IMG/VR virus record: IMGVR_UViG_3300021960_000370
Location: 1-28,714 of that record
Reading direction: 5' to 3' (one strand)
Length of the DNA: 28,714 bases
DNA from: a virus
Shown here: piece by piece, positions 1 through 28,714 of the stretch
Layout of the letters: each line of letters starts with the position of its first letter
How positions within the stretch are numbered: the stretch's first letter is position 1
Program-made: the position numbers and the translations under genes
Notes under the pieces: generated by a model
Databases searched by the model: none
Told to the model about the DNA's origin: nothing
The model's input: the letters and a program-made list of their open reading frames with translations, nothing else

Positions 1-359
1 ACCTTGTGATTTACATCCCACAAAACGTAGCAAAGGCTTACGTCCGCGCTTTGGGTGGTTTCGGTACTTCTGGCTTGGGTGCTAATGGTGTTGACAACAA
101 AGGCACTATGTGGTACGGTCAAGGTGACTTGTACTTTGATGGTATCCGCGTTGCTATGGTTAACGGCCTTCCTTCTAACAAAATGGTAGCCGCACAATCT
201 TCAAACTTGTTCTTCGGTACTGGTCTTGAATCCGACCGCAACGAGGTTAAGGTATTGGATATGGGTGATTTGGATGGCTCTAACAACATCCGCGTTATCT
301 TGCGTTTCTTGGCTGGTGTTCAGTATGGTATCGGTGCTGACTGCGTACTTTACGCCTAA
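1..359 (+). CDS. Major capsid protein, C-terminal part (5' truncated)
   Basis: Open from the window edge (codon frame begins at base 3) to TAA at 357-359. The first 25 residues (LVIYIPQNVAKAYVRALGG...) match the last 25 residues encoded at the other end of the window (LTIYVPQNVARAYVRALGG...) with three substitutions. This is therefore the same capsid gene or a close allele of it. Joining 28070-28714 to 78-359 would give a 308-residue capsid protein, a normal size for a small siphovirus. A strong terminator follows directly. The capsid identity rests on position after a scaffold-like gene and on my recollection of similar Bacteroidota phage proteins. No catalytic motif is expected in such a protein. 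Confidence 0.75.
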   Translation, partial: LVIYIPQNVAKAYVRALGGFGTSGLGANGVDNKGTMWYGQGDLYFDGIRVAMVNGLPSNKMVAAQSSNLFFGTGLESDRNEVKVLDMGDLDGSNNIRVILRFLAGVQYGIGADCVLYA

Positions 360-382
360 TTGATTGATTGATTTAACCTCAA

Positions 383-414
383 GGGGGTGAGGGTTCTGCC
401 CCACCCCCTTTTTT
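383..414 (+). terminator. Rho-independent terminator after the capsid gene
   Basis: GGGGGTG (383-389), a bulged A, then GGG pairs across a TTCTG loop with CCCCACCCCC, followed by T6 at 409-414. The G/C-rich stem plus U-tract is typical of an intrinsic terminator. It sits 24 bases after the capsid stop and before the tail gene at 428. It probably lowers, rather than abolishes, expression downstream of the most abundant late transcript. Confidence 0.85.
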
Positions 415-427
415 AATTAAAAAGACT

Positions 428-976
428 ATGGCTTGTAATTTAACTGCGGGACGTGCCATTCCTTGTAAAGATGTAGTAGGTGGTATCAAAGCCGTTTACT
501 TCGTTAACTACGGGGACTTGGGTACGCTTACCCTAACCAACGATGAGTTGACAGATGCGGACGGAACATTCTCCGCTTACAAATACGAATTGAAGGGTGC
601 TTCTAACTTGGAGCAAACTTTCAACTCAAGCCGTGAAAACGGCACTACTTTCTTTGAGCAAACCTTGACCTTGCAATTCACCAAGCTGACTAAAGAGGAC
701 AATAAGGAATTGAAGTTGATGGCCTATGGACGTCCCCAAGTAGTTGTTCAAGACTACAACGACAACTGCTTTTTGATGGGTGCTTACCACGGAGCAGAGG
801 TTACTGGTGGCACTATTGTTACCGGAACTGCTATGGGTGATTTGTCTGGTTATACCTTAACTTTGACGGCTCAAGAGATCCTCCCCGCTAACTTCATTGC
901 TGGGGCTACTGCGGCTAATCCATTCGCTGGATTGGCAAGTGCTACGGAGACGATTGTTACGGGTACGAACTCCTAA
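428..976 (+). CDS. Probable major tail protein (tail tube)
   Basis: 182 residues starting MACNLTAGRAIPCKDVVGG. It is rich in Thr, Gly and beta-strand-like alternation, with no signal peptide or membrane segment. The blocks SSRENGTTFFEQTLTL, KLTKEDNKELKLMAYGR and EVTGGTIVTGTAMGDLSGY look like a major tail protein family I recognise from Bacteroidota siphophages. Length and isolation between two strong terminators (383-414 and 997-1025) fit an abundantly made structural protein. The call is by family resemblance from memory. A head decoration protein is the main alternative. Confidence 0.6.
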   Translation: MACNLTAGRAIPCKDVVGGIKAVYFVNYGDLGTLTLTNDELTDADGTFSAYKYELKGASNLEQTFNSSRENGTTFFEQTLTLQFTKLTKEDNKELKLMAYGRPQVVVQDYNDNCFLMGAYHGAEVTGGTIVTGTAMGDLSGYTLTLTAQEILPANFIAGATAANPFAGLASATETIVTGTNS

Positions 977-996
977 CATTTCTTTCATTTGGGTAG

Positions 997-1025
997 AGAG
1001 GGGGGCTTATGCCCCCTTCTTTTTT
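997..1025 (+). terminator. Rho-independent terminator after the tail protein gene
   Basis: AGAGGGGGGC (997-1006) pairs with GCCCCCTTCT (1011-1020) across a TTAT loop with a single mismatch, followed by T5. It lies 20 bases past the stop at 976. Its presence rules out the alternative upstream TTG start at 989 for the next gene, because that start would place the hairpin inside the coding region. Confidence 0.85.
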
Positions 1026-1045
1026 GGAATAAAGTATATCCTTTT

Positions 1046-1060
1046 AGTTATTTAATTGAG
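1046..1060 (+). promoter_or_regulatory. A/T-rich translation-start element abutting ATG
   Basis: AGTTATTTAATTGAG ends immediately before the ATG at 1061. Close relatives of the same word abut the ATGs at 15634 and 18461. Two more occur at 3722-3736 (14 bases before the ATG at 3751) and 23525-23539. No Shine-Dalgarno sequence is present. I interpret this as a phage translation-initiation leader, but a promoter role is not excluded. Confidence 0.4.
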
Positions 1061-1396
1061 ATGCATATACTACAAGAGTCAGCTTCACCCCAGTCCATTG
1101 TGATTATACCGAGAACCTACCCGGCAAGTGTCACTCTTCAGTTGGTGGATGAATCAAGAAATACTACCGCTACGCCATCGGTTAGCGTATCCTCTGCGGA
1201 TGGCTATATGACCATTAGCGGGACTTTCTCCCTAAAGGATGGTAGATACTATGGTTTAAAGGTTTTGGATGGCTCTACGCTGATTTACAGAGATAGGGTA
1301 TTTGTAACCTCGCAAACTATCTTTGATAAGTATACCGTCAACGAGGGGGTATATGTAGAGGAGAATACCTCAAATAATGAATTTGTAATTATATGA
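1061..1396 (+). CDS. Hypothetical structural protein, beta-rich, possible head-tail connector
   Basis: 111 residues from ATG 1061 (MHILQESASPQSIVIIPRTY). The frame is open upstream to a TTG at 991, but that stretch holds the terminator, so the ATG is chosen. The protein is mostly alternating hydrophobic and polar residues, suggesting a small beta-sandwich (TVNEGVYVEENTSNNEFVII at the end). There are no cysteines and no membrane segment. The stop overlaps the portal start (1393) by four bases, so the two are translationally coupled. I do not recognise a named family with confidence. A connector or neck role is inferred from position alone. Confidence 0.7.
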   Translation: MHILQESASPQSIVIIPRTYPASVTLQLVDESRNTTATPSVSVSSADGYMTISGTFSLKDGRYYGLKVLDGSTLIYRDRVFVTSQTIFDKYTVNEGVYVEENTSNNEFVII

Positions 1397-3171
1397 GCAA
1401 GTTCCATTTTGTAAACCTATCCAGTTACACCTCTCCAGAAATCAAGGAGGTGAATAACCGCGATTGGGTGGAGTATGGTTATGATAATGACTACTTCCAA
1501 TTTCTAATTGACCGATTCCAAGGTAGCCCCACCAACAACGCTATTATCAACGGCATTTCCGAATTGATTTATGGCAAGGGATTGGATGCTACGGATTCAG
1601 CGCGTAAGCCAGAGGCGTATGCCCAGATGCGTTCTTTATTTAGTAAGGATTGTTTGCGTAAAGCAACATCCGACTTTAAGATGCTTGGTCAATGTGCTTT
1701 TCAAGTTATCTACTCCCAAGATCACTCAATGATTACGGAGGTATACCATATGCCTATTGAGAGCCTACGAGCCGAGAAGTGCAATGAGGAAGGCGAGATT
1801 GAGGGGTACTACTACGCCAAAGATTGGAACGAGGTAAAAAACAACAAGGAAACTCCTCACCGCATTCCAGCGTTTGGTTTCTCTAATGAGGGCATTGAGA
1901 TTCTATATATCAAGCCCTACCGCGCGGGATTCTACTACTACGCCCCCGTTGACTATCAAGGAGGACTCCAGTATGCCGAACTTGAGGAGGAGGTAGCCAA
2001 CTACCACCTCAACAATATTAAGAACGGGATGTCTCCCTCTATGCTTATCAACTTCAATAACGGAGTACCTACGGAGGAGGAGCGTTACATCATTGAGAAC
2101 AAGGTAGCGGAGAAGTTCTCCGGAACTTCCAACGCTGGTAAGTTCATCCTTGCCTTCAACGACAATAAGGAGATGGCGGCTGACATTCAGCCAGTCCAAC
2201 TTTCCGATGCTTCCCAACAATATCAATTCTTGGCTGATGAGGCTATGCGTAAGATTATGGTATCCCACCGCGTTACATCTCCGATGCTCTTGGGCATTAA
2301 AGATCAAAGCGGTTTAGGTAATAACGCGGAGGAACTTATGACGGCTTCGCAGTTGTTTGATAATATCGTTATCCGTCCGATGCAAGAAACCATCTTGGAA
2401 GGCTTGGATAAGATTTTGGCTTACAACGACATTTCTTTGGATTTGTACTTTAAGACTCTTCAGCCTATTGAGTTCACCGATGCGGTGGTAACTGATCGCG
2501 CAACCATTGAGCAAGAGACGGGTGTAAAAACATCTCTCTCCAAAGCTCCTACCTTCACCAAGGAGGAGGAACAAGCTTGGATTGAGCAGTTGCGGGGAAA
2601 GGGCGAGGTCATTGATTTAGAAGAATGGGAACTCATCTCCGATGAGGTAGTCAATGATCCAGATAACGAGGACTCCCACCTCTCCAAGGAATATAATTTT
2701 GCCGTTGAGGATTATTCTAACGCTGACGATAGAAGCAAGTACGATAGTGGTCTTTATAAGATACGCTACGCTTACACTCGCAACATAAGTGCCAACTCAA
2801 GGGACTTTTGCGTGGAGATGGTTAATGCCGCAGATTCTGGCATCGTATACCGCAAAGAGGACATTGATATGATGTCTTTTTCTGGTGTTAATGGACAGTT
2901 CGCCCCCAAAGGGCGTAATGTCTACTCCATCTGGAAATGGAAGGGCGGTGTTTACTGCCATCACGCTTGGCGAAGATTGGTCTACTTCCGCAAGAGAGGC
3001 AAGGGCGGTGAGTTCCTTCCTAATGCTGGGCTTGAGAACGATAAGACGATAAGCACGGAGGCCGCCATTAAGGCGGGAGTGCCTTCAAGCAAATTAGTAC
3101 CAACGGCTTGGGATGAGGCACAGACTCGTCCTATTGATACACCAACAAGAGGCTCATTAAAAAATAGATAA
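1393..3171 (+). CDS. Portal protein with C-terminal MuF-like domain
   Basis: 592 residues. The first ~430 look like a phage portal: an N-terminal arm with VEYGYDNDYFQFLIDRF and INGISELIYGKG, a central domain, and a helical region with SHRVTSPMLLGIKDQSGLG near residue 305, a typical portal phrase. From about residue 449 a second domain follows (SRDFCVEMVN, then GVN, KWKGGVYCHHAWRRLVYFRK). It resembles the C-terminal part of Mu gpF-like head morphogenesis proteins, so this is a portal-MuF fusion. The portal forms the dodecameric DNA-entry ring at one vertex, and the MuF part is probably carried into the head. It overlaps both neighbours by 1-4 bases. It lies downstream of the capsid gene, opposite to the usual order. 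Confidence 0.75.
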   Translation: MSKFHFVNLSSYTSPEIKEVNNRDWVEYGYDNDYFQFLIDRFQGSPTNNAIINGISELIYGKGLDATDSARKPEAYAQMRSLFSKDCLRKATSDFKMLGQCAFQVIYSQDHSMITEVYHMPIESLRAEKCNEEGEIEGYYYAKDWNEVKNNKETPHRIPAFGFSNEGIEILYIKPYRAGFYYYAPVDYQGGLQYAELEEEVANYHLNNIKNGMSPSMLINFNNGVPTEEERYIIENKVAEKFSGTSNAGKFILAFNDNKEMAADIQPVQLSDASQQYQFLADEAMRKIMVSHRVTSPMLLGIKDQSGLGNNAEELMTASQLFDNIVIRPMQETILEGLDKILAYNDISLDLYFKTLQPIEFTDAVVTDRATIEQETGVKTSLSKAPTFTKEEEQAWIEQLRGKGEVIDLEEWELISDEVVNDPDNEDSHLSKEYNFAVEDYSNADDRSKYDSGLYKIRYAYTRNISANSRDFCVEMVNAADSGIVYRKEDIDMMSFSGVNGQFAPKGRNVYSIWKWKGGVYCHHAWRRLVYFRKRGKGGEFLPNAGLENDKTISTEAAIKAGVPSSKLVPTAWDEAQTRPIDTPTRGSLKNR

Positions 3172-3671
3172 TGGCAACGGCACTATTCATTACCCGCGAG
3201 GACATAGTACGCAACACCGCTTTAGGCGGTAATGTGGATACGGATAAGTTCATCCAATTTATTAAGATTGCCCAACAGATCCATATTCAAAACTACTTGG
3301 GTTCTAAATTGTATGACAAGATTTCGGCAGACATCATTGCCGGAACGCTATCTGGCGATTACTTGACATTGGTAACGGACTACGTTCAACCTATGCTCAT
3401 CCATTTTGCGCTAATGGAGTATATGCCCTTTGCGGCCTATACCATCGGCAACGGAGGGGTGTATAAGCACCAAAGCGAGAACTCTGCGAGTGTAGACAAG
3501 ACGGAGGTAGATTTCTTAATTGAGAAGGAGCGTAAGATTGCCGAGTTTTATGTGCGTAGGTTCATTGACTTTATGACCTACAACCAAACGACCTATCCAG
3601 AGTACAATCAAAATACCAACGATGATATGTACCCCGACTACGATGTGCAATATAGCGGTTGGGTATTATGA
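3171..3671 (+). CDS. Head-tail adaptor-like protein
   Basis: 166 residues, mainly helical, starting MATALFITREDIVRNT, with IKIAQQIHIQNYLGSKLYD and a stretch rich in aromatic residues (HFALMEYMPFAAYTIGNGGVY). This pattern matches the gp6-like connector/DUF6712-type proteins that follow portals in Bacteroidota siphophages, as far as I remember the family. It shares one base with the portal stop and overlaps the next small ORF by four bases. The tail is acidic and Tyr-rich (NDDMYPDYDVQYSGW). It probably docks the tail on the portal ring. The exact family needs a profile search. Confidence 0.6.
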   Translation: MATALFITREDIVRNTALGGNVDTDKFIQFIKIAQQIHIQNYLGSKLYDKISADIIAGTLSGDYLTLVTDYVQPMLIHFALMEYMPFAAYTIGNGGVYKHQSENSASVDKTEVDFLIEKERKIAEFYVRRFIDFMTYNQTTYPEYNQNTNDDMYPDYDVQYSGWVL

Positions 3672-3754
3672 GCAAGAAGCGAAACTACGAACCCAAGAAG
3701 GTCAACGTACTAAAGCTAAAGAGTTATTTAATTAAGAAAGAGAGTAAAAAATGA
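3668..3754 (+). CDS. Very small basic protein (28 aa)
   Basis: ATGAGC at 3668 overlaps the upstream stop, and its own TGA overlaps the ATG at 3751, so it fills the gap exactly in the ATGA-overlap style of this operon. The peptide is MSKKRNYEPKKVNVLKLKSY followed by LIKKESKK: ten lysines out of 28 residues. It may be a real head-tail accessory peptide, or simply a translated coupling spacer. Sequence word AGTTATTTAATTAAG lies inside it (3722-3736). No function is assigned. Confidence 0.45.
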   Translation: MSKKRNYEPKKVNVLKLKSYLIKKESKK

Positions 3755-4071
3755 GTAACCTAATATCTTGGGGGGCTATCTATTGTGAGACTTGGTGGGG
3801 CGATACTGACCGAACCACTTTGTCCATACAAAACGAGAGCGCACCTCCTTGCTTTGCTCCAGTTAATGACATTGCCCTTGCTTTCCAAGCGAGGGTAGAA
3901 GCTGATGGAGGCGTATTGGAGGGGTATGATTGCTTGGTGGCGGCTCTGCAAGATTTAGGAGAAGACAACTATTACGAACTATTTGATACCTATATCCAAC
4001 GGATGACTGATGATGGGGCTACGCTTGAAGGCCGAGACTGCCTTGTTGAACAATTATTTAATTTGAACTGA
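3751..4071 (+). CDS. Small acidic protein with two copies of an ADGG/EG-C-L motif
   Basis: 106 residues. The N-terminal half (SWGAIYCETWWGD) is Trp/Cys-containing. The C-terminal half contains two copies of one motif: ARVEADGGVLEGYDCL at about 48-62 and QRMTDDGATLEGRDCL at about 83-98. A third copy, TRVEADGGVVEGWSCL, lies in the tail protein at 20206-21474 (residues ~248-263). I recognise this as a short recurring module in Bacteroidota phage virion proteins. Its role is unknown to me, with virion attachment or fibre docking a possibility. The gene sits just before the receptor-binding protein and shares a base with it. Confidence 0.6.
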   Translation: MSNLISWGAIYCETWWGDTDRTTLSIQNESAPPCFAPVNDIALAFQARVEADGGVLEGYDCLVAALQDLGEDNYYELFDTYIQRMTDDGATLEGRDCLVEQLFNLN

Positions 4072-5846
4072 TGAGTTATTTTGATGATGCCTCGCTCGTA
4101 ATGATTCCGAGTGGCTATAAAGACCAAAAAGTATATAGTGTCAAGCCGATAGATGGATCGGGCGATTTGACCTTCAGCCGAGCATCTAACGCGACCCGTG
4201 TCAATAGTTCGGGTTTGGTGGAGAAGGTGCGGACAAACGAGGTAATACAATCTGAAAATTTCAGCACTTGGACACTGAGACCATCGTCAAGCGTAACAAG
4301 TAACACAATAGCAAACCCTTTAGATGGGGCTATTACGGCAGACACCATTAATCAAGGCACCAATATTTATAGCGGTGTTTATAACTCCGTAAGTGCTTCA
4401 TCAAATTATTGGACAAATAGTGTATACTTAAAAGCGGGAACTTTAAATTATGCTTATGTACTTATTAATGGTTCGCCATCAAGTTATGCTTGGTTCAATT
4501 TGTCAACTGGTTCCGTTAGTGGCGTAACTTCTAACGAATTAGCAAGTATTACAGATGCTGGTGGAGGATGGTATCGTTGCGCTATTTATTCAAAAGTTCT
4601 TGCTTCAAATGGTGTATTACAATTTGGATTTAGTGATGCGGCCGTTTTTACGCCAAGTGTAAGCGGTTACGGATATGCGTTTGGCGCACAAGCAGAGGTT
4701 TCGGACTTCGGCCCTACGCCCTACATCGCCACCACATCTTCAGCGGTATCAGTCGGCCCCGTGAGTGGATTGCCTCGCCTTGACTATTCGGGGGGGGCTT
4801 CGTGTCCTTCGCTCCTCTTGGAACCCCAGCGCACAAACGCCGTTACATTCTCGGAATCCTTTGATAATGCGGCTTGGACTAAAGTAGCGGGAACTATCAC
4901 GGCAAATAATGCCGTATCCCCCGATGGTTACCAAAATGCTGATTTATTCACGGCAGACGGAACAACAACGCAACACGCTGTTTTGCAATCGCAAACGGCT
5001 GGAGCAAAAACTATTTCGTTTTTTGTTAAGATGGGAACGCAACGCTATGTCCAAATTTTAACAAGCGGAACCGTTGATGCGGTAGCAAACTACGATTTGC
5101 AAACTGGTTCCGTTGGCGGTTTGGGTTCAGCTTCTACGGCTTCAATGGTTGATTACGGCAATGGATGGTGGCGCCTTATTTTGACCTCTACCGATGTCCT
5201 TACTGGTGGTATTTATCTTTGTTTTGCTAACTCACTAACGGATGGTCGTTATCCTGCCGTTTCAAGTTCGGGAACGGTTTGGATTTGGGGCGCTATGTCG
5301 GAACTTGGCGCAACATACGCAAGTTCCTACCTCAACACGCTATCAACTGCGGTGACCCGTGTGGCCGATGCCGCTTCTAAAACGGGCATTTCTTCTTTGA
5401 TTGGGCAGACGGAGGGGACTATTTTTGTGGAATTTCAAACGCTTCAATTAAACCCAACTAATGTCAGCAGAATTATTTTAAGCGATGGCACTACATCAAA
5501 CTACATATTTCTTGGGTTAAATGAAGCTGGAAGCGGAAACCTCTCACGTTTATATGTTAACAATACTGGAGCAGGTACTTCCGTTTCTGTATTCTCATCT
5601 ACGGCGCTCACGGTAGGCACAAATAAATTAGCAATGGCCTATAAAAGTGGTTCATTTGCGTTATACCTTAATGGTAATTTGGTCGGCTCAAGCTCTTCGG
5701 CTGTTACAATTCCAGCAACGTCGCAATTAGTAATAGGTGGTCAAAGTCCTTCCGCTATTAATCAGCTTGAAACGATGGTAGATAAACAAATAATTCTTTT
5801 TAAGACCCGCCTTTCCAACGCAGACCTTGCAACCTTAACCGCATAA
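4071..5846 (+). CDS. Modular receptor-binding / tail fibre protein
   Basis: 591 residues with no signal peptide, very rich in Ser, Thr, Gly, Ala and Asn. Layout: an N-terminal anchor (LTFSRASNATRVNSSGLVE at ~33-52) typical of phage fibre-like proteins; a first jelly-roll-like module (~60-215); a second (~262-425) with the same landmarks (SENF/SESF..W, then DG..AD, a GGGWYR/GNGWWR turn, and a GYGYAFGAQ/GTVWIWGAM close); and a C-terminal LamG/concanavalin-like domain (~435-591, FALYLNGNLVGSS). The duplication suggests carbohydrate binding at the host surface. Both modules are more AT-rich than the sequence joining them (around 4690-4850), which suggests cassette exchange. It lies between structural and lysis genes. 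Confidence 0.7.
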   Translation: MSYFDDASLVMIPSGYKDQKVYSVKPIDGSGDLTFSRASNATRVNSSGLVEKVRTNEVIQSENFSTWTLRPSSSVTSNTIANPLDGAITADTINQGTNIYSGVYNSVSASSNYWTNSVYLKAGTLNYAYVLINGSPSSYAWFNLSTGSVSGVTSNELASITDAGGGWYRCAIYSKVLASNGVLQFGFSDAAVFTPSVSGYGYAFGAQAEVSDFGPTPYIATTSSAVSVGPVSGLPRLDYSGGASCPSLLLEPQRTNAVTFSESFDNAAWTKVAGTITANNAVSPDGYQNADLFTADGTTTQHAVLQSQTAGAKTISFFVKMGTQRYVQILTSGTVDAVANYDLQTGSVGGLGSASTASMVDYGNGWWRLILTSTDVLTGGIYLCFANSLTDGRYPAVSSSGTVWIWGAMSELGATYASSYLNTLSTAVTRVADAASKTGISSLIGQTEGTIFVEFQTLQLNPTNVSRIILSDGTTSNYIFLGLNEAGSGNLSRLYVNNTGAGTSVSVFSSTALTVGTNKLAMAYKSGSFALYLNGNLVGSSSSAVTIPATSQLVIGGQSPSAINQLETMVDKQIILFKTRLSNADLATLTA

Positions 5847-5850
5847 GAAT

Positions 5851-6234
5851 ATGGCAACCTTTAGAAAATACGAATTTACGCCCACGCAATGGGCTACGGC
5901 AAAGGCCAAGATTGAAACCACCGATGCAGAGGGCAACACCTCTTGGGATGCCTCCAAAGTTATCGCGGTGGTAGAGTTAGGCCACCTTTGCACACAATGG
6001 GGAACGGATGCCGAAGGCAACCGCGTTTGTGAGGTAGAATCACCAAAGTATTCCGTTGACATCCTTTGGACGGATCAACCCGCGACCACATCATTCGCAT
6101 CCTATGTTGTATGGCCAGAACCTTGTGGCGTTCACATCTTCGCGGGATGGGCGGAACAATACGCTTTGGACTATTGCGCGGCGAACCCATCGGCGGCCTA
6201 TTGTCAACCTCCAACGCCTCCTTCTGAATTATGA
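5851..6234 (+). CDS. Hypothetical protein next to the receptor-binding protein
   Basis: 127 residues starting MATFRKYEFTPTQWATAKAK, four bases after the fibre stop. Aromatic-rich and acidic, with five cysteines (HLCTQWG, RVCEVES, EPCGVHIF, LDYCAANP, AYCQPP) and a Pro-rich end (QPPTPPSEL). There is no membrane segment or signal. The cysteines do not form a classical zinc pattern. A virion or fibre-accessory role is suggested only by position; I do not recognise the family with confidence. It overlaps the next gene's ATG by four bases. Confidence 0.65.
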   Translation: MATFRKYEFTPTQWATAKAKIETTDAEGNTSWDASKVIAVVELGHLCTQWGTDAEGNRVCEVESPKYSVDILWTDQPATTSFASYVVWPEPCGVHIFAGWAEQYALDYCAANPSAAYCQPPTPPSEL

Positions 6235-6407
6235 CACGGACTGAATCGGTAGGGGCTACCTTCCTCTCAACAATTATCAGTTGGATTACCATTGACATTA
6301 ACCCTTTGTTGTCGGGTATCGCTTCGGTATTCGCTATTGTCTTATCCGCGTTCCTTATCTACAAGACCTACCTTGAGATTAAGATTCGTAAAAATCAACT
6401 GAAATGA
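6231..6407 (+). CDS. Small membrane protein, candidate holin
   Basis: 58 residues from ATG 6231, which overlaps the previous stop; its TGA overlaps the next ATG (6404). One long hydrophobic stretch (NPLLSGIASVFAIVLSAFLI, ~24-43) is followed by a basic tail (KTYLEIKIRKNQLK). Size, single membrane span, charged C terminus and place just upstream of the amidase fit a class III-like holin or an antiholin. The membrane nature is visible; the lysis role is inferred from context. Confidence 0.6.
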   Translation: MTRTESVGATFLSTIISWITIDINPLLSGIASVFAIVLSAFLIYKTYLEIKIRKNQLK

Positions 6408-6625
6408 AAAACTGGATTAAGAGCCTTTTAGGTACGGGAGATTCCGTAAGCTCTAAACGCTTTGTTGGCTTGTTGGGAGCATTGACTCTTTTGGTGATGC
6501 TGGTGGTTAATTCCTTCAGCCCTCAAGACATTGCGCCCTCCGATGGTCTGGTGAATGCCGTCTTGTTGTTGACTTTGGGTTGTTTTGGCTTTACTTCTTT
6601 TGAGAAGTTCAATGGCAAAGGCTAA
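6404..6625 (+). CDS. Small membrane protein, candidate holin
   Basis: 73 residues with two hydrophobic spans (about 20-38, FVGLLGALTLLVMLVVNSF, and 47-64, GLVNAVLLLTLGCFGFTS) joined by a short loop (SPQDIAPSD). The basic N terminus (MKNWIKSLLG) should stay in the cytoplasm, giving an N-in/C-in hairpin as in class II holins. It is coupled by a four-base overlap to the 58-aa membrane protein, so the pair may be holin and antiholin. Functional assignment is from size, topology and position before the endolysin. Confidence 0.6.
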   Translation: MKNWIKSLLGTGDSVSSKRFVGLLGALTLLVMLVVNSFSPQDIAPSDGLVNAVLLLTLGCFGFTSFEKFNGKG

Positions 6626-6746
6626 AGGTCAAACGGCTACCTCTTATATAAGTAAGAGCAAGAAGCGAGGTAAACACTCCAAGCAAGAGAGCAAGAACAA
6701 AGCCTCCAAGAATTATAGCAAACCCTACAAAGGTCAAGGACGATGA
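6612..6746 (+). CDS. Highly basic 44-aa protein
   Basis: MAKAKGQTATSYISKSKKRG continues as KHSKQESKNKASKN and ends SKPYKGQGR: about 14 Lys/Arg of 44. It overlaps the preceding membrane protein by 14 bases, and its stop overlaps the amidase ATG by four. I recall similar Lys-rich peptides ending in a K(P)YxGQGR-like motif next to amidase genes in Bacteroidota phages, which argues that it is real. The function is unknown. Nucleic-acid or ribosome binding is possible from charge alone. Confidence 0.6.
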   Translation: MAKAKGQTATSYISKSKKRGKHSKQESKNKASKNYSKPYKGQGR

Positions 6747-7156
6747 GGCCGTTAGATAAGATTATATTGCATTGCTCTGCTACGAGAGAGGGGCAACACA
6801 TAACCGTTGAGACCATTCGCCAATGGCATCTTAAGCGTGGGTGGTCGGATATTGGCTATCACTATGTCATTTACTTGGATGGATCTATCCACAAAGGCCG
6901 ACCCATTGAGAAAGTGGGCGCACACACCTCTGGGCAGAATACTGGAAGCATAGGCATCTGCTATGTCGGAGGGGTTGAGAAGGACGGCAAGACCCCAAAG
7001 GACACAATGACCGACTTGCAAGAAACGGCAATGGTAAACCTTATCAAGGCATTGCGTGAGGAGTATGGGCGTTTGAGTCTACACGGACATAACGAATATG
7101 CCGCAAAGGCTTGTCCTTCGTTTAAAGTTTACGAGAAATTTGATTGGTTATTATGA
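6743..7156 (+). CDS. N-acetylmuramoyl-L-alanine amidase (endolysin)
   Basis: 137 residues, a single Amidase_2/T7-lysozyme-type domain that cuts the amide bond between N-acetylmuramic acid and L-Ala in peptidoglycan. By alignment to T7 lysozyme in my head, the zinc ligands are H10 (IILHCSAT), H116 (LHGHNEYA) and C124 (KACPSF), and the catalytic Tyr and Lys are Y39 (GYHYVI) and K122. All are present and correctly spaced. There is no signal peptide and no cell-wall-binding domain, so it needs a holin for release. It sits behind two candidate holins and ahead of the candidate spanin. The family call is firm. Confidence 0.93.
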   Translation: MRPLDKIILHCSATREGQHITVETIRQWHLKRGWSDIGYHYVIYLDGSIHKGRPIEKVGAHTSGQNTGSIGICYVGGVEKDGKTPKDTMTDLQETAMVNLIKALREEYGRLSLHGHNEYAAKACPSFKVYEKFDWLL

Positions 7157-7251
7157 GTGATTTAAACAACTGGATAAATGAACTTGAAGAATTACCCGTT
7201 AACCCGTTATGCTCTTTGGACGATGAGCATTGCGATTCTTGTGGCAGTTAG
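7153..7251 (+). CDS. Tiny CxxC protein overlapping the spanin gene
   Basis: 32 residues (MSDLNNWINELEELPVNPLC, then SLDDEHCDSCGS). Its ATG overlaps the amidase stop by four bases, as most coupled genes here do. It runs 74 bases into the next gene in another frame. Acidic, with three cysteines, the last two as CDSC near the C terminus. I have a vague memory of similar short proteins ending in a C-x-x-C-G motif in related phages. It may be real or only a coupling leader for the spanin. Confidence 0.4.
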   Translation: MSDLNNWINELEELPVNPLCSLDDEHCDSCGS

Positions 7252-7588
7252 TGGGTGCGGTGGTGCGAAAACGCTCCAAGAGAGTGTAATTGTTCGGGAC
7301 ACAGTTGTAGTCACAAAGGAGAGGGTGATTCAAGACACCCTCGTCCTCCAAAAGGACACGACAATTTACCAAGATCGCGTAAAGCTTGAGGTTAGGTATC
7401 TGGAAGGTGAGAAGGTGTTGGTGAGGGCTGAATGCCCTCCGGACACCATCCGAATAGAAACCATCAAGGTCATCCAACAGAGCATCCCAGAGAAGCCCAA
7501 AATGACTTGGGAGGGTTTATTGGGATGGGTGATTGCTATCCTCTGCTTGTTGGTTATTGTCCGAACGATAGCCCAGAAACTCATTTAA
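7178..7588 (+). CDS. Candidate unimolecular spanin (lipoprotein with C-terminal membrane anchor)
   Basis: 136 residues. The N terminus is a lipoprotein signal: basic start, hydrophobic core (~12-24) and lipobox V-S-G-C with Cys27 as the acylated residue. The middle (~35-100) is Val/Thr-rich, beta-like and charged. The C terminus has a clear transmembrane helix (GLLGWVIAILCLLVIV, ~113-128) and a short cytoplasmic tail. An outer-membrane lipid at one end and an inner-membrane helix at the other is the topology of u-spanins such as T1 gp11, which is of similar length. It follows the amidase and ends the lysis block. Topology is directly visible; the fusion activity is inferred. Confidence 0.6.
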   Translation: MNLKNYPLTRYALWTMSIAILVAVSGCGGAKTLQESVIVRDTVVVTKERVIQDTLVLQKDTTIYQDRVKLEVRYLEGEKVLVRAECPPDTIRIETIKVIQQSIPEKPKMTWEGLLGWVIAILCLLVIVRTIAQKLI

Positions 7589-7683
7589 GGTGCTTTATGT
7601 GCGATTTAAGCCACTTTCAATAGCGGAGTGGTATGTGCGTATAGGTCAATGGCAGAAAGCCTCTTAAATCAAAGATTCTTGGA

Positions 7684-7718
7684 GCGAGGCCAAAAAGCCT
7701 ACGCGGAATTTTTTTTTT
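7684..7718 (+). terminator. Rho-independent terminator ending the late/lysis operon
   Basis: GCGAGGC (7684-7690) pairs with GCCTACGC (7697-7704) across a CAAAAA loop, with one bulged A, followed by GGAA and ten T (7709-7718). The stem is moderate but the U-tract is very strong. It is placed about 100 bases after the last lysis gene, where the late transcript should end. Confidence 0.6.
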
Positions 7719-7759
7719 AAAAGTGTTTGGTCAGTTAGTAGTTGTTTCTTATTTTTTAC

Positions 7760-7795
7760 AACTTAACTTAAGATATATATTATAACTTAACTTAA
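7760..7795. repeat. Direct repeat pair AACTTAACTTAA
   Basis: Identical 12-mers at 7760-7771 and 7784-7795, spaced 24 bases start to start and separated by GATATATATTAT. Each 12-mer is itself nearly two copies of AACTTA. Two-turn spacing (about 24 bp) would put bound proteins on the same helix face, as in iterons or operators. Confidence 0.75.
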
Positions 7796-7818
7796 TATAC
7801 CCCCTTTAGGGGGGTATA
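7796..7818. promoter_or_regulatory. Perfect 9-bp palindrome TATACCCCC/GGGGGTATA
   Basis: TATACCCCC (7796-7804) is an exact inverted repeat of GGGGGTATA (7810-7818) around TTTAG. It has no U-tract after it, so it is not a simple terminator. In the midst of AT-rich repeats it looks like an operator or an origin hairpin. Function inferred only. Confidence 0.6.
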
Positions 7819-7823
7819 GTATA

Positions 7824-7847
7824 AGTTAGTATATTAGTTAGTATAAT
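7824..7847. repeat. Tandem 12-bp repeat AGTTAGTATAWT
   Basis: AGTTAGTATATT (7824-7835) is followed directly by AGTTAGTATAAT (7836-7847), 11 of 12 bases identical. Seven bases after the second copy the ATG of the first early gene begins (7855). TATAAT in the second copy could act as a promoter box, giving a very short leader. Confidence 0.65.
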
Positions 7848-7854
7848 AGTAACT

Positions 7855-8019
7855 ATGACTAAAGAAGAAAAGAGAAAGCATTGGGATCGGATAGAACGAG
7901 GCGAAATACCAGATGACTACCAAAACCCTTTCCTTTCCCATTTTGGTTTTATGGATTATCCTTTAGAAGCTGATGAAGAACGCAGAAGAGCAAGAGCCAA
8001 GAAATACTACAACACCTAA
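7855..8019 (+). CDS. Small charged early protein (54 aa)
   Basis: MTKEEKRKHWDRIERGEIPD leads into DYQNPFLSHFGFMDYP and an Arg/Ala-rich helix (EERRRARAKKYYNT). It is the first reading frame after the repeat-rich control region and starts seven bases after the tandem repeats. It overlaps the next ORF by 47 bases in another frame. No family is recognised. The codon pattern and charged helical composition look like a real small early protein, perhaps acting on a host target. Confidence 0.5.
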   Translation: MTKEEKRKHWDRIERGEIPDDYQNPFLSHFGFMDYPLEADEERRRARAKKYYNT

Positions 8020-8092
8020 CGAAGGTTGGCATTTCATCTACTGGGATGACTTGGGTGATACCCAAGCCGAAGTAGATAATCAAAAAAAATAA
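7973..8092 (+). CDS. Small acidic early protein (39 aa)
   Basis: ATG 7973 to TAA 8092. The peptide MKNAEEQEPRNTTTPNEGWH continues FIYWDDLGDTQAEVDN. It overlaps the preceding 54-aa ORF, so one of the two may be spurious in the shared 47 bases. Acidic, with an aromatic cluster (WHFIYWDD). No family is recognised. The stop merges with the promoter-like box at 8093. Confidence 0.4.
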   Translation: MKNAEEQEPRNTTTPNEGWHFIYWDDLGDTQAEVDNQKK

Positions 8093-8100
8093 TATCTTTG
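8093..8100 (+). promoter_or_regulatory. Bacteroidota -7 promoter box TATCTTTG
   Basis: Exact match to the Bacteroidota housekeeping -7 consensus TAnnTTTG, ending only five bases before the ATG at 8106. Transcription starts a few bases after such boxes, so the message would be leaderless or nearly so. I cannot see a convincing TTG -33 element at the usual distance; the upstream sequence is an A-rich tract. Confidence 0.5.
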
Positions 8101-8105
8101 TACCG

Positions 8106-8420
8106 ATGAGCAAGACACCAAAGTATTACATCGGCAAACACAAAGGCATAGAAGCCTTTGATGTTGTGTTGGACTTCCAAGAGGACAACTACAACCTTGG
8201 TACGGCAATCACCTATCTGCTCCGTGCCGGAAAGAAACCAAACAATCCAATGGCTCAAGATATCCGTAAAGCTATCGCCCATCTGGAGAAAGAACTTGAA
8301 CATCAAACGCGAAAATCAGCTAACCACCTTGAATACTTCGGCAACCATACCTCATCCGCAAAAATCCAATACGATGGAATGGCATTATTACACGAACAAG
8401 GCTACGAAGCGAAAGATTGA
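8106..8420 (+). CDS. DUF3310 family protein
   Basis: 104 residues. KGIEAFDVVLDFQEDNYNLG, then AITYLLRAGKKPNNP and DIRKAIAHLEKELE reproduce the DUF3310 pattern (Y-x-I-E...D.i..f....fNlg.ai.YllRagkK..n....Dl.KAi.yle.el). It is a small helical domain found in many phages, sometimes described as nucleotide kinase-like; its true function is not established. The domain fills residues ~8-65, and a His/Ser-rich tail follows. Transcribed from the TATCTTTG box directly in front. It overlaps the next gene by 47 bases. Confidence 0.8.
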   Translation: MSKTPKYYIGKHKGIEAFDVVLDFQEDNYNLGTAITYLLRAGKKPNNPMAQDIRKAIAHLEKELEHQTRKSANHLEYFGNHTSSAKIQYDGMALLHEQGYEAKD

Positions 8421-8571
8421 CACCCTCCTTCAAGAGGCCGCTTGTTTGTTCGCCAACTGCGAATCTACCTATGCCGCCCGACAATATGCTCTAAAGCAAG
8501 AGCAAGAAATCCTCAAAAAGATTTATGACCTTGATCCACACTTTGCAGAGCGATGTGGCTATAAGCGTTGA
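8374..8571 (+). CDS. Hypothetical helical protein (65 aa)
   Basis: The frame is open from 8158, but the part inside DUF3310 reads as out-of-frame filler. From ATG 8374 it becomes protein-like: MEWHYYTNKATKRKIDTLLQ and a helix-rich remainder with YAARQYALKQEQEILKKI. It overlaps both the DUF3310 gene (47 bases) and the resolvase gene (47 bases), as is common in this early region. No recognised domain. It may be a small accessory of the following RusA-like protein. Confidence 0.55.
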   Translation: MEWHYYTNKATKRKIDTLLQEAACLFANCESTYAARQYALKQEQEILKKIYDLDPHFAERCGYKR

Positions 8572-8902
8572 GGTAGGCAAAGTACCCTCCCTTAACTCCT
8601 TCTACGCATCCAAGCATTGGATAGTGCGTAAGAAGGCAAAGGATAAATTCAAGGCTGAAATACTGGAACAGTTAGACCAGTACGATAAGGTGACCTTCAA
8701 GCGCATATCCGTAAAGGCACTCGTCAACTACCGATACGATTTAGACAACTCCATTATGTGCATCAAGTTCGCCCTTGATGCCTTCAAGGATTGGGGAGGT
8801 ATTCCAGACGATACTAAAGCCTATGTATGCAAGGTCAGTATCCAATATGATGACACCCTCCCAAAGGACACCGCAAAAGTTTTTTTCACACAAAGCGAAT
8901 AA
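8525..8902 (+). CDS. rusA: RusA-like Holliday junction resolvase
   Basis: 125 residues. RusA enzymes are dimeric, metal-dependent endonucleases that cut four-way DNA junctions during phage recombination and before packaging. Visible hallmarks: the N-terminal P-S-L-N segment (VPSLNSFYASKHWIVRKKAK, ~20-39), the acidic YDLDNSIMCIKFALDAF block with D72 and D74, and WGGIPDDTKAYV with D95/D96. These correspond to the catalytic aspartates of E. coli RusA. The length is normal for the family. It lies with other replication and recombination genes and is followed by a promoter-like box. Confidence 0.82.
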   Translation: MTLIHTLQSDVAISVEVGKVPSLNSFYASKHWIVRKKAKDKFKAEILEQLDQYDKVTFKRISVKALVNYRYDLDNSIMCIKFALDAFKDWGGIPDDTKAYVCKVSIQYDDTLPKDTAKVFFTQSE

Positions 8903-8903
8903 T

Positions 8904-8938
8904 GTTGAAAAAGTTTTCCATATATTTGGATCAACCAA
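8904..8938 (+). promoter_or_regulatory. Promoter with TATATTTG -7 box, shared design with 13165-13195
   Basis: GTTGAAAAAGTTTTCC, then TATATTTG (8921-8928), then GATCAACCAA up to the ATG at 8939. TATATTTG matches TAnnTTTG. The same arrangement of blocks (GTTGAAAA, GTTT, ATTTGGAT, AACCAA) recurs at 13165-13195, there right after a terminator, so I read both as copies of one phage promoter. Confidence 0.6.
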
Positions 8939-9151
8939 ATGAAAAACAAAATGGAAAACAGAACTCAACTGGACTATTGTCCACAAGGCTACCAAGACCT
9001 TATCAGCTTCCAGAATGCCCGTATCAAGGCATTGGAGAAGAAAGTGCAGACTCTTGAATATTTACGAGAGGTTGCAATTAGCGATTCTATAACCATCCTC
9101 AAAGCGCAGAGCGATACGCTTGATTGGATAGAAGGTAAGTTACTGCGATGA
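8939..9151 (+). CDS. Coiled-coil protein (70 aa)
   Basis: MKNKMENRTQLDYCPQGYQD then a long helix with heptad-like leucines (ARIKALEKKVQTLEYLREVA, ~27-46) and a Trp near the end (DTLDWIEGKLLR). ATG lies ten bases after the TATATTTG box. The stop overlaps the next small coiled-coil gene by four bases. No enzyme motif; a dimerising or adaptor role is only a guess. Confidence 0.6.
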   Translation: MKNKMENRTQLDYCPQGYQDLISFQNARIKALEKKVQTLEYLREVAISDSITILKAQSDTLDWIEGKLLR

Positions 9152-9282
9152 ACGACAAGGCATACATCCAATGGCTTGAGGAGCGCGTAGTGCGCCTTGA
9201 GGTAGAACTTGCAGAAAGCAAGAAACGAGAATTTATCAATTTGCAAATCAATCAACTAAATCAGCAATGGCAAAAATCGTAA
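9148..9282 (+). CDS. Small coiled-coil protein (44 aa)
   Basis: MNDKAYIQWLEERVVRLEVE continues LAESKKREFINLQINQLNQQ. It is helical throughout with leucine/valine heptads. Its ATG overlaps the previous stop by four bases, and its end overlaps the following gene by 16. It resembles its upstream neighbour in size and coiled-coil character, so the two may pair. No family recognised. Confidence 0.55.
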   Translation: MNDKAYIQWLEERVVRLEVELAESKKREFINLQINQLNQQWQKS

Positions 9283-9680
9283 GCATCAACCCAACCGGAC
9301 AATGGCAAGACCTCCACAAGATGGAAGTAACCTTTGATGACGGTAAATCTGGAACGGCATTCTCCAAGACACCAAGCCCTTGGTATAACGTAGGAGATGA
9401 AGTAGAATACTCACTTAACGCTAAAGGCTCTGTGAAAATCAGCAAAGGCGGCGGCGGTTATACCGCAACGCCCAAAGCATCCTATGGTGGCTCTACTAAT
9501 AAAGATGAGCAGATTGCCAAGAGCGTAGTGTTCAAAGGAGCTATTGACTTGGCTTGTGCTGGGATCATCAAGGTAACGGATATCACCTCCTTCGTTGACA
9601 AGTACACCCCCGTGCTTACAGGCGCAACACAACAAGGCGCGACACACGCGCAACACTTCCCGCAAGAAATGCCATTTTAA
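9267..9680 (+). CDS. Candidate single-stranded DNA-binding protein
   Basis: 137 residues. Residues ~1-60 look like an OB-fold: KMEVTFDDGKSGTAFSK, then WYNVGDEVEYSL and SVKISK. A Gly-rich linker (KGGGGYTATPKASYGG) follows, then a helical segment with SVVFKGAIDLACAG, and the C terminus ends QEMPF, recalling the short acidic/hydrophobic tip (..DIPF) by which SSB proteins recruit partners. I recognise similar proteins in recombination cassettes of Bacteroidota phages, although they are usually annotated as hypothetical. It is followed by a strong terminator. The ssDNA-binding call is inference from fold-like pattern and tail. Confidence 0.5.
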   Translation: MAKIVSINPTGQWQDLHKMEVTFDDGKSGTAFSKTPSPWYNVGDEVEYSLNAKGSVKISKGGGGYTATPKASYGGSTNKDEQIAKSVVFKGAIDLACAGIIKVTDITSFVDKYTPVLTGATQQGATHAQHFPQEMPF

Positions 9681-9686
9681 CCAAAG

Positions 9687-9708
9687 CCCCTCTACGGAGG
9701 GGTTTTTT
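9687..9708 (+). terminator. Rho-independent terminator with TACG tetraloop
   Basis: CCCCTC (9687-9692), loop TACG, GAGGGG (9697-9702), then T6. The C(UACG)G closing is an extra-stable UNCG-type tetraloop. It lies seven bases after the stop of the candidate ssDNA-binding protein. Confidence 0.9.
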
Positions 9709-9711
9709 AAT

Positions 9712-9719
9712 TACCTTTC
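9712..9719 (+). promoter_or_regulatory. Possible -7 box TACCTTTC before the helicase gene
   Basis: Seven of eight positions match TAnnTTTG (final C instead of G), four bases after the terminator U-tract and six before the helicase ATG at 9726. A promoter is expected here because the terminator otherwise isolates the helicase operon. The match is imperfect. Confidence 0.3.
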
Positions 9720-9725
9720 GGCTAT

Positions 9726-10658
9726 ATGCTGAACCATCCACTCATTGCAAAAACTGGGGACATTATGTCCTACTTGGAGAAGGCTCGGAAGAACCAACTT
9801 CCAGAATCCTCCAAGTTCGGTCACCCCGCTATTGATGACTACCTACGCTTCAAGAAAGGAGAGTTTATTGTCGTTACGGGTCACGCCAACGTAGGCAAAA
9901 CCCACACGATGCTATTTCTAATGCTGAAGCACACTATGAACAATGGAACGAAATGGCTTATTTACTCATCGGAAAATGACGTTAGAGATATAGTAAGAAA
10001 GCTCATCGAGTTCTTGGAGGGTAAGCAGATACAATACATTGACGAGGCGCGGTTCTATCGCCAACTGGATTTTATCAATGGGCATTTTCAGTTTATTGAT
10101 AATGAAAACCTTTTTGATGTTTTCGGCCTACTGGAGGTAGCCGAGCAGATGCACGATGAATGGGCATTTGATGGCCTCTTTATAGATCCCTACAATAGCC
10201 TTACCATCAACCAAAAGAAACTGGGCAAGGTATCTACTCACGAATACCACTACGAGGCTACCAGCCACATCCGAGTATTCTGTAAGAAACTCGGTGCTAT
10301 GGTCATAGTAAACACCCATCCCGTATCGGAAGCACTACGAAGGGTACACGCAAAAGGACATCCATACGCGGGGCATCCAATGCCCCCAATGGCAAGTGAT
10401 GTTGAAGGAGGGGGTAAATTCGTCAATCGCAGTGACTGTTTCTGTTGCATACATAGGTATGTTTTTTCGGAAACGGATTGGATTTACACAGACATCCACG
10501 TTAGAAAAGTGAAATCGTTGGAAACAGGAGGCCGTCCAACAAGCCTCGATCAACCCATCCGTTTGGAATCGATGAAATTTAATGTAGGTTTTATCTTAAA
10601 TTTGGAGAGCATCATTCCCCATAAACCTATACAAAAGCAAGTTGATGTTCCCTTCTGA
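9726..10658 (+). CDS. DnaB-like replicative helicase / RecA-fold ATPase
   Basis: 310 residues, one RecA-type ATPase domain without the N-terminal primase-binding domain of full-length DnaB. Walker A is GHANVGKT (52-59), an SSEN segment follows strand 2 (81-84) where DnaB has its catalytic Glu, Walker B is LFIDPYNSL (151-159), and an IVNTHP sensor lies at 194-199. The HVRKVKS motif near 258 fits the arginine finger/loop region. It probably unwinds phage DNA at forks; a Twinkle-like or RepA-type hexamer is equally possible. It heads an operon after a terminator and overlaps the next ORF by 14 bases. Confidence 0.8.
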   Translation: MLNHPLIAKTGDIMSYLEKARKNQLPESSKFGHPAIDDYLRFKKGEFIVVTGHANVGKTHTMLFLMLKHTMNNGTKWLIYSSENDVRDIVRKLIEFLEGKQIQYIDEARFYRQLDFINGHFQFIDNENLFDVFGLLEVAEQMHDEWAFDGLFIDPYNSLTINQKKLGKVSTHEYHYEATSHIRVFCKKLGAMVIVNTHPVSEALRRVHAKGHPYAGHPMPPMASDVEGGGKFVNRSDCFCCIHRYVFSETDWIYTDIHVRKVKSLETGGRPTSLDQPIRLESMKFNVGFILNLESIIPHKPIQKQVDVPF

Positions 10659-10965
10659 TCCTACGTTTAACGAGTTGCACATCCGCGAAAAGCAGATGCT
10701 ATTGGGAGCGCATCTCATTTGGCTGAATGATTTAGCCAACATCCAAGAAAGCACCGCAGACCAGAATGAGGTCATCAACTACATCATAGACCTCGTAGAG
10801 GTGGATAGGGTGATGAATTACTTTATTGACTATGAGCGTAGCACGAACCGATTCCTAAACGAGGCAAGGCTCACCAACGCCAAGCTCAAGTTAGAGAACC
10901 AAGAGCTACGCCTCCAGATAGAAAACCTACAAAACGCACTTGACAATGCGGCATCCGGAATCTAA
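10645..10965 (+). CDS. Helical coiled-coil protein downstream of helicase
   Basis: 106 residues from ATG 10645; a TTG one codon earlier is also possible. The N-terminal half is helical and aromatic (EKQMLLGAHLIWLNDLANIQ), the middle acidic (VINYIIDLVEVDRVMNYF). The last ~35 residues form a clear coiled coil (LTNAKLKLENQELRLQIENL). It overlaps the helicase stop by 14 bases and the next ORF by 20. No family known to me. A helicase loader or adaptor is possible from position only. Confidence 0.6.
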   Translation: MFPSDPTFNELHIREKQMLLGAHLIWLNDLANIQESTADQNEVINYIIDLVEVDRVMNYFIDYERSTNRFLNEARLTNAKLKLENQELRLQIENLQNALDNAASGI

Positions 10966-11200
10966 AAACTTTCAACCAAGAGATCACTTCCGCAGTAAGG
11001 CGGGGGAGGTCTTTGAGGTGGTAGATAGAACCACCTACTACTGCAAGGGATGTGATTGCAAATTTCCCTATTTTTGTGAGGAGATGACAAGCAACACGAT
11101 GCTCACCATCCGAAGCCAAAGAGGCGAATGGGAATTATCCCTTAAAACTTTGAACGAGAAATGCGAAGCGAAAGACATTACCGAGATTCAATGGAGATAG
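10946..11200 (+). CDS. Small cysteine-motif protein, possible zinc binder
   Basis: 84 residues from ATG 10946 (a TTG at 10940 would add two). Residues ~32-45 contain CKGCDCKFPYFCEE, a CxxCxC...C cluster that could hold one zinc ion. The rest is mixed alpha/beta and charged, with a SH3-like look (GEVFEVVDRTTYY). It overlaps both neighbours by 10-20 bases. No function assigned. A small nucleic-acid- or protein-binding regulator would fit its place among replication genes. Confidence 0.6.
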   Translation: MRHPESKNFQPRDHFRSKAGEVFEVVDRTTYYCKGCDCKFPYFCEEMTSNTMLTIRSQRGEWELSLKTLNEKCEAKDITEIQWR

Positions 11201-11607
11201 CCGAATTACACACGGCAAAGGAAATCTTCTTCCGCAATAACCAAATCTTGGATGACAACTCAAGGAAACGTCCCGTGGTGTATGCACGGACGGCTTTCTC
11301 TGCCGCCTTTCGTAGAGCTGGTTGTGTTCGCCTTGGTAAGGTACTGGGGCGTGACCACGCCTCCGTAGTCCATTACTTAAAGAGCCATAAAACTCTTGTA
11401 CAATACAAAGATTACCGCGACCTATATGAGAAAGCCATAGAGTTCCGTAAGGCGTTTATGGAAGACGATGATCTTCCCATTATGTCGCACCACGAACTCA
11501 TCCAGATGATCCAAGAGTTGCGGCAAGAGTTGAGGGAGGAAAAAGAAAGGAGCGACAAGTTATATATTTACAAGCAACAGATGGAAAATATAAAGCAGAT
11601 GTTATGA
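11191..11607 (+). CDS. DnaA domain IV-like DNA-binding protein
   Basis: 138 residues from ATG 11191; an in-frame ATG at 11161 would add ten residues, but the shorter overlap is more usual here. Residues ~27-65 carry a helix-turn-helix, ARTAFSAAFRRAG then LGKVLGRDHASVVHYLKSH, closely matching the C-terminal DnaA-box-binding domain of DnaA (GRDH[ST]TV signature). No AAA+ ATPase domain is present. A C-terminal coiled coil (ELRQELREEKERSDKL) follows. It may bind DnaA-box-like sites in the phage or host origin, either to recruit host replication or to block host initiation. The motif is clear; the direction of action is unknown. Confidence 0.75.
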   Translation: MEIAELHTAKEIFFRNNQILDDNSRKRPVVYARTAFSAAFRRAGCVRLGKVLGRDHASVVHYLKSHKTLVQYKDYRDLYEKAIEFRKAFMEDDDLPIMSHHELIQMIQELRQELREEKERSDKLYIYKQQMENIKQML

Positions 11608-11747
11608 ATGTAAAAATATCTCCAGTTGTCGGCATCGTAGTAGGAATCAATTACCTTGACTGGGGTTCGGATGGCTACGAGGACATCGGACACCGCTACG
11701 AGTTGCAGTTAGCTCTTGGTCTATTTATTGTATCATTTACATCGTGA
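11604..11747 (+). CDS. Small hydrophobic protein (47 aa)
   Basis: MNVKISPVVGIVVGINYLDW, a charged middle (GSDGYEDIGHRYE) and a hydrophobic end (LQLALGLFIVSFTS). ATG overlaps the previous stop, and TGA overlaps the GTG start at 11744. Two hydrophobic patches suggest membrane association. I recall short proteins with a GINY motif at this place in related phages. Function unknown. Confidence 0.55.
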   Translation: MNVKISPVVGIVVGINYLDWGSDGYEDIGHRYELQLALGLFIVSFTS

Positions 11748-12274
11748 TACTGGAGGCACTCGCGGAAAAGCACAAGGACTGGCTACGGATGCTAAAGTCC
11801 TTTGGATGCGAGAGCCATCTTGCGGAAGACATCGTACAAGAGATGTACCTCCGTTTGCATAAGTACGTTGGGGATTCGGATAGAATCCTATATGGTGAAG
11901 AGGTCAATACCTACTTCGTTTATATCACCCTCCGCAATATGTACGCCACCATCACCCGTATGCAGACAAGAATCAAATTTGTAAGCATAGAGGAGTTGAA
12001 TGATGAGTTGCCATATGAAGAGCCTAACCTTGAGGCTCTGGAGGACTTTGATAAACTTATAGATGATATTTGGGAAAACGTAGAGGATTGGCATTGGTAC
12101 GATAAGAAACTATTTGAAATCTACCACAACTCCCCAATGAGTATACGGAGCATTGCGGAGGAAACCAAAATCTCCGCACGTTCAATTTTTAACACTTTGA
12201 AAAATGGAAAAGAAAGAATCCAATCCGACTGCGAAGAAAGCTACCAAGCGTGGAAGACCTCGCAAGAAGGCTGA
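11744..12274 (+). CDS. Sigma factor-like transcription regulator
   Basis: 176 residues from GTG 11744, which overlaps the previous stop by four bases. The N-terminal ~10-70 resembles sigma-70 region 2: FGCESHLAEDIVQEMYLRLH, then NTYFVYITLRNMYATI. A variable acidic linker follows (~82-115). Residues ~121-160 form a region 4-like helix-turn-helix (SIRSIAEETKISARSIFNTL). The arrangement fits an ECF-type sigma factor, which would steer RNA polymerase to phage promoters. Its end overlaps the next gene by 71 bases. Region 2 aromatic melting residues are not obvious, so a non-sigma HTH adaptor remains possible. Confidence 0.65.
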   Translation: MILEALAEKHKDWLRMLKSFGCESHLAEDIVQEMYLRLHKYVGDSDRILYGEEVNTYFVYITLRNMYATITRMQTRIKFVSIEELNDELPYEEPNLEALEDFDKLIDDIWENVEDWHWYDKKLFEIYHNSPMSIRSIAEETKISARSIFNTLKNGKERIQSDCEESYQAWKTSQEG

Positions 12275-12626
12275 AGGGTTAGGGGATACCATTGAGCAGA
12301 TAACCACCGCTACGGGCATCAAGGCCGCGGTGGATTGGTTTAGCGAGGCTACTGGAATAGATTGCGGTTGTGAGGCGCGTAAGGAGAAACTCAATAAGAT
12401 GTTCCGCTACCGGAAGCCTAATTGTATGACCAAGGAGGAGTATGAGTTCTTTGCGGACTACCGCAAGAGGCGAAGTGCCACCCTAACCGTCAAAGACCAA
12501 GAGATACTTCTGGTAATGTATAATCGTATCTTCAATACAAGAGAGCAACCATCAAGTTGCGGATCTTGTTGGAAGGAGCGCATAAACCACATAGATGCAG
12601 TATTTAATACCTACGAAGGAGAGTGA
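12204..12626 (+). CDS. AT-hook-tailed DNA-binding-type protein
   Basis: 140 residues. The basic start has an AT-hook-like core, KKATKRGRPRKK (~11-22), which binds the minor groove of AT-rich DNA. It is followed by GLGDTIEQITTATGIKAAVD and a CGC pair (IDCGCEARKEKLNKMF, ~53-68), then a helical region and a second Cys pair (SSCGSCWKERI, ~118-128). The four cysteines could hold zinc. I recognise the TATGIKxAV...GIDCGC block from Bacteroidota phages, without a known function. It starts inside the sigma-like gene (71-base overlap). Confidence 0.65.
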   Translation: MEKKESNPTAKKATKRGRPRKKAEGLGDTIEQITTATGIKAAVDWFSEATGIDCGCEARKEKLNKMFRYRKPNCMTKEEYEFFADYRKRRSATLTVKDQEILLVMYNRIFNTREQPSSCGSCWKERINHIDAVFNTYEGE

Positions 12627-12996
12627 GTTGTTTGAGTTCGTCAAGGCAAACTTCCTAAAGGACTTGGCGATGAGTGAGGAGCAATACTCACGCTATGACT
12701 GTTACTCTTTAATGTATGGTATGGATGTAGAGTTGAAGTGCCGAAGGGCGCACTACGACAATCTGCTAATTGAAAGGGACAAGCACGATGCGCTAATGGA
12801 GCGCAGTATCAAATACGGAACAAGAGCCGTATACATAAACTCCACCCCCATAGGCGTATGGGCATTCTACATAAACCGCATTCGCATTAACTGGGAGGAG
12901 AGAAGCTTACCAAGACATACGGACTTTGCCGATAATAGAAATATCGTTAAGGTGGTTGGTTATTTAAATATCAACGATGGAACTAAATTGATGTAA
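12595..12996 (+). CDS. Conserved hypothetical phage protein
   Basis: 133 residues starting MQYLIPTKESELFEFVKANF. Mixed alpha/beta with RYDCYSLMYGMDVELKCRRA, then THYDNL-type charged helices and KYGTRAVYINSTPIGVWAFY. It overlaps the AT-hook gene by 32 bases. I have seen similar proteins in Bacteroidota phage early regions but know no activity. There is no nuclease or ATPase motif. Two residues separate its stop from the next small gene. Confidence 0.65.
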   Translation: MQYLIPTKESELFEFVKANFLKDLAMSEEQYSRYDCYSLMYGMDVELKCRRAHYDNLLIERDKHDALMERSIKYGTRAVYINSTPIGVWAFYINRIRINWEERSLPRHTDFADNRNIVKVVGYLNINDGTKLM

Positions 12997-12998
12997 CT

Positions 12999-13133
12999 AT
13001 GCCTATTCCAGAACCCACCCCCACAGAAAGCCAAGTAGATTTTATGGCGCGTTGTATGTCCGACCTACAAGGCGAATTCCCAGACAAGGAGCAGAGGTTA
13101 GCCGTTTGCTATGCCTCTTGGAGAGGAGAATAA
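12999..13133 (+). CDS. Small conserved protein (44 aa) with FMARCM...AVCYA motif
   Basis: MPIPEPTPTESQVDFMARCM continues SDLQGEFPDKEQRLAVCYAS. The pattern F-[MS]-x-R-C-M ... FPD..QR.AVC is one I recognise from small proteins and protease/portal-linked domains in Bacteroidota phages. The two cysteines are conserved in that pattern. Starts two bases after the previous stop. A strong terminator follows four bases after TAA, closing this operon. Function unknown. Confidence 0.65.
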   Translation: MPIPEPTPTESQVDFMARCMSDLQGEFPDKEQRLAVCYASWRGE

Positions 13134-13136
13134 ATT

Positions 13137-13160
13137 AAAACCCCACCAAGGGGTTTTTTT
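13137..13160 (+). terminator. Rho-independent terminator
   Basis: AAAACCCC (13137-13144), loop ACCAA, GGGG (13150-13153), then T7 (13154-13160). The outer A/T pairs extend the stem into the U-tract. It closes the helicase-to-13133 operon. Confidence 0.85.
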
Positions 13161-13164
13161 ATTT

Positions 13165-13195
13165 GTTGAAAAGTTTATACATTTGGATAAACCAA
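13165..13195 (+). promoter_or_regulatory. Promoter with TACATTTG -7 box
   Basis: GTTGAAAAGTTTA, then TACATTTG (13178-13185, a TAnnTTTG match), then GATAAACCAA. It has the same block order as the promoter at 8904-8938. It lies four bases after a terminator U-tract and 24 bases before the ATG at 13210, the expected place for an operon promoter. Confidence 0.65.
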
Positions 13196-13209
13196 CAAAA
13201 CATCAAGAG

Positions 13210-13329
13210 ATGAAAAAACCTCAAACATTAGACGATTACAAGGCTTATGCCTTTGGAATCACTTGGGTAGTTCTTACCCTCCTCGCCCCTTTCGCAGTTA
13301 TGTCAATCCTTAAAACCATACTACAATGA
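13210..13329 (+). CDS. Small single-span membrane protein (39 aa)
   Basis: MKKPQTLDDYKAYAFGITWV leads into a hydrophobic helix (ITWVVLTLLAPFAVMSIL, ~17-34). The frame is open back to 13111, but that would read through the terminator and promoter, so ATG 13210 is chosen. It overlaps the next gene by four bases. No family recognised; possibly an early host-takeover or superinfection protein. Confidence 0.55.
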   Translation: MKKPQTLDDYKAYAFGITWVVLTLLAPFAVMSILKTILQ

Positions 13330-13616
13330 GTTTCAATAAATGGAATTGGGTTCGAGAATGCGAAGAAGAAGTAATGCGCCAACTGCAAGATGGCACTATC
13401 ACTCAAGAAGAAGAATCGTGGGAACTTGTTTTCAGTATGATTTCCGATGCCACGACTTACTCCTACGATTGCTTTGATATCATCAAAGAGTTGAACTACA
13501 CTCACTTTGAAGAAGCCATCTTTGACTGTAAGGATATTTACGGCCTTGCCTACAACGCTCTCTATGAGTTTGCTCTTGAAAATGTTGACGTTGATAATAT
13601 GGTTCGCAATGTGTAG
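13326..13616 (+). CDS. Hypothetical acidic protein (96 aa)
   Basis: Helical and strongly acidic (MSFNKWNWVRECEEEVMRQL; later ATTYSYDCFDIIKELNYTHF). There is no catalytic motif. The acidic, DNA-mimic-like composition (roughly one residue in five is Asp or Glu) is only a hint. Coupled by a four-base overlap to the membrane peptide upstream, and by eight bases to the zinc-type peptide downstream. I do not recognise the family. Confidence 0.6.
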   Translation: MSFNKWNWVRECEEEVMRQLQDGTITQEEESWELVFSMISDATTYSYDCFDIIKELNYTHFEEAIFDCKDIYGLAYNALYEFALENVDVDNMVRNV

Positions 13617-13740
13617 TGAATTTGGCGCACCCGATCCCTATGATGCACCCGATAGATGCGACTACTGCTATGCGGTACTCAACTACCACGGCATCTGTAA
13701 TGATTGTAATTACGAGGACTATAACGATTTAGACCGATGA
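13609..13740 (+). CDS. Zinc-ribbon-like small protein (43 aa)
   Basis: MCSEFGAPDPYDAPDRCDYC then YAVLNYHGICNDCNYEDYND. Two CxxC pairs (CDYC and CNDC) eleven residues apart make a compact zinc knuckle or ribbon. The rest is acidic and Tyr-rich. The open frame extends upstream to 13507, but that stretch is out of frame inside the previous gene. Stop overlaps the following nuclease ATG by four bases, so it may be co-made with it. Confidence 0.6.
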   Translation: MCSEFGAPDPYDAPDRCDYCYAVLNYHGICNDCNYEDYNDLDR

Positions 13741-14504
13741 TTGAATTATTTAACGGAGAGCAATGGGAGCAAGAAGCCATCCTTGAAAAAATGAAGGATG
13801 ATGATTTCTACTATGGGCATCTTGGAAAGTATGCCCTCTCATCCTCTGCTTGTAAGCAGATACTGGACTCCCCAAAGCAATACCACTACATCACCAAATA
13901 CGGTCAGCAAGAAACGAGTTCTCTAAACATCGGAAGGCTCGTACACCTAATGGCGTTAGAGCCTCACCGTATGGAAGAGATAAACGTAGTAGATGTACAA
14001 TCAAGAGCCACGAAGGCTTTTAAAGAAGCCCCAAGTGGCTCAATAACCCAAAAGGAATATAGCGAGGCGCAACGCATATCCGATGCCCTCCTACGCAACG
14101 AGAAGGCGTTATCTTTCTTTGCTGGGTGTGACTTTGAAGTACCCGCCATTGGAATGATAGGGGACTTGCCTTTCCGCGCTAAAGCCGATATGTACGACCG
14201 GAGTGAGAATTTCATTTGCGATTTAAAGACCACCTCCGACCTAAAGGCTTTTGAGATATCCGCAAGAAAGTATTCGTATGATCTACAAGCGGCTATCTAC
14301 TGTGAACTCTTTGGCGTAGAGCCAGAGCGTTTCATCTTTATCGTCATTGACAAGGGTTCTTTGGATGTGGGTATCTATACCATCAAGCCATCGTTTGTAG
14401 AGCGTGGTAAAAAGAAACTGCAAGAGGCGATTTCCCTTTACAAGCAATTCTTCATAGAAGGAGAGGACTTGGACTCATACACCATAATAGGAGAGTTAGA
14501 ATGA
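13737..14504 (+). CDS. RecE-like / PD-(D/E)XK exonuclease
   Basis: 255 residues. Exonuclease VIII (RecE C-terminal)-like family: LSSSACKQILDSPKQYHY (34-51), SLNIGRLVHLMALEP with the conserved His70, FRAKADMYD with Asp151, the core IICDLKTT-type segment CDLKTT with Asp162 and Lys164, and YSYDLQAAIYCELF with Tyr181/Gln184. The His, Asp, Asp-x-Lys and Gln set is complete. It should resect double-stranded ends 5'-3' to expose single strands for annealing. I see no RecT or Beta-type annealase; the candidate SSB at 9267 might partner it. Four-base overlaps on both sides. Confidence 0.85.
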   Translation: MIELFNGEQWEQEAILEKMKDDDFYYGHLGKYALSSSACKQILDSPKQYHYITKYGQQETSSLNIGRLVHLMALEPHRMEEINVVDVQSRATKAFKEAPSGSITQKEYSEAQRISDALLRNEKALSFFAGCDFEVPAIGMIGDLPFRAKADMYDRSENFICDLKTTSDLKAFEISARKYSYDLQAAIYCELFGVEPERFIFIVIDKGSLDVGIYTIKPSFVERGKKKLQEAISLYKQFFIEGEDLDSYTIIGELE

Positions 14505-14626
14505 AAGACCAGTTTATGCGGATAGCTCTTGCGCGTTTACGCAAGGACTATCCATTCTATCCCCAGAGAATAGCCATTGCGGCAAATATGTACCGCAGAT
14601 GGCTTGACCGTCAAATAGCACAATGA
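14501..14626 (+). CDS. Small basic helical protein (41 aa)
   Basis: MKDQFMRIALARLRKDYPFY continues PQRIAIAANMYRRWLDRQIA. Six Arg, helical, amphipathic. ATG overlaps the nuclease stop by four bases and its own stop is the last before the structured gap. Possibly a partner or modulator of the nuclease; no family recognised. Confidence 0.5.
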   Translation: MKDQFMRIALARLRKDYPFYPQRIAIAANMYRRWLDRQIAQ

Positions 14627-14670
14627 GGTGCGGGGGAGGTACTCTTGATGAGTTTTTGGTTTGGTTAAAT

Positions 14671-14710
14671 CCTCCCCCAAACCTTTCTTATTAGGCGAGG
14701 AGGGGGTTTT
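14671..14710 (+). terminator. Probable terminator after the nuclease operon
   Basis: CCTCCCCC ... GGAGGGGG followed by T5 (14707-14711). The outer stem has one G-T wobble and one C-A mismatch, and the loop is long but contains a nested CCT/AGG pair. Weaker than the others in the window and possibly switched by the competing helices around it. Confidence 0.45.
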
Positions 14711-14755
14711 TATTATTAGGTTTTTGGCTTTTCCGCTGCCCCCTCCAAACCTTCC

Positions 14756-14791
14756 CAAAGTGTAAAATGAAAAGCACTCAAAGTGTAAAAT
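14756..14791. repeat. Direct repeat pair CAAAGTGTAAAAT
   Basis: Exact 13-mers at 14756-14768 and 14779-14791, 23 bases apart. Between and across them CACTCAAAGTG forms a small inverted repeat. GTATCGCAATAC follows at 14796-14807. Two-turn spacing and position in a gap before an operon suggest an operator or small iteron pair. Confidence 0.7.
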
Positions 14792-14834
14792 ATCGTGTAT
14801 CGCAATACGCAATAACCTTTAACACCAAAGAGAA

Positions 14835-14990
14835 ATGGGATATGTAGTAGTTTATGATAAGTTCCTTGAGGATAGCACTTGGCTACTCAATGCCCGAAAG
14901 ACATTCAATGAAAAGAGAGAAGCGATCATCTTCGCACGGGATTGTGAGCATAGTGCTTACACCGCTAACGTAAAAGTCTATGAGTTATGA
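14835..14990 (+). CDS. Small hypothetical protein (51 aa)
   Basis: MGYVVVYDKFLEDSTWLLNA continues RKTFNEKREAIIFARDCEHS. Mixed beta-alpha composition: an opening strand (YVVVYD), a helix (EKREAIIFARDC) and a closing strand (ANVKVYEL). It is the first gene after the structured gap and overlaps the next ATG by four bases. I recognise no family. Confidence 0.55.
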   Translation: MGYVVVYDKFLEDSTWLLNARKTFNEKREAIIFARDCEHSAYTANVKVYEL

Positions 14991-15244
14991 ATAACAAAGC
15001 CCCCAATAAGCGAAACTTAATGCACGAAAACAGAAGTGGCATACAAAACAGTTACATCGCACCCAAAGGTTACAAAAATCCATTTAGAGTATCCGATGAG
15101 AAAATGGTAATAGGAAAATACAAAGGATGGAAGCTAACCAAGATAAACGATTTTGATTATCTCAAGTGGATGCACGACAATGTTAAAATGGATGCCATAC
15201 AAAAAAGCATACTAACCAAACACCTCAAGCATAATGGTTATTGA
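14987..15244 (+). CDS. Small protein with ExoX C-terminal/DUF3820-like motif
   Basis: 85 residues. The first ~37 are basic and Asn-rich. Then MVIGKYKGWKLTKINDFDYL and KWMHDN match the short 'GKYKG..l..i...YL.W' module found at the C terminus of exonuclease X-like proteins and in DUF3820 proteins. The module alone is not a nuclease. In those families it is thought to help substrate or partner binding, which I state as family background rather than fact for this gene. Overlaps neighbours by 4 and 11 bases. Confidence 0.6.
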   Translation: MNNKAPNKRNLMHENRSGIQNSYIAPKGYKNPFRVSDEKMVIGKYKGWKLTKINDFDYLKWMHDNVKMDAIQKSILTKHLKHNGY

Positions 15245-15386
15245 AACCTTTAAGTACATTGGGAGCGTACACCTACTCCCCCATATCTCCATCACCTACG
15301 ACTCAACTGTCTGCGATGGATGCGTATCCATCGGATGGCTCTGGTGGGGCGTTAGCTTTGTAACCAAGAATGGGATGCACCTATGA
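15234..15386 (+). CDS. Small hypothetical protein (50 aa)
   Basis: MVIETFKYIGSVHLLPHISI then TYDSTVCDGCVSIGWLWWGV. One CDGC pair and an aromatic, hydrophobic stretch (IGWLWWGVSF). ATG overlaps the preceding gene by 11 bases, and TGA overlaps the HNH gene by four. May be a beta-sheet domain; no family known. Confidence 0.5.
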   Translation: MVIETFKYIGSVHLLPHISITYDSTVCDGCVSIGWLWWGVSFVTKNGMHL

Positions 15387-15637
15387 AAAAACACACCAAA
15401 GTATATTTGCAAGGTATGGGGTACGATGCCACCGACTGGATACCTTGCGAGGTGTGTAACAAGACGGCAGTAGACATCCACCATATAGAAGCCAGAGGTA
15501 TGGGAGGAAGCAACGAGCGAGATACGATTGAAAACCTAATGGCTCTTTGCAGAGATTGCCACACTCGCTACGGAGATGTCAAACACCATAAGGAGTGGTT
15601 GCAAGACATTCACCAAAGAAAGTTATTTAAGAGATGA
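15383..15637 (+). CDS. HNH endonuclease
   Basis: 84 residues, one HNH (beta-beta-alpha-metal) domain. Zinc-type cysteines C22 and C25 (PCEVC), catalytic segment VDIHHIEARGMGG with H33/H34, N51 (IENLMALC), then C56 and C59 with H60 (CRDCH). All HNH landmarks are present. Possible roles are to assist terminase cutting at cos or pac sites, as HNH proteins do in several phages, or to act as a homing-type nuclease. It lies 1.3 kb upstream of the terminase genes with ParB and Mom-like genes between. Overlaps both neighbours by four bases. Confidence 0.85.
   Translation: MKKHTKVYLQGMGYDATDWIPCEVCNKTAVDIHHIEARGMGGSNERDTIENLMALCRDCHTRYGDVKHHKEWLQDIHQRKLFKR
15621..15633 (+). promoter_or_regulatory. 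A/T-rich translation-start element before ParB-like gene
   Basis: AGTTATTTAAGAG ends immediately before ATG 15634 and lies inside the last codons of the HNH gene. It matches the leaders at 1046-1060 and 18445-18460, which also abut their ATGs. Confidence 0.35.
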
Positions 15638-16224
15638 AAGTAGACATCAAAAAGGTTATACCTAACCCCAGCAACCCCCGCATCATCAAGGATGATAAGT
15701 TCAAGAAATTGGTGAACTCCATTAAGGAGTTCCCCCAGATGTTAGAACTACGCCCTATTGTAGTGGATAGCAATATGGTAGTGCTTGGCGGTAATATGCG
15801 CCTAAAGGCTTGTCAAGCCGCCGGACTGCAAGAGGTGGATATTCTCATTGCCGATCAACTAACAGAGGAACAGAAGGCCGAGTTTATCATCAAGGATAAT
15901 GTAGGCTTTGGAGAATGGGATTGGGATCTTTTGGCAAATGAATGGGATGTGGAGGCGTTGACGGAATGGGGGTTGGATGTTGGTGGATTTGATTTGAATG
16001 CAGAGCAGTTTGGTGATGAGTTCTCTTTGCCAGATGGTGACAAATCACCATTCCAGCAAATGACTTTCACTTTAGCAGATGAACAAACGGAACAAATAAA
16101 AAATGCTATTGCAGACGTGAAAGCAACAGACGAATTCAAATACTGCGAAACCTTTGGTAACGAGAACTCAAATGGCAACGCCCTCTATTTAATTATTATG
16201 CAATGGGCAGAGCAAAAGAAATAG
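15634..16224 (+). CDS. ParB/Srx-like N-terminal domain protein
   Basis: 196 residues. Residues ~1-95 form a ParB/sulfiredoxin-fold domain: IPNPSNPR (9-16), ELRPIVVDSNMVVLGGNMRL with the GGNMR phosphate-binding motif (52-56), and EVDILIADQLTEEQKAEFII. ParB partition proteins use this pocket for CTP, but many phage members lack a DNA-binding HTH and are linked to DNA modification genes, as here. The C-terminal half (from ~110) is acidic and unrecognised. It overlaps the Mom-like gene by 22 bases, so the two are probably co-made. No ParA or parS is present, so partition is unlikely. Confidence 0.8.
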   Translation: MKVDIKKVIPNPSNPRIIKDDKFKKLVNSIKEFPQMLELRPIVVDSNMVVLGGNMRLKACQAAGLQEVDILIADQLTEEQKAEFIIKDNVGFGEWDWDLLANEWDVEALTEWGLDVGGFDLNAEQFGDEFSLPDGDKSPFQQMTFTLADEQTEQIKNAIADVKATDEFKYCETFGNENSNGNALYLIIMQWAEQKK

Positions 16225-16898
16225 TAGTTAAGGTCATTCCAGCCAAAATTGCTAATGAATTCGTTAAGAAGCACCACTACTCTGGTAAGGTTGTGCCAAA
16301 TAGCACTTTGCACTTTGGTGCTTTTCTTGATGGAAAGTTACACGGAGTTTTAAGTTATGGCCCAAGTATAAACAAAAAAGGGACTATAAACCTTGTAGAA
16401 GATACGGGATGGAATGAGTTTATAGAGTTAAACCGTATGGCATTTGATGACTATTTGCCAAAGTATAGCGAAAGTAGATGTATAGCTATAAGTATCCGAC
16501 TTATTAAAAAAAATGCCCCTCAAATAAAGTGGATAATTAGTTTTGCGGATGGAACTCAATGTGGTGATGGAACTATTTACAGAGCAAGTGGATTTAAATT
16601 AGTAGGTATAGCAGAAAATACTGCATTGAGAATAAATCCAGAAACTGGAGAAGCAATGCACGTCATCCAAGCGCACCATCTTAAAATGTCAAATAAATTT
16701 CGTAAGTGGCAACCATTTGATGGTTACCAATTAAAATATGTATATCTCATAGATAAATCTTGTATACTTACCAAGTCCGAAATATCATTTGATAAAATAG
16801 ACGAAATAGGTGCTGGGATGTACAAGGGGCAAAAAATAACCCTCCAAGAGAGGAGGGCTAATTTGAGCGAGGAGGTCGATTCGAACGCCACTTCTTGA
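16203..16898 (+). CDS. Mom-like DNA modification protein (GNAT fold)
   Basis: 231 residues. Resembles the phage Mu Mom family: an N-terminal IANEFVKKHHYSGKVVPNS with HHYS at 24-27, a beta core (HFGAFLDGKLHGVLSYGPS), ELNRMAFDDYLP (75-86), RCIAISIRLIKK, and WIISFADGTQCGDGTIYRAS (110-129), which corresponds to the acetyltransferase-like core. Mu Mom changes adenine to an acetamido-adenine that blocks restriction enzymes; a related base modification is inferred here. The gene is visibly more AT-rich than its neighbours. Its last ~10 residues (ending EEVDSNATS) come from the antisense strand of a tRNA-like gene, so the true functional end is about residue 220. Confidence 0.72.
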   Translation: MGRAKEIVVKVIPAKIANEFVKKHHYSGKVVPNSTLHFGAFLDGKLHGVLSYGPSINKKGTINLVEDTGWNEFIELNRMAFDDYLPKYSESRCIAISIRLIKKNAPQIKWIISFADGTQCGDGTIYRASGFKLVGIAENTALRINPETGEAMHVIQAHHLKMSNKFRKWQPFDGYQLKYVYLIDKSCILTKSEISFDKIDEIGAGMYKGQKITLQERRANLSEEVDSNATS

Positions 16899-16936
16899 TT
16901 GGAATACCAAGTGTGCAACCATTACACTACCCTCGC
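16867..16936 (-). tRNA. tRNA-like gene, probably tRNA-Gly (UCC), antisense and divergent
   Basis: Read on the minus strand, 70 bases fold as a cloverleaf. Acceptor GCGAGGG pairs with TCCTCGC (one G-U). D stem GTGT/GCAC has an AATGGTT loop containing GG. Anticodon stem CTTGG/TCAAG has one G-U and encloses TATTCCAA. The T loop TTCGAAT is exact. U-UCC-AA gives anticodon UCC. Oddities: the anticodon loop is 8 rather than 7 bases, the variable loop is short, and the T stem has a bulged A or mismatches. It overlaps the 3' end of the Mom-like gene by 32 bases and has its own promoter box. It could be functional, decaying or a tRNA mimic. Confidence 0.6.
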
Positions 16937-16940
16937 AAAA

Positions 16941-16948
16941 CAAATATA
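16941..16948 (-). promoter_or_regulatory. Minus-strand -7 box TATATTTG for the tRNA
   Basis: CAAATATA on the + strand is TATATTTG on the minus strand, an exact TAnnTTTG match ending four bases before the first base of the tRNA. That places the start site at or just before the tRNA 5' end. A TTG at a 23-base distance upstream on the minus strand could be the -33 element. Confidence 0.65.
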
Positions 16949-16956
16949 CGATAAAG

Positions 16957-17295
16957 ATGGACAAAACTGAACAACATAAAAAGGCAATGCTTGATGCTCT
17001 GGAAAAATCTTTGGGCGTTGTAACTGCCGCTTGTAAGGCGGTAGGCATTGGTCGCACTACGCACTACCTATGGATGCAAGAGGATGCGGAATACAAAAAG
17101 GCCGTAGAGGACTTAAACGATGTCGCTATTGACTTTGCAGAAAGCCAACTGCATAAGCAAATCAAAGACGGCAATTCCACCGCTACCATCTTTTACCTAA
17201 AGACAAAGGGTAAGAAGCGAGGTTATGTAGAACGCCAAGAGATAGAAGCTACCGGAGGTAAGATGTTCCAAATAGAGATTCTTGGCGAAGATTGA
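16957..17295 (+). CDS. terS: Terminase small subunit
   Basis: 112 residues. N-terminal helix-turn-helix (AMLDALEKSLGVVTAACKAV then GIGRTTHYLWMQEDAEYKKA, ~9-48), followed by helices for oligomerisation (DFAESQLHKQI) and a C-terminal piece with FYLKTKGKKRGYVERQEIE, the usual ending of small terminases in many siphophages. It recognises the packaging start on phage DNA and passes it to the large subunit. It directly precedes and overlaps the large subunit gene by 14 bases, which supports the call. ATG follows the divergent tRNA promoter. Confidence 0.85.
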   Translation: MDKTEQHKKAMLDALEKSLGVVTAACKAVGIGRTTHYLWMQEDAEYKKAVEDLNDVAIDFAESQLHKQIKDGNSTATIFYLKTKGKKRGYVERQEIEATGGKMFQIEILGED

Positions 17296-18436
17296 AACCA
17301 ATAAGGTATTTGGACACCTCCTGCGCTCGGATAAGAAAATCATCGTAGAGCAAGGTGGTACTCGTAGTGGTAAGACCTACAATATCTTGCTATGGATCAT
17401 TTTTAAGTATACCGAGCAAGAAACGAACAAAACAATAACCATCTGCCGTAAGTCCTTCCCTTCCCTCCGAGCATCGGTAATGAGGGACTTCTTTGATATA
17501 CTACGAACCCACGACCTCTACATAGAGGAACACCATAACAAGTCCAACCACGAATACTACATAAACGGTAATCTGGTAGAGTTCATCTCCCTTGATCAGC
17601 CGCAGAAAATAAGGGGAAGAAAACGAGACCTTCTGTATATTAACGAGGCTAACGAGCTTTTTTACGAGGATTGGCAACAACTTATCTTCCGTACAGAGGG
17701 GCGCATCATCCTTGACTACAACCCATCCGATACCTTCCATTGGATTTATGATAGGGTAATTCCGCGCGATGACTGCGCCTTTTTCCAGACCACTTACAAG
17801 GATAATAAGTTCCTTGATAAAAGCATTGTAGAGGAGATTGAGAGGCTACAGGGAACGGATGAAGATTACTGGCGTATCTATGGCTTGGGTGAGCGCGGTA
17901 TGTCCCGCGCCACCATCTTCCAGTTCCAAGTAGCGGATGCCCCAAAGGGCAACCTCGTATCTATGGGGCTTGACTTTGGCTTTACTAATGATCCTACCTC
18001 TTTGGTTAAGGTGTTCAAGGATGGTGATGATTTATACATCCAAGAGCTACTCTATCACACCAACCTCACCAACCAAGACATTAGCGACAAGTTCCACCAA
18101 CTTGGCCTGACTCGCTATGACGAGATCTGGGCAGATAGCGCAGAACCCAAGAGCATTGAGGAGTTGCACCGGATGGGGTGGAACATCAAGCCCACCGCCA
18201 AGGGGGCGGATTCTGTGATGGCTGGGATAGACATCCTCAAACGACACCGTATACACGTTGTGAAAGACTCACATAACGCCATCAAGGAATTCCAAAATTA
18301 CAAGTGGCAAGAGGATAAGAACGGCAACCTACTCAACCGCCCTATTGATGCCTTCAACCACGCTATTGATGCTACCAGATACGCTACCTTTAATCGGTTG
18401 AGCAGACCGAACTACGGGCGGTATGCGATACGCTAA
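17282..18436 (+). CDS. terL: Terminase large subunit
   Basis: 384 residues, the packaging motor and headful/cos nuclease. ATPase: Walker A GGTRSGKT (25-32), Walker B DLLYINEA (116-123) with catalytic Glu122, and a coupling-type LDYNPSD (144-150). Nuclease (RNase H fold): MGLDFGFTNDPTS with Asp231, EIWADSAEPKSI with Asp285, and HAIDATRYA with Asp363. All catalytic acids are present. The start appears to be TTG 17282 (MAKIETNKVF), since no ATG occurs before the Walker A motif. It overlaps the small subunit stop by 14 bases. At 384 residues it is on the short side for a TerL. Confidence 0.93.
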   Translation: MAKIETNKVFGHLLRSDKKIIVEQGGTRSGKTYNILLWIIFKYTEQETNKTITICRKSFPSLRASVMRDFFDILRTHDLYIEEHHNKSNHEYYINGNLVEFISLDQPQKIRGRKRDLLYINEANELFYEDWQQLIFRTEGRIILDYNPSDTFHWIYDRVIPRDDCAFFQTTYKDNKFLDKSIVEEIERLQGTDEDYWRIYGLGERGMSRATIFQFQVADAPKGNLVSMGLDFGFTNDPTSLVKVFKDGDDLYIQELLYHTNLTNQDISDKFHQLGLTRYDEIWADSAEPKSIEELHRMGWNIKPTAKGADSVMAGIDILKRHRIHVVKDSHNAIKEFQNYKWQEDKNGNLLNRPIDAFNHAIDATRYATFNRLSRPNYGRYAIR

Positions 18437-18444
18437 CCCTAACA

Positions 18445-18460
18445 AGTTATTTTAATAGAG
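18445..18460 (+). promoter_or_regulatory. A/T-rich translation-start element before tail chaperone
   Basis: AGTTATTTTAATAGAG ends exactly before ATG 18461, nine bases after the terminase stop. Same design as 1046-1060 and 15621-15633. Confidence 0.4.
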
Positions 18461-19120
18461 ATGAATGTCATAGTACCTAATCGGCTTGATGAGTTGACAC
18501 TTGGTCAATACCAACGCTTCCAGAAACTGGAGGGCGATGATGAGTTTCTATCTCGTAAGATGGTGGAGATTTTCTGCGGCCTCAAGCTTGACTTAATCAC
18601 CAAGATGAAGGTAGCCTCCATCAACAAGATAAACGAGACACTCCTAAAGGCATTCAACGAAAGACCTAAATTCCAAAACACCTTTAAGATGGATGGGGTG
18701 GAGTACGGGTTCATCTCAAGCCTTGAGGAAATCACCTTTGGGGAGTTGCACGATATTGAAACCACCATTACCGACTGGCAACGGATGAACGAGACGATGG
18801 CGGTTTTATACCGCCCTATCGTACAGAAGATGGGCAAGAGATACCGCATCAAGGATTATGAGGCAGACTCCCTACAAGCGGAGTTAATGCGTAAGATGCC
18901 CTTGAGCGTGGTAATGGGGGCAATGGTTTTTTTTTGCGATTTAGGGATGGATTTATCCAGAACTTCCCTGATGTCTTTGGTGGAGGAGAGCAAGACCAAT
19001 TCAGTAGTGAATCCCAGTTCTCCAGAAGGTGGGGTTGGTTTCCCTTATTCTATGCTCTTGCTCAAGGGGATGCTACCCGATTTGATGACGTATCCAAACT
19101 TAACGCGGCCTTCGCATTGA
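18461..19120 (+). CDS. Tail assembly chaperone, zero-frame product (G-like)
   Basis: 219 residues in the zero frame. The first ~158 look like a real globular helical domain (MNVIVPNRLDELTLGQYQRF; TFGELHDIETTITDWQRMNE; LQAELMRKMPLSVVMGAM). After a run of nine T (18927-18935) the zero frame continues for 61 residues of lower-quality sequence rich in Ser/Pro, whereas the -1 frame carries a family-like domain. Tail chaperones coat the tape measure protein during tail assembly and commonly exist in short and frameshifted long forms. Position just upstream of tail genes fits. Confidence 0.65.
   Translation: MNVIVPNRLDELTLGQYQRFQKLEGDDEFLSRKMVEIFCGLKLDLITKMKVASINKINETLLKAFNERPKFQNTFKMDGVEYGFISSLEEITFGELHDIETTITDWQRMNETMAVLYRPIVQKMGKRYRIKDYEADSLQAELMRKMPLSVVMGAMVFFCDLGMDLSRTSLMSLVEESKTNSVVNPSSPEGGVGFPYSMLLLKGMLPDLMTYPNLTRPSH
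18928..18969 (+). promoter_or_regulatory. -1 ribosomal frameshift site (slippery U-tract plus hairpin)
   Basis: T-TTT-TTT at 18928-18934 lies in the correct zero frame for a -1 slip (codons 18929-31 and 18932-34), with one more T after it. Eight bases downstream AGGGA (18943-18947) can pair with TCCCT (18965-18969), with a nested GGA/TCC, a spacing typical of -1 frameshift stimulators. A homopolymer assembly error would look the same. Confidence 0.6.
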
Positions 19121-19191
19121 CCTATTTAACCTTTGAGCGCGACAAGCTTGAAACCGAAAAAAAGATCCTACAAAAGAATATAAAGCGATGA
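18934..19191 (+). CDS. Tail assembly chaperone, -1 frame extension (GT-like C-terminal domain)
   Basis: 85 residues joined by a -1 slip to residue 158 of the preceding frame, giving a 243-residue long form. It has no good start of its own (TTG within the T-run). The sequence (RFRDGFIQNFPDVFGGG, then WGWFPLFYALAQGDATRFDD, then KLNAAFALTYLTFERDKLET) contains a W-G-W-F...A-x-G-D...L-x-Y-L-x-F pattern I recognise in Bacteroidota phage tail chaperone C termini. Its stop overlaps the next ATG (19188) by four bases, in keeping with the operon, whereas the zero-frame stop at 19120 does not fit that pattern. The long form is therefore certainly meaningful. Confidence 0.75.
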   Translation: MRFRDGFIQNFPDVFGGGEQDQFSSESQFSRRWGWFPLFYALAQGDATRFDDVSKLNAAFALTYLTFERDKLETEKKILQKNIKR

Positions 19192-19655
19192 GAAATTTTT
19201 ATCTGGTATTGGAGAAGATAAAGCAAGTGCTTGAGGCTCACTCCCAAGTTAACGTAGTTACCTACGGGGACATCTTTGATGTTGACCTAAACAAGCAAAC
19301 CATCTTCCCCCTCTCGCATATTATGATTAACTCCGCGACCATCGCGGGGCAAGTTATCCGCTTCAATATCTCCATCTTGGCTATGGATGTAGTGGATGAA
19401 ACCAAAGAGAATTTACGCGACCAACAAGAGCCATTCTACGGAACGAACAATGCCCAAGACATCCTCAATACCCAACTGGCGGTATGCAATGCCGTCATCA
19501 AAGAATTGGAGCGCGGTGATTTGCACTTTGACCTCTACCAGTTAGAAGGCACTCCCCAATGCCTCCCCTTCCAAGACCGCTTTGAGAATCTCTTGGCGGG
19601 TTGGAACTGCACCTTTGACGTTCTTACCGCCAACAACGAGATAGCCGTATGCTAA
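19188..19655 (+). CDS. Tail completion / terminator-like protein
   Basis: 155 residues. MRNFYLVLEKIKQVLEAHSQ opens with a helix; then VVTYGDIFDVDLNKQTIFPL, RFNISILAMDVVDETKENLR (a strand typical of tail terminator folds), a helix (AQDILNTQLAVCNAVIKELE) and LLAGWNCTFDVLTANNEIAVC at the end. The alpha/beta order (helix, sheet, helix, strand) fits phage tail completion proteins that cap the tail tube. I recognise similar proteins in Bacteroidota siphophages. It lies between the chaperone and an HK97 gp10-like protein. Confidence 0.6.
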   Translation: MRNFYLVLEKIKQVLEAHSQVNVVTYGDIFDVDLNKQTIFPLSHIMINSATIAGQVIRFNISILAMDVVDETKENLRDQQEPFYGTNNAQDILNTQLAVCNAVIKELERGDLHFDLYQLEGTPQCLPFQDRFENLLAGWNCTFDVLTANNEIAVC

Positions 19656-20209
19656 AATTTGAAAATACGGAGGCGTACTTAAAGGCTTTTGCGGATAGGG
19701 TTCTGCAACAAGCCCAGCTTGAGCTTGGGGCGTACCGCACCGTTGATGGCAAGAGGCGAAGGATAGACAGTACGGGAAGATTGAGGGAATCCTTGCCGGG
19801 ATCGTATAGCCTCAAGGTGATGGCTAACTCCATCGGCCTAAACTTCTTTGACAAGAACGATGCTTGGAAGCAATACGGCTATGTGGTAGACCAAGGCCGT
19901 AAGGCCGGAAAGGGCGTACCCCCCGATGCCTTGAAGGCGTGGATACGCCAAAAGCCTATCCGCTTGAGGGACTTAAAGACGGGATCTTTTGTCAAACAAA
20001 CGGAGGCGGGAGTGAACTCCCTCGCCTACCTCATCAACCGCAAGATTAAGCAGAAGGGTATTGCCCCTACCTACTTCTTCCAGACACCTTTTAGAATAGA
20101 ATTCCAAAAACTACCGAGTGAGATAACCGAGCCTTTTAGCTTGGACGTGGAGAACTTCCTACGCACCACGCTAAAGGACGTATCCAATGAAATAGAAAAT
20201 AACAAATGA
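19649..20209 (+). CDS. HK97 gp10-like tail/neck protein
   Basis: 186 residues. MLKFENTEAYLKAFADRVLQ, a basic segment (YRTVDGKRRRIDSTGRLRES), GYVVDQGRKAGKGVPPDAL followed by KAWIRQKPIRLRD, and PTYFFQTPFRIEFQKLP. The 'GR..esl....Y...vd.GRka..g.p...i..Wi' pattern is that of HK97 gp10 / neck type 1 tail-completion proteins. It overlaps its upstream neighbour by seven bases and the downstream gene by four. The C-terminal ~50 residues are helical. Identity is by pattern. Confidence 0.6.
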   Translation: MLKFENTEAYLKAFADRVLQQAQLELGAYRTVDGKRRRIDSTGRLRESLPGSYSLKVMANSIGLNFFDKNDAWKQYGYVVDQGRKAGKGVPPDALKAWIRQKPIRLRDLKTGSFVKQTEAGVNSLAYLINRKIKQKGIAPTYFFQTPFRIEFQKLPSEITEPFSLDVENFLRTTLKDVSNEIENNK

Positions 20210-21474
20210 GTACACCAACATTAGGCTCACCATCAAGCGTAAGTATGGCGCGTAGCCCCATCTTCGTGACGGGAAAGAATAACACCCTTGCCGCAGATAC
20301 ATTGGATGCAATGTCTTGCGGAGTGGAGATGTATACGGGTGCAAAGACGGGTGCATCTGGAGCAGATTATACCCTCAATAAAACCTACTCCATTGATGAG
20401 GTGGTAAACTTTGAGGTTAGCAATCTTGTGCGCGGCAACTTCCTCCACCCTATGGGCAAGTTCAACATCACCGCCCCTTCGGCTTCCGAAGTGGGGGAGG
20501 TGCTATGGGTTAACCTTACGGGTGACTGGACATACTCCGATAACGGAGCGAGTCCCGTTACTGCGCCTTGGGGTACTGGCACTACCTACGCCTTCCTTGC
20601 TACCGATGGTTGGACAAAAAGAGGCGAGGCTCAAAACCGAGAGTATACGGATGCCCGTCTAACGATTGCCCGTACTCACCAAGTATACTCAAGCTATCGG
20701 GAGGCGTTAGCCGCCCTTTACTTTGCTGGTAATGGCCTTAACGCCCTCTCCTATGAGATTGGAGGAACGGAGTATTGGTATCACTTGGAGGATGAATTGG
20801 GCTTTGCCAATAATTCAAACGAGAGCCAAAATAAGGTAATCTATATCCCAAGCGGAGTGCAGAGCGTACTGGACTTTGTGGGCGTTGAACCCACAAGCAC
20901 CTACACCATTAACCTCATCACCAATAGCGAGGGTGCTGATTACAAAACTCGCGTAGAGGCAGATGGTGGAGTAGTAGAAGGATGGTCTTGCCTTATGAAC
21001 GCCATAGAGGCATTAGGAGGCCACGACAAAGAGGCGATTAACTACGAGGTCGTTTGTGAGCCAAAGTACACCCCAGAGATTATCCAGTACACCAACCGCT
21101 ACGGGGTGAGTGATTACCTCACTTTCTTTAAGGTAAGCACCGAGCAAGGTAACTTTACCAATGACCAATACAAGCGTAGCATCTATGCGGATGCCTTCAC
21201 CGAGCCGGACTTTAAGACGGCTCAATATCAGCACTTCAATATCAACTCTCGCAACTCCATCACGCTAAATACGGGATGGGTAGAAGAGGCGTACAAGGAT
21301 GCCATTGAGGAATTGCTAATGAGTGAGAACGTAGCCATCTATGAGGGCGGTAACTACCGCGCCATCAACCCACAACGCGGAAGCGTAGAATACCAGAAGG
21401 AAGTGAACCGCAAGGTGATCAACTACACCCTTACGTTTGACTATGCCCACGATGAGCGCAATCTTATCCGATGA
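20206..21474 (+). CDS. Tail-associated structural protein with ADGG module
   Basis: 422 residues. MSTPTLGSPSSVSMARSPIF, beta-rich N-terminal half with several Trp/Tyr strands, then at ~245-275 a module TRVEADGGVVEGWSCLMNAI that also occurs twice in the protein at 3751-4071. The C-terminal half (KYTPEIIQYTNRYGVSDYLT; NVAIYEGGNYRAINPQRGSV; VNYTLTF-type end) looks like a domain of baseplate or distal tail proteins of Bacteroidota phages. No membrane segment. Position, coupling to the next large tail protein and composition support a tail-tip role. Confidence 0.6.
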   Translation: MSTPTLGSPSSVSMARSPIFVTGKNNTLAADTLDAMSCGVEMYTGAKTGASGADYTLNKTYSIDEVVNFEVSNLVRGNFLHPMGKFNITAPSASEVGEVLWVNLTGDWTYSDNGASPVTAPWGTGTTYAFLATDGWTKRGEAQNREYTDARLTIARTHQVYSSYREALAALYFAGNGLNALSYEIGGTEYWYHLEDELGFANNSNESQNKVIYIPSGVQSVLDFVGVEPTSTYTINLITNSEGADYKTRVEADGGVVEGWSCLMNAIEALGGHDKEAINYEVVCEPKYTPEIIQYTNRYGVSDYLTFFKVSTEQGNFTNDQYKRSIYADAFTEPDFKTAQYQHFNINSRNSITLNTGWVEEAYKDAIEELLMSENVAIYEGGNYRAINPQRGSVEYQKEVNRKVINYTLTFDYAHDERNLIR

Positions 21475-23510
21475 ACCAAGTAGATTTATATATCAATGGG
21501 CAACGGGTAGACTTGTTCCAAGATGAGGAGATTAGTATCACCCTTACGGCTCAAAACGTACAAGACCTCTCAAAGGTCTTTACGGATTTCTCGCAATCGT
21601 TTACGATCCCAGCCTCTGCGGTAAACAACCAGATTCTATCTCACTACTATCGTACCGATGTAGTAGGGGCAGTAGATGGAAGACTACGCCAAGAGGCGAG
21701 GATTGAAATAAACTCCTCACCGTTTCGTACTGGAGTAGTGGAGATAGAGAACGTACAGTTAAAAGGCACAGAGCCTTATGCCTATACGCTTACCTTCTAT
21801 GGGGACTTGGTTAGCCTCTTGGACTTGTTCGGGGAGGACTATCTCTATGACTTGGACTTGAGTGCCTATGACCATACCTATGATGGGGCAACGATGATTC
21901 AAGGCTTTGATCAAGATGCTTTGATGAGTGGTAACTTGTTCTATCCCCTTATGTCACCCGTTAGAAACTGGGTATATAATGTAAGTAACTCCTCCGATCC
22001 TCGTCACGAAGATGATATCCAGTTTGTCACGGGACACGCCGGACACCATCACGGGGTAAACTACTACGAGGTAAAACCAGCCATCAAGGTGGTTAAACTC
22101 CTTGAGGCGATGGAGGCCAAGTACGGCATTAGCTTCGTGGGGGACTTTATGAGTGATACGCAGTTCAACAAGTTGTTCCTCTGGGCGCATCGCTATGAGG
22201 GTTATATGTACGAGAACCAACCCAATGGGGCAGTAGGTCAACTCGTTAACTTCAATGCCCAAACGATAGCGGGATTTGACCTATCTAATGATTGGTGGCT
22301 TGTGCCAAGCGGAGCAGACCTTCAAAATATAGAATTCAACTATAACATAGATAGCGTAGTATACACCCAAGAATACTATGTAGACCTATATAAGGATGAT
22401 GTTCTCTATGCTACCAATGCTCATACGGGTAACGTATTGGGTGGTAAGTTTGTCCCTATTAAGGTGCGCACGGGAGAGAGGTGGCAGTTGAAACTGCGCC
22501 CATCTACGCAGTCGGCAATGGTCTACCGCTTTACGCAGTTCTTCGGTAGGAATGTGCTTACCCTTACTAAATATTATGAGGTACGCCAAACGCTATCGGC
22601 CACCTACCAAGTGCGTGTTGACGTATCATCCTTGATGCCAGAGATAAAGGTTAAGGACTTCTTGGGGGGCATCATCAAGATGCACAACCTTGTTATTACT
22701 GCCAATAGCGAAACGGAGTTTAATCTCCAAACGCTCAATGATTGGTATGGCGATGGTACAGACCAAGACCTTACCTCCTATATGAGCATTGAGGCGGTTT
22801 CTGTGAACCGCCCTCCCATATACCGAGAGATAGACTTTAAATACCAAGCTACTGAACAGATACTTGGCTTTGAGTATAAGCGCACCAACCCTTACGGGGT
22901 TGGCTATGGTGACCTTAACTCAAAGTTCACCTTTGACGGAGGCTCATATCAAGTCCCTTTACCTTTTGAGTGTCCTTTGTTTGAGAGGCTGACGGACATT
23001 GATGCGGGTACGCTTACCAATATCTTGGTGTATAAGTCTCAAACGCGAGAGCCAGATACGAGCGTAGAGAACCGCTTCCAACCCTATCTTGGTTCACCCA
23101 TCCTTATCTATGGTGAGTTCTCTTTGGACATCTCTGCCAACCCTATTTCATTTGTGGATGAATCCAGTACGGAAACACAAGTAAACCAAGTATGGTATGC
23201 CAATATTTCAAGCACAAGCGTTGGCGTAGGTACTGCCTACTCCCTTGCTTGGGGTTCGGACATAGATCCTTACTATTTGACTTCCGTTACCAACTCTTTG
23301 TACGCTACTTACTGGGAGGATTATATCGTAGACCTATACGATAGCAAGAGGCGAATTGTACAAGTAGAGGCCGTATTGCCATTGGGCAACATCATCACCT
23401 TTGACCTCAAGAATAAAATCATTTGGAATAACCAGAAGTGGGTGGTCAATAGTGCCAACATCAATATGACCACCGGAAGAGCGCAACTTGAATTATTGAA
23501 CGAGGTATGA
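21471..23510 (+). CDS. Large tail tip / baseplate protein
   Basis: 679 residues, the longest product of the window. The opening (VDLYINGQRVDLFQDEEISI; QNVQDLSKVFTDFSQSFTIP) is one I recognise as the start of a conserved distal-tail protein in Bacteroidota siphophages. Beta-rich throughout with few charged helices and many Tyr/Asp. A central FLGGIIKMHNLVITANSETE segment and EFNLQTLNDWYGDGTDQDLT resemble the hub domain of tail proteins. The end (NKIIWNNQKWVVNSANINMT) is strand-rich. Probably forms the tail tip together with the 422-residue neighbour. No lytic motif seen. Confidence 0.65.
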   Translation: MNQVDLYINGQRVDLFQDEEISITLTAQNVQDLSKVFTDFSQSFTIPASAVNNQILSHYYRTDVVGAVDGRLRQEARIEINSSPFRTGVVEIENVQLKGTEPYAYTLTFYGDLVSLLDLFGEDYLYDLDLSAYDHTYDGATMIQGFDQDALMSGNLFYPLMSPVRNWVYNVSNSSDPRHEDDIQFVTGHAGHHHGVNYYEVKPAIKVVKLLEAMEAKYGISFVGDFMSDTQFNKLFLWAHRYEGYMYENQPNGAVGQLVNFNAQTIAGFDLSNDWWLVPSGADLQNIEFNYNIDSVVYTQEYYVDLYKDDVLYATNAHTGNVLGGKFVPIKVRTGERWQLKLRPSTQSAMVYRFTQFFGRNVLTLTKYYEVRQTLSATYQVRVDVSSLMPEIKVKDFLGGIIKMHNLVITANSETEFNLQTLNDWYGDGTDQDLTSYMSIEAVSVNRPPIYREIDFKYQATEQILGFEYKRTNPYGVGYGDLNSKFTFDGGSYQVPLPFECPLFERLTDIDAGTLTNILVYKSQTREPDTSVENRFQPYLGSPILIYGEFSLDISANPISFVDESSTETQVNQVWYANISSTSVGVGTAYSLAWGSDIDPYYLTSVTNSLYATYWEDYIVDLYDSKRRIVQVEAVLPLGNIITFDLKNKIIWNNQKWVVNSANINMTTGRAQLELLNEV

Positions 23511-23665
23511 CAAAGGGCTTTATTAGTTATTTAGTTGAGGTTCTCCAAGCCGATAATCATATCGGCATTTCGGAGAATGTAGAGATAGCAAAAGGAAAAT
23601 ATCACCTTCCCACCTCTTGGGAGGAAGGTATAAAAATAATGCGTAGGCAATGGCTGAACCGATAG
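23507..23665 (+). CDS. Small protein between tail tip and tape measure (52 aa)
   Basis: MTKGFISYLVEVLQADNHIG then ISENVEIAKGKYHLPTSWEE and GIKIMRRQWLNR. ATG overlaps the preceding stop by four bases, and its end overlaps the tape measure start by 16. Contains the nucleotide word AGTTATTTAGTTGAG (23525-23539) seen elsewhere as a start leader. No family recognised; it may be an accessory of tail assembly. Confidence 0.5.
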   Translation: MTKGFISYLVEVLQADNHIGISENVEIAKGKYHLPTSWEEGIKIMRRQWLNR

Positions 23666-25401
23666 AAGTAAAAATTAACGTATCCTCAAATATTGAGGAT
23701 GCCTCTTCAAATATCACCGGAGGGTTAGACAACGTTAAGAACGCCACCAAAGAAGCAAGTTCCAACATAGTGAATATGGAGGAAAATGCTGATAGTGCTA
23801 TTACTCTTATTGATGAAGGCTTTGGTGGTATAGGTACTAAAATTAAAAATGTCTACAAGGGCGTTACGGGTTTAGGGAAAAGTTTTATTGCATCTTTTAA
23901 GGCTGGGGTTGCTGGGGCAAACTCTATGCAGAAAGCCCTCGTTGCTACGGGTATCGGGGCTTTGGTTGTTGCTCTTGGTCTTATCGTAGCCTATTGGGAG
24001 GATATTGTAGGCTTGGTTAATGGTGTTAGTTCTGCACAGAAGGAACAGTTAGCCGCGGCAGAGGCAACCGTCCAAGCCCAAACAGAGGCATCGGAGGCTT
24101 TAGACCTTCAAGAGAATACATTGCGCTTACAAGGAAAGAGCGAGAAGGAGATTAGGGATTTAAAAATCCAACAAACCAACGAAACTATTGCGGCTCTTGA
24201 GGCTCAACTTGAAACTCAAAAGCAGATAAAGAAAAGCCAAGTAGATGCCGCGAATCGCAACAAGGCGATTCTTCAAGGCATCATTCGCTTTTTGACTTTA
24301 CCAATTAGTACCCTACTTGCGACCATTGATATGGTGGGTAAGGCTCTTGGTAAGGATTTTGGCCTTGAGGAGGGCTTTACTGGCGGTCTTGCTAAAATGG
24401 TCTTTGATCCAGACGAGGTAGCCACCGAAGCGGATGCCGCCATTAAAGAGACGGAAAAATCATTGGCTCAATTAAAGAGCAAACGAGACGGCTATTTGGT
24501 AGCCGCACAGAACGAGGAAAAGGCCGCTAATAAGGCAACACAAGCCCAACGAGATAAAGATGCGGAAGAGCGTTTAAAGAAGCAACAAGAACTCCATAAT
24601 AAACTTCTTGAGGCAGAAGCCAATTACCAAGCGCAGTTACTGGAGGATAGAAGTAAGCTTGATGAGTTGGTATTTAACCAACAAATCTCTGCTCAAGAGC
24701 AAGAGATCAATGCGGTGTATGATAAGTTCTTTAGGCTTGAGGAGGCATACGCTAACGATGCCGAAACGCTCAAGATGATTACCGAGCAACGGGAAAAGGA
24801 GATTGGGGAGATTAAGGACAAGTACCAGAAAGAAGCGGATGCAAAACAAAAAGAAGAACTTGATAAGCAACGCGCCTTCCGTCAGCAGATACAAGACCTT
24901 GCTGTAGAGTCCACTTTAAGCACCTTCAGCGCACTTAAAGAGTTGAATGGTATATTTGATAAGGACAACGAAGAAGCCGCCCGTAGAGCCTTTAATCGTG
25001 AAAAGGCGTTAAGCCTTGCCGAGACGATTGTAAGCACCTATGTGTCTGCTCAAAAGGCATACGCCTCGCAGTTGGTAGTAGGTGATCCAACCTCCGTAGC
25101 GAGGGCAACCCTCGCGGCCTCTGTTGCAGTTGCCGGAGGCTTGGCAAGAGCCGCGACAATCGCCTCTCAAAAGTTCAGCCCAACGGGAGATTCTACTTCC
25201 ATTCCCTCCGCTACCTCTGCGCCAAGCATTCCAAGTGTCACTCCGCAGTTTAATATTGTAGGGCAGAGTGGCACGAACCAATTGGCTCAATCCATCGGCT
25301 CTCAATTTGACCGCCCAGTAAGAGCCTATGTAGTAGGAGGCGATGTAACCACCTCCCAAGAACTTGAACGCAAACGAATCAAAACCGCAACCATCGGATG
25401 A
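23650..25401 (+). CDS. Tail tape measure protein
   Basis: 583 residues. MAEPIEVKINVSSNIEDASS opens with an Asn/Ser-rich helix. A Gly-rich segment is followed by a strong hydrophobic span (~96-118, KALVATGIGALVVALGLIVA), a hallmark of tape measures that form a channel in the host membrane. Long Ala/Glu/Gln/Lys coiled coils follow (~128-205 and ~285-420), then a Ser/Pro-rich C-terminal region. It acts as a ruler for tail length and may help DNA entry. At about 1.5 angstroms per residue it predicts a short tail near 90 nm. No muramidase domain seen. Four-base overlap with the protease gene. Confidence 0.85.
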   Translation: MAEPIEVKINVSSNIEDASSNITGGLDNVKNATKEASSNIVNMEENADSAITLIDEGFGGIGTKIKNVYKGVTGLGKSFIASFKAGVAGANSMQKALVATGIGALVVALGLIVAYWEDIVGLVNGVSSAQKEQLAAAEATVQAQTEASEALDLQENTLRLQGKSEKEIRDLKIQQTNETIAALEAQLETQKQIKKSQVDAANRNKAILQGIIRFLTLPISTLLATIDMVGKALGKDFGLEEGFTGGLAKMVFDPDEVATEADAAIKETEKSLAQLKSKRDGYLVAAQNEEKAANKATQAQRDKDAEERLKKQQELHNKLLEAEANYQAQLLEDRSKLDELVFNQQISAQEQEINAVYDKFFRLEEAYANDAETLKMITEQREKEIGEIKDKYQKEADAKQKEELDKQRAFRQQIQDLAVESTLSTFSALKELNGIFDKDNEEAARRAFNREKALSLAETIVSTYVSAQKAYASQLVVGDPTSVARATLAASVAVAGGLARAATIASQKFSPTGDSTSIPSATSAPSIPSVTPQFNIVGQSGTNQLAQSIGSQFDRPVRAYVVGGDVTTSQELERKRIKTATIG

Positions 25402-26330
25402 AACTAATAGAACTAATCATTGACGAAAACGAATTTTTTTCTGGGATCAACGCCATCTCATTGGTGGAGTACCCCGCTATTGAGGAGGACTTTATTGCCC
25501 TCTCCAAGCAAAAGGTAGAATTCGCTACCCAAAGTGCAGAGAAGCGCATCCTTATGGGTGCGGCTCTCGTTCCAAATAAACCCATCTACCGCAAGGACGG
25601 GGAGGAGGAGTTTTATGTCTACTTCACAAAGGAGACCATCCGCAAGGCGAGTGAGATGTTCTTCCAGAAGGGCAACCAAAACAACTCTACCCTTGAACAC
25701 GAAGAGAGCATCAAGGGTATGAGCGTGGTAGAGAGTTGGATTATTGAGGATGAAGAGAAGGACAAGAGCCGTATGTACGGCCTTGACTTGCCCGTAGGGA
25801 CTTGGATGGTATCAATGAAGGTCAACAACCCCGACATCTGGGAGAACTACGTCAAGACCAATAAAGTGAAGGGCTTTTCCATTGAAGGCTACTTTGCTGA
25901 CAAGGTTAATATGAGCCGTAGTCCACTTGCCGAGATTGAGGAGCAAGAGGCGGCACTCATCCTATCCTCTATTGTTGGAATCATCAAACGAGACGGCAGA
26001 AAGAAAAGCGGTAAGCGTTTGGAATTGGAATCTTTTAGTGACTACCCCGATGGCGTTAAAAACAACGCCAAGAGGGGCATAGAGCTAAACGAGAAGGGCG
26101 GCAATAAATGCGCTACCGATGTCGGCAAGATCCGAGCGCAACAACTCGCACAAGGAAAGCCAGTAAGCGTAGAAACCATCAAGCGTATGCACTCCTACCT
26201 CTCAAGGGCAGAAGAATATTACGATGAGGGAGATACCTCCGCTTGTGGCACTATCTCCTACCTACTATGGGGAGGAAAGGCTGGAAAGCGTTGGGCAGAA
26301 AGCAAACTAAAAGAACTTGGTAAATTATGA
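25398..26330 (+). CDS. XkdF-like prohead serine protease with C-terminal add-on domain
   Basis: 310 residues. Residues ~1-185 match the XkdF-like phage protease: INAISLVEYPAIEEDFIAL, EFYVYFTKETIRKASEMFF, STLEHEESIKG with His101, YGLDLPVGTWMVSMKVNN, and VKGFSIEGYF with catalytic-type Ser161. This protease would cut scaffold and capsid during head maturation. From ~213 a separate domain follows (VKNNAKRGIELNEKGGNKCA; RMHSYLSRAEEYYDEGDTSA; CGTISYLLWGGKAG), a module I know as an add-on in many phage head proteins. Set before the scaffold and capsid genes, but after the tail genes, which is unusual. Confidence 0.8.
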   Translation: MKLIELIIDENEFFSGINAISLVEYPAIEEDFIALSKQKVEFATQSAEKRILMGAALVPNKPIYRKDGEEEFYVYFTKETIRKASEMFFQKGNQNNSTLEHEESIKGMSVVESWIIEDEEKDKSRMYGLDLPVGTWMVSMKVNNPDIWENYVKTNKVKGFSIEGYFADKVNMSRSPLAEIEEQEAALILSSIVGIIKRDGRKKSGKRLELESFSDYPDGVKNNAKRGIELNEKGGNKCATDVGKIRAQQLAQGKPVSVETIKRMHSYLSRAEEYYDEGDTSACGTISYLLWGGKAGKRWAESKLKELGKL

Positions 26331-27382
26331 TGCCACCAAAAATAAACAACGCCTCACCTAAAGGATCAAAGCGTGGGTGCTTGTGCAAGGATAAGAACAC
26401 CTACTCACGCAAATGTTGCGATGGTAGCCTATGGGCGCAAGGCGTTGGTAGTTTGCAAGGCCAAGGTTCGTCTGTAATCATCTCCTATGATGTTGACTAT
26501 GCTAATGTCTTAAACTACGCAGAGCAAAAAGGATACACACTCCCAACTCAAGCGCAAAAGACATTACAAAACCAACTTATTGTAGACCTAAAGAAATACG
26601 GCATCTGGGGTTCGTTTGATTACTTCTATATGTTCGCAACGGACGGAGATAGCGACTTTGCAACCATCAACTGGAGAGATCCGAACAAGTACCAAGCAAC
26701 CAAAGTAGGAAGCACCATCTTCACATCCAATAGCGGATTCAAGTCCGATGGCTCATCATACTTAAATACCAATTTCATCCCGTATTCCGATGCGGAGCAG
26801 ATGACCCCCACGAACTCCTCTAATGGAGTATGGCTTTTGAATACTCTTGATGTAAGCGGTGGAACGCAATATATACCTTATGGCGCATATAAAAATGTGG
26901 CCTCTACGGTAAACAAGGGTTACAATTATGGAATTAGAGCAGGTTCTGGTATTGTCTTTGGTGATTCAAATACGGAGCAAATAGGAAGTTTTATTGAGCC
27001 ATATAGCACGGTATGGACAACCAATAGCATATCTGGGCATATCCACATCTCAACCAAAGAGCCGAAGTATTACACGGATGTAACACTCTCTTGGTATCAA
27101 ACAAACAAGATTTACTCAAACGGAAGCCTTGTAAATTCAAGATACCGCCAACTATACACCAATGTATTGGGAGGCGAACCCGTATTTCCAACATCCTATA
27201 CCTCCCCAAATACGAGAGAGATATATGTTTGTGCAACCAATAGGTTTGACCAAGATGGGATTAAATTACCCGCATCCAATTTCTTCACCGACTACATATC
27301 TCTCCATTATGGTGGCGCATCCATAGACGATAAGGCTACGGAGTTGTACAATGCTTTGAACTCGTATATGAGTTCAATCTAA
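26327..27382 (+). CDS. Cys-rich-start surface protein, probable virion/receptor-binding component
   Basis: 351 residues. The N terminus has a compact Cys block (RGCLCKDKNTYSRKCCDGS at ~18-36, then LWAQGVGSLQG) that I recognise as a recurrent motif at the start of Bacteroidota phage virion proteins. A helical part follows (YAEQKGYTLPTQAQKTLQNQ), then FYMFATDGDSDFATINWRDP at ~103-122 and a Ser/Thr/Tyr/Asn-rich beta domain to the end that resembles LamG/lectin-type folds. It could be a head decoration or a second receptor-binding protein. Located between protease and scaffold genes. Family recognised by motif; role inferred. Confidence 0.6.
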   Translation: MMPPKINNASPKGSKRGCLCKDKNTYSRKCCDGSLWAQGVGSLQGQGSSVIISYDVDYANVLNYAEQKGYTLPTQAQKTLQNQLIVDLKKYGIWGSFDYFYMFATDGDSDFATINWRDPNKYQATKVGSTIFTSNSGFKSDGSSYLNTNFIPYSDAEQMTPTNSSNGVWLLNTLDVSGGTQYIPYGAYKNVASTVNKGYNYGIRAGSGIVFGDSNTEQIGSFIEPYSTVWTTNSISGHIHISTKEPKYYTDVTLSWYQTNKIYSNGSLVNSRYRQLYTNVLGGEPVFPTSYTSPNTREIYVCATNRFDQDGIKLPASNFFTDYISLHYGGASIDDKATELYNALNSYMSSI

Positions 27383-27433
27383 ATATGTTACAAATAATCT
27401 CCTATTGGTAATTTATTTAGAAGCAATTCAATT

Positions 27434-28051
27434 ATGAAAGCACAGAATGTATTGAACAAAATTTTGACCGAACTCGCACAAATCCGCAAGGTAGAGTTCG
27501 CTCAAATGAACCTTGAGAACGGTACTGTTCTTGAGGCCGAAGAGTTCGCTCCCGAAAACGAGGTATTTGTAGTATCTGGTGAGGAGCGCGTACCCGCACC
27601 AGTCGGGGAACACAAATTGGAAGATGGCCGCATCATCGTTATCGTTGAGGAAGGCATTATCTCCGAGATTAAGGAGGCTGAAGCCCCCGTTGAGGTAGAA
27701 GTTGAGATGCAATCCGAGGAGGCCGTTGCGGTTGCCGAGGAGGTTGCGGCTGAAGTTGCTACCGATGCGGCTGAAGCTATCAGCGAAGAGGTATCTGCCG
27801 CCATTGAGGTAGCAGTTGCCGAAGCACTTGCTCCCGTTGTTGAGGAGGTAGCGGCAGAGATGAAGAAGCTCCGCGAGGAGTTGGCATCTGCCAAGACCGA
27901 GATGTCTGCTATGGAGAAGAAGTTCTCTTCTCAATCTGCGGCTCGTCCTATCAAGCACAACCCTTCCAAGCAAGAATCTAAACAAGCAATGTTCTCATCC
28001 AAGCGTCAACCTAATACGCTTGACCGAGTATTGGCAAAATTGAACAACTAA
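27434..28051 (+). CDS. Scaffold-like protein
   Basis: 205 residues. N-terminal ~70 residues are a small folded domain (MKAQNVLNKILTELAQIRKV; EDGRIIVIVEEGIISEIKE). The centre (~80-165) is a long Ala/Glu/Val helix (EEVAAEVATDAAEAISEEVS) ending in KLREELASAKTEMSAMEKKF, a coiled coil, and the C terminus is basic (KHNPSKQESKQAMFSSKRQP). Acidic helical middle with a basic capsid-binding tail, directly upstream of the major capsid gene, is the classical scaffold layout. The protease upstream would remove it. It begins after an AT-rich leader of about 50 bases. Confidence 0.75.
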   Translation: MKAQNVLNKILTELAQIRKVEFAQMNLENGTVLEAEEFAPENEVFVVSGEERVPAPVGEHKLEDGRIIVIVEEGIISEIKEAEAPVEVEVEMQSEEAVAVAEEVAAEVATDAAEAISEEVSAAIEVAVAEALAPVVEEVAAEMKKLREELASAKTEMSAMEKKFSSQSAARPIKHNPSKQESKQAMFSSKRQPNTLDRVLAKLNN

Positions 28052-28069
28052 TTTTTTTTATTTTTTAAA

Positions 28070-28714
28070 ATGGCTACGACCACTTCTATCACGACTTCAT
28101 ACGCTGGAAGCTTTGCCTCCAAGTATGTATCTGCCGCCTTGTTGAGCGCAGACACGTTGGACAAAGGTCTCGTTGAGATCCTTCCTAACGTAAACTTCAA
28201 GTCAACCTTGCAGAAGGTTGCTACTGATGACATCGTTAAAGATGCCACTTGTGACTTCACTCCTACCTCTACGCTGACTTTGACTGACCGCGTATTGGAG
28301 GTTGAGCCTTTCCAAGTTAACCTTCAGCTTTGTAAGAAGGACTATTACGATTCTTGGATTGGTTCTCAAATGGGCTACTCTGCCTACGACAACATCCCCG
28401 CTTCTTTCAGCGACTTCTTGATCGGTCACGTTGCCGCCAAGACCGCCCAAAAGATTGAGCAGAACATCTGGCAAGGCGTTAACGCTACTGCTGGTGAGTT
28501 TGATGGCTTCGTTACTTTGATGACTGCCGATGGCGATGTCAATGATGTTACGGGTACAACCGTTACTGCCGCGAATGTTATCGCAGAATTGGGTAAGGTT
28601 GCTGATGCTATCCCTAACGCCATCTACGGCAAGGAGGATTTGACCATCTATGTTCCTCAGAATGTGGCTCGCGCTTATGTTCGTGCTTTGGGTGGATTCG
28701 GTACTTCTGGCTTG
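28070..28714 (+). CDS. Major capsid protein, N-terminal part (3' truncated)
   Basis: 215 residues from ATG 28070 to the window edge, no stop. It starts MATTTSITTSYAGSFASKYV, with TLQKVATDDIVKDATCDFTP, a helical segment (ASFSDFLIGHVAAKTAQKIE) and, near the end, VPQNVARAYVRALGGFGTSG. The last 25 residues recur, with three substitutions, at the beginning of the window, where the gene continues to its stop at 359. A leader of 18 A/T bases precedes the ATG. Placed after scaffold and protease genes; capsid identity is by context and recollection of similar proteins. Confidence 0.75.
   Translation, partial: MATTTSITTSYAGSFASKYVSAALLSADTLDKGLVEILPNVNFKSTLQKVATDDIVKDATCDFTPTSTLTLTDRVLEVEPFQVNLQLCKKDYYDSWIGSQMGYSAYDNIPASFSDFLIGHVAAKTAQKIEQNIWQGVNATAGEFDGFVTLMTADGDVNDVTGTTVTAANVIAELGKVADAIPNAIYGKEDLTIYVPQNVARAYVRALGGFGTSGL

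Follow-up and report, generated by a model that had tools for sequence, protein, structure and literature searches.

A conserved nine-T run as a probable -1 recoding site in a putative phage tail assembly chaperone gene

In phage lambda, the overlapping genes G and T lie upstream of H, and the slip site between the two frames is of the G/A type. A stimulator 3′ of the slip site is not obligatory for ribosomal -1 frameshifts as a class. Alternative C-terminal ends can also be produced by the RNA polymerase, as in the transcriptional slippage systems of Thermus thermophilus dnaX (A9), Shigella mxiE and bacterial IS elements (PMC1088944, PMC5009743). Such slippage is used at A/T runs of nine (PMC1088944, PMC5009743), and many bacterial genomes begin to avoid A/T runs at this same length (PMC1088944). 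In E. coli, in turn, ribosomes shift only weakly at the heptamer U_UUU_UUU (PMC5009743).

Here we describe a gene in which two reading frames meet at a run of nine T. It lies in an IMG/VR virus record of 28,714 bases, the whole of which was analysed and is referred to as the window. We propose that one phage gene would give two proteins by way of a conserved programmed -1 recoding site, with the frame change occurring on the T9 run itself. The shorter, G-like protein would consist of 158 common residues and a zero-frame tail; less often, a longer G-T protein with an 85-residue all-helical -1 domain would be made.

Geometry of the frame junction

The zero-frame gene extends on the + strand from the ATG at 18461 to the TGA at 19120 (18461-19120) and encodes a G-like product of 219 residues. 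The 158-residue N-terminal part common to both products is ended by the codons GTT TTT TTT TGC, which start at 18926 and contain the T9 run (18927-18935, + strand). A sequence-only reading of this DNA had placed the meeting of the zero and -1 frames at T-TTT-TTT in the phase of a -1 slip, and the codon register confirms it: the heptamer T_TTT_TTT occupies 18928-18934 (+ strand), and its zero-frame phase, suited to a -1 slip, is kept in relatives. Read on in the -1 frame, the run leads into a T-like extension of 85 residues plus stop (18934-19191, + strand), a conserved domain with a WGW motif. Read on in the zero frame, it leads into a tail of 61 residues after the second Phe (18935-19120, + strand), the same length as given earlier, over a stretch that is read in both frames. 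The -1-frame stop, TGA at 19189-19191, shares the four bases ATGA with the next gene, which begins at 19188 (19188-19655, + strand; PHROG_30964, unknown function), an overlap that had also been described correctly.

Reads with either eight or ten T had been expected to reveal one uninterrupted gene. This holds for ten T, which joins the two frames as only a run of ten or of seven can. Eight T leads instead into the +1 frame, which is shut just past the run by a TAG at 18942-18944 (+ strand). In nearly all relatives the +1 frame closes 3-6 codons past the run (TTTAR). In two loci, L380 and L381, a +1-frame TGA follows the run immediately, and in a relative of these, L382, the +1 frame is closed at 9 codons. 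It is noted that a +1-frame stop would terminate the product of transcripts one U short. As a selected feature this stop is suggestive, but it comes later in L382 and can be explained by the Phe-Arg/Lys codons of the -1 frame, and we rejected it as such. The sole other T run of at least nine on the + strand of the window is an intergenic T10 at 7709-7718, perhaps part of a terminator.

A candidate hairpin downstream of the run had been noted as well. It can form, at 18938-18975 (+ strand), but the z values of -0.8 to -1.1 in the shorter sequence windows that hold it are ordinary. No covariation was found in it, and no conserved structure was found 3′ of the run in 144 relatives, where the mean z for stem-loops was -0.16 vs -0.19 in control windows. 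For these reasons the hairpin was rejected as a frameshift stimulator, and it probably has no role.

Conservation of the run and of both coding frames

Junctions were pooled from IMG/VR scans (queried with both protein parts, alignments and a DNA pattern), from phage records and from whole genomes. This gave 300 distinct junctions, which are to be read as related sequences and not as independent events, most of the contigs being metagenomic and searches with patterns over the FF codons favouring members that have T there. The run is T9 in 287 of them and T10 in the other 13, with none shorter or longer, so the same junction, when sought in homologues, had nine or ten T in 300 of 300, in phase for -1. 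Almost all of these junctions also leave the -1 frame uninterrupted. The DNA pattern scan, which is independent of protein similarity, yielded 114 family contigs, with T9 in 112 and T10 in 2. In the same scan, L226, L247, L266, L272, L288 and L289 showed a different conserved motif, CCTCTCTTTTTTTGTCTTTAAGTAACGA, with a frame open for about 30 codons only.

Chance does not account for this recurrence: other T runs of at least nine are scarce, with just 12 in approximately 850 kb from the first 144 loci of relatives. On a 106-tip tree with a length of 26.6 substitutions per site, the 9 bases of the run show zero changes, compared to 14 and 12 changes for the flanking bases. In the rest of the common part no unchanged stretch exceeds 3 bases, and a third codon position has undergone 28 changes on average. 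Among the relatives are two isolated phages of Nonlabens, P12024S and P12024L (about 26% identity), and a prophage-like copy (G219), again with the T run, on a bacterial genome contig of 3.9 Mb. The setting of the relatives is Bacteroidetes MAGs and phages of a flavobacterium, and the window virus itself probably infects Bacteroidetes. Against phage records, no match was obtained with blastn, and nothing was found by tblastn with the -1 domain alone; a phylum-wide genome search returned the centre genome as its sole match.

Selection acts on both parts of the joined product. Before the run, in pairs that are 85-92% identical, differences amount to 0.377 at zero-frame position 3, compared with 0.094 at position 1 and 0.064 at position 2. 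After the run, they amount to 0.195 at position 3 of the -1 frame vs 0.123 and 0.053, a pattern resembling that of the stretch read in the -1 frame only. This switch in the phase of substitutions indicates that the constrained frame after the run is the -1 frame and that the zero-frame tail is weakly constrained. The tail varies in length from about 16 to 88 residues in relatives. Of 291 relatives, 162 lack a Met in the -1 domain after the run, and only 6 have one before the WGW motif. The scarcity of Met implies that the domain must generally be reached from the upstream frame, and a separate translation start was discarded for most relatives, which have no usable one.

If the junction were a sequencing or assembly error in the homopolymer, or the mark of a decayed gene, the true gene would be single-frame. 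Homopolymers are error-prone, and one locus, L021 (junction near 3462), is one T short compared with its close relative L023 and has an incoherent frame from which a -1 slip cannot reach the -1 domain. Some database proteins also seem to hold both domains in one chain: the common part and the -1 domain, searched separately, each found the BFVD entries A0A516L611, A0A516L5A8, A0A6J5SVK3, A0A6J5N0W0, A0A6J7WDG4, A0A6J5MY57 and A0A6J7XA66. These entries may be natural in-frame joins or, in some cases, homopolymer miscalls. However, the 300 distinct junctions come from many assemblies, among them that of an isolated phage and the 3.9 Mb contig, and all have nine or ten T in phase, while decay is at odds with selection on both parts. 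A T run kept almost unchanged in about 300 relatives argues for a real, selected frame switch and not for a sequencing error. The junctions and the substitution pattern together rule out both sequencing error and a pseudogene, and we consider the chance of either negligible. The anomaly of L021 is itself probably an assembly error or a broken copy, and that of L033, in which the -1 frame is interrupted 14 codons on, is probably an error too.

T runs of this length are generally mutable through replication slippage (PMC1088944), and the run could be imagined as a phase-variation switch, in which changes of length toggle the long form in the population. Off-phase lengths would then be expected, yet the 300 junctions are frozen at nine, with a few of ten and nothing else, and this explanation is very improbable. 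In contrast, the sequence comparisons above strongly support a programmed -1 change of frame at the T run.

Gene product and genomic setting

The common part and the extension were modelled apart with AlphaFold2. Residues 1-158 were predicted with a mean pLDDT of 92.9, and the extension was predicted as an all-helical domain with a pLDDT of 80.9. The common part corresponds to PHROG_32199 in all members scanned, and 2 of 11 joined sequences matched PHROG_38404; both families are of unknown function. Searches of Pfam, NCBIfam and PDB found no relative, and PHROG assigned no function. The -1 frame had been credited with a recognisable family domain, but neither Pfam nor PHROG recognised it as one, and it is better described as a conserved domain of unknown function. 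A structural search returned many uncharacterised phage proteins, and the first match with a named function was BFVD ctCpR1, 'Tail assembly chaperone protein' (probability 0.99, E 0.011, TM 0.48).

Directly upstream of the frameshift gene is the gene for the terminase large subunit (17282-18436, + strand; Pfam Terminase_3, 5.5e-26). The tape measure protein is encoded downstream in the same module (23650-25401, + strand; PHROG_24676, 2.4e-18). The conserved gene order is terminase, frameshift gene, four genes, tape measure, protease, capsid and portal. The frameshift gene is on the same strand as the tape measure gene and upstream of it, in an order kept in relatives, as fits a shared transcription unit, but it is not adjacent to it, with four genes between. 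Farther upstream, at 16203-16898, lies a gene for a DNA modification protein of the Mom family (Pfam PF25680, 5e-48), with a ParB-like gene on one side and the terminase genes on the other. It should also be mentioned that the two ends of the record (1-359 and 28070-28714) are both inside an apparent single major capsid gene, with overlapping capsid sequence in which 37 of 42 bases are alike. The probable cause is either a cut at this point in a circular or permuted genome or a mixture of strains.

From gene position, architecture and the one structural match, we infer that the products serve as tail assembly chaperones, a role that is quite likely provided that the recoding is real. Conserved -1 recoding and the tail-chaperone role taken jointly, with the slip level set aside, are probable, if slightly less so. 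The gene had been named a tail chaperone from the start; the name now has gene order and a structural match to recommend it, and no function from Pfam, NCBIfam or PHROG. By analogy with lambda, G would coat the tape measure protein, and tail-tube subunits would be recruited by the T extension.

The recoding could also be real while the pair is something other than a tail chaperone, for instance another morphogenesis pair acting in head, neck or packaging. The gene directly follows the large terminase gene and stands four genes before the tape measure gene, and it is without a named relative in Pfam, NCBIfam and PHROGs, as would suit such a pair. However, its size and architecture suit G/GT, its structural match is to a named tail assembly chaperone, and the relatives share the same tail module order. 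Considering these points, a different morphogenetic role seems unlikely, and we retain the tail-chaperone assignment in what follows.

Level of the slip and comparison with known systems

The earlier description of the site as a programmed -1 frameshift stands as far as the frame change is concerned. Its ribosomal level is less secure, as slippage by the polymerase is at least as likely. In the polymerase version, some transcripts would gain one U (U10), which would join the frames, and the ordinary U9 transcript would give G. The run has the property used to recognise transcriptional slippage sites, being an uninterrupted A/T run of at least nine bases and of conserved length.

The same two-protein chaperone could be produced by a purely ribosomal slip, with tandem tRNA-Phe slippage on U_UUU_UUU, and this is a serious possibility. 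Relatives keep the heptamer in the phase required, and lambda G/GT, the well-studied chaperone frameshift, is ribosomal. Low efficiency would be enough, with about 30 G made per GT in lambda (PMC5009743). On the other hand, the heptamer uses only seven T, and in the common register a run of up to eight T keeps it; seven T would thus suffice, yet 7- and 8-T forms are absent among the 300 distinct junctions. The run also stays at nine through changes of register. On a 289-tip tree, the base after the heptamer never changes and the base before it changes twice, and both losses of the upstream extra T coincide with a gain of T downstream. In the first shift, GGT TTT TTT TTG in L380 and L381 is set against GTT TTT TTT TGG in their relative L382. 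In the second, TAT TTT TTT TTG in L059 and L056 is set against TAT GTT TTT TTT TGG in L033. These compensated shifts are two events only (sign test p 0.5), and the two extra T could still reflect amino-acid constraint, although the chance that both flanking T are unchanged by that constraint alone is about 3% (0.258 x 0.123). The downstream hairpin that might have assisted a ribosome is not conserved, and the U_UUU_UUU site is weak in E. coli.

The retention of nine T where seven suffice and the lack of a conserved stimulatory hairpin, together with the slippage and avoidance known for nine-base A/T runs and the weakness of U_UUU_UUU in E. coli, lead us to lean toward RNA polymerase slippage over a purely ribosomal slip. 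We would give polymerase slippage about an even chance, and the involvement of both levels a small one. A wider proposal is put forward tentatively, at a little short of even: across a large group of relatives of Bacteroidetes phages, most of them uncultured, polymerase slippage on the invariant T9, and not the ribosome, may set the ratio of the two chaperone forms.

No description of a T9 chaperone site was found among open-licence papers. The new elements are the T9 site, the strictness with which its length is kept, and its wide occurrence in a group of phages whose gene pair is annotated as hypothetical; the site is unannotated in the databases searched. The results suggest a likely function and correct gene boundaries for the widespread 'hypothetical' pair PHROG_32199/PHROG_38404 in phages related to those of Bacteroidetes. 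A pure U-run frozen at nine, with no conserved hairpin, also offers a clean natural case in which ribosomal and transcriptional slippage can be told apart in one gene, and the isolated phage P12024S offers a test system for the level of the slip. If the slip is transcriptional, it would mean that either of two different machines can bring phages to the same chaperone ratio.

The locus resembles lambda gpG/gpGT, and the -1 frameshifts in chaperone genes of long-tailed phages, in having one gene, a common N-terminal part, a -1 extension and a place in the tail module. It differs from lambda in that the slip site is a T9 homopolymer and in that the gene is beside the terminase gene and away from the tape measure gene, and no sequence relation was found. 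With dnaX, mxiE and the IS elements it shares an A/T run of at least nine between overlapping frames and, as predicted here, products with alternative C-terminal ends; it differs from them in being a phage case, of which PMC1088944 mentions no example. The gp38/gp39 pair of Nonlabens phage P12024S (PHROG_32199, PHROG_38404) is about 26% identical, has a zero-frame tail of about 25 residues and is annotated as two separate hypothetical proteins. Its two genes are nevertheless homologues of the pair described here; they meet at the same T9 junction and likewise follow the terminase gene.
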